Positions 1 through 64,000 of a stretch of DNA of 64,000 nucleotides are shown one piece after another. Each line of letters opens with the position of its first letter. The first letter of the stretch is position 1. The position numbers and the translations under genes are program-made. Source of the stretch: Flavihumibacter solisilvae (GTDB taxonomy: Bacteria; Bacteroidota; Bacteroidia; Chitinophagales; Chitinophagaceae); the NCBI RefSeq assembly GCF_000814475.1, contig NZ_JSVC01000009.1:1-64000 (forward strand), written 5' to 3'. Under the pieces are notes generated by a model. It worked only from the letters and a program-made list of their open reading frames with translations, had not been told where the DNA came from and searched no databases.

Positions 1-103
1 CACCTTTATATACTGACAGTGATACATCATGCAGTACATGTGTGGTTGCCGGTACATGGAAATATTTATTCAACCTCTCTGCAGTCAATACTTCTTGTGA
101 CAT
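1..103 (-). CDS. ABC transporter ATP-binding protein, N-terminus only (runs off window)
   Basis: Translating the minus strand from the ATG at 101-103 gives 34 codons before the window edge. The peptide starts MSQEVLTAERLNKYF and continues into VLHDVSLSV, the usual opening of an ABC ATPase (A-loop region and first beta strands, just before Walker A). Walker A itself lies outside the window. The ATG is only 10 bases after the stop of the FtsX-type permease, so this is the third gene of an adaptor-permease-ATPase operon. It should supply ATP hydrolysis for the exporter on the cytoplasmic face. The visible part is short, but the position and the peptide agree. Confidence 0.8.
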   Translation of the reverse strand, partial: MSQEVLTAERLNKYFHVPATTHVLHDVSLSVYKG

Positions 104-113
104 ACATCCGGTT

Positions 114-1376
114 TTATCCTCTTAAGATTGAGACAGGGTCCACCTTCGATGCCTTCAGTGCAGGCATCAAACCTGCCAGGCCAGTTGTAATCAGGCCAAA
201 GACCAGGCCTATCACATAATAGAGCACATCAAAATTTACCGGAAAATGTTTGATAATAATCCATTCATCTTCCGGCCAGGGAACCTGCGATAAAGCATAC
301 GATAGCAGGAAACCCAGTAACAGTCCAGCTACTGCTCCTACCAGGCCGATGATCAAAGATTGTGAAAGAAAGATCTGCACGATATCTTTTCGCGCAAAAC
401 CTTCCGCCTTCAGGATGGCTATATCTTTCAGTTTACCGATGATCACCATATTCATGATATTGTAGATACCAAAACCTGCTATCAACAAGAGCGTAAAGCT
501 TAGTACATAAGTGAAGGTATCGCGGATCATGTTGCCTGCTTTAACCGATGCATTCACGGTTTCCCAATCTTCCGCCCTGTAACCATATTTGACAGCCAAT
601 GCCGGAGCCAGCGCAGGCGCCCTGTTCATATCTTTCAGCTTCAGGCGAATATCTGTGATATAATCCCGGCCTTTCCCCAGTAATTGTTGCATGTCAGTAA
701 GGCTCACATAAGCTTTGAACTCATCTACAGTGGCGATGCCGAATTTATAAGTACCCACTACCCTGAAACGTAACCTGGCCCCGGAAGGTGCGGTAGCTGT
801 AACGAGATCACCGGTTGTCACATTCAATTTGTCGGCCAGTTTATATCCGAGCAGGATGCCGTTATCTGCTGTCAGCAGGTTTTGCGGTTGCCCGTTTGAC
901 ATTTTTTCTGACAAACCAAACAGCCGGTCTTCCTCCAGTATATTTACGCCATCGACCATCGCTCCAAGTTGAACAGGGCCATAATTGAACAGCAATTGCG
1001 AGGAAACAAGAGGCGACACTACCTCCACCTCTTTATTTTTTCTCAGGTCTTCTATAATACCGGGAGCATTTTTCAGGTTCAGGTTGATCTGTTTGGGGCG
1101 CGGGTGGCGGACAATGATCCATGTTTCCTGCTTTTTTCCAAAGTACTTATCCGCAACAGAAGATGTGTAATCTGTATTGTAGTCATTATAGATCCTGATA
1201 TCCGGTGTAACTGACAGCATAATAGTTTCGAAAAAATCATTCATCCCTTTCATAAAACTCATCATCAGGATGAACATGCCAATTCCGAATGTTACGCCCA
1301 TCATCGCTACAATGGTCTGTCGCCTGCGCGAAAGCATATGCACTTTAACGATCTTCAGGTTTACAGGCAACTTCAT
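114..1376 (-). CDS. ABC transporter permease, FtsX/MacB type
   Basis: This 420-residue inner-membrane permease has the MacB/FtsX plan. There is one TM helix near residues 22-42, a large periplasmic domain (about 45-275), then three C-terminal TM helices in the FtsX domain (about 285-410). It ends in the motif DPVSILRG, which is typical of LolC/MacB-like permeases. The start codon overlaps the stop of the HlyD-type gene upstream (ATGA overlap at 1373-1376), and an ATPase gene follows after 10 bases. The three genes should form a tripartite exporter of the MacAB/DevBCA kind. The substrate cannot be read from sequence. Lipoprotein sorting (LolCE) is an alternative family role, but the adjacent adaptor favours export. 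Confidence 0.88.
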   Translation of the reverse strand: MKLPVNLKIVKVHMLSRRRQTIVAMMGVTFGIGMFILMMSFMKGMNDFFETIMLSVTPDIRIYNDYNTDYTSSVADKYFGKKQETWIIVRHPRPKQINLNLKNAPGIIEDLRKNKEVEVVSPLVSSQLLFNYGPVQLGAMVDGVNILEEDRLFGLSEKMSNGQPQNLLTADNGILLGYKLADKLNVTTGDLVTATAPSGARLRFRVVGTYKFGIATVDEFKAYVSLTDMQQLLGKGRDYITDIRLKLKDMNRAPALAPALAVKYGYRAEDWETVNASVKAGNMIRDTFTYVLSFTLLLIAGFGIYNIMNMVIIGKLKDIAILKAEGFARKDIVQIFLSQSLIIGLVGAVAGLLLGFLLSYALSQVPWPEDEWIIIKHFPVNFDVLYYVIGLVFGLITTGLAGLMPALKASKVDPVSILRG

Positions 1377-2488
1377 GGCTTTTCAATTTGTGCCTTCACC
1401 AAAACCGGAGTTGTTTCGTCAAGGCCGGATATGATCTCGACATCTTCGAGCGTAGTAATACCTGTTTGTACGGCGGTTTTTTTCGCAGTTTTTTTCTCCT
1501 GGATCCACACACTGTCTTTACCCGCCAGGGCATTGACTGGCAGTACCAATGCATTACATTTTTTAAGGACAACAATATTGGCTTCAATGGATGTGTGAAT
1601 AAAAGAGATCGCTGTCTGGCCGGTAAATAATGCGTCCACACGGAAAGTCTGGTCCTGTTCATTCATAACCGCGTAAATATTTGTTACAATCGCTTCATAT
1701 ACCGTTTCACCAGTTGCATCAGTTTGCAGCAACACCTGTTGACCGTTTCGCACTTTATTAATATCCTGTTGGTCAACAGCCATCCTGATTACCTGTTTAC
1801 CGGCTTCACCCACCAGTGCAACCACTTCATTTGAGTAGACTGTTTCACCAATTTCTTTATAGGTCTGGAAGACTACACCAGTCCGGTCGCTCCTGATAAA
1901 ATAATCCTGAAAATCTTCTCCTGCTGCTGTCAACTGACTGCGGGCATTGCTTTGTGATACTTCCAGTTCACGGATGGCAGCATGATATTTCTGCTCGGCA
2001 ATCTTTTTCTGGTTTAATGATAACTGGTAGTTGGCAAATACATAATCCAGGTTGTTCCTGGTGCCGATGTGCTGTTCCCACAAAGTCTTATAACGGTGGT
2101 AAATCAACGAATCATTATTGCATTTTACGGCTGCGTTTTGTAATGACAATTCCAGGTCATTCAGCAACGGGGAATCACCTGAAAGATTGCCTGATGCGTA
2201 ATCGTAATTTTTCCTGGCAGCTTCAAATTTCAGCTTTGCAGCTTCATTGCCGATGACATACAGCAATTGACCCTTCTGAATCGTGTCACCATCTTTGACC
2301 AGCTTTTTGATGATCGTGCCATTTCCCAGTGACGCAAGTTTGTATTCGTTCTGAGAAACGATCTTCCCCGAAGCATAAACAGTTTCAATTATATCTTTCC
2401 TTTCCGGGTAGATCACCTGGTGCCTGTTGCAGGCTGAACATATTGTTGCAACCAGGAAGCCAATTATGCCAAGATGTGAAGCAGACAT
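1373..2488 (-). CDS. HlyD-family periplasmic adaptor (membrane fusion protein)
   Basis: This protein of about 371 residues bridges an inner-membrane ABC permease to the outer membrane. It has an N-terminal hydrophobic anchor (MSASHLGIIGFLVATIC) followed by cysteines that may be lipidated. A biotinyl/lipoyl-like half-motif follows (VKDGDTIQKGQLLYVI), then a coiled-coil hairpin rich in N, Q and K, a second lipoyl half (RSDRTGVVFQTYKEIGETV), and beta-barrel domains. I chose the ATG at 2486-2488. An in-frame extension to 2641 would run through the tRNA-Arg gene and its terminator, so it is rejected. The gene is translationally coupled to the permease downstream. Confidence 0.87.
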   Translation of the reverse strand: MSASHLGIIGFLVATICSACNRHQVIYPERKDIIETVYASGKIVSQNEYKLASLGNGTIIKKLVKDGDTIQKGQLLYVIGNEAAKLKFEAARKNYDYASGNLSGDSPLLNDLELSLQNAAVKCNNDSLIYHRYKTLWEQHIGTRNNLDYVFANYQLSLNQKKIAEQKYHAAIRELEVSQSNARSQLTAAGEDFQDYFIRSDRTGVVFQTYKEIGETVYSNEVVALVGEAGKQVIRMAVDQQDINKVRNGQQVLLQTDATGETVYEAIVTNIYAVMNEQDQTFRVDALFTGQTAISFIHTSIEANIVVLKKCNALVLPVNALAGKDSVWIQEKKTAKKTAVQTGITTLEDVEIISGLDETTPVLVKAQIEKP

Positions 2489-2591
2489 ACCCCAATGTAG
2501 CGTAACCAGGGTTTCTTTTAAATGACGACCGTCAGTCACTTCACTGAGTTTGCGCAGCCCAGAAGCTTTGATTCCCTTAGCTACTCCAAAA

Positions 2592-2620
2592 CAAAAAAGC
2601 GCAGTATCTACCTGCGCTTT
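2592..2620 (-). terminator. Rho-independent terminator of tRNA-Arg
   Basis: Read on the minus strand just after the tRNA, AAAGCGCAG and CTGCGCTTT form a 9-bp stem with a 7-base loop, followed by a run of Ts. It separates the tRNA from the adaptor gene downstream. Confidence 0.8.
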
Positions 2621-2622
2621 CG

Positions 2623-2696
2623 TGATCCGGATTGGATTCAAACCAATGACCTACTGCTTAGAAGGCAGTTGCTCTATTCAACTGAGCTACCGGACC
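2623..2696 (-). tRNA. tRNA-Arg(UCU)
   Basis: The minus strand folds into a full cloverleaf of 74 nt. The acceptor stem GGTCCGG pairs with CCGGATC (one G-U), with discriminator A. The D-arm contains AGCTCAGTTGA. The anticodon stem is ACTGC/GCAGT around the loop CTTCTAA, so the anticodon is TCT. The T-arm contains GGTTTGAATCC. CCA is not encoded. An exact TAnnTTTG box lies immediately upstream and a hairpin terminator immediately downstream, so it is a single-gene unit. Confidence 0.97.
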
Positions 2697-2704
2697 ATGG
2701 GGCG

Positions 2705-2737
2705 CAAAGATAATGCAAAATCAAAATGGAAAGCAAA
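2705..2737 (-). promoter_or_regulatory. Bacteroidota promoter of tRNA-Arg
   Basis: The minus strand has TATCTTTG (2705-2712), an exact match to the -7 consensus TAnnTTTG. TTTG at 2734-2737 lies 21 bases upstream as a -33 element. Transcription would start a few bases before the mature tRNA end at 2696. Confidence 0.65.
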
Positions 2738-2785
2738 AATTAAAATGTTATGAAAACCAGCGTGTTAGGCAGTTCCGCGTGTTTT

Positions 2786-3532
2786 TTAAAATCGGTATCC
2801 GATGCTGATATTATAACGGAAACCACCTGACCAGAAACTTTCCACCCCGGATGAATTGATCTCGCCTCCTTCGGTGAGGCGTTCCAGGACGGGAAGCTTT
2901 TCTTTCATGGCATCGATGATATCCTGGAGAAGTTCATTATCCTCAATGCCATCAATGTGACCATCCATTTTGGCTTTAAAGCGATAAGAAGTAATAGCGG
3001 GACCAAACATAACGGCGTCGATCACGAAGCGCTTCCATAGTACAAACTGGTACCCGAGGGAGGCCCCGATATTCCCGAAACCTACGGTTGTATTGAGAGT
3101 GACCGATTGAGTATGAGCGCTGTCGTTAACTATACGTTCTCCCTTGAATCCATGATAACTGACAAACGGAGCGATAAATACGCCGCGAGGGGCATGGTAT
3201 TTATTTTCTTTGGCAAGATAGAACCGGTATTCAAAGCCGGCAGAAAAGCCAGACTTGCTCACAGACCGGCCGAGATTTACGTCGCTTCTGACCAGCTTTA
3301 TATCGAGCGGAAATTCTTCATATCCGCCAAAAAGTACGAAAGACCGCTTCTTATTAAGCACTCTTTCATATAACAGCTGAACGGCATTGTTGTAGAGAAG
3401 ACTGTTGGTCAGACTGACCTTGACTATGTTGGGATAAGGCTTACCGTTGTCGACGATCAGCGTATCCTGGGCCCTTGTACTGTTGAAGGAAAGCAGTAAA
3501 ACAAGGAACATTGCAGAAGTGCGTATGTTCAT
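2786..3532 (-). CDS. Secreted outer-membrane beta-barrel-like protein
   Basis: This 248-residue protein has a clean signal peptide (MNIRTSAMFLVLLLSFNSTRAQ, cleavage near residue 22). Amphipathic strands with alternating aromatic residues follow (FSAGFEYRFYL, GVFIAPFVSYHGF, GFGNIGASLGYQF), and it ends in a C-terminal aromatic residue (YRF), as expected for a small outer-membrane barrel. No enzymatic motif is visible. It is the last gene of a three-gene minus-strand unit, 11 bases after the DUF4239-type gene. A DUF3575-like barrel family is the closest type I can suggest. The function is unknown. Confidence 0.7.
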   Translation of the reverse strand: MNIRTSAMFLVLLLSFNSTRAQDTLIVDNGKPYPNIVKVSLTNSLLYNNAVQLLYERVLNKKRSFVLFGGYEEFPLDIKLVRSDVNLGRSVSKSGFSAGFEYRFYLAKENKYHAPRGVFIAPFVSYHGFKGERIVNDSAHTQSVTLNTTVGFGNIGASLGYQFVLWKRFVIDAVMFGPAITSYRFKAKMDGHIDGIEDNELLQDIIDAMKEKLPVLERLTEGGEINSSGVESFWSGGFRYNISIGYRF

Positions 3533-3543
3533 GGCCGTTTATT

Positions 3544-4335
3544 TTAAGGGTGAAACATCTGTCTCAATTCAATCATCGCCTGCTCACCAATTTCAGACCG
3601 GATCAATCCGCGACGCGGCCTGCCCAGGTCCAGGATCACATAAATCACCAGGCAGGTCAGCAGGCAGAACCCGGTCATCACCAGCCAATCCCTCAAAACC
3701 ATACGCTTCGCTTCAAACCCGGCAAGAAAAGAGCTGGTCAATGCCAGTATCCCAAGGGTAAGGAGAATGATGTCCGGAACACGACTTTTCTGAACCGCTT
3801 CAATACTTGTCGTGATATCGATCATTTCATTAAGGGATGGGATCATCTGGTTGGATGGTATCAGCATACCGGTCAGTTTGGAAGCCCCAGCCGCCCGTTT
3901 CCAGATCCTGTCGCTAATAACAGCCGCTTCTTTTTTCGCCTGGATGATCGTTTGCACGTCTGCACCTGTCGTATAAAACCGGATCCGCTTTTCTACATAT
4001 TGTTCAAAATCTATCCTGAATGCCTGCCTGATGGTGTCGGGATAAAGGTCTGCACGCAGCACTGCTGTTCCGATCGCATTTGCCTCTGCAATGATCACGT
4101 CACGGTTCCTTTCGTATTTATTGGCTGAAATCCCGAATGTTATCGCCAATACAAATGCCAGCAACCCAAGCATCCCGCCTTCCAGGCCTTTGATTCCATC
4201 TGCATCTGAAACCGGCAAGCGCTGATCAACCAGCTTCCTCACCCGGTTCCCGAACCATGAAATCAGCAGCATGCTGAAAAACAGCACAACCGTCAGTACA
4301 ATTGCGTCAGTCCTGTTGAATATTTCCGTAAACAC
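3544..4335 (-). CDS. DUF4239 / bestrophin-like membrane protein
   Basis: This 263-residue integral membrane protein has two N-terminal TM helices (about 12-28 and 55-72), a long soluble helical region, and two C-terminal TM helices (about 188-207 and 217-237). The pattern, with the conserved stretch KYERNRDVIIAEANAIGTA after the second helix, fits the DUF4239 bestrophin-like family, whose transport role is not established. It lies 8 bases after the calcium-loop protein gene and 11 bases before the beta-barrel gene, so the three are probably co-transcribed. Confidence 0.75.
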   Translation of the reverse strand: MFTEIFNRTDAIVLTVVLFFSMLLISWFGNRVRKLVDQRLPVSDADGIKGLEGGMLGLLAFVLAITFGISANKYERNRDVIIAEANAIGTAVLRADLYPDTIRQAFRIDFEQYVEKRIRFYTTGADVQTIIQAKKEAAVISDRIWKRAAGASKLTGMLIPSNQMIPSLNEMIDITTSIEAVQKSRVPDIILLTLGILALTSSFLAGFEAKRMVLRDWLVMTGFCLLTCLVIYVILDLGRPRRGLIRSEIGEQAMIELRQMFHP

Positions 4336-4343
4336 ATCCGTAA

Positions 4344-4859
4344 TTATCGACTGAACATCGCCGTCAGGTCCTGCAGGTCCACATCTCCGTCACGATCCTT
4401 ATCCAACCCGCCTGACGCGGCTTTTCCCAGCATACTTTCCATGTTGATGCCCGCACTTTTCCCGCCGCTGAGACTATTAAAAATATCCTGGATATTAAAA
4501 CTGCTGTCGTTTGGATTATTGGTCCTGCCGATCAACTTTCCAAGTACCATCGGCAACAGGCTGCCTACAATTCCTCCTGCCTGTGACTTGTTCAATCCAA
4601 ATTTGTTCATCAATGAATCCATCACGCCGCCGGATAACTGCTGCACCATCGGATTGCCCGCATTTGCGTTGGATTCATTTGTAAAGAACCCCAGCACATC
4701 TTTCGTTCCGCCCTGTGCAAGGATTCCCTGTAAGCCACTCACCAGCGATGAGCCTGCAGTTTCAATAGCTTCTTCATTGCGCTCATTGGGAATATCGGGA
4801 TTGTTGACAATGCTGTCACCGGCGTTTTCCCGGATCAGGTTCATTAGTTGATCCAACAT
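4344..4859 (-). CDS. DUF937-like protein with C-terminal EF-hand loop
   Basis: This 171-residue protein has no signal peptide. The body is helical and rich in G, N, Q and L. The segment SQAGGIVGSLLPMVLGKLIG resembles DUF937-type proteins. The C-terminus carries an excellent calcium loop, DKDRDGDVDLQD (about 155-166), with Asp at positions 1, 3, 5 and 9 as in EF-hand or dockerin loops. It is the first gene of the operon with the DUF4239 membrane protein and the beta-barrel. The pairing suggests a calcium-responsive partner, but this is inference. Confidence 0.65.
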   Translation of the reverse strand: MLDQLMNLIRENAGDSIVNNPDIPNERNEEAIETAGSSLVSGLQGILAQGGTKDVLGFFTNESNANAGNPMVQQLSGGVMDSLMNKFGLNKSQAGGIVGSLLPMVLGKLIGRTNNPNDSSFNIQDIFNSLSGGKSAGINMESMLGKAASGGLDKDRDGDVDLQDLTAMFSR

Positions 4860-4972
4860 GACTGAATATTTTAATGGTTATCGAATGACGTAAAATGAAG
4901 CGTAACGGATAGGCTGCTACTAAGAGAGAGTGATGTAATTTACTGTTATTTTTACGAAAACTTATCACCGGA

Positions 4973-5644
4973 ATGGATGTAAAGATTGAACCAGGCTGGA
5001 AGGCAGTTCTGAAGCCGGAATTCACAAAAACCTATTTCCAGCAGGTAGTTACACATCTTAAAATGGAAAAGATGGCGGGAAAAGTGATCTACCCGCCCGG
5101 CTCGATGATCTTTCATGCTTTCGACAAAACACCGTTCGATAAAGTGAAAGTCGTAATTCTCGGGCAGGACCCGTATCACAATCCCGGTCAGGCGCACGGA
5201 TTAAGCTTTAGCGTACCTGAGGGTGTTACACCACCGCCGTCGCTGATCAACATTTATAAAGAAATTGCAAGCGATATCGGGGTAACGATGCCTCGCCAGG
5301 GAAATCTCGAGAAATGGGCGGAACGCGGTGTTTTATTACTGAACGCTGCACTCACGGTCCGTGCAAACGAGCCTGCCAGTCATTCGAAGATCGGCTGGAT
5401 GGACTTTACTGACTCAGTTATCCGGCACGTCAGTAACGATAAGGAACATGTGGTATTTTTGCTTTGGGGAAAGTTCGCGCAGGAAAAACAACACCTTATC
5501 GATGAAACCAAACACCTGGTGCTGAAAGCAGCACACCCCTCGCCTTTCAGTGCAGATAAGGGATTTTTCGGATGCCGGCATTTTTCGCGGACAAACGAAT
5601 ACCTTGCAAAAAACGGAATTGATCCGATCGACTGGTCATTGTAA
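4973..5644 (+). CDS. ung: Uracil-DNA glycosylase, family 1
   Basis: This 223-residue cytosolic repair enzyme removes uracil from DNA and starts base-excision repair. All family-1 motifs are present: the catalytic water-activating loop GQDPYH (64-69, Asp66), the uracil-binding stretch LLLNAALTVR (121-130), and the DNA-intercalation loop HPSPFS with catalytic His188. The length matches the family. It is divergent from the DUF937-like gene and is followed after 13 bases by an acyltransferase gene, probably in one transcript. Confidence 0.97.
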   Translation: MDVKIEPGWKAVLKPEFTKTYFQQVVTHLKMEKMAGKVIYPPGSMIFHAFDKTPFDKVKVVILGQDPYHNPGQAHGLSFSVPEGVTPPPSLINIYKEIASDIGVTMPRQGNLEKWAERGVLLLNAALTVRANEPASHSKIGWMDFTDSVIRHVSNDKEHVVFLLWGKFAQEKQHLIDETKHLVLKAAHPSPFSADKGFFGCRHFSRTNEYLAKNGIDPIDWSL

Positions 5645-5657
5645 TTAATTTCACAGC

Positions 5658-6398
5658 ATGAGAATCTTCAGGGAAATTTTCGGTCGCGTCTGGGCGTTAT
5701 GGGTACTCCTCCTCTTTGTTGTTACGATGATCCCCTTCCTGCTGCCGGCGCTGGCATTTTGCGCCACGGCTCCTGAACCGGCACGCACGCGGCGTTTCAT
5801 CAAATATGCAAGGGTATGGATGGCAATTTACCTTAGGCTGATCGGCTGTCCGTTACGCATCAGCGGCAAGGAAAATTTCGCCCCGGGTGAACAGTATATT
5901 GTTATCTGCAATCATAATGCGCTGATGGACGTACCTGTGTCCTCCCCTTCCATCCCCGGTGCAAACAAGACCATAGCCAAAGCAGAAATGGCGAAAATCC
6001 CGGTCTTTGGTATGATCTATAAAATGGGCTCCGTGCTGGTGGACCGCAAGAGCGACAAGAGCCGCAAGGAGAGCTACCTGAATATGAAGAAGGTGCTTGA
6101 CATGGGCATGCATATGTGTATTTATCCCGAGGGTACCCGCAATAAAACCGAACAGCCCCTGAAAGCTTTTCATGATGGTGCATTCCGGCTGGCATTAGAT
6201 ACCAGGAAATCAATCATCCCCGGGATGATCTTCAATACGCGGAAGGTGAATCCGGCAGATAAGTTCTTTTATATCATGCCGCACCGGCTCTACATGGATT
6301 TCCTTCCTCCCATTGCTGTAGAACCGGGCGACACAGTTGAATCATTGCGGAACAGATCCTTTGAAATCATGAAGGATTACTATTCAAAAAATGCTTAA
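5658..6398 (+). CDS. 1-acyl-sn-glycerol-3-phosphate acyltransferase (PlsC/LPLAT family)
   Basis: This 246-residue membrane-associated acyltransferase should convert lysophosphatidate to phosphatidate in phospholipid synthesis. It has an N-terminal TM segment (about 11-35). The LPLAT motif I is HNALMD (His86, Asp91) and motif III is YPEGTR (about 156-161). The start at 5658 lies 13 bases after ung. Its 3' end overlaps the convergent AhpD-like gene by 4 bases. Other LPLAT activities, such as lipid A or ornithine-lipid acylation, cannot be excluded from motifs alone. Confidence 0.88.
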   Translation: MRIFREIFGRVWALWVLLLFVVTMIPFLLPALAFCATAPEPARTRRFIKYARVWMAIYLRLIGCPLRISGKENFAPGEQYIVICNHNALMDVPVSSPSIPGANKTIAKAEMAKIPVFGMIYKMGSVLVDRKSDKSRKESYLNMKKVLDMGMHMCIYPEGTRNKTEQPLKAFHDGAFRLALDTRKSIIPGMIFNTRKVNPADKFFYIMPHRLYMDFLPPIAVEPGDTVESLRNRSFEIMKDYYSKNA

Positions 6399-6946
6399 GC
6401 TGCCGCTGCTTCATCAAGTTTTGGGGCGACAGGCCAATCGACCGGAACTTTCGTTAATGCATGCAGGTAATTTGTTATGACCTTATCACCAACAACAACT
6501 GTTGTTTCTACCAGGCTCGCCTCTGTATAACCTTCAAAATAAAAATTCTGAAGCAGTTCGTCGCGCACGAAACCACGTTCTTCAACAATTGCTTTCACCA
6601 GTTTCGCCAAGGCATCCAGCTTCCTATCAAAGGAAATCTCAGCTCTCCTGATCTGCAGGATCTGCTCGTCGCTGAAGCCGTTCAGCCTGGCAATCGCCGT
6701 ATGTGCACTTAAACAGTATTCACAATTATTCAGCTGGCTTACCACCAGGCTGATCACTTCCTTTTCCTTCGCACGGAGAGTTGATTTACCGCTTTGCAGG
6801 TTGAGGTAATTACCCAATGCATTCTCTGAATGTGCAAAAATCGCATACAGGTTCGGAACAAATCCTACTGACTTTTTGATTCCATCGAAAATCGCCTGGT
6901 TTGCCGGTGAAACATTCTCTCTTTGCGGAATGGGAAACGTGTTCAT
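6395..6946 (-). CDS. AhpD-like / carboxymuconolactone decarboxylase family protein
   Basis: This 183-residue cytosolic protein belongs to the peroxidase-related AhpD/CMD family. The redox motif CEYCLSAH (Cys75, Cys78, His82) is the canonical CxxCxxxH of alkylhydroperoxidase-like proteins. It lies downstream of, and on the same strand as, an AraC-family gene (7051-7914) across a 104-bp gap. Near the gene the minus strand reads GAACTTTG, one mismatch from TAnnTTTG, so it may have its own promoter. A role in peroxide or organic-radical detoxification is likely, and the exact substrate is unknown. Confidence 0.87.
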   Translation of the reverse strand: MNTFPIPQRENVSPANQAIFDGIKKSVGFVPNLYAIFAHSENALGNYLNLQSGKSTLRAKEKEVISLVVSQLNNCEYCLSAHTAIARLNGFSDEQILQIRRAEISFDRKLDALAKLVKAIVEERGFVRDELLQNFYFEGYTEASLVETTVVVGDKVITNYLHALTKVPVDWPVAPKLDEAAAA

Positions 6947-7050
6947 GATGATTGTTTTTTGTTATTGATTGTGAGAACAAAGTTCCATCATGATAGGCCC
7001 GGGAAGAATAGACAGACTTCCCTGTAAATTGTAAAATTGTCCCGTTGCCG

Positions 7051-7914
7051 TCAGCTAACAGCCGTATCGGCAAGCTTTCCTTTCCGGAATTCCGATGCGG
7101 AAACTGAAGATAGTTTCTTGAAGAAACTGCTGAAATAAGCGATGTCTTCAAACCCCAGTTCATATGCAATTTCTTTGGAAGACATATCGGTGTAAATGAG
7201 CAGGCGCTTTGCCTCCAGGAGTATGCGGTCCTGGATCACCGCAAGAGGCGATTTATTATTATAGATGGCAAACAGGTTGGCGAGGGTTTTGGGAGAACGG
7301 TTCAGCAGGTCGGCATAAAACTTCACCCGATGCTGTGTTTTATAATGGTTTTCAACAAAAAGGTTGTATTTGCGGATGATGTCAAGTTTCTGGTCGCTAA
7401 GGTCTTTATCTTTCAGGAAACACTCTTTGGCCAGGCGGGTAATGATAATAATCAACCGCTTTAATAACATGCGTAACATTTCTTCCTGCACGGTATCGAC
7501 GGTTTCAAATTCTTCTATGAAAACTTTAAGGAGCAGTCCGATTTTCAGCTGCACCTTTTCTTCCAGTGCTGTGAACATGGTTTTATTGGATCCATAAAAC
7601 AGGAACCCTACACAACTGACTTCCTTATCATGGTTCACAATGCAATAAAAATCGCGGTTGAATTGCCAGGCAATGATATCTCCGGGATTTGAAAACTCGA
7701 AACTCTGGTTAACCATCAGGCAAAGAATGGAATGCTGCGGGAAATCATACATCACACTATCGATCTTAACCTGCTGGTTTTCGCCTTTATTCCAGGCAAT
7801 TGTCAGGAATTTATCTTTACGATCTTTGCCATAAAATACCCGGTCGAAGATGGTTTCATCCAGCGTCAGGCGGCATTCACCCGTGGTTTTGTGGTTAACA
7901 AATCTGAGGTTCAC
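7051..7914 (-). CDS. AraC-family transcriptional regulator
   Basis: This 287-residue regulator has an N-terminal sensing domain of about 170 residues (cupin-like, not matched to a ligand). The C-terminal AraC/XylS double helix-turn-helix covers about 185-280. It includes VKFYADLLNRSPKTLANLF, then SSKEIAYELGFEDIAYFSSF and the family signature FFKKLSSVSASEFRK. The start codon is GTG at 7912-7914. It is divergent from the YHS-DoxX-AzoR genes and upstream of the AhpD-like gene, so it is a good candidate controller of this redox group. Confidence 0.9.
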   Translation of the reverse strand: MNLRFVNHKTTGECRLTLDETIFDRVFYGKDRKDKFLTIAWNKGENQQVKIDSVMYDFPQHSILCLMVNQSFEFSNPGDIIAWQFNRDFYCIVNHDKEVSCVGFLFYGSNKTMFTALEEKVQLKIGLLLKVFIEEFETVDTVQEEMLRMLLKRLIIIITRLAKECFLKDKDLSDQKLDIIRKYNLFVENHYKTQHRVKFYADLLNRSPKTLANLFAIYNNKSPLAVIQDRILLEAKRLLIYTDMSSKEIAYELGFEDIAYFSSFFKKLSSVSASEFRKGKLADTAVS

Positions 7915-8024
7915 AGTTGCAGTAAAAAGTAAAAGTAAAAATTTTATGGTGCAGGCAGCTGCGTTCGGGAAGTTTGCCGAAGTGTTCGGGAAATCCGGGC
8001 ATTTTTCCGGGGCGCCTCCAATGG

Positions 8025-8032
8025 TAGCTTTG
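8025..8032 (+). promoter_or_regulatory. -7 element upstream of YHS gene
   Basis: TAGCTTTG exactly matches TAnnTTTG and lies 21 bases before the ATG at 8054. A T-rich run at 8002-8006 occupies the -33 position without a clear TTG. Confidence 0.5.
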
Positions 8033-8053
8033 ATTCAATAAAAATCAACAACA

Positions 8054-8521
8054 ATGAAAAAGCTACTTGGTTCAATGGTTATTATGCTGGTGTTGATTGG
8101 CAGTACCACCGCCCAGCAACCCGAAATCCGCAAAAAGCAATATAACCTGGAGAAGTCCGGGGTAGCTATCCAGGGCTATGACCCGGTTGCCTACTTTACC
8201 AGCCAAAAGGCCATTGAAGGAAAAAAAGAATTCACTACAGGTTTCAATGGCGTGACCTATCGCTTTGCCAGCGCACAAAACCTGCAGTTATTCAAGGCGG
8301 ATCCTGCAAGGTATGAACCACAGTATGGTGGCTGGTGCGCCTACGCAATGGGCGCGAAGGGAGAAAAAGTCGAAGTGGATCCGGAAACATTCAAGATCGT
8401 AAACGGTAAGCTTTACCTGTTCTACAATAAGTTGCAGACCAATACGCTCAACTACTGGAACAAGGATGAGGCAAAGCTGAAACCTAATGCAGACAAGAAC
8501 TGGACAAAATTTGTTAACTGA
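8054..8521 (+). CDS. Secreted YHS-domain protein
   Basis: This 155-residue protein has an N-terminal signal peptide (MKKLLGSMVIMLVLIGSTTAQ). The YHS-type core follows: GYDPVAYFTSQKAIEGKKEF, a Phe/Tyr-rich strand (YRFASAQN), and the PQYGGWCAYAMGAKG segment with a single Cys. YHS domains are associated with metal or copper handling, and the ligand here is unknown. The protein should act in the periplasm. A DoxX-type membrane protein follows after 13 bases in the same direction, and an AraC regulator is divergent. Confidence 0.85.
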   Translation: MKKLLGSMVIMLVLIGSTTAQQPEIRKKQYNLEKSGVAIQGYDPVAYFTSQKAIEGKKEFTTGFNGVTYRFASAQNLQLFKADPARYEPQYGGWCAYAMGAKGEKVEVDPETFKIVNGKLYLFYNKLQTNTLNYWNKDEAKLKPNADKNWTKFVN

Positions 8522-8534
8522 TCAATTTATTGCC

Positions 8535-8942
8535 ATGACCTTCAACGCAAAAAACATCGCTTACTGGATTCTCCGGCTGGTTGCAGCAGTAATAATGCTA
8601 CAGACACTCTTCTTCAAGTTCACGGGAGCACCGGAATCAATTTATATCTTCACAACACTTGGAATGGAACCATGGGGCAGGATCGGAACCGGGGTTATGG
8701 AATTGGTAGCATCTGTACTGCTGGTAATTCCACGAACCACAGCCCTCGGCGCAGTAATGGGACTTGGACTCATGAGTGGCGCCCTCTTTTTCCACCTTAC
8801 CAAACTTGGAATTGTGGTTCAAAACGATTCGGGACAACTGTTTATTTATGCACTGATCGTATTCATCTGCTGCCTCATTCTTGCCATTGCTTATCGCTCA
8901 CAACTTACAGGATTACTATACAAAAGGTTACCACTATCCTAG
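8535..8942 (+). CDS. DoxX-like integral membrane protein
   Basis: This protein of about 135 residues is largely hydrophobic, with four TM helices (near 8-28, 45-66, 73-93, 102-123 from the ATG at 8535). It has the DoxX/SURF4-like pattern, including LFFKFTGAPESIYIFTTLGM and GALFFHLTKLGI. An in-frame extension to 8487 would overlap the YHS gene and is rejected. DoxX-like proteins are linked to quinone or thiol redox at the membrane. Its place between a YHS protein and an azoreductase suits an electron-handling or stress role. Confidence 0.83.
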   Translation: MTFNAKNIAYWILRLVAAVIMLQTLFFKFTGAPESIYIFTTLGMEPWGRIGTGVMELVASVLLVIPRTTALGAVMGLGLMSGALFFHLTKLGIVVQNDSGQLFIYALIVFICCLILAIAYRSQLTGLLYKRLPLS

Positions 8943-8949
8943 AGTATAG

Positions 8950-8983
8950 TTTGACTTTTCCGACAAGGGGTGTGAATAATTTG
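8950..8983 (+). promoter_or_regulatory. Possible promoter of azoR
   Basis: TTTG at 8950-8953 is followed 22 bases later by ATAATTTG (8976-8983). This shares TTTG with the -7 consensus but has the TA shifted by one base. The azoR ATG is at 9003. Confidence 0.35.
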
Positions 8984-9002
8984 CAGTCAAAATTTTACAG
9001 TA

Positions 9003-9599
9003 ATGAAAATCCTGCATCTTATTTCAAGCCCGAGAGGAAAGGCTTCCTTTAGTGTTAAGCTGGGAGAAGAAATCATAGAGCGGTTAATAAAGAAATATCC
9101 AGGCAGTACAGTTAATACACATAACCTGACGGATACGCCTTTCCCTCACCTTGAAGAAGTTCACCTCACTTCCTTCTTTACAACGCCCGGAAGCAGATCA
9201 GCCGAACTCGACGAGGCCGTAAAACATTCCGACGACGCCATTGCAGAGCTGATGAATGCCGACATTATCGTGATCGGTGTTCCGATGTACAACTTTTCTA
9301 TCCACTCTACTTTGAAAGCATGGATCGATCATGTGGCGCGGGCCGGCGTCACCTTCAGTTACACGGAAAGCGGCGTTACCGGTCTCGTCAATGGTAAAAA
9401 GGTATACCTCGCTGCATCCTCCGGTGGAATCTATAGTGATGGTCCCATGCAATCTTTCGATTTCGGCGTGCCATATATGCGGAACATGCTGAACTTTATC
9501 GGCATCAGCGACATCACTGTATTCCGCGTGGAAGGCGTGGCACTGCCGGACCTGAAGGACAAAGCCTTTGATCTTGCAGTGGAGCGAATCGCAGTGTAA
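9003..9599 (+). CDS. azoR: FMN-dependent NADH-azoreductase / quinone reductase
   Basis: This 198-residue cytosolic flavoprotein has the flavodoxin-like fold. It reduces quinones and azo compounds with NADH. The FMN phosphate loop SSPRGKASFS lies at the N-terminus. The AzoR motif PMYNFSIHSTLKAWIDH (94-110) and the second flavin loop AASSGGIYSDG are clear. The length matches E. coli AzoR. It follows the DoxX gene by 60 bases and abuts the convergent metallopeptidase-like lipoprotein gene with no gap. It probably contributes to quinone or thiol stress protection with its neighbours. Confidence 0.93.
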   Translation: MKILHLISSPRGKASFSVKLGEEIIERLIKKYPGSTVNTHNLTDTPFPHLEEVHLTSFFTTPGSRSAELDEAVKHSDDAIAELMNADIIVIGVPMYNFSIHSTLKAWIDHVARAGVTFSYTESGVTGLVNGKKVYLAASSGGIYSDGPMQSFDFGVPYMRNMLNFIGISDITVFRVEGVALPDLKDKAFDLAVERIAV

Positions 9600-10910
9600 T
9601 TATTGCGCGTTCAACTGCAGATCAGCAGGCCTAACCGGGTTACTGAGCAACCAGCCAAACAGTTCCCATTGTTTACCTGGTGACTGCTCCCCGCCTTTTG
9701 ACATGATATAATTTCTTACGAGATCCTTTCCGTAGTTATAATTGATCACATAGCTGCGGTTGCGACGGATGAAACTGATCGACTTGGCAGCAGTTTCCTT
9801 ATTCATGAGGCTGTAATCCATCAGCCATTTGATGGCTGCTTCTTCCGTCATGGAGCCGTCGAGCAATCCACGGGCAACTTCGTTCCGTGCATAGTTCAGT
9901 TCGTCCCTAACGGACATTGCGTTGAAATAAGTGCTGATGCCGGCGGTATCCAGCCCGGCCAAAGGCAGCAGCACTTCTTTAGCAAACTTCACTTTATCAT
10001 CGCCCGGGAAAGCGACTGCAATTCCATAGTTCGCACTACCCTCTGCAATCAGACTTTGCGGGCTGAACAACGGGTATAAAGAAATTTCGACCCAACCTTT
10101 ATCGCGGTAAAGGTTCTTTTCGAGCAGCATATTGTAAACGTGGTGACCAGGATAACTTTCATGGCTACCCACATCAATACTGCGGTCGATAAAGATCTGC
10201 ATGTCGGTATTGATCTGGATCACACTGCGATAATTTCCTTTATACCAGTTATATCCACTCCATGGTTTGTTATTTACATATTCCAGGGTAAAGCTTTCAT
10301 TTTCGGGGAGTGTATAATGTTGTTTGGTGCGCTTGCGACACTCAGCAATAGCCGCTTTAAAAACCGTATCCAGCCTGTTTTTCGGGATAATGAAGTGGTT
10401 GGCAAGCTGCTGGAACTTCTGGTTGATATCTCCTTTACCCGGTAACATGCTGTCGAGTTTCGACACCAGCTCTTTGAAATGCGCTTCGGATTTTTTTGGT
10501 ACCGTTACCCCAAAGAGGTCCTGCGTTTCCTGGTCGAAGGAAGTTTGTTCGCCAGCGAAGATCCTGATGCGCCTGTCGAATGCCCTTAACTGTGATTTGA
10601 TCCATCCTATGCGCATGGCAAGGGTATCGCCAGTGGTGCTGTCAATTGTGTTCAGTTCATTTACCAGGTTGCTCACAGCAGTTAGCAGGCTGTCCTTCGG
10701 GAACTCACCTTTTGGCGTTGACGTTGGTTTTAGTGAATCAGGTCCATAATATGCGTCAACAAAGTCTGTATCATACTGGCCGATTGTTAGGCCCAGCTTC
10801 ACGTATTGATGGGCGAGATCATCGAGTTTTGTATTTGGCTTTGAATCAGTTTTAGACTGTCCGCAGGCGGACAGTAAAAAAATGGATGCCAGAATAAAGA
10901 ATTTATTCAT
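9600..10910 (-). CDS. DUF885-like metallopeptidase lipoprotein
   Basis: This 436-residue lipoprotein has the lipobox FLLSACGQ near residue 16. The body is helical. Around residue 260 it carries SHESYPGHHVYN, the HExxPGHH motif of DUF885 proteins, which resembles a zinc-peptidase site. A downstream Glu in LIAEGSANYG is a plausible third ligand. It should be anchored in the envelope, facing the periplasm or cell surface. DUF885 proteins are predicted peptidases, and the substrate is unknown. It is transcribed alone on the minus strand and its 3' end touches azoR. Confidence 0.82.
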   Translation of the reverse strand: MNKFFILASIFLLSACGQSKTDSKPNTKLDDLAHQYVKLGLTIGQYDTDFVDAYYGPDSLKPTSTPKGEFPKDSLLTAVSNLVNELNTIDSTTGDTLAMRIGWIKSQLRAFDRRIRIFAGEQTSFDQETQDLFGVTVPKKSEAHFKELVSKLDSMLPGKGDINQKFQQLANHFIIPKNRLDTVFKAAIAECRKRTKQHYTLPENESFTLEYVNNKPWSGYNWYKGNYRSVIQINTDMQIFIDRSIDVGSHESYPGHHVYNMLLEKNLYRDKGWVEISLYPLFSPQSLIAEGSANYGIAVAFPGDDKVKFAKEVLLPLAGLDTAGISTYFNAMSVRDELNYARNEVARGLLDGSMTEEAAIKWLMDYSLMNKETAAKSISFIRRNRSYVINYNYGKDLVRNYIMSKGGEQSPGKQWELFGWLLSNPVRPADLQLNAQ

Positions 10911-10958
10911 GCAGTCAGTTTATGTCGTGAAAATAGAGATTGAAACGGTCTGATTCAC

Positions 10959-11261
10959 TCAGAATGACTCGGAATTCCGGGTAAATTCCTTCAGATAATA
11001 TGAAATCCTCTCTGAGAAACCATTCCTCAGGAGACCTTGTGATTGAGCAGTCTTACATTGATCCAATAAGGAACCGGCGCTTCTTTCAAGCCGTTGTTTC
11101 AGGACATTAACATATCTCGCCCGCAGCAACTGGAAAATGTTTTCAGAACCATTTCTTTCAATTGCTTTTGCTTCATTCCGGAATTCACGCAAAAGTGGAA
11201 AGAAAATGCGCATGGCCTGCTCATTGAATTCGGCATGGCTGATCCTGATGTCTTTATCCAT
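10959..11261 (-). CDS. Small hypothetical protein downstream of desaturase
   Basis: This 100-residue soluble protein is rich in charged residues and predicted to be mostly helical (for example NIFQLLRARYVNVLKQRLER). No signal peptide, TM helix or known motif is visible. It starts 13 bases after the fatty-acid desaturase stop on the same strand, which suggests co-transcription and makes it more credible as a real gene. I do not recognise the family. Confidence 0.6.
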   Translation of the reverse strand: MDKDIRISHAEFNEQAMRIFFPLLREFRNEAKAIERNGSENIFQLLRARYVNVLKQRLERSAGSLLDQCKTAQSQGLLRNGFSERISYYLKEFTRNSESF

Positions 11262-11274
11262 AAAGAGGTTTGTC

Positions 11275-12363
11275 TCAATAAATTATCGAAGGCTTATTGC
11301 CCATAATCTTCAGGTACCGGAAGTGCGCTGTTACTGCTTTGCCCAGGGTGGGTATGGAATGGTAAGGAAGGCCAAACTCCTGGCACTTGGATCGTACGAT
11401 CTTACTTAACATGGGGTAATGAATATGACTCACCCGCGGAAATAAGTGATGTTCCACCTGGTAATTCAATCCGCCTGCCAGCCAGGTAATTACAGGATTT
11501 GAAGGTGAAAAATTTGCAGTTGTTTTTAATTGGTGGATTGCCCATTCGTCGTCGATCCGTTTTGCTTCCCCGGGTATCATAAATTCAAAATGAGTAATAT
11601 CCACCACATGTGCCAACTGGAAAACGATTGCAAGGGTGAATCCCAGACCTATATGCAAAGCGATAAAGAAGACAACGCATGGCAACCAACCGATAAGCAT
11701 GGCAGGAATCAATAGGTAGAAAAGAACATACAACAGTTTACTTACCCAGAATATAAGATGATCTTTCAGCGGCATTTTTTCTGCAATGCTCACATTATTC
11801 AGTTTTGGCCTGAAATACTTTTCAAAGTCCTGGAACAGTACCCAGAAAGCAGAACTCACCGCATACAGGAATGGCGTGTAAAAGTGCTGATACTGGTGTG
11901 CCGGCACCCATCGCTGCGTTTCACACATCCGGATGAATGGACTTTTGGCGATATCGTCATCCATACCATCCACATTGGTATACGTATGATGAATTACATT
12001 ATGTTTATACTTCCAGATAAAACTGTTCCCACCTAAAGCATTTAAGGTAAGTCCCAGTGTTTCATTGATCCATTTTTTCGAGGAATAACTGCCGTGATTG
12101 GCATCATGCATTACATTAAAACCGATACATGCACAAATAAAACCCAGTGCTAAACCAAGTACAGTCGTATAGAGGATTGGCATCGGTTTTACGAGTACAA
12201 GGAGATATATTGAAACTGCGGAGAAGATCAGGATAACCGTTTTAGCATATAATCGCCAGTTTCCGGTCTTTAATAGTTTTTGACTGCTGAAATATGAATC
12301 AGTTTCTTCGGTAAGGGATTTAAAAAATGTAGCGTTCTTATTATTGAAGGAGATTTTACCCAT
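11275..12363 (-). CDS. Membrane fatty-acid desaturase (acyl-lipid/acyl-CoA, front-end-like)
   Basis: This 362-residue integral membrane di-iron enzyme introduces a double bond into an acyl chain. The three histidine boxes are intact: HDANH (86-90), HNVIHH (121-126) and QVEHH (302-306). TM helix pairs lie near 42-82 and 205-255. QxxHH as the third box is typical of delta-5/delta-6 and related front-end desaturases, though no cytochrome b5 domain is present. I prefer the ATG at 12361-12363, because the 11-residue upstream extension looks non-native. It is divergent from a KAS III enzyme across 88 bp, which suggests shared lipid regulation. Confidence 0.92.
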   Translation of the reverse strand: MGKISFNNKNATFFKSLTEETDSYFSSQKLLKTGNWRLYAKTVILIFSAVSIYLLVLVKPMPILYTTVLGLALGFICACIGFNVMHDANHGSYSSKKWINETLGLTLNALGGNSFIWKYKHNVIHHTYTNVDGMDDDIAKSPFIRMCETQRWVPAHQYQHFYTPFLYAVSSAFWVLFQDFEKYFRPKLNNVSIAEKMPLKDHLIFWVSKLLYVLFYLLIPAMLIGWLPCVVFFIALHIGLGFTLAIVFQLAHVVDITHFEFMIPGEAKRIDDEWAIHQLKTTANFSPSNPVITWLAGGLNYQVEHHLFPRVSHIHYPMLSKIVRSKCQEFGLPYHSIPTLGKAVTAHFRYLKIMGNKPSIIY

Positions 12364-12451
12364 TATATTTATACTAGGGAGACAAGGTACGATCAAAAAG
12401 GCGCAATTTCCTTAATTTGTGTAATCTCAACCTACCAAAGTAGTTATACAT

Positions 12452-13522
12452 ATGTTTCGATCCATTATTACCGGTACAGGCTCCTACATTCCTCCTTTTA
12501 TTCAAACGAACAAAGATTTTACGAAACAGGTATTTTATTCGAAGGGGCATGCGTTGACGACGGCGCCAGAGGAAATTGTTAGCAAATTCAGGCAAATAAC
12601 CGGAATTGAAGAGCGAAGATATACTACGGAAGATCTTAATGCATCGGATATCGGGGCCATTGCTGCAAAAAATGCATTGGCTGACAGCGGGGTAAACCCG
12701 GAAGAGATCGATCAGATTATTGTCGCACACAATTTCGGTGACGTACTCAAAAACACCATCCAGACTGCGGCCGTGCCATCGATAGCCAGCCTGATCAAAC
12801 ATACTTTAGGTATCAGGAACCCTGGATGTACGGCCTATGATATCTTGTTCGGATGCCCGGGATGGATCCAGGGGCTGATCCAGGCAGATGCTTTTTTTAA
12901 AGCGGGACTTGCAAAAAAGGCATTAATAGTTGGCACGGAAACCCTTTCACGCGTTATAGATGTTCACGATCGCGACAGCATGATCTTCAGCGATGGCGCC
13001 GGAGCAGTTGTTCTTGAATTCAGGGAGACGGGCCCTGGCGACAGCGGACTCCTCGGAAGCTCCACACAAACACATACGATTGAAGAAGTCAATTACATCA
13101 ATATGGGCAAGTCGGATTTCCCGGATAGTGATCCGAATGTGCGTTACATTAAAATGAATGGACGGAAAGTTTATGAGTATGCGATGACCTATGTACCGGC
13201 AGCGATGAAAGACTGTCTTGATAAATGTGGAATTGATATTTCGGCAGTAAAAAAGATTTTCATTCACCAGGCCAATGAGAAAATGGATGAGGGCATTATG
13301 CAAAGACTTTTCCAGCTCTATGGGATCAATGAGCCTACAGAAAACGTGATGCCCATGAGCATTCACTGGCTGGGCAATAGTTCGGTTGCAACAGTTCCTA
13401 CCCTGCTGGATCTAGTCCGGAAGGAACAATTAGAATCACATCGTTTACATGCCGGCGATATCATACTGTTTGCTTCAGTCGGAGCCGGTATGAATATCAA
13501 TGCCGCCTGTTACCGGTACTGA
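12452..13522 (+). CDS. 3-oxoacyl-ACP synthase III (KAS III) family protein
   Basis: This 356-residue thiolase-fold enzyme should catalyse Claisen condensation of an acyl-CoA starter with malonyl-ACP. The triad is intact: Cys135 in ILFGCPGWIQG, His272 in IHQANE and Asn309 in WLGNSS. The cysteine context GCPGW differs from the ACSGF of housekeeping FabH, so it may use a different starter. Upstream lies TTAATTTG (12412-12419), a near match to the -7 box. It is divergent from the desaturase and convergent with an SDR 3 bases away. Fatty-acid or secondary lipid synthesis are both possible. Confidence 0.88.
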   Translation: MFRSIITGTGSYIPPFIQTNKDFTKQVFYSKGHALTTAPEEIVSKFRQITGIEERRYTTEDLNASDIGAIAAKNALADSGVNPEEIDQIIVAHNFGDVLKNTIQTAAVPSIASLIKHTLGIRNPGCTAYDILFGCPGWIQGLIQADAFFKAGLAKKALIVGTETLSRVIDVHDRDSMIFSDGAGAVVLEFRETGPGDSGLLGSSTQTHTIEEVNYINMGKSDFPDSDPNVRYIKMNGRKVYEYAMTYVPAAMKDCLDKCGIDISAVKKIFIHQANEKMDEGIMQRLFQLYGINEPTENVMPMSIHWLGNSSVATVPTLLDLVRKEQLESHRLHAGDIILFASVGAGMNINAACYRY

Positions 13523-13525
13523 CTA

Positions 13526-14410
13526 TCAGGAGGTGCCTGCAGTTACTTTTTTTGGGTTTGCTTTCAGGCCGAAGTCCTGTTCTACCTTTTTATACCAGGT
13601 CTCATCGTCCGCAGCCGCCCAGTCGACCCATTCTTCGTCAGACATGGATAATCGCCATTGAAGGAATGGTTCTGCGTCCGGACCTGCGGGATGCCTAAGT
13701 TTCCAATCTTTGCTTTGTATTATCTCGAGGATCTTTTCACTTACATACGAGGTTGAAGAAGGATTTTCGAGGGCGGCCCTGAACAGGTTGCTAAAACGTT
13801 CAGATGTGGGATAAGCTGTTTCCCTGAAATGATCTGCGATTCCCCTTGACATAGCCGTGTCAATAATGCCCGGTTCTACAATGGCGACCCGGATATTAAA
13901 CGGCTTCACCTCCTGGGCAAGAGATTCACTTATGGCTTCCAGTGCAAACTTGGAGGCTGAATAAGGTCCGAGCGGGGAACATGAGATCTTTCCTGCAACA
14001 GATGCTATGTTAATAATTAATCCATTCCTGCGTTCACGCATATGCGGTAGTACAGCCTTGATGCAGCGAACCGGCCCGAAATAATTTGTTTCCATAACCG
14101 CACGGAATCGGTCCATTTCAAGTTCTTCCATTGTGCCGCGTTCCTCAATCCCGGCGTTATTGATAAGAACATCGATGTGCTGATTTTCCCGTAAGATTGT
14201 GCTGATCCTGACGTCTACAGACACATCAGAATCAACATCCATTTCGGAAATTATGATAGGTAATGATTCCTGCGAAGCAATCTTTGAAAGTTCCGGTGAT
14301 CCGGAGGGATTGCGCATAGTTGCCTGTACTTTGTGACCTGCCCTGGCAAGGGTTAATGCGGCAGCCATTCCGATTCCCCTGCTGGCCCCGGTGATCAATA
14401 CATTTGCCAT
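13526..14410 (-). CDS. Short-chain dehydrogenase/reductase (SDR)
   Basis: This 294-residue NAD(P)-dependent oxidoreductase has the classical SDR motifs. These are the cofactor loop TGASRGIGMA near residue 7, NNAG near residue 90, and the catalytic YSASK with a Ser upstream in NIASVAGKIS. The C-terminal extension (TSYVSEKILEIIQS and beyond) is longer than in minimal SDRs. The substrate is unknown. It is preceded by an unusually strong Shine-Dalgarno site and sits next to the gene-poor repeat region at 14.5 kb, so recent acquisition is possible. Confidence 0.9.
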   Translation of the reverse strand: MANVLITGASRGIGMAAALTLARAGHKVQATMRNPSGSPELSKIASQESLPIIISEMDVDSDVSVDVRISTILRENQHIDVLINNAGIEERGTMEELEMDRFRAVMETNYFGPVRCIKAVLPHMRERRNGLIINIASVAGKISCSPLGPYSASKFALEAISESLAQEVKPFNIRVAIVEPGIIDTAMSRGIADHFRETAYPTSERFSNLFRAALENPSSTSYVSEKILEIIQSKDWKLRHPAGPDAEPFLQWRLSMSDEEWVDWAAADDETWYKKVEQDFGLKANPKKVTAGTS

Positions 14411-14421
14411 GTTAGCCTCCT
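14411..14421 (-). promoter_or_regulatory. Strong Shine-Dalgarno site of the SDR gene
   Basis: The minus strand reads AAAAAGGAGG five bases before the SDR ATG. This near-perfect SD is unusual in a genome where most genes here start with little or no SD. It also fixes the SDR start. Confidence 0.75.
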
Positions 14422-14539
14422 TTTTATTTTGGAAGTAAATGAAGAGGGCGCAGAAAAAAGGGTGGGTAGTTTTGTGAGTTTACGATACGGCTGTTCACTT
14501 AAATCTACAACAGTTTTGGGAGTTCAGATCTTATGGCGT

Positions 14540-14609
14540 GAGCCAATTATTCGATTATGAGCCAATTTTTAGCCTTCCAGAGCCAATTTTTTGAAACTGT
14601 GAGCCAATT
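14540..14609. repeat. Four direct GAGCCAATT repeats at about 21-bp spacing
   Basis: GAGCCAATT occurs at 14540, 14559, 14580 and 14601, so the spacings are 19, 21 and 21 bases, about two helical turns. Each copy is followed by an A/T-rich tail (ATT or TTT). They lie in the 700-bp gap between the SDR gene (ends 14410) and the secreted protein at 15113, where I see no convincing gene. The reverse complement, AATTGGCTC, resembles the short multiple terminal repeats of IS21-type elements, so a solo IS end is possible. A multi-site operator is the alternative. Confidence 0.7.
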
Positions 14610-14621
14610 ATTCCTCGTTTT

Positions 14622-15112
14622 TCTTCACTAGCGGAATCAATGAATACTTTGCACCCACTTCCCTGCCGGGAGCCTTGGTGATTCCCTGTCCGCTATTTTG
14701 AACAGGCGACTGCTTTCCGGATAAGACGATTGTGAACTTTTTGCAGAAAGGTGAGAACACCCCAGGCCCCGGGCCAAATATTTTCTATTCCGATTGTCTG
14801 CCGTTTGTTTGCCGTTTTTTTGCCGTTATGACGGGTGCTAGCTTTTGGCCTGCAACTGGCCAGCAGCCGGACGAACCCCGGTAAGTGGTTGAAAGGGGAA
14901 TCAAGTCGCGTAAAATCGCCGTTAAAATCCATATAATATTAATATTCAACTAATTGTTATTTAAAAATTTCTGGTTATTGTAAGATCCGGCGAATTTCCT
15001 GTAGCAGAATCTGTGGTAAGAAAATAGGCACATGTGTTACAGCTGGGATCCTGAGCCATAGTTAAATTCATATTGGTCTTGCCTCCAACCCTGATTTCCA
15101 AATAACACATAT
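14622..15112. other. Gene-poor intergenic stretch
   Basis: No supported gene lies here. The stretch holds three copies of TGCCGTT at 11-base spacing (14799, 14810, 14821). It also holds an open frame on the minus strand (14693-14932) that looks like a chance translation of low-complexity sequence. An AT-rich segment (about 14930-14990) precedes the secreted-protein gene. I see no terminator or exact TAnnTTTG box. Confidence 0.6.
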
Positions 15113-15619
15113 ATGAAAAAACTCCCCCTCCTGTTATTCATTGTGATTACCACATTGAACATCTCAACTTTCGCGCAAAGCAATAAGGAAGACATCGATA
15201 TTATCCAGTCTGCCTTTGGAAAAGACAAAAAAGTGCTGATAGGCCAGGTCATGCAGATCGCGGCGAAGGACAGTGTTGCTTTCTGGAAATTGTACGATGA
15301 ATATGAAGCCAAGAGGAAAGCCCTTGGCAGGGAAAGAATCGGCCTGTTGCAGCAATACGCGGATCAGTATGATAAGCTTGATGATGCCAAGGCGGCGCAG
15401 CTGGCTTCTTCTGCATTTGCAAACGATTCCAAATACAACAACCTTTACCAGGCCTACTTTAAGAAATTCAGTTCAGTAATCGGTGGCAAAAAGTCGGCCG
15501 AGCTGTTCCAGCTTGAAACCTACCTGCAAAACCTCACCCGGTTATATATCATGAACAATATTCCCTTCATTGGTGAATTGGATAAATCAAAAGTGCCGGT
15601 TAAAGGTGATAACCTTTAA
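15113..15619 (+). CDS. Secreted helical protein of unknown function
   Basis: This 168-residue protein has a signal peptide (MKKLPLLLFIVITTLNISTFAQ). The mature part is highly helical and charged. Examples are FWKLYDEYEAKRKALGRERI and LFQLETYLQNLTRLYIM, which recalls the size and texture of Spy/CpxP-like periplasmic helix bundles, but no LTxxQ motif is visible. It stands alone, downstream of the gene-poor repeat region and convergent with a small minus-strand gene. I do not recognise the function. Confidence 0.75.
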   Translation: MKKLPLLLFIVITTLNISTFAQSNKEDIDIIQSAFGKDKKVLIGQVMQIAAKDSVAFWKLYDEYEAKRKALGRERIGLLQQYADQYDKLDDAKAAQLASSAFANDSKYNNLYQAYFKKFSSVIGGKKSAELFQLETYLQNLTRLYIMNNIPFIGELDKSKVPVKGDNL

Positions 15620-15628
15620 AACACTAGT

Positions 15629-15874
15629 TCAATACTTTCCTTTTTCAAAGTCTTCAATAGCCGTCATGATGGCAAGTTGTTCGAGCACAGGGAAAAGCGG
15701 TGTTATTGCGAGATGTTTAGGGGAAGCTCCTGCAAACTTAAACTCCTGGGCTATTGAATTAACCTGGTCGCCTACTCGTAGCAGGGTACCTTTATAAATG
15801 AATTCAGGATCTGCGTCGTGGAATAACTCAATCAGAAACTCTATTCCGCTGATAGAATATTTGCGCGCATTCAT
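15629..15874 (-). CDS. Small hypothetical protein
   Basis: This protein of about 81 residues starts at the ATG at 15872-15874. A GTG two codons upstream (15880) is an alternative. The composition looks protein-like, with alternating hydrophobic segments (YSISGIEFLIELF, PLFPVLEQLAIMTAIEDF). There is no signal peptide or known motif. It is convergent with the secreted protein gene, 9 bases away, and lies downstream of lptD on the same strand after about 160 bases. I cannot assign a function. Confidence 0.55.
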   Translation of the reverse strand: MNARKYSISGIEFLIELFHDADPEFIYKGTLLRVGDQVNSIAQEFKFAGASPKHLAITPLFPVLEQLAIMTAIEDFEKGKY

Positions 15875-16035
15875 AGACACCGGGCGTTGTAATTAGCTAA
15901 TACGATCCGGTTCCTTAAACACCACTGTTGATTAAAACGTAACCAAAATCCTGGTTTCTTTTCTGGAGGTCGTGGTATGCATCCCCGGCCTGTACTCGGC
16001 CTGGTTAATCTTTCCGCATGTGCGGGCTGTTTAGG

Positions 16036-18780
16036 TTATTGCGTATAAAAATAACGTGTTCTGTTGATCCGGAGGTCACGCAGTAACCCTGATTTCGGAT
16101 TGATCGTAATATTGAAAGACCTGTATAATCCAACCGGTGTAATATTGATGCCCAGCTGCCAGCAGTGAAGTTCGCGGCTAAGGAACATCGTTAGCTGCTG
16201 TAGTGAGGAACCCTGGAAATCATAGTAGGTATTGGCCCCGATCTTCCACTTTGGGGTCAGGTTGAAATCTCCGCTCACGTTGATGCTGGATGAGATCTGT
16301 GTTTCATAACCGGAATAATCCCCCTTCAGGAAGCGGGTAAAGCTGAGCGAGTAGGAAAGGTTTACTGACCAGGGGATATCAAAGTCGGCGAATTCTGCCG
16401 GGTTGTTGCGTACATAATTCAATTGTGCCTGTTGTTCCTCCAGCGTCATTGGCAGCGCCGCGCTTGCCAGGTCATCCTGTACCTGTGACACCTGTTCTTT
16501 CGATGTGCTCTTCTGACTGGTAAACGATGTGCTGATCGCGATGTTACCTGATGTCAGCCTGCCCAGGGAGAAGCCACCGCCTGTCCACGCATACTCATCT
16601 ACCCGGTATCCCTGCCGGTCAGTTTTATATGGATCGACTGTTGCCGACGCTGTAATATTCACCTTTTCAAATAACGTACTCCGCAGGTAGAAATTAAAAG
16701 TGGAAAGCTTGAATGAATCTGCCATGAAATTATAGCTGCCCGTTACACCGAAACCATCCAGCAGCCTTACTTTCCTGATCCCTTCCTCCGTAGTATCCTT
16801 CTTCGACCGTACTTTCATTTCGAGGTTGTTGTCGAGTGTAAAGCTCATTCCCCCAAACTCGCCTTCCCCGAACGGTCCATATAAGGTTCCCTGGTATTTG
16901 CTGTACCGTATGGTGCGACCCGTTGAGTCGACCTGCACTGTCTTATAATCCTTACCGTTGAGATCAGGTTTATAGTTTGCGCTGACCTGTGGACGGATAA
17001 CATGTCGAATTGCCTGCACCCGGCTGTTCTTGCCGAACTTATTATAAGTTCCAAACACGGCGGTATTCACACCAAGACTAAACGCAATGTCCCGCGCAGC
17101 GCTGAACTGCTTGGTAAAAGAGGTATCAACTTTATTCAGTGCGGGGTTCCAGTTCTGGTCGAAATGAGAGCTGTACCATCTTTCCGTATAACTCATCCCT
17201 GGTGAAACCTGGATGGGTCCGAGTGAGGGCAGCGCCAGTGTAATAGGGATATTATGCTGCACGCCCCACTGCAGGGTATCGAGGATCTGGTTCATCGACA
17301 TGGCAGAATCATAAAAGGACACCTGGTTCCGGAACTGGGTGTTCAGGCCTATACCCAGCTTTTCATACCATTTGGCTTCACCAACAAATTCCTTCTGTTG
17401 TAAGGGATAAAAGTTGTTGACGGTAAAGGAACCGTCCGGTAGCCGCACGTTGATCAGCCTGCTGTTGCTGTTCTGGTCGTGGCCTGCGTTCAGGCTAAGG
17501 TTGAACTTATTGTCCCAGTTCTTACTGTATGAAATAGATGAATACAACTGGTTCTGAAAATTGATGGTCGGGTTCACCCCCACGAACTGGTTATACTGGG
17601 TTGAACCGGCGTTTACGCTTGCCTGGAAACTCGTTCCGGGGCGTGCTTTGGCGTCGGCCATATGGCTCCATTGGATATTGAAGCTCTTCGAAACGTCGAA
17701 TTCTTTTTCTGGATCGTCACTGAGGATCCGGGTGCTCTGGTAGGCCAGGTTCATCCTGCCCGAATAGCGGTAGCGCTTCCGGTAGGTCGGCGTCAGGTTC
17801 AGGCGATAACCGCCATAAGAATAAATGTCCGCCCGGAGCATCATATCGAACATGTCGCTCAGCACCTTGTAGTACCCGAGTCCCTCTAGCCCAAGCCCGA
17901 ACTGTTCGTTGGCAGTGAACTGGGGTGGCAGGATGCCGGAATGCCTTCCCTGCGAGAGCGGGAAGAAACCAAACGGGATATATATGGGAACCGGTACCCC
18001 TTCGAATTCGGGGTGGATGGGTCCGCTGACCGCCAGTTTCTGGTTCACCAGTTTCATCTTATTGGTACGGAACGCGAAGTGCGGGGTATCGAGGTTACAG
18101 GTGGTGAACCTTCCTTTCAAGGCAAAGAAATCCGTCACGTTCACTTTTTTGATCCGTTCACCATATACGAACATCTCTCCCTGCTGCGTGAAGGTGCTCT
18201 TGGTAATTCCTTTCTGGGTCTTGAAATTATATATTATGGAATCGGCATCCATATTACTTTCACCCTGCAGGAATTTAGGCTTACCGACAAGGTTACCGGT
18301 TGAATCTACCATATAAGTGGCCACAACCGTCTGGCTTGTCTGGTCGAGTTCTATCTTGTAGGCGGTAAGGTCAAGGTCTTTGTACTTGGTATTGGCACTA
18401 TTATATAAGGTGATTTTCTTGGTATGGACATCAAGCACCATGGAATCAGAAGCAGCATAGGAAACAGGCGCATCCAGCGAGTCCTTTGAAATTTTAACAT
18501 TTAAAGTATCGATGAGCTGGAACTTTGACCGCAAAGAATCAGTCTGCTTATTGGTAGTGTCAACCTGCGGGATGGTATCACGTTTTAATGGAATGGTATC
18601 CCGTTTGACCGGAACAGTATCGCGTTTGACAGGTATGGTATCGCGGACCTGTAGAAACGGTTTATAAAATTTTGTCGATTTATGATAATTACCCGAAGCC
18701 AGGAGCGTTAAAGTGCAAAGTAGCAGCGTAAAAACCCCGGATGAAGTGTATTTTAAACTAAATTTGCCGCCGTTAATCAT
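16036..18780 (-). CDS. lptD: LPS-assembly outer-membrane protein LptD
   Basis: This protein of about 914 residues inserts lipopolysaccharide into the outer leaflet. After an N-terminal signal region (ATG at 18778-18780; a 22-residue upstream extension is rejected) comes a repetitive linker built on RDTIPVK units. An OstA/LptA-like beta-jellyroll (about 100-250) follows, then a large beta-barrel ending in aromatic-rich strands. The segment PIYIPFGFFPLSQGRHSGILPP is the characteristic entry to the LptD barrel. It is divergent from an amidase gene, and the MCE and OstA-like genes beyond it make this an envelope-building cluster. Confidence 0.9.
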   Translation of the reverse strand: MINGGKFSLKYTSSGVFTLLLCTLTLLASGNYHKSTKFYKPFLQVRDTIPVKRDTVPVKRDTIPLKRDTIPQVDTTNKQTDSLRSKFQLIDTLNVKISKDSLDAPVSYAASDSMVLDVHTKKITLYNSANTKYKDLDLTAYKIELDQTSQTVVATYMVDSTGNLVGKPKFLQGESNMDADSIIYNFKTQKGITKSTFTQQGEMFVYGERIKKVNVTDFFALKGRFTTCNLDTPHFAFRTNKMKLVNQKLAVSGPIHPEFEGVPVPIYIPFGFFPLSQGRHSGILPPQFTANEQFGLGLEGLGYYKVLSDMFDMMLRADIYSYGGYRLNLTPTYRKRYRYSGRMNLAYQSTRILSDDPEKEFDVSKSFNIQWSHMADAKARPGTSFQASVNAGSTQYNQFVGVNPTINFQNQLYSSISYSKNWDNKFNLSLNAGHDQNSNSRLINVRLPDGSFTVNNFYPLQQKEFVGEAKWYEKLGIGLNTQFRNQVSFYDSAMSMNQILDTLQWGVQHNIPITLALPSLGPIQVSPGMSYTERWYSSHFDQNWNPALNKVDTSFTKQFSAARDIAFSLGVNTAVFGTYNKFGKNSRVQAIRHVIRPQVSANYKPDLNGKDYKTVQVDSTGRTIRYSKYQGTLYGPFGEGEFGGMSFTLDNNLEMKVRSKKDTTEEGIRKVRLLDGFGVTGSYNFMADSFKLSTFNFYLRSTLFEKVNITASATVDPYKTDRQGYRVDEYAWTGGGFSLGRLTSGNIAISTSFTSQKSTSKEQVSQVQDDLASAALPMTLEEQQAQLNYVRNNPAEFADFDIPWSVNLSYSLSFTRFLKGDYSGYETQISSSINVSGDFNLTPKWKIGANTYYDFQGSSLQQLTMFLSRELHCWQLGINITPVGLYRSFNITINPKSGLLRDLRINRTRYFYTQ
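18569..18652 (-). repeat. 4 x 21-bp tandem repeat inside lptD
   Basis: Four 21-bp units (18569, 18590, 18611, 18632) encode successive RDTIP-x-x repeats in the N-terminal linker of LptD, just after the signal region. The units are diverged but in frame, and copy number may vary between strains. Confidence 0.85.
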
Positions 18781-18795
18781 ACTATTGAATGGGGG

Positions 18796-18803
18796 CAAAA
18801 ATA
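18796..18803 (-). promoter_or_regulatory. -7 element upstream of lptD
   Basis: The minus strand reads TATTTTTG, an exact TAnnTTTG match 15 bases before the chosen lptD ATG. This supports the shorter start. No clear TTG is seen at -33. Confidence 0.45.
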
Positions 18804-18863
18804 ATGATTCACAAGTGAATCCGTAGTAATGAAAGTTAAAACCCATTTATCAAAGGATATCTT

Positions 18864-19826
18864 ATGACTAAAAAGATCAAGACCAAACTTTATATACTGG
18901 CTGCTGCGGGATGTTTCCTAATGTTTTGTCAATCTATTTTTGCCCAGGGAACATCCAAGTCCGCCCTTAGAACCGTGATCATAGACGCAGGTCATGGCGG
19001 TCGTGATCCGGGTGCGCGTGGCCTGATCTCCACAGAAGCGGAAGTAGCGCTTGACATCGCCCTCAAACTTGGTAAGGAACTTGAGCGCGAATATCCTGAA
19101 ATAAAATTCGTTTATACAAGAACTGACCACAATCTTCCCCGTGGCGAGTCGGATCCCAACAAGGCCAACCGGGTGCGGGCGGAAATGGCAAACGAAGCAA
19201 AGGGTGATCTCTTTATCAGCATCCACCTGAATGCTACCGGGCAGCGAGCCGGCGGCTGGTATGCAAAAAGGATCACAGGTTATAAGAATAAAATTGTGTA
19301 CACGGGCACGGGTAAACGACGCAAAAAGAAGTATGTTAAACAGCCCATTTACGAATCCTATTACGTAAAGAATACACGTGTGGGTACTGAAACCTATATC
19401 TGGGCTGCCGACCGCAGCGGATCGAAAAGTGAATATGTCCCCGAAGAAGAAGGTGGTGAAGAAGAACCCGTAGATGACCCGCACAACGTACTTGACCTGA
19501 CTACGCCGGAAGCAAAGATCAGGGCACAGCTTTACACAAAATATTTCTTCCGTAACTCGGCATTGCTTGCCCAGATGGTGGAGGAAGAGTTTGGCAACAA
19601 CGGCAGGAAAAGTTATGGTGTAAAACAACGGAACAATAAGGGAATTTGGGTGTTACAGGCTACGGGTATGCCAAGCATCCTGATTGAAACAGGATTTATT
19701 TCCAATAAAGAAGAAGAAGAATATCTCAACAGTGAGAAAGGACAGCAGGAGGTTGTAGAGAATATTCTCAATGCTTTCAGAAGATACAAACAGGAACTGG
19801 AAGCACCCCGCAGTACCTCACGGTAA
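18864..19826 (+). CDS. N-acetylmuramoyl-L-alanine amidase (Amidase_3)
   Basis: This 320-residue secreted zinc amidase cleaves the bond between muramic acid and the stem peptide of peptidoglycan. A signal peptide (about 1-28, ending FAQG) precedes the catalytic domain. The motifs are VIIDAGHGGRDPGA (first zinc His), a Glu in the following helix, SIHLNA (second zinc His) and ILIETGFISN (catalytic Glu). An insert rich in K, R and E (about 150-215) lies in the middle of the domain. Divergent from lptD, it is followed by the MCE protein gene, with 45 bases to that ATG. Confidence 0.93.
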   Translation: MTKKIKTKLYILAAAGCFLMFCQSIFAQGTSKSALRTVIIDAGHGGRDPGARGLISTEAEVALDIALKLGKELEREYPEIKFVYTRTDHNLPRGESDPNKANRVRAEMANEAKGDLFISIHLNATGQRAGGWYAKRITGYKNKIVYTGTGKRRKKKYVKQPIYESYYVKNTRVGTETYIWAADRSGSKSEYVPEEEGGEEEPVDDPHNVLDLTTPEAKIRAQLYTKYFFRNSALLAQMVEEEFGNNGRKSYGVKQRNNKGIWVLQATGMPSILIETGFISNKEEEEYLNSEKGQQEVVENILNAFRRYKQELEAPRSTSR

Positions 19827-19847
19827 TGCAGCAGGCAAAAATTGCCT

Positions 19848-19855
19848 ACTTTTGA
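19848..19855 (+). promoter_or_regulatory. Internal -7 element before the MCE gene
   Basis: TACTTTTG is an exact TAnnTTTG match, 16 bases before the ATG at 19872. A short hairpin (AGGCAA/TTGCCT, 19834-19848) lies just upstream. The MCE-OstA-NhaA genes may therefore have their own start of transcription. Confidence 0.45.
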
Positions 19856-19871
19856 ACCTAACGCTTTCCGC

Positions 19872-20867
19872 ATGAAAATCAATAATGAAACCAAGATTGG
19901 TCTCCTTGCTGTTGTGGCTACTGCCTCTTTAATACTTGGCTTCAATTACCTGAAAGGAAAAAACCTCTTCAAGAAAAACGAAAAAATTTACGCTGTGTTC
20001 CCGCGGGTAACGGGGTTAACAAACTCCAACCCGGTACTGATCAATGGCCTGCAGATCGGAATGGTGCAGAACATCGAAGAGCGCAGCCAGAATATCTTTG
20101 ACGGGATCATTGTTACCGTTCACCTCGATCGTGATGTGAATATCCCGGCCAATTCAGTGGGATTTATCAGCACCGACCTGCTAGGCGGTGCACAGCTGGT
20201 AATTGACCCGGGTAACGCCAATGAATACCTGCAGCCGGGCGATACCCTGCAAACAACCATGAAACCGGGTCTTGTTGACCAGGTTACAGCAACCCTTAAT
20301 CCTGCCCTGCGTACCCTCGATGGCACTTTGCATTCGCTGGATTCCCTCGTAGAAGTTGCGGGCACTTATTTCGATCCGGCCACTAAAAATAATTTCCAAA
20401 AGATCGTTGCCAACCTCTCGGCGGCATCAACTTCGCTGAACAGGTTGATTGCAGCGCAGAACAGTTCACTGAACCGGACCCTCGCAAACCTGGATACCGT
20501 AACTTCCAACCTGGCCAGCAACAACCCAAAGATCAACAATACCCTGGCGAACCTGGAGAAGACCAGTGAAAACCTGGCCAATGCCAAACTCAAGGAAACT
20601 ATTGATGAACTCAATAAAACGGTTTCCGGGCTGAATGGTGTGCTCGACAAAGCAAACAGCAAGGACGGGTCACTTGGATTGCTGCTGAACGATAAAAAAT
20701 TGTACACCAACCTGGAAAGCACTTCCAGGAGCCTGAATATACTGCTTGATGATTTCCGCACACACCCCAAACGGTATGTGAGCGTATCTGTTTTTGGAAA
20801 GAAAGACAAAAGCAAACCGTTATCCGCTCCCCTGTCAGATTCTGTCAATACAGCACCTAAACAATAA
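19872..20867 (+). CDS. MlaD-family (MCE domain) lipid-transport protein
   Basis: This protein of about 331 residues is anchored by one N-terminal TM helix (GLLAVVATASLILGFNYL). A single MCE domain follows (about 35-115, including VTGLTNSNPVLINGLQIG), and then a long helical tail rich in N, L and S (about 140-290). The ATG at 19872 is preferred because the 10-residue extension upstream is not native-looking. MCE proteins form hexameric rings that pass phospholipids across the periplasm. No MlaE/MlaF genes are adjacent. It overlaps neither neighbour and lies 2 bases before the OstA-like gene. Confidence 0.9.
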   Translation: MKINNETKIGLLAVVATASLILGFNYLKGKNLFKKNEKIYAVFPRVTGLTNSNPVLINGLQIGMVQNIEERSQNIFDGIIVTVHLDRDVNIPANSVGFISTDLLGGAQLVIDPGNANEYLQPGDTLQTTMKPGLVDQVTATLNPALRTLDGTLHSLDSLVEVAGTYFDPATKNNFQKIVANLSAASTSLNRLIAAQNSSLNRTLANLDTVTSNLASNNPKINNTLANLEKTSENLANAKLKETIDELNKTVSGLNGVLDKANSKDGSLGLLLNDKKLYTNLESTSRSLNILLDDFRTHPKRYVSVSVFGKKDKSKPLSAPLSDSVNTAPKQ

Positions 20868-20869
20868 GC

Positions 20870-22744
20870 ATGAGGACCATAGGAATTGTGCTGATGCTTT
20901 GTGCATGCTTTCTGCCCGCGCTTAACCTGCAGGCGCAGATCCCGGTGCCGCCACCTTCGGCGCACGCCGATACCACATCCGTTGTAATGATCAGGAAAGC
21001 GGATCGCCTGCGTTTTGAAAAAATTGATTCCGCCACACAATTGCAGATGCTGGCCGGAAATGTTTTGCTGCAACAGGAAAACACATTATTTTATTGCGAC
21101 AGTGCGGTAATCGATAATAATAAAGGCATAGTTGAAGCCTTCGGCAATATTCATATCAATGATGCCGACAGTATTCACACTTATTCTCAATACCTGATTT
21201 ATTATTCCAATGAACGGAAAGCCTACCTGCGGAAGAATGTAAAGCTGACGGACGGCAAAGGTGTACTCACTACCAATGAACTGATATATGATACCAATTT
21301 GAAGATTGGCCAGTATTTCAAAGGTGGAAAAGTGGTGAGTGAAACCACTACACTTACAAGTGAAGAAGCCATCTATTATGGCGACCTGAAAGACGTCTAC
21401 TTCAAGAAGAATGTGAAGATGCGTGATCCGCAGTATGAGCTCGACACGGACTCATTGCTTTACAACACCGATACCCGTATTGCGACCTTCATAACGCAAA
21501 CGCATATCCGCGCCGACTCGGGCCGCCGTAATATCGTGACATCCGAAGGATATTATGATTTAGCCAACAAGAATGCGCGCTTCGGCAGCCGGCCGCAGAT
21601 CAAGGACGGTACTACGTACGTGACCGGTGATGATGTAGGCTTTGACGATGTTACCGGAGAAAGTTACGCACGAGGCAATGCAGTGTTCCGCGATACGGCA
21701 CAGGGCATTTCCATTCTCGCAAACAACCTGCAGGCGAACAAGATAAACAACACCTTGTTTGCAACCGAGAAACCGCTGATGATCATCCAGCAGAAAAATG
21801 ATTCCATTTATGTTACTGCGGATACGCTTTATTCCGGAAGACTGACGTCCATACCTGACTACAAGCGAACCTACTTACTGAATGATACCGTTCCGGTTGA
21901 CAGTGCAGCAGCTGAAGCTCCGACTGCCGAGGGAGTACTGGTAGACAGTACAGGGGCGCCAATCCAACCGGATACGCTGGCTGTTCAGCCAGACTCGCTG
22001 AATGTCCGGCGGGATACGGTTGCTGCGGTTCCGGATTCACTGGCTGTTGTGCCGGATTCAGTCCGCTATGATACCCTGCACTACCCCTGGCAGGTGGAAC
22101 CAACAGATACGACCAACCGAAACCGTTATTTCCAGGCCTTCCACCATGTGCGCATCTTCTCCGATTCTTTGCAGGCGGTATGCGACAGCCTTTTCTATTC
22201 GGGAGTAGATTCTGTGTTCCGGTTATTCAAACAGCCTGTGGCATGGGCAAGCAACAGCCAGATAACGGGAGACACCATGTACCTGTATACCAGGGACAAA
22301 CAGCCATTGCGGATCAGGGTTTTTGAGAACGCACTGGTAGTGAACCGAACTTCCGACAATTTTTACAACCAGCTGAAAGGCAATACTATCAACGGCTATT
22401 TTACTGAAGGGAATGTCGATTATATGCGTGCCCGCGGAACAGCTGAAAGTATTTATTACGCGCAGGATGAAGACAGTGCCTATGCAGGCGTTAACCGTTC
22501 CACAGCCGGAGTTATTGATATGTTTTTCCGCAACCAGGAATTGAGCCGGGTTGTATTCCGAAGCGAAGTACAGGGAACAATGTACCCGTTCCGCCAGGTG
22601 AATCACGAAGAAATGCGACTACGCGGTTTCCAGTGGCTGGAGAGCCGGCGTCCGAAAACCAAGTTTGAATTGTTCGAGGATGCGCCACCTTCAGTACCTA
22701 ACGCACCAGTAGTACCAACGGTACCAACCGTACAACGACCATGA
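20870..22744 (+). CDS. OstA-like (LptA-like) LPS-transport protein
   Basis: This 624-residue periplasmic protein has a signal peptide (MRTIGIVLMLCACFLPALNLQAQ). Repeated OstA/LptA jellyroll segments follow, with strands such as LQMLAGNVLLQQENTLFYCDSA and GVLTTNELIYDTN. A Pro/Asp/Ser/Val repeat linker built on VPDSLAV units (about 340-405) separates two halves. It is much longer than E. coli LptA (about 185 residues), as is usual for the Bacteroidota OstA-like family, and should bridge LPS from the inner membrane to LptD. Its stop overlaps the nhaA start (ATGA). Confidence 0.87.
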   Translation: MRTIGIVLMLCACFLPALNLQAQIPVPPPSAHADTTSVVMIRKADRLRFEKIDSATQLQMLAGNVLLQQENTLFYCDSAVIDNNKGIVEAFGNIHINDADSIHTYSQYLIYYSNERKAYLRKNVKLTDGKGVLTTNELIYDTNLKIGQYFKGGKVVSETTTLTSEEAIYYGDLKDVYFKKNVKMRDPQYELDTDSLLYNTDTRIATFITQTHIRADSGRRNIVTSEGYYDLANKNARFGSRPQIKDGTTYVTGDDVGFDDVTGESYARGNAVFRDTAQGISILANNLQANKINNTLFATEKPLMIIQQKNDSIYVTADTLYSGRLTSIPDYKRTYLLNDTVPVDSAAAEAPTAEGVLVDSTGAPIQPDTLAVQPDSLNVRRDTVAAVPDSLAVVPDSVRYDTLHYPWQVEPTDTTNRNRYFQAFHHVRIFSDSLQAVCDSLFYSGVDSVFRLFKQPVAWASNSQITGDTMYLYTRDKQPLRIRVFENALVVNRTSDNFYNQLKGNTINGYFTEGNVDYMRARGTAESIYYAQDEDSAYAGVNRSTAGVIDMFFRNQELSRVVFRSEVQGTMYPFRQVNHEEMRLRGFQWLESRRPKTKFELFEDAPPSVPNAPVVPTVPTVQRP

Positions 22745-23919
22745 CAGCGCTCATCCGGCTAAGACGAATCATCAGGAAACAATTGATAAGTCCGATCCAG
22801 GAGTTCATCAAAGACAGCCGCGCTGTCGGCGTAACCCTGCTGGTTTGTACTGTAGTTTCATTGGTGCTGGCGAACAGTGGGTTCAGCGAAAAATATCTTT
22901 CGATCATTGAGCGGGAGGTGCATCCGGTGAAGGGACTTCTGCTCCCCCACACTATACTCCATTGGATCAATGACGGGCTGATGGCTTTATTCTTCTTCCT
23001 GGTTGGAATGGAAATAAAGCGGGAACTTTTACTGGGCGAACTTTCGTCCGTTAAAAAAGCCAGCCTGCCAATAGCGGCTGCACTCGGGGGAATGATTGTT
23101 CCTGCCCTTATCTTTCTCTATTTTAACGGCCAGAGTCCCTACCATTCCGGCTGGGGCATCCCAATGGCGACAGATATTGCATTTTCGCTCGGAGTGGCAT
23201 CTCTGCTTGGGTCAAGGGTGCCTGTTTCGCTTAAGATCTTCCTCATGGCACTGGCAATAATCGATGACCTCGGCGCCATCGCGGTGATCGCTGTTTTTTA
23301 CGGTGGTGTTATCAACTGGATGTACCTGCTGGCAGGTGCGGTATTGGTGCTGGTGCTTTACCTGTTTACAAAGTTTGGCTGGCAAAGGTGGGGTGTTACC
23401 CTGGTGGGTGGCATCCTGTTATGGTATTGTATCCTGAATTCGGGTATCCATGCCACCATTGCCGGTGTTTTGATTGCATTCCTGGTTCCCCTGGGCAAGC
23501 TAAGTCACTATGAACACTCCCTTCATGATTTCGTAAACTTCATCATTCTTCCGCTGTTTGCCCTGGCCAATACCGCCATAGTGATACCTGATAATATTTC
23601 CGAAGCACTGATGACACATTTGAGTTGGGGCATCATTACGGGGCTTGTAGTGGGGAAGCCACTCGGGATATCCCTGTTTTCCTGGCTCACGATCCGCAGC
23701 GGGCTGAGTGAGCCACCAACCGGAACCAGCTGGGTCCAACTGGTAGGCATAGGTGCACTTGCCGGCATCGGCTTTACTATGTCCATCTTCATCACTATGC
23801 TGGCTTTTGCCGACCCTTCTGCGCAAAACATCTCTAAAATCTCAATACTGCTCGGGGCAATTCTGTCGATCATATTGGGATTGGTACTACTTGCAATTCC
23901 CCGCAAAAACCAGAACTAA
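22741..23919 (+). CDS. nhaA: Na+/H+ antiporter NhaA
   Basis: This 392-residue inner-membrane antiporter exchanges sodium for protons. It has about 12 TM helices. The functional motif LAIIDDLGAIAVIAVFY carries the conserved Asp pair that binds the ion, and the family stretches MALFFFLVGMEIKRELL and GIGFTMSIFITMLAF are present. The length matches E. coli NhaA (388). The ATG overlaps the OstA-like stop by 4 bases, so translation is coupled to an LPS-transport gene, which is an odd pairing. Confidence 0.96.
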   Translation: MTALIRLRRIIRKQLISPIQEFIKDSRAVGVTLLVCTVVSLVLANSGFSEKYLSIIEREVHPVKGLLLPHTILHWINDGLMALFFFLVGMEIKRELLLGELSSVKKASLPIAAALGGMIVPALIFLYFNGQSPYHSGWGIPMATDIAFSLGVASLLGSRVPVSLKIFLMALAIIDDLGAIAVIAVFYGGVINWMYLLAGAVLVLVLYLFTKFGWQRWGVTLVGGILLWYCILNSGIHATIAGVLIAFLVPLGKLSHYEHSLHDFVNFIILPLFALANTAIVIPDNISEALMTHLSWGIITGLVVGKPLGISLFSWLTIRSGLSEPPTGTSWVQLVGIGALAGIGFTMSIFITMLAFADPSAQNISKISILLGAILSIILGLVLLAIPRKNQN

Positions 23920-23926
23920 CACTCAT

Positions 23927-23969
23927 TCACCCGTCGGGTGGCACCCGACGGGTGAGACACGACGGGTGA
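23927..23969. repeat. Perfect 14-bp inverted repeat with an extra partial copy
   Basis: TCACCCGTCGGGTG (23927-23940) and CACCCGACGGGTGA (23942-23955) form a perfect inverted repeat with a single-base spacer. A third partial copy, CACGACGGGTGA (23958-23969), follows directly. It begins 7 bases after the nhaA stop and has no T-tract, so it is not a classical terminator. It may act as a 3' hairpin or be a REP-like dispersed element. Confidence 0.75.
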
Positions 23970-24028
23970 AGAACTGCTTTTTGCTGGTCATTTTCGCATA
24001 ATCCCGCATTTTTTACAGTTTAATGCAA

Positions 24029-24053
24029 GTTTATGCGGTTTTTGCATAATTTG
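24029..24053 (+). promoter_or_regulatory. Putative operator/promoter of the first DeoR gene
   Basis: GTTTATGCGGTTTTTGCAT (24029-24047) contains the inverted repeat TTATGC-N7-GCATAA. It overlaps a promoter-like ATAATTTG (24046-24053), 36-60 bases before the ATG. Almost the same motif precedes the second DeoR gene (31878-31895). Shared sequence upstream of paralogous regulators suggests a common operator. Confidence 0.5.
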
Positions 24054-24088
24054 GCCCCGCGATCCTAAACTGCGCTGCCAAATAGAAA

Positions 24089-24838
24089 ATGCTTAAACAG
24101 GAGAGACAAGCCTATATCCTGCACCAGGTAAATCTTCATAACAAGATCCTTTCTGCCAACCTGTGCCAGGAGATGAACGTATCAGAAGACACCATCAGGC
24201 GTGATCTTCTGGAGCTTTCCACCAATGGAAAACTCGTTAAGGTGCACGGCGGTGCCATGTCCACCTCCTTCAGTCACACCACTGCGCAGAATGAAACCAT
24301 CTACGCTTCCGACAGCAAAAAGATAATCGCTCAAAAAGCCGCAAGTCTCGTCAAAGACGGCATGTTCGTGCTAACGACAGGCGGCACTACCATCATTGAG
24401 CTGGCCAGGGCATTACCCGCCGGTCTCAAAGCCACGTTTCTTTGCGGCAGCCTTCCTGCCCTGTTTGAATACATGCAGCATCCCAATATTGAAGTGATCG
24501 TGATTGGTGACAAGTTATCACGTAATGCGCGAATAACGGTAGGACCGCAGGCGATTTCGCAGGTTAAGGCAATCAAGGCGGACCTGTGTTTTATGGGTAT
24601 TAATGCCATTGACCCTGAGCATGGCATTTCGGATAACGACTGGGATGTGGTAATGCTGAAAAAGGCCATGATCCAGACTTCCAGGCATGTTGTCGGCCTC
24701 AGCATCGCAGAGAAAATCAATACGATACAAGCCATTCACCTCAGCCCGGTGAGTGGATTACATACGCTTATAACGGATTTACCGGCTGATCATGAAAGGC
24801 TCAAACCCTATTCTGACAAGGGATTGCGCCTTTTATGA
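24089..24838 (+). CDS. DeoR/GlpR-family transcriptional regulator (copy 1)
   Basis: This 249-residue regulator has an N-terminal DeoR winged helix (about 3-57: MLKQERQAYILHQV, then VSEDTIRRDLLELSTNGKLVKVHGGA). The C-terminal DeoRC sensor domain includes LTTGGTTIIELARALP and ISDNDWDVVMLKKAMI. DeoRC domains usually sense phosphorylated sugars. It is the first gene of a likely operon with the phosphoesterase-propeller (34 bases later), SusC and SusD genes. A paralogue of the same length lies just beyond the operon. Confidence 0.93.
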   Translation: MLKQERQAYILHQVNLHNKILSANLCQEMNVSEDTIRRDLLELSTNGKLVKVHGGAMSTSFSHTTAQNETIYASDSKKIIAQKAASLVKDGMFVLTTGGTTIIELARALPAGLKATFLCGSLPALFEYMQHPNIEVIVIGDKLSRNARITVGPQAISQVKAIKADLCFMGINAIDPEHGISDNDWDVVMLKKAMIQTSRHVVGLSIAEKINTIQAIHLSPVSGLHTLITDLPADHERLKPYSDKGLRLL

Positions 24839-24872
24839 TCTGGCACTCGAAACACATAGAAAACAGACACAC

Positions 24873-26744
24873 GTGAAAAAAAGCAAACTGCTGCTTGCAT
24901 TCCTGTTATTGGCCAACTGCCTGGGATATGCGCAAACTGCGACCGAGAAACCGCTCCGTTTTGCCTTCCTGACTGACCTGCATGTGAGTCCGGGTATCGA
25001 CAGCGAAAGCGGTCTTGAATCGATCGTGGATGAGATCAACCGTACTCCTTTCGACTTCGTTGTCGTGACGGGCGATGTCAGCAATACCGGTTCCAATGCC
25101 GAACTGGAATCAGTGAAGCGGATCCTTACGAGGCTGAAGCATCCGTTCCATGTACTGCCTGGCAACCACGAGACGAACTGGTCTGAGAGCGCCGGCAAAA
25201 CATTCCTGGACCATTGGAAGAATGACCGCTTTTCATTTAACCATGGCCGGTACTTCTTTATCGGCTTCAATACCGGTCCATACCTGAAAATGGGCGACGG
25301 ACATGTAAAACAGGAAGACCTGCTCTGGCTGAAAAGGGAACTTGCCGAAAAACTGAAACCGGGAATGGACGTTGTTTCACTCGCCCACTATCCTATCGGC
25401 GACGGCCTCGATAACTGGTTCGATGTAACGGCAATCCTCAAACAGTACCCGACGAAACTGATCCTTTGCGGTCATGGCCATCGCCTGTCGCTGCACAATT
25501 TCGACGGCATCACCGGTGTAATGGGAAGAAGCAGTCTCCCTAAAAACACGGCGGGACTCGGTTATAACATCATTACGCTTCAGAATGACTCCGTACAGAT
25601 AGAAGAAAAGATCGTGGGCGAAGCAAAGCCGCGACTGTTCCAGCATATGTCACTTGCCGAAAACAAGGCGCTGCAGAAAAAGATCTCCGGTCCGGCTCCC
25701 GACTATTCCATCAACGAAAAGTATGCGAAGCATGCGCCCAAATTTTCTTACCAGGACAATGCGTCCCTGTTCACTGCGGCAGTTCCTGCCGGAAAGAAAG
25801 CCATCACATTTGGCACATCGGATGGGAATCTAAAACTCATTGATGCCACTACAGGTAAACTGCTCTGGAAAGACAGTGTATTCGGAAGCATTTATACCAA
25901 CCCGTTATATACCGGGGAATACATCATTGCCGGCACCATCAGCGGCCAACTGATCGCCTGGAACCAGAAGAACGGTACACGTGCCTGGACCCTCGAATTC
26001 AATGAACCACTGATCAGCGAGCCCATTCAACATAACAACCTGATCTATCTCGGCGTGGGCAGCGGAACCATGTACTGCATGGATGCGCGCGACGGAAAGA
26101 TCATCTGGTCGTACAAAGGCATTGAAGGCCAGTTGCAGGCAAGACCTGCACTAAGCAAAGATGGAAAGCAACTGGTATTCGGAGCGTGGGACACTCACCT
26201 CTACTGCCTAAATGCAACCAATGGCGAACTGAAATGGAAATGGAACAATGGCAGTCGCGCCAAACTTTACTCTCCCGGCAACGTGGTACCTGCCATCGCA
26301 GGCAATAAAGTGATCATCGTTGCTCCTGACAGGTATATGACCGCGATTGACCTGCAGACCGGGAAAACAATCTGGCGCAATAACCAGTACCGGGTGCGTG
26401 AATCACTCGGCATTTCAGCCGACGGCCAGACTGTTTACGCGAAAACCATGATGGATACGGTAATCGCGGTAGCGACCAGCCCGGATACCATGCAGGTAAA
26501 ATGGATCGTCAATGCCGCGTTCGGATATGAGCATAACCCCTGTCCTATTACCGTCCATAACGGTGTGGTGTTCACCGGAACAAAGAACGGCGAGTTGGTG
26601 GCCATCGACGAAAAGAAGGGACAGATGCTTTGGAAATACAAGGCAGGCAATTCATCGATCAATGCTATCCGTACCGGCAAAAAAGATGAGATCTGGATCA
26701 GTCTCATCGAAGGAAAAATTCAGCGTTTCAATCAATCACTATAA
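24873..26744 (+). CDS. Secreted metallophosphoesterase fused to a PQQ-type beta-propeller
   Basis: This protein of about 623 residues starts at the GTG at 24873, which gives a good signal peptide (KKSKLLLAFLLLANCLGYAQ). An in-frame ATG at 24792 overlaps the DeoR gene and is rejected. Residues about 28-260 form a calcineurin-type phosphoesterase with every metal motif: TDLHV, GDVSN, GNHE, LAHYP and CGHGH. The C-terminal half (about 300-620) holds repeated PQQ/pyrrolo-type blades such as LIDATTGKLLWKDS, YCMDARDGKIIWSY and AIDEKKGQMLWKYK. It probably cleaves phosphoesters in the periplasm or at the surface. It is followed after 26 bases by susC-type and susD-type genes. Confidence 0.9.
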   Translation: MKKSKLLLAFLLLANCLGYAQTATEKPLRFAFLTDLHVSPGIDSESGLESIVDEINRTPFDFVVVTGDVSNTGSNAELESVKRILTRLKHPFHVLPGNHETNWSESAGKTFLDHWKNDRFSFNHGRYFFIGFNTGPYLKMGDGHVKQEDLLWLKRELAEKLKPGMDVVSLAHYPIGDGLDNWFDVTAILKQYPTKLILCGHGHRLSLHNFDGITGVMGRSSLPKNTAGLGYNIITLQNDSVQIEEKIVGEAKPRLFQHMSLAENKALQKKISGPAPDYSINEKYAKHAPKFSYQDNASLFTAAVPAGKKAITFGTSDGNLKLIDATTGKLLWKDSVFGSIYTNPLYTGEYIIAGTISGQLIAWNQKNGTRAWTLEFNEPLISEPIQHNNLIYLGVGSGTMYCMDARDGKIIWSYKGIEGQLQARPALSKDGKQLVFGAWDTHLYCLNATNGELKWKWNNGSRAKLYSPGNVVPAIAGNKVIIVAPDRYMTAIDLQTGKTIWRNNQYRVRESLGISADGQTVYAKTMMDTVIAVATSPDTMQVKWIVNAAFGYEHNPCPITVHNGVVFTGTKNGELVAIDEKKGQMLWKYKAGNSSINAIRTGKKDEIWISLIEGKIQRFNQSL

Positions 26745-26770
26745 TAACAAACCAAACCAAACACGTCAAC

Positions 26771-29700
26771 ATGGGAAATTTAAAGTCTCTGCTGGTAGTG
26801 CTGCTGCTAACCTGTATATCAGGTTTGGCGGTGGGACAAACGATCAGCGGCGAGGTTGTGGACAAAGCCTCGCAGCAACCCATTTCGGGGGCAACTGTAC
26901 GTGCCGGGGATGCCGGTACTTCCACCGATGATAGCGGAAAATTCAGTTTTACTGCTCCGGATGGAACAAAATCCATTACCATATCATCAGTTGGTTATGG
27001 TACAATTACCGTAAAAGTTGGAAGCGGAAATATCCGTATCCAGCTGGAACACGATGACAAATCACTGGAACAGGTGGTCGTTGTAGGCTATGGCACCCAA
27101 AAGAAAGCCAATCTTACCGGTGCTGTTTCAACAGTAAATGTTACCAAGCAAATGCAGTCAAGGCCGATGACGGATCCTGCGCGTGCATTGCAGGGCGCAG
27201 TACCAGGACTTACCATCAGTACTACAACAGGTGATCTGGGTTCCAATCCACAGATCCGCCTGCGCGGTGTAACGGGATCATTGAATGCTGCCAATGGTGC
27301 ACAGCCTCTTATCCTCGTAGATAACGTGGAGATTCCAAGCCTGATGCTGGTAAACCCTGAAGACATTGAAGCTATTTCTGTATTGAAAGATGCAGCCTCC
27401 ACATCAATTTATGGAAGCAGGGCTGCATTTGGCGTTGTGCTGATTACTACAAAAACGGGAAAGAAGAATTCAAAAAGCAGGATCACCTATTCCAACAACT
27501 TTTCCTGGAGCACACCAACTACAACGCCTAAGATTGCAGATGCTGCTGACGGACCGGAATATGCGCTTGCAGCAGCGATTCGTACCAACCCCAATAACAC
27601 TTTCTTCGGGACTGTTGGGATGACATTCGATGAAGCAAGCATTCAGAAGATCCGCGATTGGCAAAAGACCTACGGTGGCCAGGATCTTGGACCCGAAATG
27701 GTTGAAGGACGTGACTTTGAAGACATCGGCGGTAAGAAGTATTTCTACCGTCCATGGGATGCCGTTGACCTGTACATGAAGAAATGGACGCCGCAACAAA
27801 ACCATAACCTCAACTTCACAGGAGGCAATGATAAAACGTCTTACAACGTCAATCTCGGTTACCTCGATCAGAAAGGTGTACTGACCGAAAAAACTGATCT
27901 TTTCAAAAGGTATAATGCTTCATTCAGCATCAACTCCGCAGTTACTCCATGGCTGGACCTGACTGGAAAGGTGATGATGTCTAAAACAGAACAGGAGACT
28001 CCGTTTTCATATAACGGTACTGCATTTGATCCTTTGTATTACCTCTATCGCTGGCATGGAGTATATCCTTACGGAACTTTCCAGGGCAAACCTTTCCGTA
28101 ACGTGATCACAGAAATGCAGCAGGCTAACATGGTTGAAGAAGCCCGCAACTTTCTTCGGACAACAGTTGGCGGAACATTCAAGATCACAAAGGGTCTGAC
28201 ACTGAATACAAACTATACTTATACCAACAACAATAACCACATCAAAGATCCAGGCGGTGTTGCCACAGCATGGAACCAGTGGAACGCTGTGTGGGTATAC
28301 GGACCGTATTCTTCTGCAACATATAACAGGATCGCATATTATTCCGAATGGAATGAACTGCATACTGTAAAAGCATTTGCAACATATCAGAAAGATATCA
28401 AGGATCATGATTTCAAGGTTATTGCGGGTATGGATGTTGACCTTTACAAACCCTTTTCACAAGGTTCTGAAAAACAAAACCTGATTGACCAAACCCAACC
28501 TGAATTGCCATTGGCCACAGGAAATATGATCACTTCAGGTGGACGTGTCGACTGGAAAGGAATACGGGAATGGACAACACAGGGATTCTTTGGAAGGATC
28601 AACTATACTTTCAGAAATAAATTCCTCCTCGAAGTGAATGGTCGTTTTGACGGATCTTCATATTTCCCATCCAATGACCGTTGGGCATTTTTCCCTTCTG
28701 TATCTGCAGGATATATTATTTCTGATGAAAAGTTCATGGACTTTGCAGCACCCGTGCTCAGTCACCTGAAACTCCGTGCTTCTTATGGTTCGTTGGGAAA
28801 TACAGACGTGGGCAGCGCTACTTTCAGGCCCTCAATGTCTTCTTCAACCTCAGGATGGTGGATAGGCAGCACCAACATGCTGACTGTTAACACTCCTGCA
28901 CTGGTTCCGCCAGTATTGAAATGGGAGACCATCAAATCACTTGATTTCGGTTTTGATGCAAGATTACTGAATAACAAAGTTGGTGTGAGCTTCGACTGGT
29001 ATCGTAGAACAACCAGTGATATGATCACATCCGGAGAGGTGCTTCCTGCTACATTTGGCGCAACACCTCCTAAAAGGAACTACGGTGAAATGCAGACAAC
29101 TGGATGGGAAATTGCAATTGACCTCAACCATGGTTTCAGCAACGGGCTGAATATCAACGGTACACTGTCTTTCTCTGATTTCAAAGAAGAGATCACCAAG
29201 TACGATGGAAACAATATCAACGGGTATTACAAAGGCAAGCAGCTGGGCGAAATCTGGGGATATAGAACCGATCGTTTCTTTACAAAGGATGATTTTGAGC
29301 AGGATGCGAGCGGAAACCTGATCACTGATGCCAGCGGCCATTACATTCCCGCTAAAGGAGTGCCAACACAGTCCAAGCACGAAGCGAGCTGGTTCTTCTA
29401 TGGACCTGGTGACATAAAGTATAAAGACCTTAACGGTGACGGAACAATCTTTACCGGTGCGAAAACATTAGATGATCATGGTGACATGGTAGTAATTGGA
29501 AACAGTACACCTCGCTATCAGTATGGCATCCGCCTTGGTGCAGACTGGAAAGGAATTGATTTCAATTTGTTCATTCAGGGTGTCGGCAAGCGCGATTATT
29601 GGGGAACGGGTATGATCGTAATTCCTGGTTTCAATCCCAGTGACAACATGTATGCACACCAGATGGATTACTGGACTCCTGAAAATCCGGATGCATTCTA

Positions 29701-30019
29701 TCCGCGTCCTTCCAATACCGGTCAATCTAATGATGCTCAAAACTTCCTGGTACAGGACAAATACATGCTGAACATGGCTTACATGAGGTTGAAATCTGTT
29801 GGTATCGGTTATACGATCCCGGCACATCTCACTCAAAAAGCTAAACTGCAGCGTATGCGCATCTATGTGAATGGTGAAAACCTGTTTGAAAAAGAAAACC
29901 TGAGTGTGCCAATCGATCCTGAAGTTGGATTTAAGAACGCCAGCAGCCAGGCTGCCACTTTCGGCCGTGTTTATCCATACCGCAGAACGGTTTCCTTCGG
30001 AATCCAGGCAACATTATAA
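26771..30019 (+). CDS. SusC/RagA-family TonB-dependent receptor
   Basis: This 1082-residue outer-membrane importer has a signal peptide (about 1-22), then a carboxypeptidase-D regulatory-like domain (about 23-95, ISGEVVDKASQQPISGATV) and a TonB-box-like VVVVGYGTQKK. The plug domain contains the family signature EDIEAISVLKDAASTSIYGS, and a 22-strand barrel ends in VSFGIQATL. SusC proteins form a lidded channel with a SusD lipoprotein, which is encoded 21 bases downstream. No glycoside hydrolase is in the operon. The partner enzyme is the phosphoesterase-propeller protein, so a phosphorylated ligand is a reasonable inference. Confidence 0.95.
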   Translation: MGNLKSLLVVLLLTCISGLAVGQTISGEVVDKASQQPISGATVRAGDAGTSTDDSGKFSFTAPDGTKSITISSVGYGTITVKVGSGNIRIQLEHDDKSLEQVVVVGYGTQKKANLTGAVSTVNVTKQMQSRPMTDPARALQGAVPGLTISTTTGDLGSNPQIRLRGVTGSLNAANGAQPLILVDNVEIPSLMLVNPEDIEAISVLKDAASTSIYGSRAAFGVVLITTKTGKKNSKSRITYSNNFSWSTPTTTPKIADAADGPEYALAAAIRTNPNNTFFGTVGMTFDEASIQKIRDWQKTYGGQDLGPEMVEGRDFEDIGGKKYFYRPWDAVDLYMKKWTPQQNHNLNFTGGNDKTSYNVNLGYLDQKGVLTEKTDLFKRYNASFSINSAVTPWLDLTGKVMMSKTEQETPFSYNGTAFDPLYYLYRWHGVYPYGTFQGKPFRNVITEMQQANMVEEARNFLRTTVGGTFKITKGLTLNTNYTYTNNNNHIKDPGGVATAWNQWNAVWVYGPYSSATYNRIAYYSEWNELHTVKAFATYQKDIKDHDFKVIAGMDVDLYKPFSQGSEKQNLIDQTQPELPLATGNMITSGGRVDWKGIREWTTQGFFGRINYTFRNKFLLEVNGRFDGSSYFPSNDRWAFFPSVSAGYIISDEKFMDFAAPVLSHLKLRASYGSLGNTDVGSATFRPSMSSSTSGWWIGSTNMLTVNTPALVPPVLKWETIKSLDFGFDARLLNNKVGVSFDWYRRTTSDMITSGEVLPATFGATPPKRNYGEMQTTGWEIAIDLNHGFSNGLNINGTLSFSDFKEEITKYDGNNINGYYKGKQLGEIWGYRTDRFFTKDDFEQDASGNLITDASGHYIPAKGVPTQSKHEASWFFYGPGDIKYKDLNGDGTIFTGAKTLDDHGDMVVIGNSTPRYQYGIRLGADWKGIDFNLFIQGVGKRDYWGTGMIVIPGFNPSDNMYAHQMDYWTPENPDAFYPRPSNTGQSNDAQNFLVQDKYMLNMAYMRLKSVGIGYTIPAHLTQKAKLQRMRIYVNGENLFEKENLSVPIDPEVGFKNASSQAATFGRVYPYRRTVSFGIQATL

Positions 30020-30040
30020 TATTTAAAATCTGGCTACAAC

Positions 30041-31735
30041 ATGAAAAAATATATTTTATTTATAGCTACCGCAGCACTTGCATTTGCGGGCTGTAAGAAA
30101 GAGTTTCTCAATCGTCCGCCGGAGGACCAACTATCCGACGACACATATTGGACCAGCGAAAGTAATGTCCGCATTTTTGCCTGGGACTTTTATCCCCGTT
30201 ATTTCGATGGTTATGGTTCAGGATTTACCTGGGGAAAATATTTTTCCGGTCAATCTCTGAATGATGATTTCGCACCATCTGCTCCAACGCAGTTCATCAA
30301 AAATATACCGACTTCCGCTTCCTCAACCAGCTGGGGATTTTCCTGGATCAGGAAGGCCAATTTGTACCTGAACAGGATCCAGACTGTGCCTATGGAAGAA
30401 GCAGCAGTGAAACACTGGAGTGGTATAGCACGTTTCTTCCGGACCCTTGAATACCACAACCTGGTAAAGCGTTATGGCGATGTTCCCTGGTACGGTACAG
30501 TATTGGGTGAAACTGACTTTGATCAGTTGTATAAGCCACGCGACTCCCGGGCACTGGTGGTTGACAGTATGTTGAATGACCTTAAATATGCAGCTGAAAA
30601 TGTTCGTGAAAGCGACGGTGATAAAGGCCTTCATGTAAATAAAGCTGTTGTGCTTGCTTTCATGTCGAGGATCATGCTTTATGAAGGAACTTACTTTAAG
30701 TACCATAATATTGACCAGTCAAAGGCTACCATCTACCTTGAAGCAGCAAAGTGGGCAGCTGATCAGCTGATCACTTCAGCAAAGTATACTATTGGAGATG
30801 AGTATCGCTCACTTTTCAGTTCACTCAGCCTCGCAAGTGCGAAAGAGATCATCATGTATCGGAAATATGAAACAGGTATGATCACTCACGCTCTCGCAAG
30901 TTATAACTACCTGGAACCGCAGACCGGAATTTCAAAGGATGCGGTTGACAGCTACCTGGCAAACGATGGACTTCCAATTGGTGTATCAACTGCTTACCAG
31001 GGTGATAATGGAATTGACAAGGTTATGGCCAACAGGGATCCCAGGATGTATGCCACAGTAGTAAATCAACTGAGGATAAGCAAGTATGCTTCAAACTATT
31101 CCACCTCAGGTTTTTCACTGCACAAGTTCCTCAACGAGTCAGTTAAAAATCTTCCGGAGGGCGGTGGTAGTCTGAACCAGACAGACGCACCAATTATCCG
31201 TTACGCGGAGGTATTGCTGAACTACGCAGAGGCAACTGCTGAACTTGGCCAGCTTACGCAGGCTGACCTGGACAAATCTGTCAATGTATTGAGAAAGAGA
31301 ACAGGTATCAATATGCCTAACCTCCAGGTTATGGGCGACCAGCCTGCTATCAATGGTGTGTTATATGATGACCCTTCAAGGGATGCCACTGTCAGCTCAA
31401 TTATCTGGGAAATCCGCCGTGAGCGTAGGATTGAACTCATGATGGAAGGATTCAGGTATGACGACCTCAGGCGCTGGAAAAAGCTTGATTATACCGATAC
31501 CCAAGCAAATGCAGACATTAACAAAGGAGCATGGATCCGTAAAGCGGATTATCCCAATACTGATGTATTCATTGAAGGCGGTGCGGCTGAAGGATATATT
31601 ATTCCTGCAACCAAGGCCGAATCTCAGCGTCCTTTCCTTGATCCCAAAGTTTACCTTGATCCTATTCCCCTTGACCAGATCAAGCTATACGAGGATAACG
31701 GGTATGAACTGAAACAAAACCCGGGCTGGCAATAA
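30041..31735 (+). CDS. SusD/RagB-family surface lipoprotein
   Basis: This 564-residue lipoprotein has the lipobox FAGCKKEFLN near residue 17 and the early SusD motif PPEDQLSDDTYWTSE. The TPR-like helical body includes RFFRTLEYHNLVKRYGDVPW, YAEVLLNYAEATAELGQ and IIWEIRRERRIELMMEGFRYDDLRRW, which are hallmarks of the family. It binds the substrate as the lid of the SusC channel encoded 21 bases upstream. A strong terminator follows at 31767, closing the DeoR-phosphoesterase-SusCD operon. Confidence 0.95.
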   Translation: MKKYILFIATAALAFAGCKKEFLNRPPEDQLSDDTYWTSESNVRIFAWDFYPRYFDGYGSGFTWGKYFSGQSLNDDFAPSAPTQFIKNIPTSASSTSWGFSWIRKANLYLNRIQTVPMEEAAVKHWSGIARFFRTLEYHNLVKRYGDVPWYGTVLGETDFDQLYKPRDSRALVVDSMLNDLKYAAENVRESDGDKGLHVNKAVVLAFMSRIMLYEGTYFKYHNIDQSKATIYLEAAKWAADQLITSAKYTIGDEYRSLFSSLSLASAKEIIMYRKYETGMITHALASYNYLEPQTGISKDAVDSYLANDGLPIGVSTAYQGDNGIDKVMANRDPRMYATVVNQLRISKYASNYSTSGFSLHKFLNESVKNLPEGGGSLNQTDAPIIRYAEVLLNYAEATAELGQLTQADLDKSVNVLRKRTGINMPNLQVMGDQPAINGVLYDDPSRDATVSSIIWEIRRERRIELMMEGFRYDDLRRWKKLDYTDTQANADINKGAWIRKADYPNTDVFIEGGAAEGYIIPATKAESQRPFLDPKVYLDPIPLDQIKLYEDNGYELKQNPGWQ

Positions 31736-31766
31736 GCATAAACCCGGTTTTCTGAAAACACATACG

Positions 31767-31800
31767 AGCTGCCTGATTTTTTCAGGCAGCTTTCTTTTTA
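31767..31800 (+). terminator. Rho-independent terminator of the SusCD operon
   Basis: AGCTGCCTGA (31767-31776) pairs perfectly with TCAGGCAGCT (31782-31791) and is followed by TTCTTTTT. It lies 31 bases after the SusD stop. Confidence 0.85.
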
Positions 31801-31877
31801 TCCCACCATTGCAGAAACACGCAAAAAAATCTTAATTTAAACATGAAATTGCGCGAAGAACCTGCAATCTGTTTCGG

Positions 31878-31895
31878 GTTTATGCGTTTTTCCAT
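31878..31895 (+). promoter_or_regulatory. Putative operator upstream of the second DeoR gene
   Basis: GTTTATGCGTTTTTCCAT matches the motif upstream of DeoR copy 1 (24029-24047) except for one deleted G and one substitution. It lies 28 bases before the ATG at 31924. Confidence 0.5.
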
Positions 31896-31923
31896 TTTAA
31901 CCCAACTGCTTATCCTTATTGCC

Positions 31924-32673
31924 ATGCTAAAAAAGGAACGACAAGCCTATATCCTGCACAAGGTCAACCTGCACAACAAGGTATTATCCACACAGCTATG
32001 TGAAGAGATCCAGGTGTCAGAAGATACGATCCGCCGCGACCTGCAGGAAATGGCGGAGGAAGGGAAACTCATCAAAGTGCATGGCGGGGCATTGTCACAT
32101 TCTTTCAGCCAGGTAACCTTTTCGCCAAAAGAAGTCTATTCGCAGGAAAATAAAATGAGTATTGCCCGCAAGGCAGCCAGCCTGATCAAAGACGGCATGT
32201 TTGTACTAACCAGCGGCGGTACCACCATTATGGAACTGGCAAAGGCATTGCATCCCGGGCTCAAAGCCACTTTTATTTCCGGCAGTATCCCGGCTGTACT
32301 TGAATACATGAACCATCCCAATATCGATGTGATTGTGATCGGTGATAAAGTATCCAAGAGTTCACGAATCACTGTTGGGTCAGAAGCGATTTCCCAGATC
32401 AAAAGGATCAAGGCCGATATCTGTTTTCTTGGGATAAATGCCATTGACCTGAATCACGGCGTAACTGATAACGACTGGGAAGTGGTCATGATCAAACGGG
32501 CCATTATAGAAGCCTCGCAGAAAGTAGTGTGCCTCACTATCTCCGAAAAAATGGAATCCATACAGCCACTCCATGTATGCGATCTCAAAGACGTAGACTT
32601 ACTGATTACAGAACTTGATTCAGCTGACCCGCAGCTTCAGCAATACAGGGCGGCGGGAATAAACCTGTTGTAA
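31924..32673 (+). CDS. DeoR/GlpR-family transcriptional regulator (copy 2)
   Basis: This 249-residue regulator aligns without gaps to the copy at 24089. In the first 61 residues only 16 positions differ. The winged helix (VSEDTIRRDLQEMAEEGKL) and the sensor motifs (SGGTTIMELAKAL, VTDNDWEVVMIKRAI) are intact. The ATG at 31924 makes it the same length as copy 1. A longer in-frame start at 31843 would translate the operator-like motif and is rejected. It lies after the terminator of the SusCD operon, so it is expressed separately. Confidence 0.93.
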   Translation: MLKKERQAYILHKVNLHNKVLSTQLCEEIQVSEDTIRRDLQEMAEEGKLIKVHGGALSHSFSQVTFSPKEVYSQENKMSIARKAASLIKDGMFVLTSGGTTIMELAKALHPGLKATFISGSIPAVLEYMNHPNIDVIVIGDKVSKSSRITVGSEAISQIKRIKADICFLGINAIDLNHGVTDNDWEVVMIKRAIIEASQKVVCLTISEKMESIQPLHVCDLKDVDLLITELDSADPQLQQYRAAGINLL

Positions 32674-32698
32674 CAGGAAATTCGGGGAGGTAAGTTTT

Positions 32699-33283
32699 TT
32701 AAACGTGGCGACAACAGCCTTGCCGTTTTAAAAGTATATGCTTTTTAGCAGCCTGAGCCATTGTGACGACTGCTGCACCCATCATAATCACATCTTTGAT
32801 GACCAATCGGCCCGCGGCACTCAAATAAGGGAACCCGAATTCCTTGTCACCCAGGTCCGCAACCCATGTTTCGGGTGTCGTGATCAAAAATGACAACGTA
32901 ACCAGCGACATAATAAAGGCAAGGAAACTACCAACTGCTGAAACAGCGGGCCAAACCGGATACAGTGCAATCAGCACCCCGATCAGCATTATTACAGCAC
33001 CTAAGCCATAGGAAAAAAGGTAGGTATTATTATCCTCGTGCCAGGTAATATTTGCCGGCTTGTACTCCCCCTCCTTGTTCATGTACTTTTTATATTCGGG
33101 TGCTTCATACTTGTATAAAAAATTCATCACAGGACTGTTGGCAACAAAAGGAACTATTCCAACGGCTTCATATCGGAATGCCTTTAACCCTCCTATCCAT
33201 AGTAACACGATCACAAGTCCGACACGGGCTAAATGAATGCCAGTGTTTTGCAATGATGCAGCATAAATGAATATTTTTTCCAT
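32699..33283 (-). CDS. DUF417 (YkgB/RclC-like) membrane protein
   Basis: This 194-residue inner-membrane protein has about four TM helices (near 18-36, 90-112, 113-135, 157-177). The DUF417 stretches LARVGLVIVLLWIGGLKAFRYEA and GIVPFVANSPVMNFLY are near the N-terminus. The E. coli member RclC belongs to the reactive-chlorine resistance operon, and the molecular role is unknown. It ends in a Cys-rich tail (GCCRHV). It is convergent with DeoR copy 2, and a TAnnTTTG box lies 29 bases upstream. Confidence 0.87.
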   Translation of the reverse strand: MEKIFIYAASLQNTGIHLARVGLVIVLLWIGGLKAFRYEAVGIVPFVANSPVMNFLYKYEAPEYKKYMNKEGEYKPANITWHEDNNTYLFSYGLGAVIMLIGVLIALYPVWPAVSAVGSFLAFIMSLVTLSFLITTPETWVADLGDKEFGFPYLSAAGRLVIKDVIMMGAAVVTMAQAAKKHILLKRQGCCRHV

Positions 33284-33311
33284 AATGTGTTTTGGAGCAA
33301 AATTGATTACA

Positions 33312-33319
33312 CAAAGCTA
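33312..33319 (-). promoter_or_regulatory. -7 element upstream of the DUF417 gene
   Basis: The minus strand reads TAGCTTTG, an exact TAnnTTTG match 28 bases before the ATG. No clear -33 element is seen. Confidence 0.5.
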
Positions 33320-33388
33320 AACCACCACCATAGCGTCCCACTTGCGTTTGGGTAAGAAATGGCATTGATTAAAATCAACAATAAATTA

Positions 33389-34627
33389 TTACCTGAAGAA
33401 AATATACGCGATGAAGATCGCAGCGATCACCCCGATAAAATCGGCGATCATTCCAGCCCAGATCGAATACCTGACTTTCTTGATCCCCACACTTCCGAAG
33501 TAAAGTGCAATAATGTAAAACGTGGTATCGGCAGAACCCTGGAAGATACTCGCGGTTTTACCGACGAATGAATCAGGGCCCAGGGCCGGGTTGTTGAAAA
33601 TATCCAGCATCATGCCGCGGGCGCCGCTGCCGCTGAAAGGTTTCATAATGGCTACCGGTAATGCAGGTACGAAATCAGTAGGAATACCGACAGCAGCGAT
33701 ACACCAGGAAATACCATTGATGACATAATCCAGCGCGCCGGAATCACGGAACACGCGGATGGCAACGAGCATGCCCACCAGGTAAGGGATGATCTTGAGA
33801 ATGACACTGAATCCTTCCTTCGCTCCTTCTATAAAGGCATCAAACACATTGATCTTCTTGCGCACACCGCCAACAATAAAGCTCACCACGATCACAAACA
33901 GGAGAATATTTCCTGCCACTTTTGAAAACACTTCTTTATTTGCAGGCGACAGGCTGTTCACATAGAATAGCAACAATCCAACAGCAGCGAGTGCGGAAGC
34001 TACCCACCCGATCAGTACCAGGTCCCATTTGATCCGCTGCCAGAAACTTACTACGATCACAGAAGCGAGGGTAGTCATCAAAGTGCCTATCACACACGGT
34101 ATAAAGATGGAAGCCGGTTCCGTACTTCCTGCCGAGATCCGGTAAGCGATAATGGTAAGCGGGATGATCGTGAGCCCCGAGGTATGCAGCACCAGGAACA
34201 TGATCTGTGCGTTGGTGGCTTTTTCCTTTTCAGGGTTAAGGGTCTGGAGGCTTTCCATGGCCTTGAGCCCGAATGGTGTCGCAGCGTTATCAAGTCCAAG
34301 CAGGTTAGCCGAAAAGTTCATGACCATCTGGCCCATTGCCGGGTGGCCGCCCGGAACCCCGGGAAAGATCCTTCGCATCAATGGATCCAGGAAACGGGCC
34401 AGGAACCGCACAGCTCCAGCCTTCTCCGCAATATTGAGTAACCCGAGGAAGAACACCATGGTACCAGTCAACGGGAAAGCGACATCCATAACCGACGATT
34501 TCGCTGAATCGAAGAGTCCGTCCACAAGTTTCTTGAAGATCTCCACATCCCCGAATACGATCAGTTTGAACAGGGCCACAACAAAGGCAACGAGGAAAAA
34601 TGCAATCCAGACGTAATTTAAAGCCAT
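33389..34627 (-). CDS. SpmA-SpmB fused nucleoside-recognition (Gate) transporter
   Basis: This 412-residue membrane protein holds two Gate (nucleoside recognition) domains in one chain. The N-terminal half is SpmA-like (FPLTGTMVFFLGLLNIAEKAG, then NLLGLDNAATPFGLKAMESL). The C-terminal half is SpmB-like (IPYLVGMLVAIRVFRDSGALD, then GSADTTFYIIALYFGSVGI). Firmicutes encode these as two spore-maturation proteins, while Bacteroidota, which do not sporulate, commonly have the fusion. The transported molecule is unknown. It is divergent from ychF. Confidence 0.9.
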   Translation of the reverse strand: MALNYVWIAFFLVAFVVALFKLIVFGDVEIFKKLVDGLFDSAKSSVMDVAFPLTGTMVFFLGLLNIAEKAGAVRFLARFLDPLMRRIFPGVPGGHPAMGQMVMNFSANLLGLDNAATPFGLKAMESLQTLNPEKEKATNAQIMFLVLHTSGLTIIPLTIIAYRISAGSTEPASIFIPCVIGTLMTTLASVIVVSFWQRIKWDLVLIGWVASALAAVGLLLFYVNSLSPANKEVFSKVAGNILLFVIVVSFIVGGVRKKINVFDAFIEGAKEGFSVILKIIPYLVGMLVAIRVFRDSGALDYVINGISWCIAAVGIPTDFVPALPVAIMKPFSGSGARGMMLDIFNNPALGPDSFVGKTASIFQGSADTTFYIIALYFGSVGIKKVRYSIWAGMIADFIGVIAAIFIAYIFFR

Positions 34628-34700
34628 AGCGGTGCGAACGGGTTGGTAAAGGTTAAAAGTAAAAAGTAAAAGTGAAAAAAGGCGCCTCGCGGAGTTTTCT

Positions 34701-34708
34701 TATCTTTG
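34701..34708 (+). promoter_or_regulatory. -7 element of ychF
   Basis: TATCTTTG exactly matches TAnnTTTG and lies 43 bases before the ychF ATG. An AT-rich leader (ATATATAAGTACATATATAT) follows. Confidence 0.55.
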
Positions 34709-34751
34709 CGGCCCGAAATATATAAGTACATATATATAAATTCATTTATTC

Positions 34752-35852
34752 ATGGGATTACAAGCAGGTATTGTCGGATTGCCGAATGTGGGAAAATCCA
34801 CCCTCTTTAACGCAGTAAGCATCAGCGCAAAAGCGCAGGCGAGCAACTATCGCTTCTGTACGATCGAACCAAACGTAGGACTCGTGGACGTGCCCGACTA
34901 CCGGATCGACAAGCTGGCAGAACTGGTGAAGCCTAACCGCACTGTGCCAACGCAGATCGAGATAGTTGATATAGCCGGCCTCGTAAGGGGTGCCAGCAAA
35001 GGCGAAGGACTTGGGAATAAATTCCTGGCCAACATCCGCGAAGTGGATGCAATTGTACATGTGGTTCGTTGTTTTGAAGACGAAAACATCCTCCGCGAAG
35101 AAGGTGCGATCAATCCGGTCAGCGATAAGGAGATCATTGATACAGAGCTGCAGCTGAAAGACCTGGAAAGCGTTGAGAAGAAAATGCAGCGTACGGAAAA
35201 GATGGTGCGTACCGGTGAACCCAAAGTGAAAGTGGAGCTGGAAATTCTCAAGAAATGTTATGCGCACCTCGAAGCCGGCCGCAATATCCGCGAGTTAAAC
35301 CTCAGCAAGGAAGACCGTGTTGCCATTGCCGACCTTTTCCTGCTTACTGAGAAGCCTGTGCTTTATGTTGCCAACGTTGACGAAGCATCCATGCATACCG
35401 GTAATAAATACTCCGATGCGTTGAAAGCTGCTGTTGCGGCTGAAGGCGCGGACGTGATCATCATGAACAATAGCATCGAACAGCAGATCGCGGAATTGGA
35501 AGATCCTGACGACCGCGCACTGTTCATGGATGAATATAAAATGACCGAGCCTGCGTTGAATAAACTGATCCGTGCTGCATACAAACTGCTGAACCTGCAG
35601 ACTTACTTCACTGCTGGTGTACAGGAAGTTCGTGCCTGGACCATCCACGAAGGCTGGAAGGCGCCACAGGCCGCCAGCGTGATCCACACCGACTTCGAAA
35701 AAGGATTCATCAAGGCTGAGGTAATCGCCTATAATGACTTCATTCAATATGGTTCAGAATCTGCCTGCAGGGATGCCGGCAAACTGAGAATTGAAGGGAA
35801 AGAATACATCGTGAAAGATGGTGATGTGATGCACTTCAGGTTTAATGTCTGA
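34752..35852 (+). CDS. ychF: Redox-regulated ATPase YchF (Obg family)
   Basis: This 366-residue cytosolic P-loop ATPase is of the Obg type. The P-loop GLPNVGKST is at residues 8-16, the G3 motif reads IVDIAGLVRGASKGEGLG, and the altered G4 region is VANVDEAS, which explains the ATP preference in the family. A coiled-coil arm (about 130-200) and a C-terminal TGS domain (about 280-364, ending KDGDVMHFRFNV) complete the fold. YchF binds the ribosome and is linked to the oxidative-stress response. A strong terminator follows. Confidence 0.97.
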   Translation: MGLQAGIVGLPNVGKSTLFNAVSISAKAQASNYRFCTIEPNVGLVDVPDYRIDKLAELVKPNRTVPTQIEIVDIAGLVRGASKGEGLGNKFLANIREVDAIVHVVRCFEDENILREEGAINPVSDKEIIDTELQLKDLESVEKKMQRTEKMVRTGEPKVKVELEILKKCYAHLEAGRNIRELNLSKEDRVAIADLFLLTEKPVLYVANVDEASMHTGNKYSDALKAAVAAEGADVIIMNNSIEQQIAELEDPDDRALFMDEYKMTEPALNKLIRAAYKLLNLQTYFTAGVQEVRAWTIHEGWKAPQAASVIHTDFEKGFIKAEVIAYNDFIQYGSESACRDAGKLRIEGKEYIVKDGDVMHFRFNV

Positions 35853-35885
35853 TCGACACAAAAATTATAAAGTGAAAGTTTATAA

Positions 35886-35914
35886 GGCGTCCGCGGTGCG
35901 GGCGCCTTTTTTTT
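35886..35914 (+). terminator. Rho-independent terminator of ychF
   Basis: GGCGTCCGC (35886-35894) pairs with GCGGGCGCC (35898-35906, one G-U), with a 3-base loop, and is followed by eight Ts. Confidence 0.9.
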
Positions 35915-36017
35915 ATTTCTTTCTGGAGCCTGAAAGCGACGGAAAGTGTCTTTATTTAAATGTGATGCAGGTCTCATAGCGGGACAGGATTTCGGGTAAC
36001 AGTGAAAAAAGTAAAAT

Positions 36018-36674
36018 ATGGATAAGCAAACAGAACAGGGATTTGAAAGGTATGGTACCTATCAACCCAGCCGGACCGGCATCCTGCTAGTGGATCCCTA
36101 CAATGACTTCCTACACCATGAAGGAAAAGCCTACAGCAGGTTAAAAGAAATCGCAGAAGCCGTTCACCTACTGGAAAATATGTCGAAAGTGGTCGGCGAG
36201 GCCCGCCAGCTGGGAATTAAAGTGTTCTACGTGCCACATCATCGTTCCGAACCCACAGACTATATGAACTGGAAATACCCAACCAGTATCCAGCTGTCAA
36301 CAAGAGACAGGCAGGTTTTCGCCAAAGACACCTGGGGTGGAACGTTTCATGATGATTTCCAGCCACAGCCAGGTGACATCATCATCAAGGAACACTGGTC
36401 ACAAAATGGCTTCGCCAATACAGACCTTGATCAACAGCTAAAGCAACATGATATTGACCGGGTAATACTGGTGGGACTGATCGCCAATACCTGTATTGAA
36501 GCAACCGGCAGGATGGCAATGGAACTGGGATATCACGTTACGCTTGTAAACGATGCAACAGCCGCATACAGTTGGGATCATATGAATGCAGCTCACCAGT
36601 TAAATGGCCCGACTTTCGCCCATGCCATTTTAAGCACTGAAGAACTGCTGGAGATACTCCGGGCCAGGAAATAA
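36018..36674 (+). CDS. Isochorismatase-family cysteine hydrolase
   Basis: This 218-residue cytosolic hydrolase has the Asp-Lys-Cys triad of the family: Asp26 (LLVDPYNDF), Lys124 (IIIKEHWSQNGF) and Cys159 (IANTCIEATGR). The cis-peptide region before the Cys is intact. Family members hydrolyse isochorismate, nicotinamide or N-carbamoyl compounds, and the substrate here is not evident. A small unknown protein is encoded 27 bases downstream in the same direction. Confidence 0.92.
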   Translation: MDKQTEQGFERYGTYQPSRTGILLVDPYNDFLHHEGKAYSRLKEIAEAVHLLENMSKVVGEARQLGIKVFYVPHHRSEPTDYMNWKYPTSIQLSTRDRQVFAKDTWGGTFHDDFQPQPGDIIIKEHWSQNGFANTDLDQQLKQHDIDRVILVGLIANTCIEATGRMAMELGYHVTLVNDATAAYSWDHMNAAHQLNGPTFAHAILSTEELLEILRARK

Positions 36675-36701
36675 TACATTCGGACAATACAATAATAATT
36701 T

Positions 36702-37229
36702 ATGAAAATAGCAGACCAGATCGTTGATTCCAGTTTCAGTGCGGTAATCAACACGCCCATAGAAAAAATAAATCTCCCGGAGTGGGCCTTCAATTTACCG
36801 GAGAAAGAATACCAGGATTGTTCACCAGCCCATATCACTGCGGCAAAAACCATTGGTGCTGACGGCCGCCGGATGTCGATCAATGTGGAAATGATTGGCG
36901 GAAGTCTTATGGTACAACATTACCAGGAAGAAGTGTCGGAACCACAGCACCTGGTGCTCACCTCATTCTCAGATGTTTTCACCCCAACAGGCAGAGTTGT
37001 TCTTTATGTCCGCTGGGAACTCAGTGTTAAAGCAATCAATGATACCCAATGTGAGTTCACCAATCATGTAACTTCCCATGCAACTGAGGATATGATGAAA
37101 GGCCTGGATAAACAGGGGATCCCTTTTGATGTATTCCGGGCACAACGCCAGCCCAATTCCATCTATCACAACCGGATGGAAACACCATTGTTTGCTGCAA
37201 GCATTGAACGGGCGGCCTTAAATTCCTGA
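36702..37229 (+). CDS. Hypothetical SRPBCC-like protein
   Basis: This 175-residue soluble protein has no signal peptide. Alternating strands, such as MSINVEMIGGSLMVQHYQEE and VVLYVRWELSVKAI, and a C-terminal helix give it the look of an SRPBCC/START-type ligand-binding fold, but no diagnostic motif is visible. It follows the isochorismatase-type gene by 27 bases and is probably in the same operon. It may handle a small hydrophobic ligand, which is inference only. Confidence 0.65.
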   Translation: MKIADQIVDSSFSAVINTPIEKINLPEWAFNLPEKEYQDCSPAHITAAKTIGADGRRMSINVEMIGGSLMVQHYQEEVSEPQHLVLTSFSDVFTPTGRVVLYVRWELSVKAINDTQCEFTNHVTSHATEDMMKGLDKQGIPFDVFRAQRQPNSIYHNRMETPLFAASIERAALNS

Positions 37230-37232
37230 TTC

Positions 37233-37265
37233 AAAAAAAAGAGGATCCCGATCTGAGACCCTCTT
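37233..37265 (-). terminator. Terminator of the TonB receptor-fasciclin operon
   Basis: On the minus strand AAGAGGGTC pairs with GATCCTCTT (9 bp, one G-U) around a 9-base loop, followed by eight Ts. It lies beyond the 8-bp tandem repeat that separates it from the fasciclin gene. Confidence 0.75.
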
Positions 37266-37303
37266 ATTCACTTATTGACTTATTGACTTATTCACTTATC
37301 GAC
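37264..37303. repeat. 5 x 8-bp tandem repeat (TTATTSAC)
   Basis: Five consecutive 8-base units run from 37264 to 37303: TTATTCAC, TTATTGAC, TTATTGAC, TTATTCAC and TTATCGAC. The array sits between the stop of the fasciclin lipoprotein gene and its terminator. It would be transcribed into the 3' untranslated region. Confidence 0.9.
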
Positions 37304-37316
37304 CAATTGCAGTTCA

Positions 37317-38399
37317 CTACTGTGGCCTCAACACCTGGTCAATCTTATGAACCACACCGTTTACTGCGTTGCGGTTTGCACCAATGATCTTAGAGAAAGT
37401 CGGGTTTACCCAACCCTTCACGCCCTGGGCTGCATCGAGAATTAACGGCGGTGCCGGATCGATCACCACGTTCAGGAAAGTTTTTACGGGCGACGGTGTT
37501 GTAGGAAAGTTCACAGTGAAAGCCCGCGCGAACTTGATCTTGGTTGGATCTGCGGGTGGACTGCCATCAAGGATATGGATATGATATGCGACAATACCCT
37601 GTACAGTTTGAATGGGTAGCATGCCTATCACAGAAGGATCAGGAGGCAATCCCAAACCTGCCAGCAACATTTTGAATGCATTGTTATCGGGGGCAAAAAC
37701 AGTAAAGTTGGCAAGCGGGTTGGCAAGCAACTGGCTGAACTTTGAACCATCCGGCAAACCTTCGTCCGCCCTGGCGATTGCAGCCGTAAAGAAAGTGAGT
37801 GAAGTGTCGCGGGCAATAGAGTCCATCACCACCCGCGTTGGTGGCGCAACAACTGCGAATACGTCATGGATCACACCGTTTGAAGCCTGGATATTCGCTT
37901 CCTTGACTGGTATGTTATTCACAAAAGCCATGTCGCCTCGCCTGGACAGGAAAGTCGGCATTTTGATAACTGCAGGTGCGCCAGGTAACTGGATAAGTGT
38001 GGGCATCTGCACATTCGGGTAAGCATCTGTAATGGAGGTAGTGGGCAATGCCTGCGGGATGATGTGATACTGCGCGATCCCTGCAACAGTAGCGGCTGGC
38101 AGTGCATTGATGATAGCTTCGTTTATGCCTGACAGGGCGAATGCGTCATTGTCCACCGCCAGCAGGGTAAGCTGTGCATCAGGATTGCTTAGTGTTGCCA
38201 TGATGCCACCCTTCGTTGCCGCCAGCTTCATCAGCGAATACTGTGGTTCTGTATTGATGATCTCTGCGATTGTCCTGCCCTCGGGAATCTCCGGCTGGAT
38301 CTCTTCCACCTCGGGGATCTTGTTGCAGGCAGTCAACTGGAAACCGGCAGCCATCGTCACCAGTACCAGTTTTGAATATTTTTTTATATGCTCAAACAT
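37317..38399 (-). CDS. Lipoprotein with two fasciclin (FAS1) domains
   Basis: This 360-residue lipoprotein has the lipobox FQLTACNK near residue 25. Two FAS1 domains lie at about 45-190 and 205-358. Each has the H1/H2-like signatures: LTLLAVDNDAF with NGVIHDVFAVV, and FTVFAPDNNAF with VNGVVHKIDQVL. FAS1 domains mediate adhesion or matrix and ligand contact at the cell surface. It lies 44 bases after a TonB-dependent receptor on the same strand. The pair is therefore probably a receptor plus surface lipoprotein unit, analogous in layout to SusCD. Confidence 0.9.
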   Translation of the reverse strand: MFEHIKKYSKLVLVTMAAGFQLTACNKIPEVEEIQPEIPEGRTIAEIINTEPQYSLMKLAATKGGIMATLSNPDAQLTLLAVDNDAFALSGINEAIINALPAATVAGIAQYHIIPQALPTTSITDAYPNVQMPTLIQLPGAPAVIKMPTFLSRRGDMAFVNNIPVKEANIQASNGVIHDVFAVVAPPTRVVMDSIARDTSLTFFTAAIARADEGLPDGSKFSQLLANPLANFTVFAPDNNAFKMLLAGLGLPPDPSVIGMLPIQTVQGIVAYHIHILDGSPPADPTKIKFARAFTVNFPTTPSPVKTFLNVVIDPAPPLILDAAQGVKGWVNPTFSKIIGANRNAVNGVVHKIDQVLRPQ

Positions 38400-38443
38400 G
38401 ATCTCTTGATTTGTAAGTTTTCGAATGCGGTTGCTTGTTGCAT

Positions 38444-41188
38444 TTAGAAGATGTTGTACCCGAATGACACGTAGTACAATCCACCTACGAAGCTGTTGCC
38501 GATCCCGTTGTAATAGTACTGGTTCAGCAGGTTATTTGCGCCAAGCTTAACTACGGATTTGTATTTCACAATCTTGTAGCTGACCTGTGCATCCAGGGTA
38601 TGAATTGCGGGTATACCACCGTTTCCGAAATCCTCTTCATAGAAGAACGCATCCTGCCACTTGTACACAATGCTCATGCCCAGGAGTTTTTTCTTACCGA
38701 GACTATTATTGCTCAGGCTTAGGTTGGTGCGGTATTTCGGTGTATTGAAATTGGCGATGAAACCTGAGTTCTTCAGATCATCTGCATTGTCCAGTACATC
38801 GGATGACAGGTTACCACCGATCACGAAATTCGCGGGCAGCCGGTAGTCGATGCTGATACCGAAACCATATACATTCACTTTCTGGTCAACATTGTAGGGA
38901 ACTGAGAACCTGCGGTCGGTCAGCGGGTTGGGCGCTGCACCTTCAGATGCAGGTTGTCCTATAATGGTACGTGCAAGGAAGTTTGTGTATTTGCCATAGT
39001 AACCGTACACATCAAACAGCAGCTTGTTGCCGAAGAGTCCCTTGTAGCCCACTTCATAGGAAGAAACCGATTCCGGTTTGTACTCCTTGAAGTTGTGGGT
39101 GCCGCCTGGTGTACCGTCGACATTGAAATCGTAAGGTTTGTTCTTCGTGAAATTATAATAAGTCTGGAAGCTCTTGTCACCACCTATCAGCTGCGTTCCG
39201 CCACCAATGAACAGGTTGATGAACTGTGCCTGGGTTGAAGGGAAACGGTATGCGGTCTGGTAAGAAACACGAACATTGTTGTTTTCTGCAACCTTGATCA
39301 CCGCAGTTGCTCGCGGGGTGAATCTTCCCTCGAAGTTTTCGTTCTTATCGTAGCGTCCTGAGAAGGTAAGCTTCAGCACATCATTGAACAAACGTCTTGA
39401 TGCCTGAACGTACGCGCCATACTCACGGATCTTGATGGTACCGGCAGTATCCACAAACAGTGTTCCCTTCGAATCGAGGTTAAACACTTTGTAGTTGGCA
39501 CCGACAAGCACATCGGCAACCTTGCCGGTGATATCGGAAAGATTGTACTGGCCTTCGGTCTGGTACATATCGGACTGTTCAATAAACAGCGCTCCGCCCT
39601 GCGACAGGGGAACGGAACGAACGCGGTTGAAAAGCTCTTTGAATTCATCGCTGCCGGCTGCAGGGCGACCTACATCAGCAACCGAGCGTGCCTGGCTATG
39701 CGCCTGGGCATCAGATAAACCGGCCATCTTGGATGCGAGGTAAGCCTGGCCGTATTGTGAATACCAGCCATTGACAGGATCCGTGCTCGATTTCCATGCT
39801 TCGTTGGTCAGCCTGGTAGCTGTTACCGCCGCGAACGACTGGCCCGCGTTTTCCTGTGTAGTGTAAGTCCGTAAGAACCAGTTGCGGTGATTCAGCTCGA
39901 GTTTGTACTGGCCCATCTTGAAATCCTTGAAGGAGTAACGGTCATTTCCCGTATAAACGCTGTTTCCGGTTCCCCAGTTACCAGCGATAACGCCTTCCAG
40001 CTTATCAGTAAACTTATAATGGACCGCACCACCGAGTTTGAAGTTCAGTGTCGACGGGTCAATGATGTCTTTTTCATCATAACCGGTACGGCTTACATTA
40101 ATCGGATCAGCTGAGATTGAATTGATGTATGGCGCCAGGAAAGGTGCCTGTGCAGCTATACCCCTGAACACAGCGCGGATATCTGCCGTAGTTTCGTCGC
40201 CATACACGTTGATGCCGTCATAGTTGGGATCTGATTCACGGGTTCCCGGAACGATCTGTCCCCTTCCTGTCGGGCGACCGGCATAGTTACGTTTATCAGC
40301 AGCTACCCAGTCTTTTGCCTGGATGAAATCTGCGGTGATCTTATACGCGAAACGGTTATTAATGTTTTCAGCCCACCTGGCCGTCCAGTTGTGAAAAGCA
40401 GAGATGTCACGGTAACGACCATCCGTATTCATCATCCCTTCTTTAATCTGGAATGAGAGGCCGGTATACTTGAATGGGTTCTTGCTGGAGATGAGCAGCG
40501 TTCCGTTCATTCCTCCAGGTCCGTATAACGCAGAAGACGCACCTGGCAGCAGTTCCATATTATCAACATCTAGTTCAGACAACCCGATGATCGCACCAAC
40601 GGAGAAGTTAAGCCCGGGGGCCAGGTTATCCATTCCATCCACCAGCTGGTTGAAACGCGTGTTGCCGCTTTTTGAAAATCCGCGGGTGGTCGGGGTTTTG
40701 AAAGTCATGGAAGAAGTCACCACATCCACCCCCTTCAGGTTGGCGACGATATCATAATATGAAGCAGCAGGAGAAGCACGCACAGCAGCGGCACCAACCC
40801 GCTCAATGGAAACGGGTGATTCGAGGATACGTTCAGGAACGCGACTGGCAGATACTACCACTTCCGTTCCGAGAGTGGAAGAAGGACGGAAGCTTACATT
40901 CACGGCTTGAGACGCGCTGTTTACCGTGACCTCCTGCGATTCAAATCCAACCGAGGAGAATACAAGCGTGAAAGGAGGCTTCTGTGCAGTAGTTAGTGTA
41001 AAATTTCCCTTATCGTCCGTAAAAGTACCGGAGCTGGTACCTTTTAAGGTTACGGATACTGCAGGCACTATATCCTGGTTCGAGCTGTTTTTGACGTTTC
41101 CGGTAATGGTAACGGTTTGGGCAAAGGCAGCAATCGACAGAAAAAGGGCCAACAGCATACAAGCAGAATAGCTGGTGGTTTTTCTCAT
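38444..41188 (-). CDS. TonB-dependent receptor with carboxypeptidase-like N-domain
   Basis: This 914-residue outer-membrane receptor has a signal peptide (about 1-23, ending AFAQ) and a carboxypeptidase-regulatory-like domain (about 25-110). The plug domain includes VVVSASRVPERILESPVSIERV and MELLPGASSALYGPGGMNGTL, and a beta-barrel ends in aromatic strands (GGLYYVSFGYNIF). It is shorter than SusC proteins and lacks their signature, so it is a classical TonB receptor, perhaps for a metal chelate, vitamin or oligomer. The fasciclin lipoprotein gene follows in the same operon. Confidence 0.93.
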   Translation of the reverse strand: MRKTTSYSACMLLALFLSIAAFAQTVTITGNVKNSSNQDIVPAVSVTLKGTSSGTFTDDKGNFTLTTAQKPPFTLVFSSVGFESQEVTVNSASQAVNVSFRPSSTLGTEVVVSASRVPERILESPVSIERVGAAAVRASPAASYYDIVANLKGVDVVTSSMTFKTPTTRGFSKSGNTRFNQLVDGMDNLAPGLNFSVGAIIGLSELDVDNMELLPGASSALYGPGGMNGTLLISSKNPFKYTGLSFQIKEGMMNTDGRYRDISAFHNWTARWAENINNRFAYKITADFIQAKDWVAADKRNYAGRPTGRGQIVPGTRESDPNYDGINVYGDETTADIRAVFRGIAAQAPFLAPYINSISADPINVSRTGYDEKDIIDPSTLNFKLGGAVHYKFTDKLEGVIAGNWGTGNSVYTGNDRYSFKDFKMGQYKLELNHRNWFLRTYTTQENAGQSFAAVTATRLTNEAWKSSTDPVNGWYSQYGQAYLASKMAGLSDAQAHSQARSVADVGRPAAGSDEFKELFNRVRSVPLSQGGALFIEQSDMYQTEGQYNLSDITGKVADVLVGANYKVFNLDSKGTLFVDTAGTIKIREYGAYVQASRRLFNDVLKLTFSGRYDKNENFEGRFTPRATAVIKVAENNNVRVSYQTAYRFPSTQAQFINLFIGGGTQLIGGDKSFQTYYNFTKNKPYDFNVDGTPGGTHNFKEYKPESVSSYEVGYKGLFGNKLLFDVYGYYGKYTNFLARTIIGQPASEGAAPNPLTDRRFSVPYNVDQKVNVYGFGISIDYRLPANFVIGGNLSSDVLDNADDLKNSGFIANFNTPKYRTNLSLSNNSLGKKKLLGMSIVYKWQDAFFYEEDFGNGGIPAIHTLDAQVSYKIVKYKSVVKLGANNLLNQYYYNGIGNSFVGGLYYVSFGYNIF

Positions 41189-41220
41189 ACCTCGTAGGTT
41201 TTAGTTAGAGTTTCTCAGGG

Positions 41221-41249
41221 CAAAATAAGGATTTCTTTTCTCAGACAAA
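41221..41249 (-). promoter_or_regulatory. Promoter of the TonB receptor-fasciclin operon
   Basis: The minus strand has TTTG (41246-41249) and, 17 bases later, TTATTTTG (41221-41228), which matches the -7 consensus except at the second base. The leader to the ATG would be about 25 bases. Confidence 0.5.
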
Positions 41250-41282
41250 TTTTTTTAGGCTGCGGCTTGGTAACTTCGCGCC

Positions 41283-42212
41283 ATGGCAACATTTCAATTC
41301 CCCGGACAGACTGCATTTTACAGAGGAAAGGTTCGCGATGTATATACGATCAATGACCGCCTGTTGGTGATGATTGCATCGGACCGTATTTCAGCATTCG
41401 ATGTAATTCTTCCTGAACCCATCCCATATAAAGGACAAGTGCTGAACCAGATCGCTGCATACATGCTCAAAGCAACTGCAGATATCTGCCCGAACTGGCT
41501 GTTGTCCGTACCTGCACCAAATGCATCAATCGGGAAAAAGTGCGTACCCTTTAAAATTGAAATGGTGGTAAGAGGAAATCTTACCGGTCATGCATGGCGT
41601 ACATACAGCAGTGGAAAAAGGGTTTTATGCGGAGTAACATTGCCTGAGGGGCTGAAGGAAAATGACTACTTCCCCACCCCGATCATCACACCTTCGACCA
41701 AAGCGGCTGAAGGGCATGATGAAGACATTTCAAAAGAAGAGATCATTTCGGGAGGACTGGCCACTGCAGAAGAGTGGGCTGTTCTGGAAAAATATACACT
41801 ACAGTTGTTTGAGCGCGGAAAAGAGATCGCAGCAAAACGCGGACTGATCCTCGTTGATACAAAATATGAATTCGGGAAGATCGGCGACACCATTTATTTA
41901 ATGGACGAGATTCACACGCCCGATTCATCACGTTATTTTTATGCAGACGGATTTGAGGAACGGCAGTCTGCCGGTGAAAAGCAAAAGCAGCTGAGCAAGG
42001 AATTCGTGCGGGAATGGCTGATCGCAAACAATTTCATGGGCAAGGAAGGCCAGACCGTTCCTGCAATGACTCCCGAATGGATCGATACCATCAGTAAACG
42101 ATATATTGAGCTGTATGAACAGGTGATCGGTGAATCGTTCGTACCACAGCAACTGACCCCCGAAGAAACCAACGCGCGGATTGAAAAGGAACTGATGGTG
42201 AAAGCAGGTTAA
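41283..42212 (+). CDS. purC: Phosphoribosylaminoimidazole-succinocarboxamide synthase
   Basis: This 309-residue cytosolic enzyme is SAICAR synthetase. It joins aspartate to CAIR with ATP in purine synthesis. The N-terminal [20 protein letters not shown] and the signatures [29 protein letters not shown] and [20 protein letters not shown] are all present. It has the longer eukaryote-like form of about 300 residues rather than the 240-residue E. coli form. It is divergent from the TonB receptor and followed 13 bases later by an ABA4-like gene. Confidence 0.97.
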
Positions 42213-42225
42213 AACCTATCACTAT

Positions 42226-42660
42226 ATGGTATCAGACGTACTATTCCGCCTGAGCAGTGGCATTGCCCTGTTGGGCTGGGTGCTGTTGCTGAGCTTTCAC
42301 AAAACCTTGTGGATCTCCAAAGTGCTCGTCGGCACCATCGTGACCTTCCTGGCTTTGTTATACACCTGGCTTGTGGCTTCAAACCTGGGCGCGTTCCAGT
42401 CAGACAGTTTCAATTCGCTGGACAATGTAGCCAGTTTATTCCGCAGCCGGGAGGCGTTGCTGGCAGGATGGGTGCATTACCTCGCATTCGATCTCCTAAC
42501 GGGTATCTATATCGTAACAGAGGCCAGGAAAATCGGCATCGGCTTCTGGCCCCTTCTTCCCTGCCTGTTTTTCACATTCATGTTCGGGCCGTTTGGGTTC
42601 CTGCTTTACCTGGTGCTGCGCTGGTACCAGACACGGACGTATTTCGCAGAAACTGAATAG
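42226..42660 (+). CDS. ABA4-like (DUF4281) membrane protein
   Basis: This 144-residue membrane protein has four TM helices (near 4-22, 29-51, 82-100, 110-132). The family core includes ALLAGWVHYLAFDLLTGIYI and LPCLFFTFMFGPFGFLLYLVLR. The plant homologue ABA4 takes part in neoxanthin formation, while the bacterial role is unknown. It begins 13 bases after purC, so it may be co-transcribed. Confidence 0.87.
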   Translation: MVSDVLFRLSSGIALLGWVLLLSFHKTLWISKVLVGTIVTFLALLYTWLVASNLGAFQSDSFNSLDNVASLFRSREALLAGWVHYLAFDLLTGIYIVTEARKIGIGFWPLLPCLFFTFMFGPFGFLLYLVLRWYQTRTYFAETE

Positions 42661-42697
42661 AGGCATTCGATTGCAGTGAATTCCGTAGCTTCCGGTC

Positions 42698-43714
42698 ATG
42701 AACACACGAATTTCGTTTTTGTTATTGTTTTTTATTTTGGCTGTAACTGCTGACGCGCAGGAACTGGTTGAGCTTCCCGGTAAGCCCGGTGTAAGCCTGC
42801 GGGGGTTGAGCGTGGTGAATGAAAGGATGTTGTGGGTGAGCGGATCCAAGGGAACAGTGGGACGTAGCACTGATGGCGGCAAACATTTTACCTGGATGAC
42901 CGTGAAGGGACATGAGCAGCGTGATTTTCGCGATATCGAAGCATTTGATGCGGTGACAGCGGTGGTGATTGCCGTTGATTCACCCGGACTTATACTCCGT
43001 ACTTATGATGGCGGTGCAACCTGGAACCAGGTATACCGGAACAACCGCAGTGGCATTTTCCTCGATGCCATGACCTTCTGGAAAGATGAGAAAGGCATGG
43101 TGATCGGTGACCCGCTCGACGGCCGTTTCTTTTTGTTACAGACTGATGATAGCGGCCGCAGCTGGCGCGAACTGCCGGAACAGGAACGCCCACTTGCGGA
43201 TACCGGCGAAGCGTGTTTTGCTGCGAGCGGCAGCAATATCAGGTTATTGTCGGGGAGCAGGTTTGCCTTTGTCAGCGGCGGAAGGAAATCAAGAGCATTT
43301 GTGGATGGGAAGGTGGTGAATTTGCCGCTGGTTCAGGGTGAGGCCACAACCGGTGCAAACGGGCTTGCGGTACGGAAAGCAGGCAGGAAGAAAAACAGCA
43401 GGAAATGGGTCGTTGTTGGTGGTGATTTTGCAAAGGATACGAGTCGTGCCTCAAATATTGCCATAACTACAGATGGTGGCCGCACCTGGAAGGCTGCGGA
43501 TGTTCCCCCTTTTGGTTATCGTTCAGGAGTTGTGTTTTTAAATGGCCGCAAGCTGGTAGCCTGTGGAACCTCGGGGGTTGATGTGTCATCCGATGGCGGG
43601 CGTACCTGGCGGAATATCAGCAAAACGGGATATCATGTAACCCAAAGGTCGAAGAGTGGAAGGGCAGTTTACCTTGCCGGCGGGAATGGGCGTGTTGCCC
43701 GCCTTAAATGGTAA
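42698..43714 (+). CDS. Secreted Ycf48/BNR-repeat beta-propeller protein
   Basis: This 338-residue protein has a signal peptide (MNTRISFLLLFFILAVTADAQ). A beta-propeller built from BNR/Asp-box blades follows, with repeats such as GRSTDGGKHFTWM, LRTYDGGATWNQV, LQTDDSGRSWREL, ITTDGGRTWKAAD and VSSDGGRTWRNIS. The family is annotated as Ycf48-like or oxidoreductase, but no catalytic residues are evident. It should be periplasmic or surface-exposed. Its 3' end carries the presumed promoter of hscB. Confidence 0.87.
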   Translation: MNTRISFLLLFFILAVTADAQELVELPGKPGVSLRGLSVVNERMLWVSGSKGTVGRSTDGGKHFTWMTVKGHEQRDFRDIEAFDAVTAVVIAVDSPGLILRTYDGGATWNQVYRNNRSGIFLDAMTFWKDEKGMVIGDPLDGRFFLLQTDDSGRSWRELPEQERPLADTGEACFAASGSNIRLLSGSRFAFVSGGRKSRAFVDGKVVNLPLVQGEATTGANGLAVRKAGRKKNSRKWVVVGGDFAKDTSRASNIAITTDGGRTWKAADVPPFGYRSGVVFLNGRKLVACGTSGVDVSSDGGRTWRNISKTGYHVTQRSKSGRAVYLAGGNGRVARLKW

Positions 43715-43722
43715 GTTGATCG

Positions 43723-43730
43723 TACATTTG
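43723..43730 (+). promoter_or_regulatory. -7 element immediately before hscB
   Basis: TACATTTG is an exact TAnnTTTG match that ends 6 bases before the hscB ATG (43737). If used, transcription would begin at or next to the start codon. Confidence 0.4.
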
Positions 43731-43736
43731 CACCGC

Positions 43737-44273
43737 ATGAATTATTTCGAACTCTACGGGATCCCGGTAACTTTTGAAGTTGATCCCGGTGTATTGAAGA
43801 AAAAATATTACGAACTAAGTCGCCGCTACCATCCTGATTTTTTCACGCAGGCAAGCCCGGAAGAACAGGCAGATGTGCTGGAAAAATCGTCGCAGGTAAA
43901 CAAAGCTTACAAGGCGTTCCGCGATAAGGATTCCACGATGCAATACCTGCTTGAAATGAAGGGCCTCGTGGAACCCGAGGAAAAGTACCAGCTGGACCCG
44001 ATGTTCCTGTCGGAGGTTATGGACATCAACGAACAATTGATGGAATGGGAAATGGAAGAGGATCCAGAGCTGCTGGAGCGGGCTGAGACAGCTGCGAATG
44101 AATTATTAAAATCGATATACGATGAAGTGGAGCAGGATATGGCAGGTTATCAGGAAGCTGTTACTTCCGAAAAAGCGTTGCTGCGAGTAAAGGATTACTA
44201 CTACCGTAAAAAATACTTACAGCGAATTTTGGACAAGATTGCCTCATCGCGTAATATTGCAACCCGCAAGTGA
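43737..44273 (+). CDS. hscB: Fe-S cluster co-chaperone HscB
   Basis: This protein of about 178 residues is a J-domain co-chaperone that directs the Hsp70 HscA to the IscU scaffold. The J domain (1-70) has YHPDFF with His32-Pro33-Asp34. The C-terminal three-helix HSCB domain (about 90-175) contains ELLERAETAANELLKSIY. The ATG at 43737 is chosen. An in-frame extension to 43656 would overlap the propeller gene. No isc or hscA genes lie nearby. tRNA-Leu follows after 37 bases. Confidence 0.9.
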   Translation: MNYFELYGIPVTFEVDPGVLKKKYYELSRRYHPDFFTQASPEEQADVLEKSSQVNKAYKAFRDKDSTMQYLLEMKGLVEPEEKYQLDPMFLSEVMDINEQLMEWEMEEDPELLERAETAANELLKSIYDEVEQDMAGYQEAVTSEKALLRVKDYYYRKKYLQRILDKIASSRNIATRK

Positions 44274-44310
44274 CCGCACTTTCAGGTGCTTCACAGGCGG
44301 AGCGACATAA

Positions 44311-44394
44311 GCCCAGATGGCGGAATTGGTAGACGCGCTAGACTCAAAATCTGGTTATCGCAAGGTAGTGCAGGTTCGATTCCTGTTCTGGGCA
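44311..44394 (+). tRNA. tRNA-Leu(CAA)
   Basis: This is an 84-nt class II tRNA. The acceptor GCCCAGA pairs with TCTGGGC, with discriminator A. The D-arm is GGCGGAATTGGTAGACGC. The anticodon stem CTAGA/TCTGG encloses CTCAAAA, giving anticodon CAA. A long variable arm (about ten bases) and a T-arm with GGTTCGATTCC complete the cloverleaf. CCA is not encoded. A perfect hairpin terminator follows. No promoter box is seen in the 37 bases after hscB, so it may be co-transcribed with hscB. Confidence 0.97.
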
Positions 44395-44400
44395 CGGAAA

Positions 44401-44438
44401 AAATGGGTTGTAATAACTTACAACCCATTTCTATTTTT
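44401..44438 (+). terminator. Rho-independent terminator after tRNA-Leu
   Basis: AAATGGGTTGTAA (44401-44413) and TTACAACCCATTT (44418-44430) form a perfect 13-bp stem with a TAAC loop, followed by CTATTTTT. Confidence 0.92.
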
Positions 44439-44516
44439 ACGCATTACCGATCAGCATTTTCATAGTCAGGTAGTTCTTTTATAATTTCCAGTAGCTTTAA
44501 TACCTGAATCACTACT

Positions 44517-46805
44517 ATGAATTTTCCCTTTTACTGGGAAACACCATTCAAACTGTTGCTCTGTTTTCCTGACCTGGTAGACGAACTCGAAAAGCAGGCG
44601 GCAGATCCCACGCATGAATGCTTTATGCGTGCAAAATCACTTCTTGCGGAAATCGAAAAACACCCCGAAATCCGGGATGGTATTACGGATATATCGCAGA
44701 TCTACGAAAACAAAGACCTTCTCAGCCGGATGCTGGAAACCGTCTTCCCTCCTGCCCTTACACGCAACGAGATCAAGGCGATCAGCATTCCTTATACCGG
44801 CCTTATATTCAACCATACCGAACGCTTCAGGCAGATCCTCCGGAATGCCGGTGAAAACTTTGATATCATTATCCGTGATTTTGATGAACACCAGTTCTAT
44901 ATAATGAACTGCTGCCTCATCCTGAACGAATTTTACGGTACACACCTAGACTTTTCCAAACCGCTGTTCTACGATATCCCGACTGCGGAAGGCATTATCA
45001 AACATTACCGCATTTTGTACAATGCCGATTTCCTGGATATTCTTCCCACGGAAAAAAGCCTGGCCCTGACGCCGGAGGATATTGACCACCTGATGGACAA
45101 CTACGACGACATTGCATTATGGAAAGAGAAATTCCCGAAGGAGAGTTTCCTCCTGAAAGGATATACCATCATGTCGCTGTTTGATGCAACGATTGAAAAT
45201 GCCGTTTCCATTTTCAAGGAGAAGTTGCTCGGGCTGACCAGCAGCAGCCTGCATTTGCGGACAGAATCCATACTGAGGTCAATCTTCCGATTGCCCGAAC
45301 TTGAAGTCGGCCTTTGCATTTACGATGACGAAGAAGAAACTTTTTCCACTGACGCATTCGGCAGACAGGCAAAGAGTTTCCTGGTGCAGTCAGGTGTTGA
45401 CAGGAAGGCCAAAGAAATGCTGAACAAACAAGCCTACCATCACCTGCTGGAGAAGAAAACATATTTCGCTGTTTCAAAGATCAGTGACTTCCTCGCGGCG
45501 AATCCTGACAGCATACTTTCAAAGTATCTCTATGAACAAAAGTATCAGAGCTTCATTCTCGCCCCGATGGTCAAGAACAGGCGACTATTTGGCGTGCTGG
45601 AACTGGTGTCAAAAAACGCCAAGGAACTTAACAGCATCAATGCGAATAAGCTGGATGTTGTGATGCCATTCCTGACTGATTCCATAGAAAGGGTTGTTGC
45701 TGAATTCCAGAACCAGGTGGAAGCCATTATCCAGGATCATTATACTACCATTCATCGCAGCGTTTACTGGAAGTTCAGGGCAGTCGCAAAAAAGCTGATC
45801 TACCACAATCAATCCGGCATCAGCCGCCAGGCGGATGAGATCCTTTTCCCGGATGTTTACCCGTTATATGGACAGGTTGATATCAAAGGTTCGTCGGATG
45901 TCCGCAACCTCAGTGTGCAGAATGACCTCAAACACCAACTGGCATCGTTACTTACCCTGTTGGAAAATATCAATGGTGCTCATGATTTCGTACGTGAAAC
46001 GGAAAGGGTGAAACAATTGCTTGCGGAACTGGATCTTCCGATCATGGCGGGAACTGAACAGTATATCCAGAATTATATCGACACGCGCATCCACCCGCAG
46101 CTGAAGCAGGTAAATGAGGGGGAACTGTCAGTAATGGTGAACAATTACCTGGATGAGACAATGACTGAGAACGGTTCCTTCCGCCGGAACGTGAGAATGT
46201 ATGAGGATTCCATCAGGCTGATCAATGAAAAGCTGGCCGCATTGCTTGACCAGCGGCAGAGTGAAGCACAACTGATCTTTCCCCATTACTATGAACGATT
46301 CAAAACAGACGGCGTTGAACACAATCTGTATATTGGCCGGTCAATATCCCCGACACACGTATTTGATCATCGACACCTGCAGGCTTTGCGGTTGTGGCAG
46401 ATAAGGGTGTTATGTGAAATGGAACGTTTACACCATCGCCTCAAACCTTCACTGCCGTTCCCGCTGGACGTCACCACACTGATCATGGTGTCCGGTTCAA
46501 CGATAGCGATCCGATTCCGGATGGATGAAAAGCGGTTTGATGTGGATGGAAGCTACAACGCCCGGTTTGAGATCGTCAAGAAGCGAATTGACAAAGCGCG
46601 GATCCTAAACAGTACCGAACGGATAACCGAAACAGGTAAGATCACCATTGTTTATTCGAACCGTGCCGAGGAAATTGAATACCTCGGCTATATCCGGATC
46701 CTGCAGGAAGAAAACCTGCTGACAACTGAAATAGAAAACCTGCAGGTCGAGGACCTGCAGGGGGTAAGCGGTCTCAAGGCTTTGCGTGTAAAGCTGGTCA
46801 GTTAA
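44517..46805 (+). CDS. Large GAF-domain-like protein of unknown function
   Basis: This 762-residue soluble protein has no signal peptide. The N-terminal 240 residues are helical. A GAF-like sensor domain follows (about 260-400: LPELEVGLCIYDDEEETF, YLYEQKYQSFILAPMVKNRRLFGVLELVS). The middle contains ADEILFPDVYPLYGQVDIKGSSD, and the C-terminal 250 residues include RIHPQLKQVNEGELSVMVNNYL and a conserved-looking DGVEHNLYIGRSI. No kinase, cyclase or phosphodiesterase motif is recognisable. It is probably a signalling protein restricted to Bacteroidota. It overlaps the convergent hydrolase gene by 8 bases. Confidence 0.8.
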   Translation: MNFPFYWETPFKLLLCFPDLVDELEKQAADPTHECFMRAKSLLAEIEKHPEIRDGITDISQIYENKDLLSRMLETVFPPALTRNEIKAISIPYTGLIFNHTERFRQILRNAGENFDIIIRDFDEHQFYIMNCCLILNEFYGTHLDFSKPLFYDIPTAEGIIKHYRILYNADFLDILPTEKSLALTPEDIDHLMDNYDDIALWKEKFPKESFLLKGYTIMSLFDATIENAVSIFKEKLLGLTSSSLHLRTESILRSIFRLPELEVGLCIYDDEEETFSTDAFGRQAKSFLVQSGVDRKAKEMLNKQAYHHLLEKKTYFAVSKISDFLAANPDSILSKYLYEQKYQSFILAPMVKNRRLFGVLELVSKNAKELNSINANKLDVVMPFLTDSIERVVAEFQNQVEAIIQDHYTTIHRSVYWKFRAVAKKLIYHNQSGISRQADEILFPDVYPLYGQVDIKGSSDVRNLSVQNDLKHQLASLLTLLENINGAHDFVRETERVKQLLAELDLPIMAGTEQYIQNYIDTRIHPQLKQVNEGELSVMVNNYLDETMTENGSFRRNVRMYEDSIRLINEKLAALLDQRQSEAQLIFPHYYERFKTDGVEHNLYIGRSISPTHVFDHRHLQALRLWQIRVLCEMERLHHRLKPSLPFPLDVTTLIMVSGSTIAIRFRMDEKRFDVDGSYNARFEIVKKRIDKARILNSTERITETGKITIVYSNRAEEIEYLGYIRILQEENLLTTEIENLQVEDLQGVSGLKALRVKLVS

Positions 46806-47589
46806 GCCGGCGGTCGAGCCAGTCGAGGATATAGTCTGCATCTTCTTTCCAGGTAGATTGACCCAATACGAAATGGTTCCGGCCGGGAAATTCCTTATAC
46901 TCAAGTACCGAACCATTCTTCTTATACCGGTTAAAATTCCGGACATTCAGGTGCACAGGTGTGATCGTGTCTTCGCTGCCGGAGGTGAACAGCAATGGCA
47001 CATGCGGTTTGTCGTAATCCACACTGGCCGCACTGGTGAGTCCGCCCCTGGCGACGGTCTTTGATTCCGGGATGGTATATTTTTCATATGCATCATACTG
47101 CTCATCAAGAGGCATTCCATTCACAAAAGCATATTGCCAGTCTTTGAATGACATCAGGTAGGTCTTCTTCAGCGATGTGAAGACCCCGAGTGATTTCCAC
47201 CCGGCTTTCAGGAAGCTGAATTCGTATGGGAACACTCCCAATGTAGGTATAGAGTGAATGGCCACACCTGCGGCGGCATAACCACGGTTCACCAGAACCT
47301 GTGTCATCATGCCGCCGAGAGAATGACCAATTATGATGGGTTTTTCGGTAAACTTATTTGCATAGCTGGCATAGTGATCAATCACTTCTTTCAATGTCAG
47401 CGTGGCCAGTTCGATATCGTGCGGCTGCTTATTGCGCAACGATTCAGGACTGCCTTCCTTGAATGGCCATGCCGGCGCAATAGTTGTGTAGCCCTTACTT
47501 TGAAAATAGGTATTCCATTCGTCCCAACATGAGTTGGAAACGAATGCGCCTGTCACAAATAATACCGGGTGTTTTGTTGCGGCTGACAT
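46798..47589 (-). CDS. Alpha/beta-hydrolase
   Basis: This hydrolase of about 263 residues has the nucleophile elbow GHSLGGMM, an acid candidate in TSGSEDTITPVHL, and the catalytic His in PGRNHFVLG. An oxyanion-hole region lies near VTGAFVSNSCWDEW. It is cytosolic, since no signal peptide is present. The ATG at 47587-47589 is preferred over a TTG two codons upstream. The substrate is unknown, and an esterase or lipase-like role is likely. A TAnnTTTG box lies 20 bases upstream. Confidence 0.88.
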   Translation of the reverse strand: MSAATKHPVLFVTGAFVSNSCWDEWNTYFQSKGYTTIAPAWPFKEGSPESLRNKQPHDIELATLTLKEVIDHYASYANKFTEKPIIIGHSLGGMMTQVLVNRGYAAAGVAIHSIPTLGVFPYEFSFLKAGWKSLGVFTSLKKTYLMSFKDWQYAFVNGMPLDEQYDAYEKYTIPESKTVARGGLTSAASVDYDKPHVPLLFTSGSEDTITPVHLNVRNFNRYKKNGSVLEYKEFPGRNHFVLGQSTWKEDADYILDWLDRRLN

Positions 47590-47608
47590 AAACAACGGGA
47601 TTTGACCA

Positions 47609-47616
47609 CAAAGCTA
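47609..47616 (-). promoter_or_regulatory. -7 element of the alpha/beta-hydrolase gene
   Basis: The minus strand reads TAGCTTTG, an exact TAnnTTTG match 19 bases before the ATG. Confidence 0.5.
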
Positions 47617-47671
47617 TAAAAGCGATGCGCGCCGGTACATAGTCAAACCGTGCAAACAATTGTATAATCGA

Positions 47672-50116
47672 TCAGGGAACGATTACCATTTCCGTTGACG
47701 GCACCAGTTTCCAGTTGTGATCGAAGAAGCCGGCCATCTTTACACCCTCCACTCCTTTCTGCAACATGCGCAGGTCATGGATCATGAAATCGGGAAACCC
47801 GCTTGCGCCTGCGAAGTACTGGTTGGCATTTGCAGCTTTCATTCCTTTGATTCCTGTACCTGTTACAACTCCTACGGAGGCAACAGCCGACCTGCTGTTC
47901 GGCCAAACGAAGTAAGCTGACAGGTCATCACCGTTCATCGTTGTTCCTCCTGCAATTACCTGGTTGCGATCGACCTGGATCGGGCAATCACTCAATAATG
48001 ATTTCCATGCCGAGTTGGTGGACTTATTTCCGAAAATGATCACCCCGCGGTCTTTATATTTTTCGGGAGAAAATTCTTTATCCGAAATAATATCAACCGC
48101 ACCGTTACCGCGGTAGTACCAGGTTTCTGCATCGAACCTGGCCTTGTTAAAGCTCCATTCATTTTCTTCGCGGTTGCCTGTTGTGCCATAGACGAATACC
48201 ATGCGATGGTTAAATGCATCCTTCAGCGTACCATAACGGGCAGGGTTTTTCTCGCTGGCTGTGGGTGCAGTTGCGATTGTCCATTTACCATCAGCTTTTA
48301 CGAGGAAGATACTGTCGTTCTGTTTCGTCGTGTATGTGATGGCCTGCTGGCTGTCGAGTGTTATCCGGATCGATTTATTGGCACCAAAATCTTCGAGCGA
48401 GAACTTCAGGAGTCTTGCATTGGTTGCGGAACCTGTAATTGTTCCGGCAGTTTTATTCCGATTCAGTTTAATGCGGCTATACTGCAGGGGAAGGTCCTGC
48501 TGCAGGATGGAAGCCCAGCGATATGCGGGCGAAATACCCGGACTGGCGGTCTGGAAATCGATCTCGTTAACAGCGCTGTCGGCTTTTGACTGGTGCCATT
48601 GGAAGAAATCGAAAATGGGTTTCCAATCCACACTATGATCCCCGAACCAATGACTACCACCAGGATATTCGTAGTAACTCATGTCAGAATGGAATCCACC
48701 GAGCTGCGCGCGCATCTGGCGGGCATAGTTAACCGAAACCACGCGGTCTGAGTCGCCGTGAAAAATATATACGCCCAATTGTTTATAGTTCTCTGCGAGC
48801 CTGGGAACATCGCTCTGGTTGCTTGAACGCAGCAACATTTGTTCAATGGGAACACTGCTGTTGTCAGGAACAAGTCCATCTGCCGAACCATAACCTTTCA
48901 ATGTAGGATACCCCGCGCATGGAGCAATTGCGGCCCATTTGTCGGGATAAGTAGCACCAAGGAACCAGGTGCCATGGCCACCCATCGAGTGACCTGTAAG
49001 GTAGATCTTCCGTGGGTCTGGCTTAAACTGATTCAGCCCGATGTTCAACACTTCCAGTGCATCCAGTCTGCCCCAGTCTTCCCAGTTGAATCCCCTGGGC
49101 CTGCGGTTGGTCGCAGCAATGAGATTACCCCAATCCTTTGGTTTGTATGCACGCGCCTGGCCGATTGCCTCCACTCCTGCACCATGTACGGAAAGAAACA
49201 AAGCTGCGTTGTCCGGTTTGCCTGATGTTGGTGTAACTGCGTAATACTGCAGGCTGCCGTCAATATTGCTGATGAATGTGCGGCTGTAGGACTCGTTTGC
49301 ATCAACTGCTTCCACCTGGATGGAAGTGTCGTCCAATGCTTTGCCGGATTGCAGGAGCTGCAAGTCACAGGCATATTTTCCCTTCGCAGAAATGTCCTGG
49401 CCATTGAAGCGGAAAATTACTTTCCGGCTGCTCATGGCCGGGATCTCAGGAATGGATGACCTGAGTTTATTGTTGTTCAGCGAGGTCGCGATTTCCAGTC
49501 CACTGAGTTTTTTCGAAGTAGTGTTGGTTACCACCACGGCTCCCATAAGTTCATTATTGTTCAGCCCTGCAACGATAAAAGGCATCGTAGGATCCTGGAT
49601 ATTGAGATGAACCGGTTTCGCCGGAAACTCAAGTGATGCGGTGAGAAAGCCAGCCCTTGCATAAAATTCATTCAATCCTTTTTTCAGGGTAACGGGAATA
49701 TATAGCCAGCCCGATCCATAAGGATCGCCGGTATGCAGTTCGCCATTCACGTACACAGCACTGTTACCGGCCATTTTCAGCAATGCCACCTGTTGCTTAC
49801 CGGATGTATAAGTCAAATAAAAATATCCGCCACCTCCACCGAAACCGCGGCTACCCCTCATCCTGTTGAGGCTGTCCGCTTTAATGAGCTGCCAGCTAAC
49901 GGGCTTTCCTTTTACTGTATCGAACACCTGGCCGCCGGCTGGCGTTGCCATTGAATTGGTATACAAGCGGTATGCAAGTACATCGCTGTACACTGCTTCC
50001 CTGCCGTAATGACTTACGTTGCCAACATACAATCCCTCGGTAAACACATGGCTTTTTTGTGCGAAGCCATTGATGCATCCTGCCAACAGCAGGCCTGCTA
50101 TTATTACTCGTTTCAT
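47672..50116 (-). CDS. Secreted prolyl-oligopeptidase-type serine hydrolase
   Basis: This 814-residue protein has a signal peptide (MKRVIIAGLLLAGCINGFAQ), an N-terminal beta-rich region (about 25-270) and a catalytic alpha/beta-hydrolase domain (about 280-510). The nucleophile motif is LTGHSMGGHGTWFLGATYPD, the acid lies near FHGDSDRVVSV, and the His is in YPGGSHWFGDHS. A further C-terminal domain of about 280 residues has no obvious motif. It is likely a periplasmic peptidase or esterase. It follows the FAD oxidoreductase gene by 21 bases on the same strand. Confidence 0.87.
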   Translation of the reverse strand: MKRVIIAGLLLAGCINGFAQKSHVFTEGLYVGNVSHYGREAVYSDVLAYRLYTNSMATPAGGQVFDTVKGKPVSWQLIKADSLNRMRGSRGFGGGGGYFYLTYTSGKQQVALLKMAGNSAVYVNGELHTGDPYGSGWLYIPVTLKKGLNEFYARAGFLTASLEFPAKPVHLNIQDPTMPFIVAGLNNNELMGAVVVTNTTSKKLSGLEIATSLNNNKLRSSIPEIPAMSSRKVIFRFNGQDISAKGKYACDLQLLQSGKALDDTSIQVEAVDANESYSRTFISNIDGSLQYYAVTPTSGKPDNAALFLSVHGAGVEAIGQARAYKPKDWGNLIAATNRRPRGFNWEDWGRLDALEVLNIGLNQFKPDPRKIYLTGHSMGGHGTWFLGATYPDKWAAIAPCAGYPTLKGYGSADGLVPDNSSVPIEQMLLRSSNQSDVPRLAENYKQLGVYIFHGDSDRVVSVNYARQMRAQLGGFHSDMSYYEYPGGSHWFGDHSVDWKPIFDFFQWHQSKADSAVNEIDFQTASPGISPAYRWASILQQDLPLQYSRIKLNRNKTAGTITGSATNARLLKFSLEDFGANKSIRITLDSQQAITYTTKQNDSIFLVKADGKWTIATAPTASEKNPARYGTLKDAFNHRMVFVYGTTGNREENEWSFNKARFDAETWYYRGNGAVDIISDKEFSPEKYKDRGVIIFGNKSTNSAWKSLLSDCPIQVDRNQVIAGGTTMNGDDLSAYFVWPNSRSAVASVGVVTGTGIKGMKAANANQYFAGASGFPDFMIHDLRMLQKGVEGVKMAGFFDHNWKLVPSTEMVIVP

Positions 50117-50137
50117 AGTTAAATTAATTTCGGCAGA

Positions 50138-51853
50138 CTATATTGTTTCGTTTGCCTGTGCGCGTTGAAGTTTTTGGGCAGGTGTTAAAGGACGTACCCA
50201 TGAATTATCGTATGGACGCAATGATGGGTGTGCAAGCACTGTGTCGAGCGAAGTTTTGCCATCCATATAAGTAGCCAGCACATCGAATGCTGCATGGCGT
50301 TCTTTTTTCAGCACAAGGAGGCATGCATTTGCCCCGGCTTTTGCAGCTATGGGTACACCGCCGCCGAGTTCTGCCCAGTGTCCGCCGAGAATGAGGTTTT
50401 TGACCGGTGTCAGGTAATGTGCAATATTGTTCTGCATATTTTCCCGGCCGGGTTTTGCGCCCATCATGGTACCGTTCCTGTTTCCGGTATATCGCCAATG
50501 GGTAACCGGTGTAGCCACATCATAGAAGAGTACATGACTGCGGAGCCCGGGTGCCACACGCTCTTCCACCCTTTTGATGATCTTTTCAGCAAGCTCTGAT
50601 TTCAGCTCACGGTATGATTCACCACGAACGTAATTCCCTTTGTCATCTTTACTGGTATTCCACTCGTTCATGTAGCTGATGCAGGCAGGCATATAAATCG
50701 TAAGTGTTCCGTTTCCTTCCGGCGCCATGGTTTTGTCGCGTACGGAAGGTGCAAGAATACTGATCTCCGTTTTGGTTGGGTCACCGCTGGAATAGTCACT
50801 GTAAGGCAATCCTTCATCTGCAAGGTGAACCAGTTCTTCATTGAATCCCAGTTCCTCAGAAGGGCAATCGAGGGCGATGGAAATCGTAACGGAGGAACTG
50901 TACAATTCTGCATTCTTCAGCTTCGCTTTCAGTTTTTCGGGAACTGCATCTGCAGGCAGCATTTTTTCGTAAAGCGTTTCGATATCATTTGCTGCAATTA
51001 CATATTTCCCGGTGATTTCGTAAGGTTTCCCGCGATGTTCAAATTTTACGCCCCGGCAGACACCATTTTCCACATCGATCTTAGTGACCCTGCTTTGGAA
51101 CATGACGGTGTTTTCATAATACTGAACCACGTGCTGCAGCCATTTGGGGATCATTTGTCCACCACCGTTTGGCGGGCTCTGGAAGTCACCATAATATGCC
51201 CAGCCAATGGGAACCATGCATCCGATCAGTTCGTTTTCGGATGTAAAAATTCTATGCAAAGCCGGATCCCTGAAAAATTTATTCAGGCCCTTTTTTAGCC
51301 CTTTTTCTCCCTTGTATGTTACGTAGGGAATGAATGGAAGTGCAAATTTCAGCAGTCCCCATTTCTTGGCGAGCCTTTCGAAGAAGTTCTGCGTTTCACC
51401 GCAGCGGAAGACCGTATTATAATTATCGAAGGACCGGCCAATTTTTTTTGATTCTGCGAAAAAACGCCGGATGCCCTTTTCTTCCGCCGGAAATTCCCGG
51501 ATCAGCTGGTCACGCCATTCGTCGGGATTATCGGTAAGCAGGTAGTCAAAAGTTTCGCCTTTGTAGCGGCGGATGCGTTTCTGGCATACAGCGGAGGGAT
51601 GGTCATTGCCAATCGCATTAAAAAGCCTGGTGACCATGCCGTTAGGGCCATATTGGTTCAACCAGTGGATCGCTGTATCAAAAATGAAATTTTTCCGCCG
51701 GAATCCTGCGAGGTAGCCGCCAACGTGCGGTTCTTTTTCCAGGACACAAACGGAATAGCCGCATTTGCTCAGCAAAGCTGCCGCCGTCAGTCCGCCTACA
51801 CCCGCTCCAATTACTATAACATCATAATGATCTTTCAATCCAGGTCTTTGCAT
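50138..51853 (-). CDS. Phytoene-desaturase/carotenoid-isomerase-type FAD oxidoreductase
   Basis: This 571-residue FAD enzyme has the N-terminal dinucleotide fold VIVIGAGVGGLTAAALLSKCG followed by VLEKEPHVGGYLAGF. The C-terminal FAD signature is NLILGGHWAELGGGVPIAAKAG. This layout is typical of CrtI/CrtISO-like enzymes that act on polyenes. It is divergent from an acyl carrier protein gene across 87 bp. A carotenoid, aryl-polyene or flexirubin function is therefore plausible, though no other pigment gene is in the window. A serine hydrolase gene is downstream in the same operon. Confidence 0.85.
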   Translation of the reverse strand: MQRPGLKDHYDVIVIGAGVGGLTAAALLSKCGYSVCVLEKEPHVGGYLAGFRRKNFIFDTAIHWLNQYGPNGMVTRLFNAIGNDHPSAVCQKRIRRYKGETFDYLLTDNPDEWRDQLIREFPAEEKGIRRFFAESKKIGRSFDNYNTVFRCGETQNFFERLAKKWGLLKFALPFIPYVTYKGEKGLKKGLNKFFRDPALHRIFTSENELIGCMVPIGWAYYGDFQSPPNGGGQMIPKWLQHVVQYYENTVMFQSRVTKIDVENGVCRGVKFEHRGKPYEITGKYVIAANDIETLYEKMLPADAVPEKLKAKLKNAELYSSSVTISIALDCPSEELGFNEELVHLADEGLPYSDYSSGDPTKTEISILAPSVRDKTMAPEGNGTLTIYMPACISYMNEWNTSKDDKGNYVRGESYRELKSELAEKIIKRVEERVAPGLRSHVLFYDVATPVTHWRYTGNRNGTMMGAKPGRENMQNNIAHYLTPVKNLILGGHWAELGGGVPIAAKAGANACLLVLKKERHAAFDVLATYMDGKTSLDTVLAHPSLRPYDNSWVRPLTPAQKLQRAQANETI

Positions 51854-51886
51854 GCAAGGAAATTACAGAACAGTTCGCAATATTTG

Positions 51887-51894
51887 TAAATTTG
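51887..51894 (+). promoter_or_regulatory. -7 element of the acyl carrier protein gene
   Basis: TAAATTTG exactly matches TAnnTTTG, 46 bases before the ATG at 51941, in the region shared with the divergent oxidoreductase gene. Confidence 0.5.
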
Positions 51895-51940
51895 CTAAAT
51901 TAAAAGAGATTTTAGTGAAGTTTCGCTACCTTATTGTGAT

Positions 51941-52192
51941 ATGAAAGAGAAAGAGATTATTGAGAAAATCAATTCGTTCCTGGTTGAGGAATTCGAAGTT
52001 GATCCAGAAAAGATAACACCCGATGCAAACCTGGCTGAAGCGCTTGAGCTCGACAGCCTGGATTATATTGACCTTGCCGTGGTGATCGAATACAATTTTA
52101 ATTTCAAGGTAAAACCGGAAGATTTTAAAGACATGAAAACGGTGCAGGATTTTTACAACTACGCCATTTCACGCACTTCAGTTGCATACTGA
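51941..52192 (+). CDS. Acyl carrier protein (specialised)
   Basis: This 83-residue protein has the ACP four-helix pattern, with the phosphopantetheine site LELDSLDYIDL (Ser39). The DSLDY sequence differs from the DSLDT/DSLGA of fatty-acid AcpP, which suggests a dedicated pathway such as aryl polyene or flexirubin synthesis. It is divergent from the carotenoid-type oxidoreductase gene. It is convergent with the MscS gene, 12 bases away, so it is transcribed alone. Confidence 0.93.
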   Translation: MKEKEIIEKINSFLVEEFEVDPEKITPDANLAEALELDSLDYIDLAVVIEYNFNFKVKPEDFKDMKTVQDFYNYAISRTSVAY

Positions 52193-52204
52193 CGATCCCG
52201 GTCT

Positions 52205-52984
52205 TTAAACCAATCCTTTACTTTTTAAGTCGCGGAGGATTTCTTCAAACAGCTGCAGTTGAAGCTTTGGATAATCGTGTGCATTGATCCATAACTCCAG
52301 CCTGCAAACGTATTTGTCGGCTTCCAGGTCTGCAACGCCGACTTTATGCGGGGGTTGTTTCAGGATATCCGCGTTTTCTGCGATCGTTTTTTCCAGCACA
52401 GCCTTCACTTCATTGAAATCTTTGGAATATGGAAATTTCAGGTCGATGTCGATCCGCCTGCGTCCCTGCCGGCTTAAATTGATCACCACTTCATTCGACA
52501 ATTTGCCATTGGGAATGATAATGGTTTTGTTATCGAAAGTCAGGATGATGGTATAAAACAACTGGATGGATTTCACCTCCCCTTCCGATCCCTGGGTAAC
52601 AATCACATCCCCCACCCTGAATGGACGAAGAACCAGTAAGAGTATCCCACACATAAAGTTCTGCAGCGTTCCCGACAATGCGAGGCCCGCGGCCACACTG
52701 AAACCGGCGATGATCGCGGTCATGAATGTAAGCCTGATGCCCGCGATATTGAATACGCTGATCACGAGCATTACCTGCAGGGCGATAACGATGAGGTTCT
52801 GCAGAAAATAGACCAGTGAGGGATTAAATTTTCTCTTTTGAAACCTTTCCCGGAGCCAGTTATTGAAAAGCTTGATTAACCAGAAACCAACAAACAGCAA
52901 TACGATCGCGAGCGCATATAACGGCAAATGCGTTACCGCCCAGTCAGATGCACGTTGCCAGAACTTCTCCCAATTCCATTCCAT
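52205..52984 (-). CDS. MscS-family mechanosensitive channel
   Basis: This 259-residue inner-membrane channel is released by membrane tension. It has three TM helices (about 15-37, 58-80, 88-115). TM3 (GFSVAAGLALSGTLQNFMCGILLLVLRPF) is the pore-lining segment and is rich in Gly and Ala. The beta domain motif FRVGDVIVTQGSEGEVKSIQLF and NGKLSNEVVINLS follow. The length is similar to E. coli MscS (286). It starts 9 bases after the methyltransferase stop, so the two genes are co-transcribed. Confidence 0.94.
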   Translation of the reverse strand: MEWNWEKFWQRASDWAVTHLPLYALAIVLLFVGFWLIKLFNNWLRERFQKRKFNPSLVYFLQNLIVIALQVMLVISVFNIAGIRLTFMTAIIAGFSVAAGLALSGTLQNFMCGILLLVLRPFRVGDVIVTQGSEGEVKSIQLFYTIILTFDNKTIIIPNGKLSNEVVINLSRQGRRRIDIDLKFPYSKDFNEVKAVLEKTIAENADILKQPPHKVGVADLEADKYVCRLELWINAHDYPKLQLQLFEEILRDLKSKGLV

Positions 52985-52993
52985 ATAGCCGTT

Positions 52994-54091
52994 TTAGGTT
53001 AGCGGAATTGCAAATTGCAGGCCCGAGAGCGGGCTCCTGACTTCTTTGGACTGAACAAGCACCTTAATGCGACTTCCCAGTTCCATCACAAAATTCCGGA
53101 TAAAGGAAATATCCATTCGCCGTGCCGATTCTTTCAATGACTCAGCTTCCTGCATGGTCCGTAACTCACCTGCGAGTCCGAGTCCCTGCAGGAAATGGAG
53201 CTGGTTCGTATAGCCGTTCACGTTAAGGCCATTCAGGCGGCCCCAGTGTGCGAGCGCAGAAAAATTCACATGAGTTGTAATATCCTGGTCGCCAATATTA
53301 TCATAGGGACAGGAACCTGCCTTATGCTGGTAATAGCAAACCATGTTTCCGGTACTGCGTTGGGCTTCATACATCTTGGATGAAGTAAAGCCATAATCAA
53401 ATGTGATCATGTATCCGCGTTTCATGCGGTTAGCAATTTCACTTACCCAATCATTGGCCTGCAGGTTGATCTCTGTGCAGTATCCCCATGGCAGTTTAAC
53501 ATGTAGCTGTGCCAGGTAATCCTGCAATAAATCACCGGCGGGCAACAGGATTTCTTTAAACCCGTCCTTGTAATCAACATAAAATTCCATAAGCTCATGC
53601 TGCATACATACCCGGTGTACTGAGAAATTATCCAGCAGTTCATTGGCCAGGACGCAGCCTGAAAAAGAGGGAATTTCAGAAATGGAATCGACCCATTTTA
53701 CCCTTTGGGGCAGGATGGACTTTTCCAGTTCGCGCATGTAGCCGCTCTTTTCAATAATGAAATATTGCACATGCCTGGAAAAGCGACCGTTTCGTTCAAT
53801 ATACGCAAGGATATCGCGGCATAACTCGCCTGTACCCGCACCATATTCAACAATAATGAAAGGGCCGCCGCCCATTAACAACCACATTTCTTCCAGCTGG
53901 CGACCGATCAGCCGGCCAAACAAACTGCTGCAAAGCGGGCTGGTATAAAAATCGCCGTCCTTGCCCAATTTGTTGCGGGGCGAGGAATAATATCCTAACC
54001 CCGGATAATAGAGGGCCATCTCCATGAAATCGCAAAATGTAATCGGGCCGTCGTTTTTAATGCGTTGGACAATAAGTTCCTTTAAGCTCAT
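52994..54091 (-). CDS. MidA/NDUFAF7-like SAM-dependent methyltransferase
   Basis: This 365-residue cytosolic protein belongs to the COG1565 family, whose mitochondrial member methylates an arginine of a complex I subunit. The N-terminal ITFCDFMEMALYYPGLGYYS and DGDFYTSPLCSSLFGRLIGRQ are characteristic. The SAM-binding loop is IIVEYGAGTGELCRDIL, and a second conserved block is CVLANELLDNFSVHRV. The bacterial substrate is not established. It forms an operon with the MscS gene and is divergent from a small charged protein. Confidence 0.9.
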   Translation of the reverse strand: MSLKELIVQRIKNDGPITFCDFMEMALYYPGLGYYSSPRNKLGKDGDFYTSPLCSSLFGRLIGRQLEEMWLLMGGGPFIIVEYGAGTGELCRDILAYIERNGRFSRHVQYFIIEKSGYMRELEKSILPQRVKWVDSISEIPSFSGCVLANELLDNFSVHRVCMQHELMEFYVDYKDGFKEILLPAGDLLQDYLAQLHVKLPWGYCTEINLQANDWVSEIANRMKRGYMITFDYGFTSSKMYEAQRSTGNMVCYYQHKAGSCPYDNIGDQDITTHVNFSALAHWGRLNGLNVNGYTNQLHFLQGLGLAGELRTMQEAESLKESARRMDISFIRNFVMELGSRIKVLVQSKEVRSPLSGLQFAIPLT

Positions 54092-54220
54092 AGAGGTGAG
54101 AATACAATCCGTGGACCATGGGGATCGAAAAGTCGTAAGTCCATGGCATTCCGGATCTGTAGAGCAACCTCCACACTCTTTCTGGTATGTTTTTTTGACC
54201 GTTCTCTGTAAATGTTAGTT

Positions 54221-54412
54221 ATGAAACAGGACCAGACAAAAAATATCAAACCCCAGGTGTTGAAGGACAAAAATGCCCGTCCTGAAAATAAAGACAACCT
54301 GGATCACCGTGAAGGTGAAGAGCAGGACTTTAAGGGCGACGATGTTACCCACAATAAAAAGGAGACCAAATCAGAGAAGCACAAACAGGATCATAGCCGG
54401 TCAGGCAAGTAA
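54221..54412 (+). CDS. Small, highly charged hydrophilic protein
   Basis: This protein of about 63 residues (ATG at 54221, with an alternative 3 codons upstream) is almost free of hydrophobic residues and rich in K, D, E, H and N (for example NKKETKSEKHKQDHSRSGK). It looks intrinsically disordered, like small stress-associated proteins of Chitinophagaceae, but I recognise no family. Its 3' end overlaps the convergent GH125 gene by 12 bases. The open frame and biased composition support coding only moderately. Confidence 0.55.
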   Translation: MKQDQTKNIKPQVLKDKNARPENKDNLDHREGEEQDFKGDDVTHNKKETKSEKHKQDHSRSGK

Positions 54413-55822
54413 TCCGCGTTTCTCACGGTACACTTTCCAGATGAATTCCCCGAAAATGGTATTTGCCCAGGCGAACCATTTTCGGGTGAATTTTGCGGTG
54501 TCGTCCTTGTGAACAGACTCATGCATGAAACCGGTACCTGCATGGCATTGCTGCAACATGCTGAGGCAATTTTTTATTTCCTTATCGTCAGTTGAGGTGA
54601 GTCCCTGCATCACGATGCTCATTGGCCACACCATGTCGAGGCCGATATGCGGGCCACCGACACCTGCCATTTTGGTCCCTTTAAAATAGAACGGGTTATC
54701 TTCTGACAACACGTAACTGCGTGTTTGCCGGTACAGTTTATCGGTAGAAGGTATTGCTCCGAGGTATGGTAACGCTAACAGTGATGGCACATTTGCATCG
54801 TCCATCAGGTTAAAACTTCCAAAACCGTTTGTTTCGTATGCATAGATCTGCCCATATTTATGGTGTGGAGTGACTGCATTTTCCTTCAAGGCTGCTGATA
54901 CCTGTTGAGCAAGAGATTTTGCTTCATTGATTTCCTTCTCCAGTCCTCCTTTCCGTTGAAACAGTTCTGCCATCTGCTGAAGGGACACAACGGCAAAGAA
55001 ATTGGCTGGTATGAGGTAAGGATAGATAGTTGCATCGTCACTCGGACGGAACATGGAACAAATGAGCCCGTTTGGTTTCGCCGGATAACCGTAACCGGCC
55101 ATAGGAACGCCATCGGTCGCCCAGGCAGTTTTACGCTGGAAATTATAAGGGCCCGCGTTATGGAACCGCTGTTGCTCACGGAATGTTTTGATCACCAGGC
55201 GCATGGCTTCCACCCACTGGTCATCGAGAACGGAAAGGTCACCTGTTTCTTTAATATAACCATGAGCGAGCCTGATGGGATAACAGAGGGAATCAATTTC
55301 CCACTTACGTTCATGGACACCCGCCTTCATGTCAGTAATATCTGTCTCCTTCCATTCGCTTACTTTCTTTTCATCCTTATAGAAGGCATTCGCATAGGGA
55401 TCTTTAATGATACATTTCACCTGGCGGTTGATCACCCCCTTGATGAGTTGCTGAAGGTCTTTGTCTTCGTGACAGAGAGGAATATAGGGCCAGACCTGTG
55501 CGGAGCTGTCGCGCAGCCACATGGCATCGATATCACCGGTTATTACGTAGGTGTCCGGTTTTCCATCGATCATCTCAAACTCGACAGTAGTATCCAGTGT
55601 ATTGGGAAAGCAGTTTTCGAAAAGCCAGCCAATCTCTTTATTGCCGGTGTTACGGCGGATATCGGCGATTAGTTTTTCGACCGCTTTGCTGTTGAATTTA
55701 CGTTGTGCAAGCGGAGTTCGCACCTCGGGAAACTGGTTGCGGCCATTGGCGAAAACGCCTGAGCCTATCATTACGCCTGCTGTTGCAAATGCGGACTGTT
55801 GAATAAATTTCCTTCTCTTCAC
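54401..55822 (-). CDS. GH125 exo-alpha-mannosidase, Tat-exported
   Basis: This 473-residue enzyme has a twin-arginine signal (MKRRKFIQQSAFATAG). The GH125 hallmarks are the substrate-site stretch TGDIDAMWLRDSSAQVWPY, then ATDGVPMAGYGYPAKPNGLI, MFRPSDDATIYPYLIPANFF and the C-terminal KFTRKWFAWANTIFGEFIW. GH125 enzymes are exo-alpha-1,6-mannosidases acting on mannan or N-glycan fragments. It is expected in the periplasm. It appears to be a single gene. Confidence 0.93.
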   Translation of the reverse strand: MKRRKFIQQSAFATAGVMIGSGVFANGRNQFPEVRTPLAQRKFNSKAVEKLIADIRRNTGNKEIGWLFENCFPNTLDTTVEFEMIDGKPDTYVITGDIDAMWLRDSSAQVWPYIPLCHEDKDLQQLIKGVINRQVKCIIKDPYANAFYKDEKKVSEWKETDITDMKAGVHERKWEIDSLCYPIRLAHGYIKETGDLSVLDDQWVEAMRLVIKTFREQQRFHNAGPYNFQRKTAWATDGVPMAGYGYPAKPNGLICSMFRPSDDATIYPYLIPANFFAVVSLQQMAELFQRKGGLEKEINEAKSLAQQVSAALKENAVTPHHKYGQIYAYETNGFGSFNLMDDANVPSLLALPYLGAIPSTDKLYRQTRSYVLSEDNPFYFKGTKMAGVGGPHIGLDMVWPMSIVMQGLTSTDDKEIKNCLSMLQQCHAGTGFMHESVHKDDTAKFTRKWFAWANTIFGEFIWKVYREKRGLLA

Positions 55823-55906
55823 GATAATAATTTAAAATTCAAAATTGAAAATTAAAAAAAGCGGTGCAACATACTGAGATTAATAATAACAGTTAGCGAA
55901 AGCGGC

Positions 55907-55934
55907 AAAAAAAATACCGGCATTGTGACCGGTA
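55907..55934 (-). terminator. Rho-independent terminator of the DoxX gene
   Basis: On the minus strand TACCGG and CCGGTA form a 6-bp stem around an 8-base loop, followed by eight Ts. It lies 25 bases beyond the stop of the DoxX gene. Confidence 0.8.
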
Positions 55935-55958
55935 CTTTGAGTGGTTGAAGAAAATATT

Positions 55959-56417
55959 TTAGCTGGATCTCCCTGGTGAATTCCTATTCATTTCATCCTC
56001 TCCCCTAAGAGACCATGGTCCGTCGCCGGCTATCAGGAAATAAACCAGCAGTGCAAGAACGAGGACGGAAATGATAAGTTCAGGAAACGGTCTCCAGAGA
56101 TCCCGTGATGAGTTTACAAACAAAATTGCTCCGATAAGGATTGGGATCTGGAAGAGAGCAGCCACCCGGGTGTATGCTCCCAGGATGAAGAGAATGCCGC
56201 CCAGCAGGTGGGCAACGAAAACATAGTGTCCTAAAACAACCAGGGCAAATGGTGGCATGGGCAGTTTACTATCCACTTCGGCCATCAGGGAACTCATGTT
56301 GTACACAAATTGAATTCCTTTGATACAGAGGAAAATACCCAGTGCAACGCGTACTATATCCATCCAACGGGGGTGATGCCTGTCGCCCCATAATTCAAGG
56401 CGGTGAAGGAGGTTCAT
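55959..56417 (-). CDS. DoxX-family membrane protein
   Basis: This 152-residue inner-membrane protein has four TM helices (near 22-42, 58-82, 84-104, 112-132). The DoxX pattern appears in VRVALGIFLCIKGIQFVYN and HLLGGILFILGAYTRVAAL. The termini are hydrophilic. DoxX proteins are tied to membrane redox balance, though no partner is adjacent. It lies 74 bases downstream of uxuA on the same strand and ends in a strong terminator, so read-through from uxuA is possible. Confidence 0.87.
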   Translation of the reverse strand: MNLLHRLELWGDRHHPRWMDIVRVALGIFLCIKGIQFVYNMSSLMAEVDSKLPMPPFALVVLGHYVFVAHLLGGILFILGAYTRVAALFQIPILIGAILFVNSSRDLWRPFPELIISVLVLALLVYFLIAGDGPWSLRGEDEMNRNSPGRSS

Positions 56418-56491
56418 ATAGTTAAGTTTTAGGTAAGTAAGAAAAGAACTGCTGACCTAAAATTACTAAATGCCTACCGGAAAATGGACAA

Positions 56492-57673
56492 CTATTTTCC
56501 GCCGGAAGCCCGGCTCACGCCATACTCCAGGCCCCTGAGCTCAGCAAGTCCTTTGAGCCTTCCGATTGCCGAATAGCCGGGATAAGTTTGTTTTTTAAGA
56601 TCATCCAGCATCTGGTGGCCATGATCAGGTCGCATAGGGATAGATTGTTTTCTTGCCTGCATAATATCCCAGATCTCACTGACGATCGCATACATGTCGG
56701 AGTCACCCCCGAGATGGTCTGCCTCATAAAAGTTCCCCTGGGGATCGCGCGAGGTATTGCGCAGGTGCAGGAAGTGGATATGAGCCGCATATTTCTTCAG
56801 CATGCTGACCAGGTCATTATCGGCCCGCGCCCCGTAAGAGCCCGTGCAGAAGCACAACCCGTTAGTGGTGGATGGTACTGCCTGGAGCATTTCATCAACA
56901 TCTTTTGCTGTACTCATGATCCGGGGAAGGCCGAGGATCGGGTACGGCGGATCGTCGGGGTGAATGGCCATTTTGACACCAACCTGCTCCGCAACCGGCA
57001 CTACTTCGCGAAGGAATTCAAAAAGGTGTTGTTTCAGTTTTTCGGCATCGATGCCTGCATAGGTATTCAGCGCTTCGAGCACCTGTTCGCGGGTAAACGC
57101 TTCCTTGCTGCCGGGAAGCCCAAGCATGGAATTACGGAACAGGTCCGCTTTTTCCTGTTCGCCCATGGCTGAAAACTTTTCTTTTGCCAGCCGGATCTCT
57201 TCTTCTGTATAGTCCTTTTCAGCACCGGGCCTTTGCAGCAAAAAAAGATCGAAGGCGACAAATGCGCTCCTTTCAAAATACAGCGCCGTACTTCCATCCT
57301 GCAACTTATATGCTACGTCAGTACGCAGCCAGTCAAGGATGGGCATAAAATTGTAGGTAATCACTTCAAGTCCGCAAGCTGCCACATTCCTGATGCTTTC
57401 CTTGTAATTCTCTATCCACTTCTTATAATCGCCCGAGCGTTTTTTAATGTCTTCATGCACCGGCAGGCTTTCTATGACTTTCCAGTCCATACCGGCAGCC
57501 CTGATCATCTCCCTTCGTGTTGTGATCTCTCCGGCTGTCCATACCTCTCCGACCGGGACCTGGTGCAATGCTGTGACAACGCCAGTGCAACCAGCCTGCC
57601 TGATGTCGGCAAGTGAAACAGTATCATCTGGACCAAACCAACGCATTGTCTGTTGCATGAAAAACTGGGGCAT
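56492..57673 (-). CDS. uxuA: Mannonate dehydratase
   Basis: This enzyme of about 393 residues converts D-mannonate to 2-keto-3-deoxygluconate in glucuronate breakdown. The family start ([20 protein letters not shown]) and the active-site block [18 protein letters not shown] are clear, as is the TIM-barrel core with [10 protein letters not shown] and [14 protein letters not shown] chose the ATG at 57671-57673. A TTG six codons upstream (57691) is possible but would extend past where the family usually begins. No other uronate gene is nearby. Confidence 0.95.
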
Positions 57674-57747
57674 GGGATTTTTTTTCGCCAATTTATGAAA
57701 AGAACTTTCAATTCATCCTCTCATTTCTACAATTCATTCCTGACGCA

Positions 57748-57778
57748 TTGGAAGAAAGTTTTCCCGGCGATTACTTTG
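57748..57778 (+). promoter_or_regulatory. Promoter of the cytochrome c gene
   Basis: TTG (57748-57750) is followed 20 bases later by TTACTTTG (57771-57778), a one-mismatch -7 box. The ATG is 27 bases further on. Confidence 0.45.
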
Positions 57779-57805
57779 GCAGAATAAAACCGAAAACCAG
57801 ACAAC

Positions 57806-58396
57806 ATGAAAAAGATCATGCTCACTACTGCGGGATTGACTGCAATCCTGATCAGCGGCCTGATTGCCTGCCAGGACAGTTCGAAAGCAGCAACGGAAAC
57901 AGCTTCTGCCAAACAGCCTCTTACGCAGGAGGAGCAGGTCAAAAGGGGTGAATATCTCGTAAACACCATTGGCTGTGATGATTGTCACACGCCGAAGAAT
58001 TTTGGTCCGAGAGGCCCTGAACCAGACATGGCCAACCGCTTTGCCGGTCATCTTGCCGACCACCCGATTCCCGAGGTCGATACTGCAGCGTTGGGAAAAG
58101 GATGGGCACTCTTCGGTCCGGAACTTACTGTTGCCGCCGGCCCCTGGGGCATTTCCTATGCAGCCAATATCAGTTCTGACTCTACCGGTATCGGCACGTG
58201 GACAGAACAACAATTCATAAAGGCCATGCGTGAAGGGAAGTATAAGGGAATGGACAACAGCCGCCCGCTGCTGCCACCTATGCCCTGGGCAAACTTCGCC
58301 AAACTGACCGACGAAGACCTGGGTGCAATGTTCCAATATCTCCAGTCGACGAAACCAGTTAAAAACGTGGTGCCACCTGCCAAACTAAGATCTTAA
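57806..58396 (+). CDS. Lipoprotein cytochrome c
   Basis: This 196-residue envelope protein has the lipobox GLIACQDS (Cys22). One haem c site, CDDCH (57-61), follows in the class I cytochrome fold. A downstream Met in LLPPMPWANF may be the distal ligand. The body LTDEDLGAMFQYLQSTKPV matches the C-terminal helix of cytochrome c domains. It probably carries electrons in the periplasm, and its partner is not in the window. A perfect bidirectional terminator follows. Confidence 0.92.
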   Translation: MKKIMLTTAGLTAILISGLIACQDSSKAATETASAKQPLTQEEQVKRGEYLVNTIGCDDCHTPKNFGPRGPEPDMANRFAGHLADHPIPEVDTAALGKGWALFGPELTVAAGPWGISYAANISSDSTGIGTWTEQQFIKAMREGKYKGMDNSRPLLPPMPWANFAKLTDEDLGAMFQYLQSTKPVKNVVPPAKLRS

Positions 58397-58404
58397 CCTC
58401 CAAT

Positions 58405-58434
58405 AAAAAAAGTGCGCAAAAGCGCACTTTTTTT
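58405..58434. terminator. Bidirectional terminator
   Basis: AAAAAAAGTGCGC (58405-58417) and GCGCACTTTTTTT (58422-58434) form a perfect 13-bp stem with an AAAA loop. T-tracts occur on both strands, so it can end both the cytochrome gene and the convergent hemerythrin-like gene. Confidence 0.92.
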
Positions 58435-58461
58435 ATACACAAATCACCATGCTGTGGCACC

Positions 58462-59145
58462 TTATGCTACCATAGCTTCTTCTGTCATGCCGGTCTGAAC
58501 GTTGTCCCACCTCATCATCGGCATCTTTCCCGAGATCCTTTCCAGCAACATTTCATACACCTGGAGTGGTAGTGTTGGACGAACGTTCAGCAACCAGCTG
58601 ACAATTTCTTCATCTGACATGTCTTTCATCATCCATGTGCAGAGGCTCAGCCATTCGGTTATTGTCTGGCGGCCTTCGATCTGCATGTGAAGCTGACGCA
58701 GTGCATCATCAGAATAATATGACCATAACAAAGGGTTCAGTATTTCTTCCTGTAACTGCATACCTGCAATTACCTGCTCCGCAAACTTCTGGAAGCTCGT
58801 GTTGGCGATGCTGGCCGCAAGTCTTGCAGCCCTTGGCGTACCGGCATACTGCTCATACAGGTTCATCCTGTTAAGCATTTTCATGGACGCTGAAGGCTTT
58901 TGTTCGTCCCCGTGAGCGAAACATTCCTCTACCCTGCCATGCAGCACACTGATCGCGGGAATGATATACCTGGCTTCTTCTTCCGCCTGACGCTGACAGG
59001 CAAGTACCAGTTCGGTTACCTGGTCGAAAGTAGCCTGAACCTGCCCGGGGTCGCTGAAGTCCGTAAACTGGATCAACAGGCTTGTATCGAGTAGCAGTGA
59101 CCGTAGTGCACTGTGTGAATGCTGGAAAATATTGAACCTGCGCAT
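58462..59145 (-). CDS. Hemerythrin-like helical protein
   Basis: This 227-residue soluble all-helical protein begins FNIFQHSHSALRSLLLD. The QHSHxxLR start and an EEARYIIPAI helix (Glu-Glu, about 56) recall hemerythrin-like proteins, where His and Glu residues bind a di-iron centre. Further His (HGRVEECFAH) are present, but the full ligand set is not clear, so metal binding is uncertain. It starts 17 bases after the glycosyltransferase stop and ends at a terminator, so the two form an operon. Confidence 0.6.
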   Translation of the reverse strand: MRRFNIFQHSHSALRSLLLDTSLLIQFTDFSDPGQVQATFDQVTELVLACQRQAEEEARYIIPAISVLHGRVEECFAHGDEQKPSASMKMLNRMNLYEQYAGTPRAARLAASIANTSFQKFAEQVIAGMQLQEEILNPLLWSYYSDDALRQLHMQIEGRQTITEWLSLCTWMMKDMSDEEIVSWLLNVRPTLPLQVYEMLLERISGKMPMMRWDNVQTGMTEEAMVA

Positions 59146-59162
59146 GAGTATATCAGTTTGAC

Positions 59163-60506
59163 TTAGTAAATAAGCGCATCGTCGTTTACCGGAACCAGTT
59201 TATGTCGCCTGCTGAGCAGCAGTTCTGTCACAAACCTTTCCGTTAATTCAAGCGGTGCGTAGGTTTTGAATTCGCGGGCCAGTGCCTGCACATTCCTGCG
59301 ATATTCACCGTTTGCAATGACTTTTTCAATGGCATTGCGCATCTGTTCCGGTGTCGGTCTTTCGTTGCGCAGGTCTATACCAAGCCTGAAATAGCCTATT
59401 CTTGCATTGATCTCATTTTTCCCTTCGTGAACGCCTGCAACAACAAGTGGAAGCTGGTTTTCTATCCCCAGCATTACACCACCATAACCACCATTGGTAA
59501 CGTATACATCCGTATAGGGCATGATATCAGTGAAAGGAATAAAATCCTCGATGATGATATTATCTGCCTTGTATTGCTCCCGCAGCAATTTGGTTCCATT
59601 GCCGCCGGTAGTGGCTACCACGAGGTAGTTACTGTCACGGAAGGCTTTCAGTACCGGCACAATGATCTTTGTCACATCACGTTCCACAGTTCCCTGGGTA
59701 ACCAGGATCACCCGGTCAAATTTGTTCAGGCGGCTGTCGAACCAGGGCTCTTCTTTTCTTTCTCCGGCGTAAGGAAGCAATGCGCCGATGAAACGGATAT
59801 GTTCACTCAGGTCGCTGCGGTTATATTCAAATCCCGGTGTTCCGCTCTGGAGGAACAGGGAAGCTTTTCTTACACCCATGTCAAAGAAATTCTCCCCGTT
59901 GTGCGGGATATTATACTCTTCAAAAAGGTCATACATGACGTTGATGGATTTGCGGAAAAGGATATTGTCTGCAACCCAGCGTAAGCCTGCCTGGCGAAAC
60001 TTGCCGGCCCAGCTGCGGGCAGGATGAAGGCCCAGGCCATACGGTGCCAGGTCGCGGGAAGATTCCAGCAGTGGCGCAATTCCGATCGACAGCACAGGAA
60101 TCTGCATGAGTTCCTTAACAAACGGTATGGCAGTAAACATACAGTCAGCGATCAGCAGGTCAAAAGGGAACTCGCGGTGAATGTCGATCAGGTCAGCATA
60201 ATATTCCGGTGCGCGGCGAACAAAGAAGTTCTGCAGATCAAAATTCAGCTTGCCAATCTTGCTGTTAATGCGTTTTCTTTCCGGAAAGACCTCTTCGGCA
60301 TTTTCGCTGTTTACTTCAAGAGCCTTGCTGAAAGGAAAATAAGGAATACCCAGTTTTGCGGCTTTTTTGCTGTAAACATCCGAGCCATACCAGCGTACAT
60401 CGTAGCCCTGCTGCTTCAGGTGAACCGCGATGCCGGTCAGCGGATTAAAGTGGCCATCCGCAGGCACGTTGGCCATCAGGATCTTCCTGGAATGTTTGTG
60501 ATTCAT
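59163..60506 (-). CDS. GT1-type glycosyltransferase (UGT/MGT fold)
   Basis: This 447-residue cytosolic enzyme has the GT-B fold. The N-terminal acceptor domain (NVPADGHFNPLTGIAVHLKQ) and the C-terminal nucleotide-sugar site (VTNGGYGGVMLGIENQLPLVV, then AGVHEGKNEINARI) match macrolide/UDP-glucuronosyltransferase-type enzymes, which attach a sugar to a small hydrophobic acceptor. The acceptor is unknown. It lies upstream of the hemerythrin-like gene and is divergent from the propeller-sensor kinase across about 230 bp. Confidence 0.88.
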   Translation of the reverse strand: MNHKHSRKILMANVPADGHFNPLTGIAVHLKQQGYDVRWYGSDVYSKKAAKLGIPYFPFSKALEVNSENAEEVFPERKRINSKIGKLNFDLQNFFVRRAPEYYADLIDIHREFPFDLLIADCMFTAIPFVKELMQIPVLSIGIAPLLESSRDLAPYGLGLHPARSWAGKFRQAGLRWVADNILFRKSINVMYDLFEEYNIPHNGENFFDMGVRKASLFLQSGTPGFEYNRSDLSEHIRFIGALLPYAGERKEEPWFDSRLNKFDRVILVTQGTVERDVTKIIVPVLKAFRDSNYLVVATTGGNGTKLLREQYKADNIIIEDFIPFTDIMPYTDVYVTNGGYGGVMLGIENQLPLVVAGVHEGKNEINARIGYFRLGIDLRNERPTPEQMRNAIEKVIANGEYRRNVQALAREFKTYAPLELTERFVTELLLSRRHKLVPVNDDALIY

Positions 60507-60511
60507 AGATT

Positions 60512-60638
60512 CAATTGATAAGGTTTACATTGACGAAGCAATATTACTACGGTATTACGCGCCGCAGAAGCGACACGTGGATGAACCTCCAATAATGCTG
60601 CGCCAATTGTAGGGGCAGAATCACTATTACAATTGATA
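60512..60638. repeat. Repeated CAATTG sites in the divergent region
   Basis: CAATTGATA occurs at 60512-60520 and 60630-60638. CAATTGTA (60604-60611) forms a perfect inverted repeat with TACAATTG (60628-60635) across 16 bases. All lie between the glycosyltransferase and kinase genes, upstream of the kinase promoter, and could be regulator sites. Confidence 0.45.
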
Positions 60639-60688
60639 CCCGGATTTCACCAATTCATCTGCCTATCATGCTGTCGATATGGTGGTCG

Positions 60689-60719
60689 TTTGAAATTGAC
60701 CCGGGCCTGACTATATTTG
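60689..60719 (+). promoter_or_regulatory. Consensus promoter of the propeller-sensor kinase
   Basis: TTTG (60689-60692), a 19-base spacer and TATATTTG (60712-60719) match the Bacteroidota promoter consensus exactly. Transcription from here would start near 60725, downstream of the TTG at 60717. The TTG at 60738 is therefore the better start codon. Confidence 0.7.
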
Positions 60720-60737
60720 AAGGATACTATTCCTCAG

Positions 60738-63700
60738 TTGAAGAAGCTTTACATCGTCTGCAGCATCCTATTCCTGATCATTTGCCGGCTGAACGCGCAG
60801 CAGGCAAGACAATATTCTTTTACCCATTACAGCACAACGAATGGGCTGGCAAGTAACCAGGTGTATAATGTCACCCAGGACAAACAGGGTTATATCTGGA
60901 TTGCTACCGTAAACGGGCTGCAAAGATTTGACGGTAAGGAATTCATCACCTTCAGGCATAACCGCAATTCAAAAAGCTCATTGCCTGCAAATAATGTTGT
61001 CGCGGTGTATACAGACAGGCAATCGAGAGTATGGGTGATCAATGAGGACAATTCAGTCGGCATCTTTAATACCATTAACTTCAGCTATTCAAATGTGCCG
61101 ATCGTAACGCAACCGAGGGGGTCCAATATGTACCTGCCTGCCAAGATGCTCGAGGACTGGAATGGGCGCCTTTACCTCTTCATCGAGTCGCTCGGGATTT
61201 TCCTGCTGAATGAACAGGCAACGGTCTTTGAACCGATCGTTGACAGGTTTGGAATCCCATCCAACTGGCACCTGCACGATATTGCGGCCGACAGCAAGCG
61301 GAAAGTTTTCTGGCTTGGTGCCGATTCGGGACTTGCACAGTATAGCCCGGTAACCCGGCAACTCAGCTACCGTGGTCACAATCCAAACCGTGATTCCATA
61401 ATAGAAGCGTTCAGCGATCTCCGTTATGTAAGTGGCGTTACTCCCCTGAAGCGCGGAGATGGATTTTCGTGTAATAACTGGCCGCGTGACCGCGGACAGC
61501 CATTTGTTTATTATTATGAACCGGCTAAGAAGAAACCGGATGTTTACAACATTGCGGACTATCTGGAAAAGGCCTATCATGAAGTGAAAGGTCATTTTGA
61601 ACAGGAAGATGGTTCCCTTTGGATCTATGGAATGCCCTTTATCGGATCGATTGATCATTCCGGGAAAAAATTTGCGGTGCTGTCACAGGCAACACCATAC
61701 AGTCCGCAACTCCGGTTCGACCGGGCCAATCATATTTTCGAGGACCGGCAACACAATCTCTGGCTTTCCACGTCGGACGGCATTTATGTTTTTAACCCCC
61801 AGTCGCAGCATTTCAATTCCTATTACCTGCTGCGACCCGGAGCGAAACCAATTGACGGACCGGTAACAAGTGTAACGCAATTACGCAATAAGCAGATCTG
61901 GGTGGGAACCTGGGGTTTCGGTTTGTACACCTACGATGAAAACATGAATCCCTTACCGATACCTGCGGCTTTCAACCACGTGAAAGACATATTGGTGATC
62001 TGGTATATTCACCAGCATCGGGATGGCCGGATCTGGATCGGGGAACAAACCGGCAAACTGAAAGTGTTCGACCCCGTGTCAAAAAAACTGACAGACATGC
62101 AACTGCCGGTATTCGAAAAGAAGACCATCCGGCAAATCGCTGAAGACGAAGAAGGGAATTTGTGGTTCGGCACACATGGGGGACAACTCATCAAATGGAA
62201 TTACAAGGCTTCGGGCGGAGATCCTGGCAAGGGCTATGAACTGGTTACGAAGTTGTCACTGATCACGCGGCTATATACGGACACAGATGGAACTATGTGG
62301 ATCGCTACGCAGGGCAACGGGCTCTATCACTTCGACCCCCGTAAATCCATGATCACCGATCATATCACCAGCACCACAAAAGGCGGGTGGCAACTTGGAA
62401 ATGACTCACCAACTGACGTGGTCAGGTATAACGACAGCCTGCTGATCGTTGCAGGTTATACCATTTCCGTGATCAATACCCGAAATCGTACGAACCGGGT
62501 GATCAGCCTGGATGAAGGACTTCCGTCAAACACTGCTTATTACATCAAAAAGGACGTGCGTGGCAGGTTATGGATCGCCCTGCAGAACGGACTATGCCGG
62601 TGGAACTTTGAGAAAAATACCTTTACCCTCTTCGACCGGAAAGACGGGATCATTTTTGACAACCTCACAGCAGGCGGTGCTTATCCGCTCAGTAACAACA
62701 GGCTTGCTTTTACTTCCGATCACAATTTCCTGGTATTCGATCCCACCAATGTTCTGCAGTCTGATGCACCGCCGCCGGTAACGATCACGGGTTTACAGGT
62801 AATGCAGAAAAGGTTGCCGGTAGATTCGGTGATGAAAGAAAAACGACTTGAGCTTGACCATCACAACAATTCCATTACTATTGATTATTCTTCTTTGCAG
62901 TATCTCGAACACGACCAGCTCGCCTATTACCATAAGCTCGAAGGAATTGACAAAGAATGGGTAAGATCTACAAACAATAAAGCCGTATATAACTACCTGC
63001 CTTACAAGACATATAATTTCCTGGTCAAATGTGTGAATGGTGACGGACTCGAATCATCTTCCATCACGAATTTGTCCATCCAGGTACGGCCGCCTTTCTG
63101 GCGTTCCTACTGGTTCATGGGACTGATGGTTTTCCTGGGTATCGGTTTCCTGTACTGGCTCGACAGGTTGCGGATGCAGAAGATTCGGGCTACGGAAAGC
63201 ATTCGCACACGCATTGCGACCAGCCTGACCGACGACCTGACCAATTCACTCAGCAGTATCAATATTTCAAGTGAGCTGGCGAAGACCAAGGTTGATACCG
63301 ATGCTGTCCGGACAAAGGATTACATCCACCACATCAGTGAAACCAGCAACCGGATGACGCAGGCAATGTATGATATGGTCTGGAGCATAAATCCGCAGAA
63401 CGACCAGATGCATAAAACGCTCGACCGGATGAAGCATTACGCGATGGAGATGGAATCAACGCATGAAACCAACATCACGATAGATGCCGATCCTGCCATT
63501 AAGGAGCGGGAGTCGGATATGGAGCACCGTTATGAGTTGCTGTCAGTGTACAAGGAAGCCATCTGCAATGCCGTTAAACATGCAGGAGCAAAAAACATTC
63601 ATGTACAGGTAAGATTGCGGAAGAACAAACTGATCCTTATTGTGCAGGATGACGGTAAAGGATTCGATCTCACCAAAGCTGGACTGGGGCGTGGCATCAA

Positions 63701-63806
63701 CGATATGAAGCGCCGCGCGGAAGCCGTGGGCGCAAGCCTTGATATCCTTTCAGAAATAAATACCGGGAGTATCGTGAGGCTGGAAATGAAACTGCGCGCC
63801 CGCTAG
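60738..63806 (+). CDS. Propeller-sensor histidine kinase lacking the phospho-acceptor His
   Basis: This protein of about 1022 residues starts at the TTG at 60738 (signal peptide KKLYIVCSILFLIICRLNAQ). No ATG is available. Two-component regulator propeller blades follow, such as DKQGYIWIATVNGLQRFDG and DGRIWIGEQTGKLKVFDP, then a Y_Y_Y domain (about 690-770), one TM helix (YWFMGLMVFLGIGFLYWL) and a HisKA_3-type dimerisation region with an HATPase domain. The usual LHDD is LTDD, with Thr831 in place of the His. The N-box EAICNAVKHAGA (Asn944), DDGKGFD and GRGINDMKRRAEAVGA are intact. It is convergent with a LytTR response regulator. Confidence 0.9.
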   Translation: MKKLYIVCSILFLIICRLNAQQARQYSFTHYSTTNGLASNQVYNVTQDKQGYIWIATVNGLQRFDGKEFITFRHNRNSKSSLPANNVVAVYTDRQSRVWVINEDNSVGIFNTINFSYSNVPIVTQPRGSNMYLPAKMLEDWNGRLYLFIESLGIFLLNEQATVFEPIVDRFGIPSNWHLHDIAADSKRKVFWLGADSGLAQYSPVTRQLSYRGHNPNRDSIIEAFSDLRYVSGVTPLKRGDGFSCNNWPRDRGQPFVYYYEPAKKKPDVYNIADYLEKAYHEVKGHFEQEDGSLWIYGMPFIGSIDHSGKKFAVLSQATPYSPQLRFDRANHIFEDRQHNLWLSTSDGIYVFNPQSQHFNSYYLLRPGAKPIDGPVTSVTQLRNKQIWVGTWGFGLYTYDENMNPLPIPAAFNHVKDILVIWYIHQHRDGRIWIGEQTGKLKVFDPVSKKLTDMQLPVFEKKTIRQIAEDEEGNLWFGTHGGQLIKWNYKASGGDPGKGYELVTKLSLITRLYTDTDGTMWIATQGNGLYHFDPRKSMITDHITSTTKGGWQLGNDSPTDVVRYNDSLLIVAGYTISVINTRNRTNRVISLDEGLPSNTAYYIKKDVRGRLWIALQNGLCRWNFEKNTFTLFDRKDGIIFDNLTAGGAYPLSNNRLAFTSDHNFLVFDPTNVLQSDAPPPVTITGLQVMQKRLPVDSVMKEKRLELDHHNNSITIDYSSLQYLEHDQLAYYHKLEGIDKEWVRSTNNKAVYNYLPYKTYNFLVKCVNGDGLESSSITNLSIQVRPPFWRSYWFMGLMVFLGIGFLYWLDRLRMQKIRATESIRTRIATSLTDDLTNSLSSINISSELAKTKVDTDAVRTKDYIHHISETSNRMTQAMYDMVWSINPQNDQMHKTLDRMKHYAMEMESTHETNITIDADPAIKERESDMEHRYELLSVYKEAICNAVKHAGAKNIHVQVRLRKNKLILIVQDDGKGFDLTKAGLGRGINDMKRRAEAVGASLDILSEINTGSIVRLEMKLRAR

Positions 63807-63810
63807 CTTT

Positions 63811-64000
63811 TTACTTGCCCATCCACTTCTTGAAATCACCCACTTTTTCGCGGCTCACGATCGCTTCCTTGTCTACTATTGGCTGGAGATTCAGCAGAAG
63901 ACGGTTCCCAAAGTAATCGTGGATCTGGTCAACACTTTCGATGGAAACATAAAATGACCTGCTGATGCGGAAATAGCGGTCGGGATCGAGCATGTCCTCG
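63811..64000 (-). CDS. LytTR response regulator, C-terminus only (runs off window)
   Basis: Sixty-two codons are visible and the gene continues beyond the window edge. The reading frame is EDMLDPDRYFRISRSFYV, then ESVDQIHDYFGNRLLLNLQP, ending AIVSREKVGDFKKWMGK. This is the C-terminal half of a LytTR DNA-binding domain (the RISRSF strand and the VSREK helix are characteristic). A receiver domain is expected upstream, outside the window. It ends 4 bases from the convergent propeller-sensor kinase, so the two may form a signalling pair. Confidence 0.88.
   Translation of the reverse strand, partial: EDMLDPDRYFRISRSFYVSIESVDQIHDYFGNRLLLNLQPIVDKEAIVSREKVGDFKKWMGK

Follow-up and report, generated by a model that had tools for sequence, protein, structure and literature searches.

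A SusCD operon with a DeoR-family regulator and a predicted phosphoesterase–propeller fusion in Flavihumibacter solisilvae

In the window (the whole 64-kb stretch of Flavihumibacter solisilvae contig NZ_JSVC01000009.1 that we analysed), genes for a DeoR-family regulator (DeoR1), a metallophosphoesterase–propeller fusion, SusC and SusD lie close together on the + strand as a single unit; a hairpin and a second DeoR gene (DeoR2) come after it. The unit is an outer-membrane uptake operon, probably under the control of a sugar signal. Because some close SusCD relatives adjoin amino-sugar genes, its substrate may be an amino-sugar glycan, perhaps a phosphate-linked one. Tentatively, and at slightly less than even confidence, we favour a small DeoR-controlled SusCD module that imports an amino-sugar oligosaccharide, on which a periplasmic phosphoesterase then acts. 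We know of no ligand for many SusCD pairs of environmental Bacteroidota. The locus belongs to a DeoR-linked SusCD group with a definable operator-like motif, so that regulon members and ligand class become predictable from sequence. Should the imported ligand prove to be the substrate of the phosphoesterase, the locus would be the sugar-regulated equivalent of the PusCD loci, which respond to phosphate, and would offer a way to break down glycans linked by phosphate.

Locus architecture and operator-like sites

Profile and ORF analysis bore out the gene order of the initial annotation—DeoR, phosphoesterase–propeller, SusC, SusD, terminator and second DeoR (Table 1)—with gaps of 34, 26 and 21 bases within the DeoR1–fusion–SusC–SusD unit; the start given there (24029) lies 60 bases 5′ of the DeoR1 start. 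A longer fusion ORF from the ATG at 24792 would run into DeoR1, and DeoR2 has a further in-frame ATG at 31843. Hairpins were overall not above chance (9 found, 9.1 expected from shuffles); the one directly 3′ of SusD has the longest stem of that scan. SusC (793 bits against TIGR04056, cut-off 368), in which the profile search found no STN domain, and the adjacent SusD lipoprotein (lipobox FAGC, by eye) make up a SusCD pair. The five locus genes and the five neighbours tested gave no match to a catalytic CAZyme domain, which sets the locus apart from a classical polysaccharide utilization locus.

Table 1 Features of the locus in the window
Feature	Position	Strand	Basis
Candidate DeoR operator, TGCR half-sites at 10-bp spacing, 5′ of DeoR1	24016–24045	+	Matrix scan
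DeoR1, probable module regulator	24089–24838	+	PF08220 (HTH_DeoR) and PF00455 (DeoRC)
Metallophosphoesterase–propeller fusion with signal peptide	24873 (probable GTG start)–26744 (stop)	+	PF00149, then PQQ_2/BamB-like propeller
SusC-like TonB-dependent transporter	26771–30019	+	TIGR04056, TIGR04057, PF07715, PF13715
SusD-like surface lipoprotein	30041–31735	+	PF07980 and PF14322; tree of 46 SusD proteins
Terminator-like hairpin 3′ of SusD	31766–31792	+	11-pair stem and T tail
Weak, degenerate operator-like site 5′ of DeoR2	31865–31894	+	8.8 bits
DeoR2, probable leftover regulator	31924 (ATG)–32673	+	Grouping with G008 and Flavihumibacter fluminis DeoRs

The TGCR repeats 5′ of DeoR1 are a predicted DeoR operator. 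A matrix trained on 48 distinct sites that precede DeoR genes in other genomes scored them as the top match in the window (21.4 bits; next, 14.8). In 82 upstream regions, the window's two among them, TGCR pairs at a spacing of 10 numbered 64, with 32 for the other strand; base shuffles gave 0.5. The element TTTRTGCGKTTTTTGCAT with up to two mismatches occurred nowhere in the window's genome beyond this site; a single-pattern search of the genome allowing up to three mismatches returned 27 matches (15 for the reversed control), and because only the DeoR1 site had fewer than three, we claim no distant regulon members. The site 5′ of DeoR2 ranked twelfth in the window. Among other loci, L136, with a promoter outside the matrix training set, has two operator-like sites (27.2 and 26.7 bits) directly 5′ of its fusion gene, and L175 has one of 21.5 bits about 240 bases 5′ of SusC and one of 19.1 bits 5′ of a ROK–MFS–SIS run. 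The best site of L170 (17.1 bits) barely exceeded one within its own susC (16.3), and the matrix scan found none above 9.9 bits in L174 and no strong site (best, 8.5 bits) in the GH9-deacetylase and NagA-like stretches of the window's genome (about 40 kb in all).

Relatives of SusD and of the two regulators

Of the eight SusD proteins closest to that of the window (54–72% identity; the window's own genome excluded), three lie beside an amino-sugar set (GH9, NagA, ROK and SIS), two beside the fusion and three beside neither. Such clusters include L170 (GH9, ROK, MFS, SIS and NagA; SusD 61% identical), L174 (NagA and GH9; 55%) and L175 (GH9-deacetylase, ROK, MFS and SIS; 53%); L129 carries GH9, ROK and MFS genes, and L195 a NagA-like gene (35%). 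The window's genome encodes a GH9-deacetylase 67% identical to the GH9 of L170 and a NagA-like protein, both away from the locus. The nearest PDB relatives of the GH9 are named endoglucanases, so that glucosaminidase activity is at most putative. Across a tree of 46 SusD proteins, the fusion adjoined 12, on several branches and with at least 8 changes. The predicted SusD model was poor (mean pLDDT 58.4), and the nearest solved SusDs were remote (best, 3qnk at 79 bits).

DeoR family regulators often sense phosphorylated sugars. Here, profile searches found both the HTH_DeoR and the DeoRC sensor domain, and the nearest NCBIfam models, GlpR and AgaR, both scored under cut-off. DeoR1 and DeoR2 are 61% identical; apart from this pairing, searching the genome with DeoR2 at E 0.001 gave a single match, at 29%. 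In our trees (quick builds with SH-aLRT support only and some long branches), DeoR1 clustered with DeoR1 of G008 (SH-aLRT 92, not starred; both on long branches), and DeoR2 with DeoR2 of G008 and the DeoR of Flavihumibacter fluminis (100, starred). As the latter heads a SusC–SusD2–DUF4397 module at the same slot as DeoR2, DeoR2 is probably the leftover regulator of a lost second DeoR–SusC–SusD–DUF4397 module, and the pair is best read as the remnant of two tandem DeoR–SusCD modules; this slot comparison and the DeoR tree argue against the earlier view of the two DeoRs as a single device. The fusion was present in 7 of the 37 loci in the slot table, a fraction that is no natural frequency as the loci were fetched for carrying these genes, and in 2 of 80 DeoR loci (the best 80 of at least 565 confirmed). 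The proposal that a phosphorylated ligand is the basis of the system thus lost ground: the same kinds of DeoR and SusD occur mostly without the fusion and several times with amino-sugar genes.

The fusion protein and its family

Metal-motif residues D36, H38, D69, N99, H100, H173, H202 and H204 (codon 24870 as residue 1) are invariant in all 58 aligned sequences (window included; 57 distinct, L075 and L137 being identical), and all 58 carry the calcineurin-like metallophosphoesterase motifs DxH, GD, GNH, H and GHxH; the fusion is thus a real family. By its PF00149 match and these motifs, the only co-transcribed enzyme of the unit has an intact phosphoesterase metal site; to this extent the sequence supports the initial reading of an uptake unit with such an enzyme under a DeoR regulator. 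The nearest solved phosphoesterases are 2dxl, 2zo9 and 3d03, at weak similarity (E 6e-8, 36 bits, about 160 aligned residues); we take this phosphohydrolase to be the glycerophosphodiesterase GpdQ. The fusion is probably a phosphate-ester cutter, and its sequence predicts a GpdQ/CpdA-like phosphodiesterase. Its signal peptide is of the ordinary kind, and the Q that follows the probable cleavage site is conserved (Q22 in 56 of 58 sequences); by eye there is no canonical lipobox (L-A-N precedes Cys17), and the Pfam matches include no C-terminal sorting domain. A periplasmic location, with action after import, is therefore most likely, the reverse of the initially proposed removal of phosphate followed by import.

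Such an enzyme could also serve phosphate scavenging of the Pus type, in which SusCD would import organophosphates or phosphodiesters and the periplasmic phosphoesterase would free the phosphate or the alcohol, in line with the initial annotation and the Flavobacterium PUS model. The metal site, the solved relatives, the coupling of PusCD1 to comparable periplasmic enzymes in PUSI (in the sections available of PMC8115612) and the purple-acid-phosphatase-like genes of two fusion loci (L086 and L089, the latter also with a PF04185 phosphoesterase) all fit this possible but rather unlikely alternative; however, the regulator is DeoR rather than ECF/FecR or a phosphate system, SusC is without an STN domain, the SusD kin accompany sugar genes, and profile searches of the unit found neither a phosphate transporter nor a second phosphatase.

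A fusion copy counted as linked when BLASTP matches to the window's own SusC and SusD lay no more than three ORFs away on its strand, a criterion by which divergent SusCD may be missed; 14 of 57 fusion copies were linked and 43 unlinked. Linked copies made up all four of the clade that includes the window, 9 of 13 in a second clade and none in a clade of 38. (The tree has 57 rows, made up of the window, 55 places and L136; of 58 fusion places, a partial G030 copy was excluded, and the L089 copy, which spans three separate ORFs, did not enter the tree.) Were the fusion usually found away from SusCD, the initial annotation would have given up its reading; this is the case family-wide but not in the window's own clade. 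The fusion could be a general envelope phosphoesterase (for example, for turnover of lipid phosphates or cell-wall precursors) riding as a passenger in SusCD operons, as the unlinked majority, the never-linked clade and its variable position (5′ of SusC in the window, L034 and L136; 3′ of SusD in L071, L072, L075 and L087) would suggest. We regard this as unlikely: linkage is clustered on the tree and found in more than one fusion clade, fusion, SusCD and DeoR are co-located in two separate clades, and a candidate DeoR operator lies directly 5′ of the fusion in L136.

Within the fusion loci, L081 (from another fusion clade) combines SusC and the fusion with GH109 and a kinase like N-acetylhexosamine 1-kinase (E 1e-54), a different amino-sugar set from that of L170, and L086 and L089 neighbour GH42, GH2 or GH16 genes. 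At E 1e-20, none of the 56 loci centred on the fusion (most with 8 kb on each side, some on short contigs) had homologues of the L170 GH9, ROK, MFS, SIS or NagA; the amino-sugar genes and the fusion therefore look like alternatives, not partners. Among 294 genomes, 56 had the fusion, 53 the SusD family and 32 both (odds ratio 13.8), with the fusion in 17 of 23 SusD genera (p 1e-6). A control SusD family from DUF4397 modules was also enriched (32 of 94 genomes, odds ratio 3.8; 24 of 45 genera, odds ratio 8.0), and because it too shares the fusion, we rejected in-trans co-occurrence, gave it no weight and took adjacency as the evidence. Among the matches listed, our literature search returned no paper on a phosphoesterase–propeller fusion.

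In the predicted fusion model (mean pLDDT 77.7), the propeller best matched BamB, WD-type and designed eight-bladed folds, over about 295–344 aligned residues; the propeller filled the rows of that search, so the absence of the catalytic domain there is no argument against that domain. The match to PF25292 (lambda-carrageenase propeller domain) was over cut-off at 38 bits and far under the BamB-type profiles. The 'PQQ-type' label therefore stands for the BamB/PQQ-like fold family, with no sign of a PQQ site. A vicinal Cys pair marks many quinoproteins. A PQQ-bearing propeller with which the fusion oxidizes the alcohol freed by the phosphoesterase, or the redox cofactor suggested earlier, is highly improbable, since despite PQQ_2 and weak quinoprotein dehydrogenase profile matches, those dehydrogenase profiles fall far under cut-off (TIGR03075, 88.6 bits against 480), the best folds lie elsewhere and no vicinal Cys-Cys occurs anywhere in the fusion protein.

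Proposed module and known systems

In the amino-sugar uptake scheme that we infer, the locus would belong to a family of small SusCD uptake modules that DeoR regulators control in Chitinophagaceae. DeoR1, bound to the TGCR repeats before its own gene, would repress the DeoR1–fusion–SusC–SusD transcript until released by a phosphorylated catabolite, most likely an amino-sugar phosphate. An oligosaccharide with amino sugars in it (chitin-, murein- or phosphoglycan-like) would be captured and taken up by SusD and SusC and, in the most conditional step of all, the periplasmic GpdQ/CpdA-like phosphoesterase would cut a phosphodiester or phosphate substituent of it, the propeller serving as a substrate-holding or protein-docking part. 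Glycoside cleavage and catabolism would fall to enzymes encoded elsewhere in the genome, and DeoR2 would be a remnant of a second module. What the sequence itself establishes within this scheme is the gene content, the metal motifs, the operator-like sites and the family relations.

For this explanation we counted the operator placing, the co-location of fusion, SusCD and DeoR, the amino-sugar neighbours (L170, L174, L175, L129, L195 and L081), the GH9-deacetylase in the genome, GlpR and AgaR as nearest models and the parallel with a murein locus (as far as described in the available text of PMC10199937). Counted against it were the absence of the amino-sugar set at fusion loci, the uneven operator sites (L174 and L170), the endoglucanase PDB kin, the GH9-deacetylase and NagA-like genes without a strong site, and GH42, GH2 or GH16 at L086 and L089. 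A narrower version seems doubtful: uptake of phosphodiester-linked amino-sugar glycans (phosphoglycans, GlcNAc-phosphate or teichoic-type polymers) by an amino-sugar-clade SusCD, with a periplasmic phosphodiesterase–propeller cutting the linkages, DeoR sensing an amino-sugar phosphate and the slot exchanging DeoR–SusCD cassettes.

The closest published kinds, judging from the available parts of both papers, are the Flavobacterium PusCD phosphate-utilization loci (PMC8115612) and the Urechidicola murein locus (PMC10199937). In the Flavobacterium johnsoniae PUS loci, as in the window, a SusCD pair (PusCD1 in PUSI) lies beside periplasmic phosphodiesterases (PF00149 and CpdA-like), the activity in the window being predicted; phosphate depletion induces PUS loci and ECF/FecR is listed for PUSI–PUSIII, whereas the window has DeoR with an operator-like site (the five neighbours tested include neither an ECF sigma factor nor a FecR-type regulator), one fused enzyme and SusD kin with amino-sugar genes. 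DeoR beside SusCD is already in print, as the Flavobacteriaceae (Urechidicola symbiont) locus is described with deoR, two susCD pairs, murQ, nagB and ampG, most genes being said to serve murein metabolism; likened here by gene names rather than DeoR or SusD homology, it differs in its full murein/amino-sugar catabolic set and glycoside hydrolases, and the sections available name no phosphoesterase–propeller fusion. In the available part of PMC3818352, DeoR appears only as a legend code. With Sus-like polysaccharide utilization loci, the window shares the SusC–SusD tandem, surface capture and TonB-dependent import, but its unit has no CAZyme and its regulator is DeoR. The L170 and L175 clusters (SusCD–GH9–ROK–MFS–SIS(–NagA)) likewise have a DeoR nearby and, in L175, DeoR-type operator-like sites; there, a glycosidase, a deacetylase and catabolic enzymes replace the phosphoesterase. 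The fusion shares its metal motifs with the GpdQ/CpdA class (2dxl, 2zo9 and 3d03) and differs from it in being secreted and propeller-fused.

Gene unit and its conservation

Coordinates and domains confirmed the gene order described in the initial annotation, that is, a DeoR gene, a metallophosphoesterase-propeller fusion, SusC, SusD, a terminator-like hairpin and a second DeoR gene. The gaps between DeoR1, fusion, SusC and SusD are 34, 26 and 21 bases, in that order. The unit is flanked on the left by an OstA-like gene (recognized by reading) and an NhaA gene (Pfam), and on the right by genes for DUF417 and Gate-domain proteins (both Pfam) and YchF (recognized by reading). Pfam revealed no STN domain among the profile matches of SusC and no sigma or anti-sigma gene among the five neighbours checked. 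A 14-base palindromic unit occurs in three near-copies (23928-23969) between nhaA and the candidate DeoR1 operator. Farther along the window lie a minus-strand TonB-dependent receptor gene adjoining one that reads like a fasciclin-type lipoprotein (37317-41188) and, distant from the unit, a gene for a GH125 alpha-mannosidase (54401-55822).

Features of the DeoR-SusCD unit in the window
Feature	Coordinates	Direction or position
DeoR1	24089-24838	same as fusion, SusC, SusD
Phosphoesterase-propeller fusion	24873-26744	same as DeoR1, SusC, SusD
SusC	26771-30019	same as DeoR1, fusion, SusD
SusD	30041-31735	same as DeoR1, fusion, SusC
Hairpin	31766-31792	between SusD and DeoR2
DeoR2	31924-32673	3' of hairpin

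The fusion was found in 56 of the 294 genomes of the family, at 58 places. Linkage to SusCD (within three ORFs, same strand) was seen in all four copies of the window's clade (SH-aLRT support 100, starred), 9 of 13 in a second clade (99, starred), one of a pair outside the three larger clades and none of a clade of 38 (99, starred). The association with SusCD proposed initially holds in the window's clade but not across all copies (14 of the 57 in the tree). DeoR, SusCD and fusion recur in linked loci in varying order—the fusion lies 5' of SusC in the window, L034 and L136 and 3' of SusD in L071, L072, L075 and L087, and in L035, from the window's clade, an opposite-strand DeoR stands between fusion and SusCD. 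The unit is conserved within a small group. One fusion copy (L089:7992-9839) is broken into three ORFs; its neighbours encode a purple-acid-phosphatase-like protein, GH16 and a PF04185 phosphoesterase. In L137 (10845-14277) and L075, which seem to be one record, SusC shows up as a 306-residue and an 876-residue ORF that overlap.

Candidate operator and the paired DeoR genes

Upstream of DeoR genes (82 regions, including both from the window), TGCG/TGCA motifs form 64 pairs with a spacing of 10 (32 on the other strand), versus 0.5 in base shuffles. Of the 80 other loci, 50 had a usable pair within 150 bases (the remaining 30 had no pair or were cut), and a matrix was trained on the 48 distinct sites among these. 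Its top match in the window was 24016-24045 (21.4 bits; next, 14.8), and the score before DeoR2 was only 8.8 bits. Three top sites precede DeoR1 in L034 (19.2–20.8 bits) and one precedes DeoR2 (19.1 bits). In L136, where the fusion is first in the operon and its promoter was outside the training set, sites of 27.2 and 26.7 bits lie immediately before the fusion; in L035 the top site (20.7 bits) lies between SusC and DeoR. The scan found no good site in L174, and the top match in L170 was not distinctive. On the whole, the placement of these predicted sites argues that fusion and SusCD are under DeoR control.

Among the best 80 of at least 565 loci with DeoR relatives, 70 carried a SusC-like gene and two the fusion. 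The slot preceding the Gate-domain gene, and mostly also ychF, carries exchangeable DeoR-SusCD modules (L173, L177, L101, L189, L196 and others), sometimes two in tandem. Across 37 distinct loci sharing the window's Gate-domain neighbour, the fuller form (as in L177 and L173) comprises DeoR-SusC-SusD1 (the SusD kind of the window's unit) with a 226-residue protein or nothing, followed by DeoR-SusC-SusD2 with a 253- or 254-residue protein in the position held by DUF4397 in other loci; elsewhere, the companion of SusD1 is the fusion or a 235-residue protein. In the DeoR tree (117 rows), the window's DeoR2 groups with DeoR2 of G008 and the DeoR of Flavihumibacter fluminis L090 (support 100, starred), and the L090 gene leads a SusC-SusD2-DUF4397 module flanked by nhaA and the Gate gene; DeoR1 pairs with DeoR1 of G008 (support 92, long branches). 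Given these groupings and slot layouts, the two-DeoR bracket is most readily explained by two modules in tandem, the second of which would have lost its transporter. One genome in the window's genus carries a SusD2 sharing 99% identity with the F. fluminis protein, which makes Flavihumibacter the probable genus of the window.

The DUF4397 lipoprotein (L090:15646-16389 and kin) is the usual companion of DeoR-SusC-SusD2 modules. A protein of about 235–250 residues (L101:9111-9815; kin in L097, L113, L171, L187 and L189) accompanies DeoR or DeoR-SusC-SusD1 in hosts including Niastella and Longitalea; the L101 copy had no Pfam match.

SusD relatives and ligand class

The SusD family was present in 53 of the 294 genomes. 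Of the eight nearest relatives outside the window's genome (54–72% identity), two have the fusion alongside (G008 and G106), three have amino-sugar genes (G102, locus L170; G229, L174; G018, L175) and three have neither (G253, G162 and G259). L170 carries GH9, a ROK kinase, an MFS transporter, a SIS protein and NagA (282 bits versus the TIGR00221 cut-off of 226); L175 carries GH9-deacetylase, ROK, MFS and SIS, L174 NagA and GH9, L129 GH9, ROK and MFS, and L195 a NagA-like gene. Three Chitinophaga loci (L127, L131 and L132) likewise have GH9 relatives near DeoR-SusCD, and GHL10 occurs in L190 and L191, the latter also with DUF4623. A far fusion locus (L081) holds GH109 and a kinase resembling N-acetylhexosamine 1-kinase. 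Three observations count against an amino-sugar ligand: L170-type genes were found in none of the 56 fusion-centred loci, GH42, GH2 or GH16 stand beside other fusion copies (L086 and L089), and the window's genome has its GH9-deacetylase and a NagA-like gene elsewhere, without a strong operator site in the matrix scan. The GH9-polysaccharide deacetylase gene of this genome (L205:7776-11486) lies beside a beta-lactamase-fold gene.

An amino-sugar ligand for SusCD is a moderately supported inference. The fusion may cut a phosphoester bond. The initial interpretation is partly supported: the pairing of SusCD with a phosphoesterase stands, and the ligand could be a phosphoglycan. The unit offers a testable candidate operator and ligand class.

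Relation to known SusCD systems

A published parallel for an amino-sugar ligand is a Urechidicola symbiont locus in which deoR, two susCD pairs, murQ, nagB and ampG occur together (PMC10199937). The CAZymes that define a classical polysaccharide utilization locus are absent from the window's unit. Flavobacterium PusCD complexes adjoin periplasmic phosphodiesterases or PhoA and are induced by phosphate depletion, with ECF and FecR regulators (PMC8115612). The window's unit likewise pairs SusCD with a phosphoesterase but has DeoR in place of ECF/FecR regulators; judged from its genes, we file the unit as a putative DeoR-governed variant of SusCD loci.
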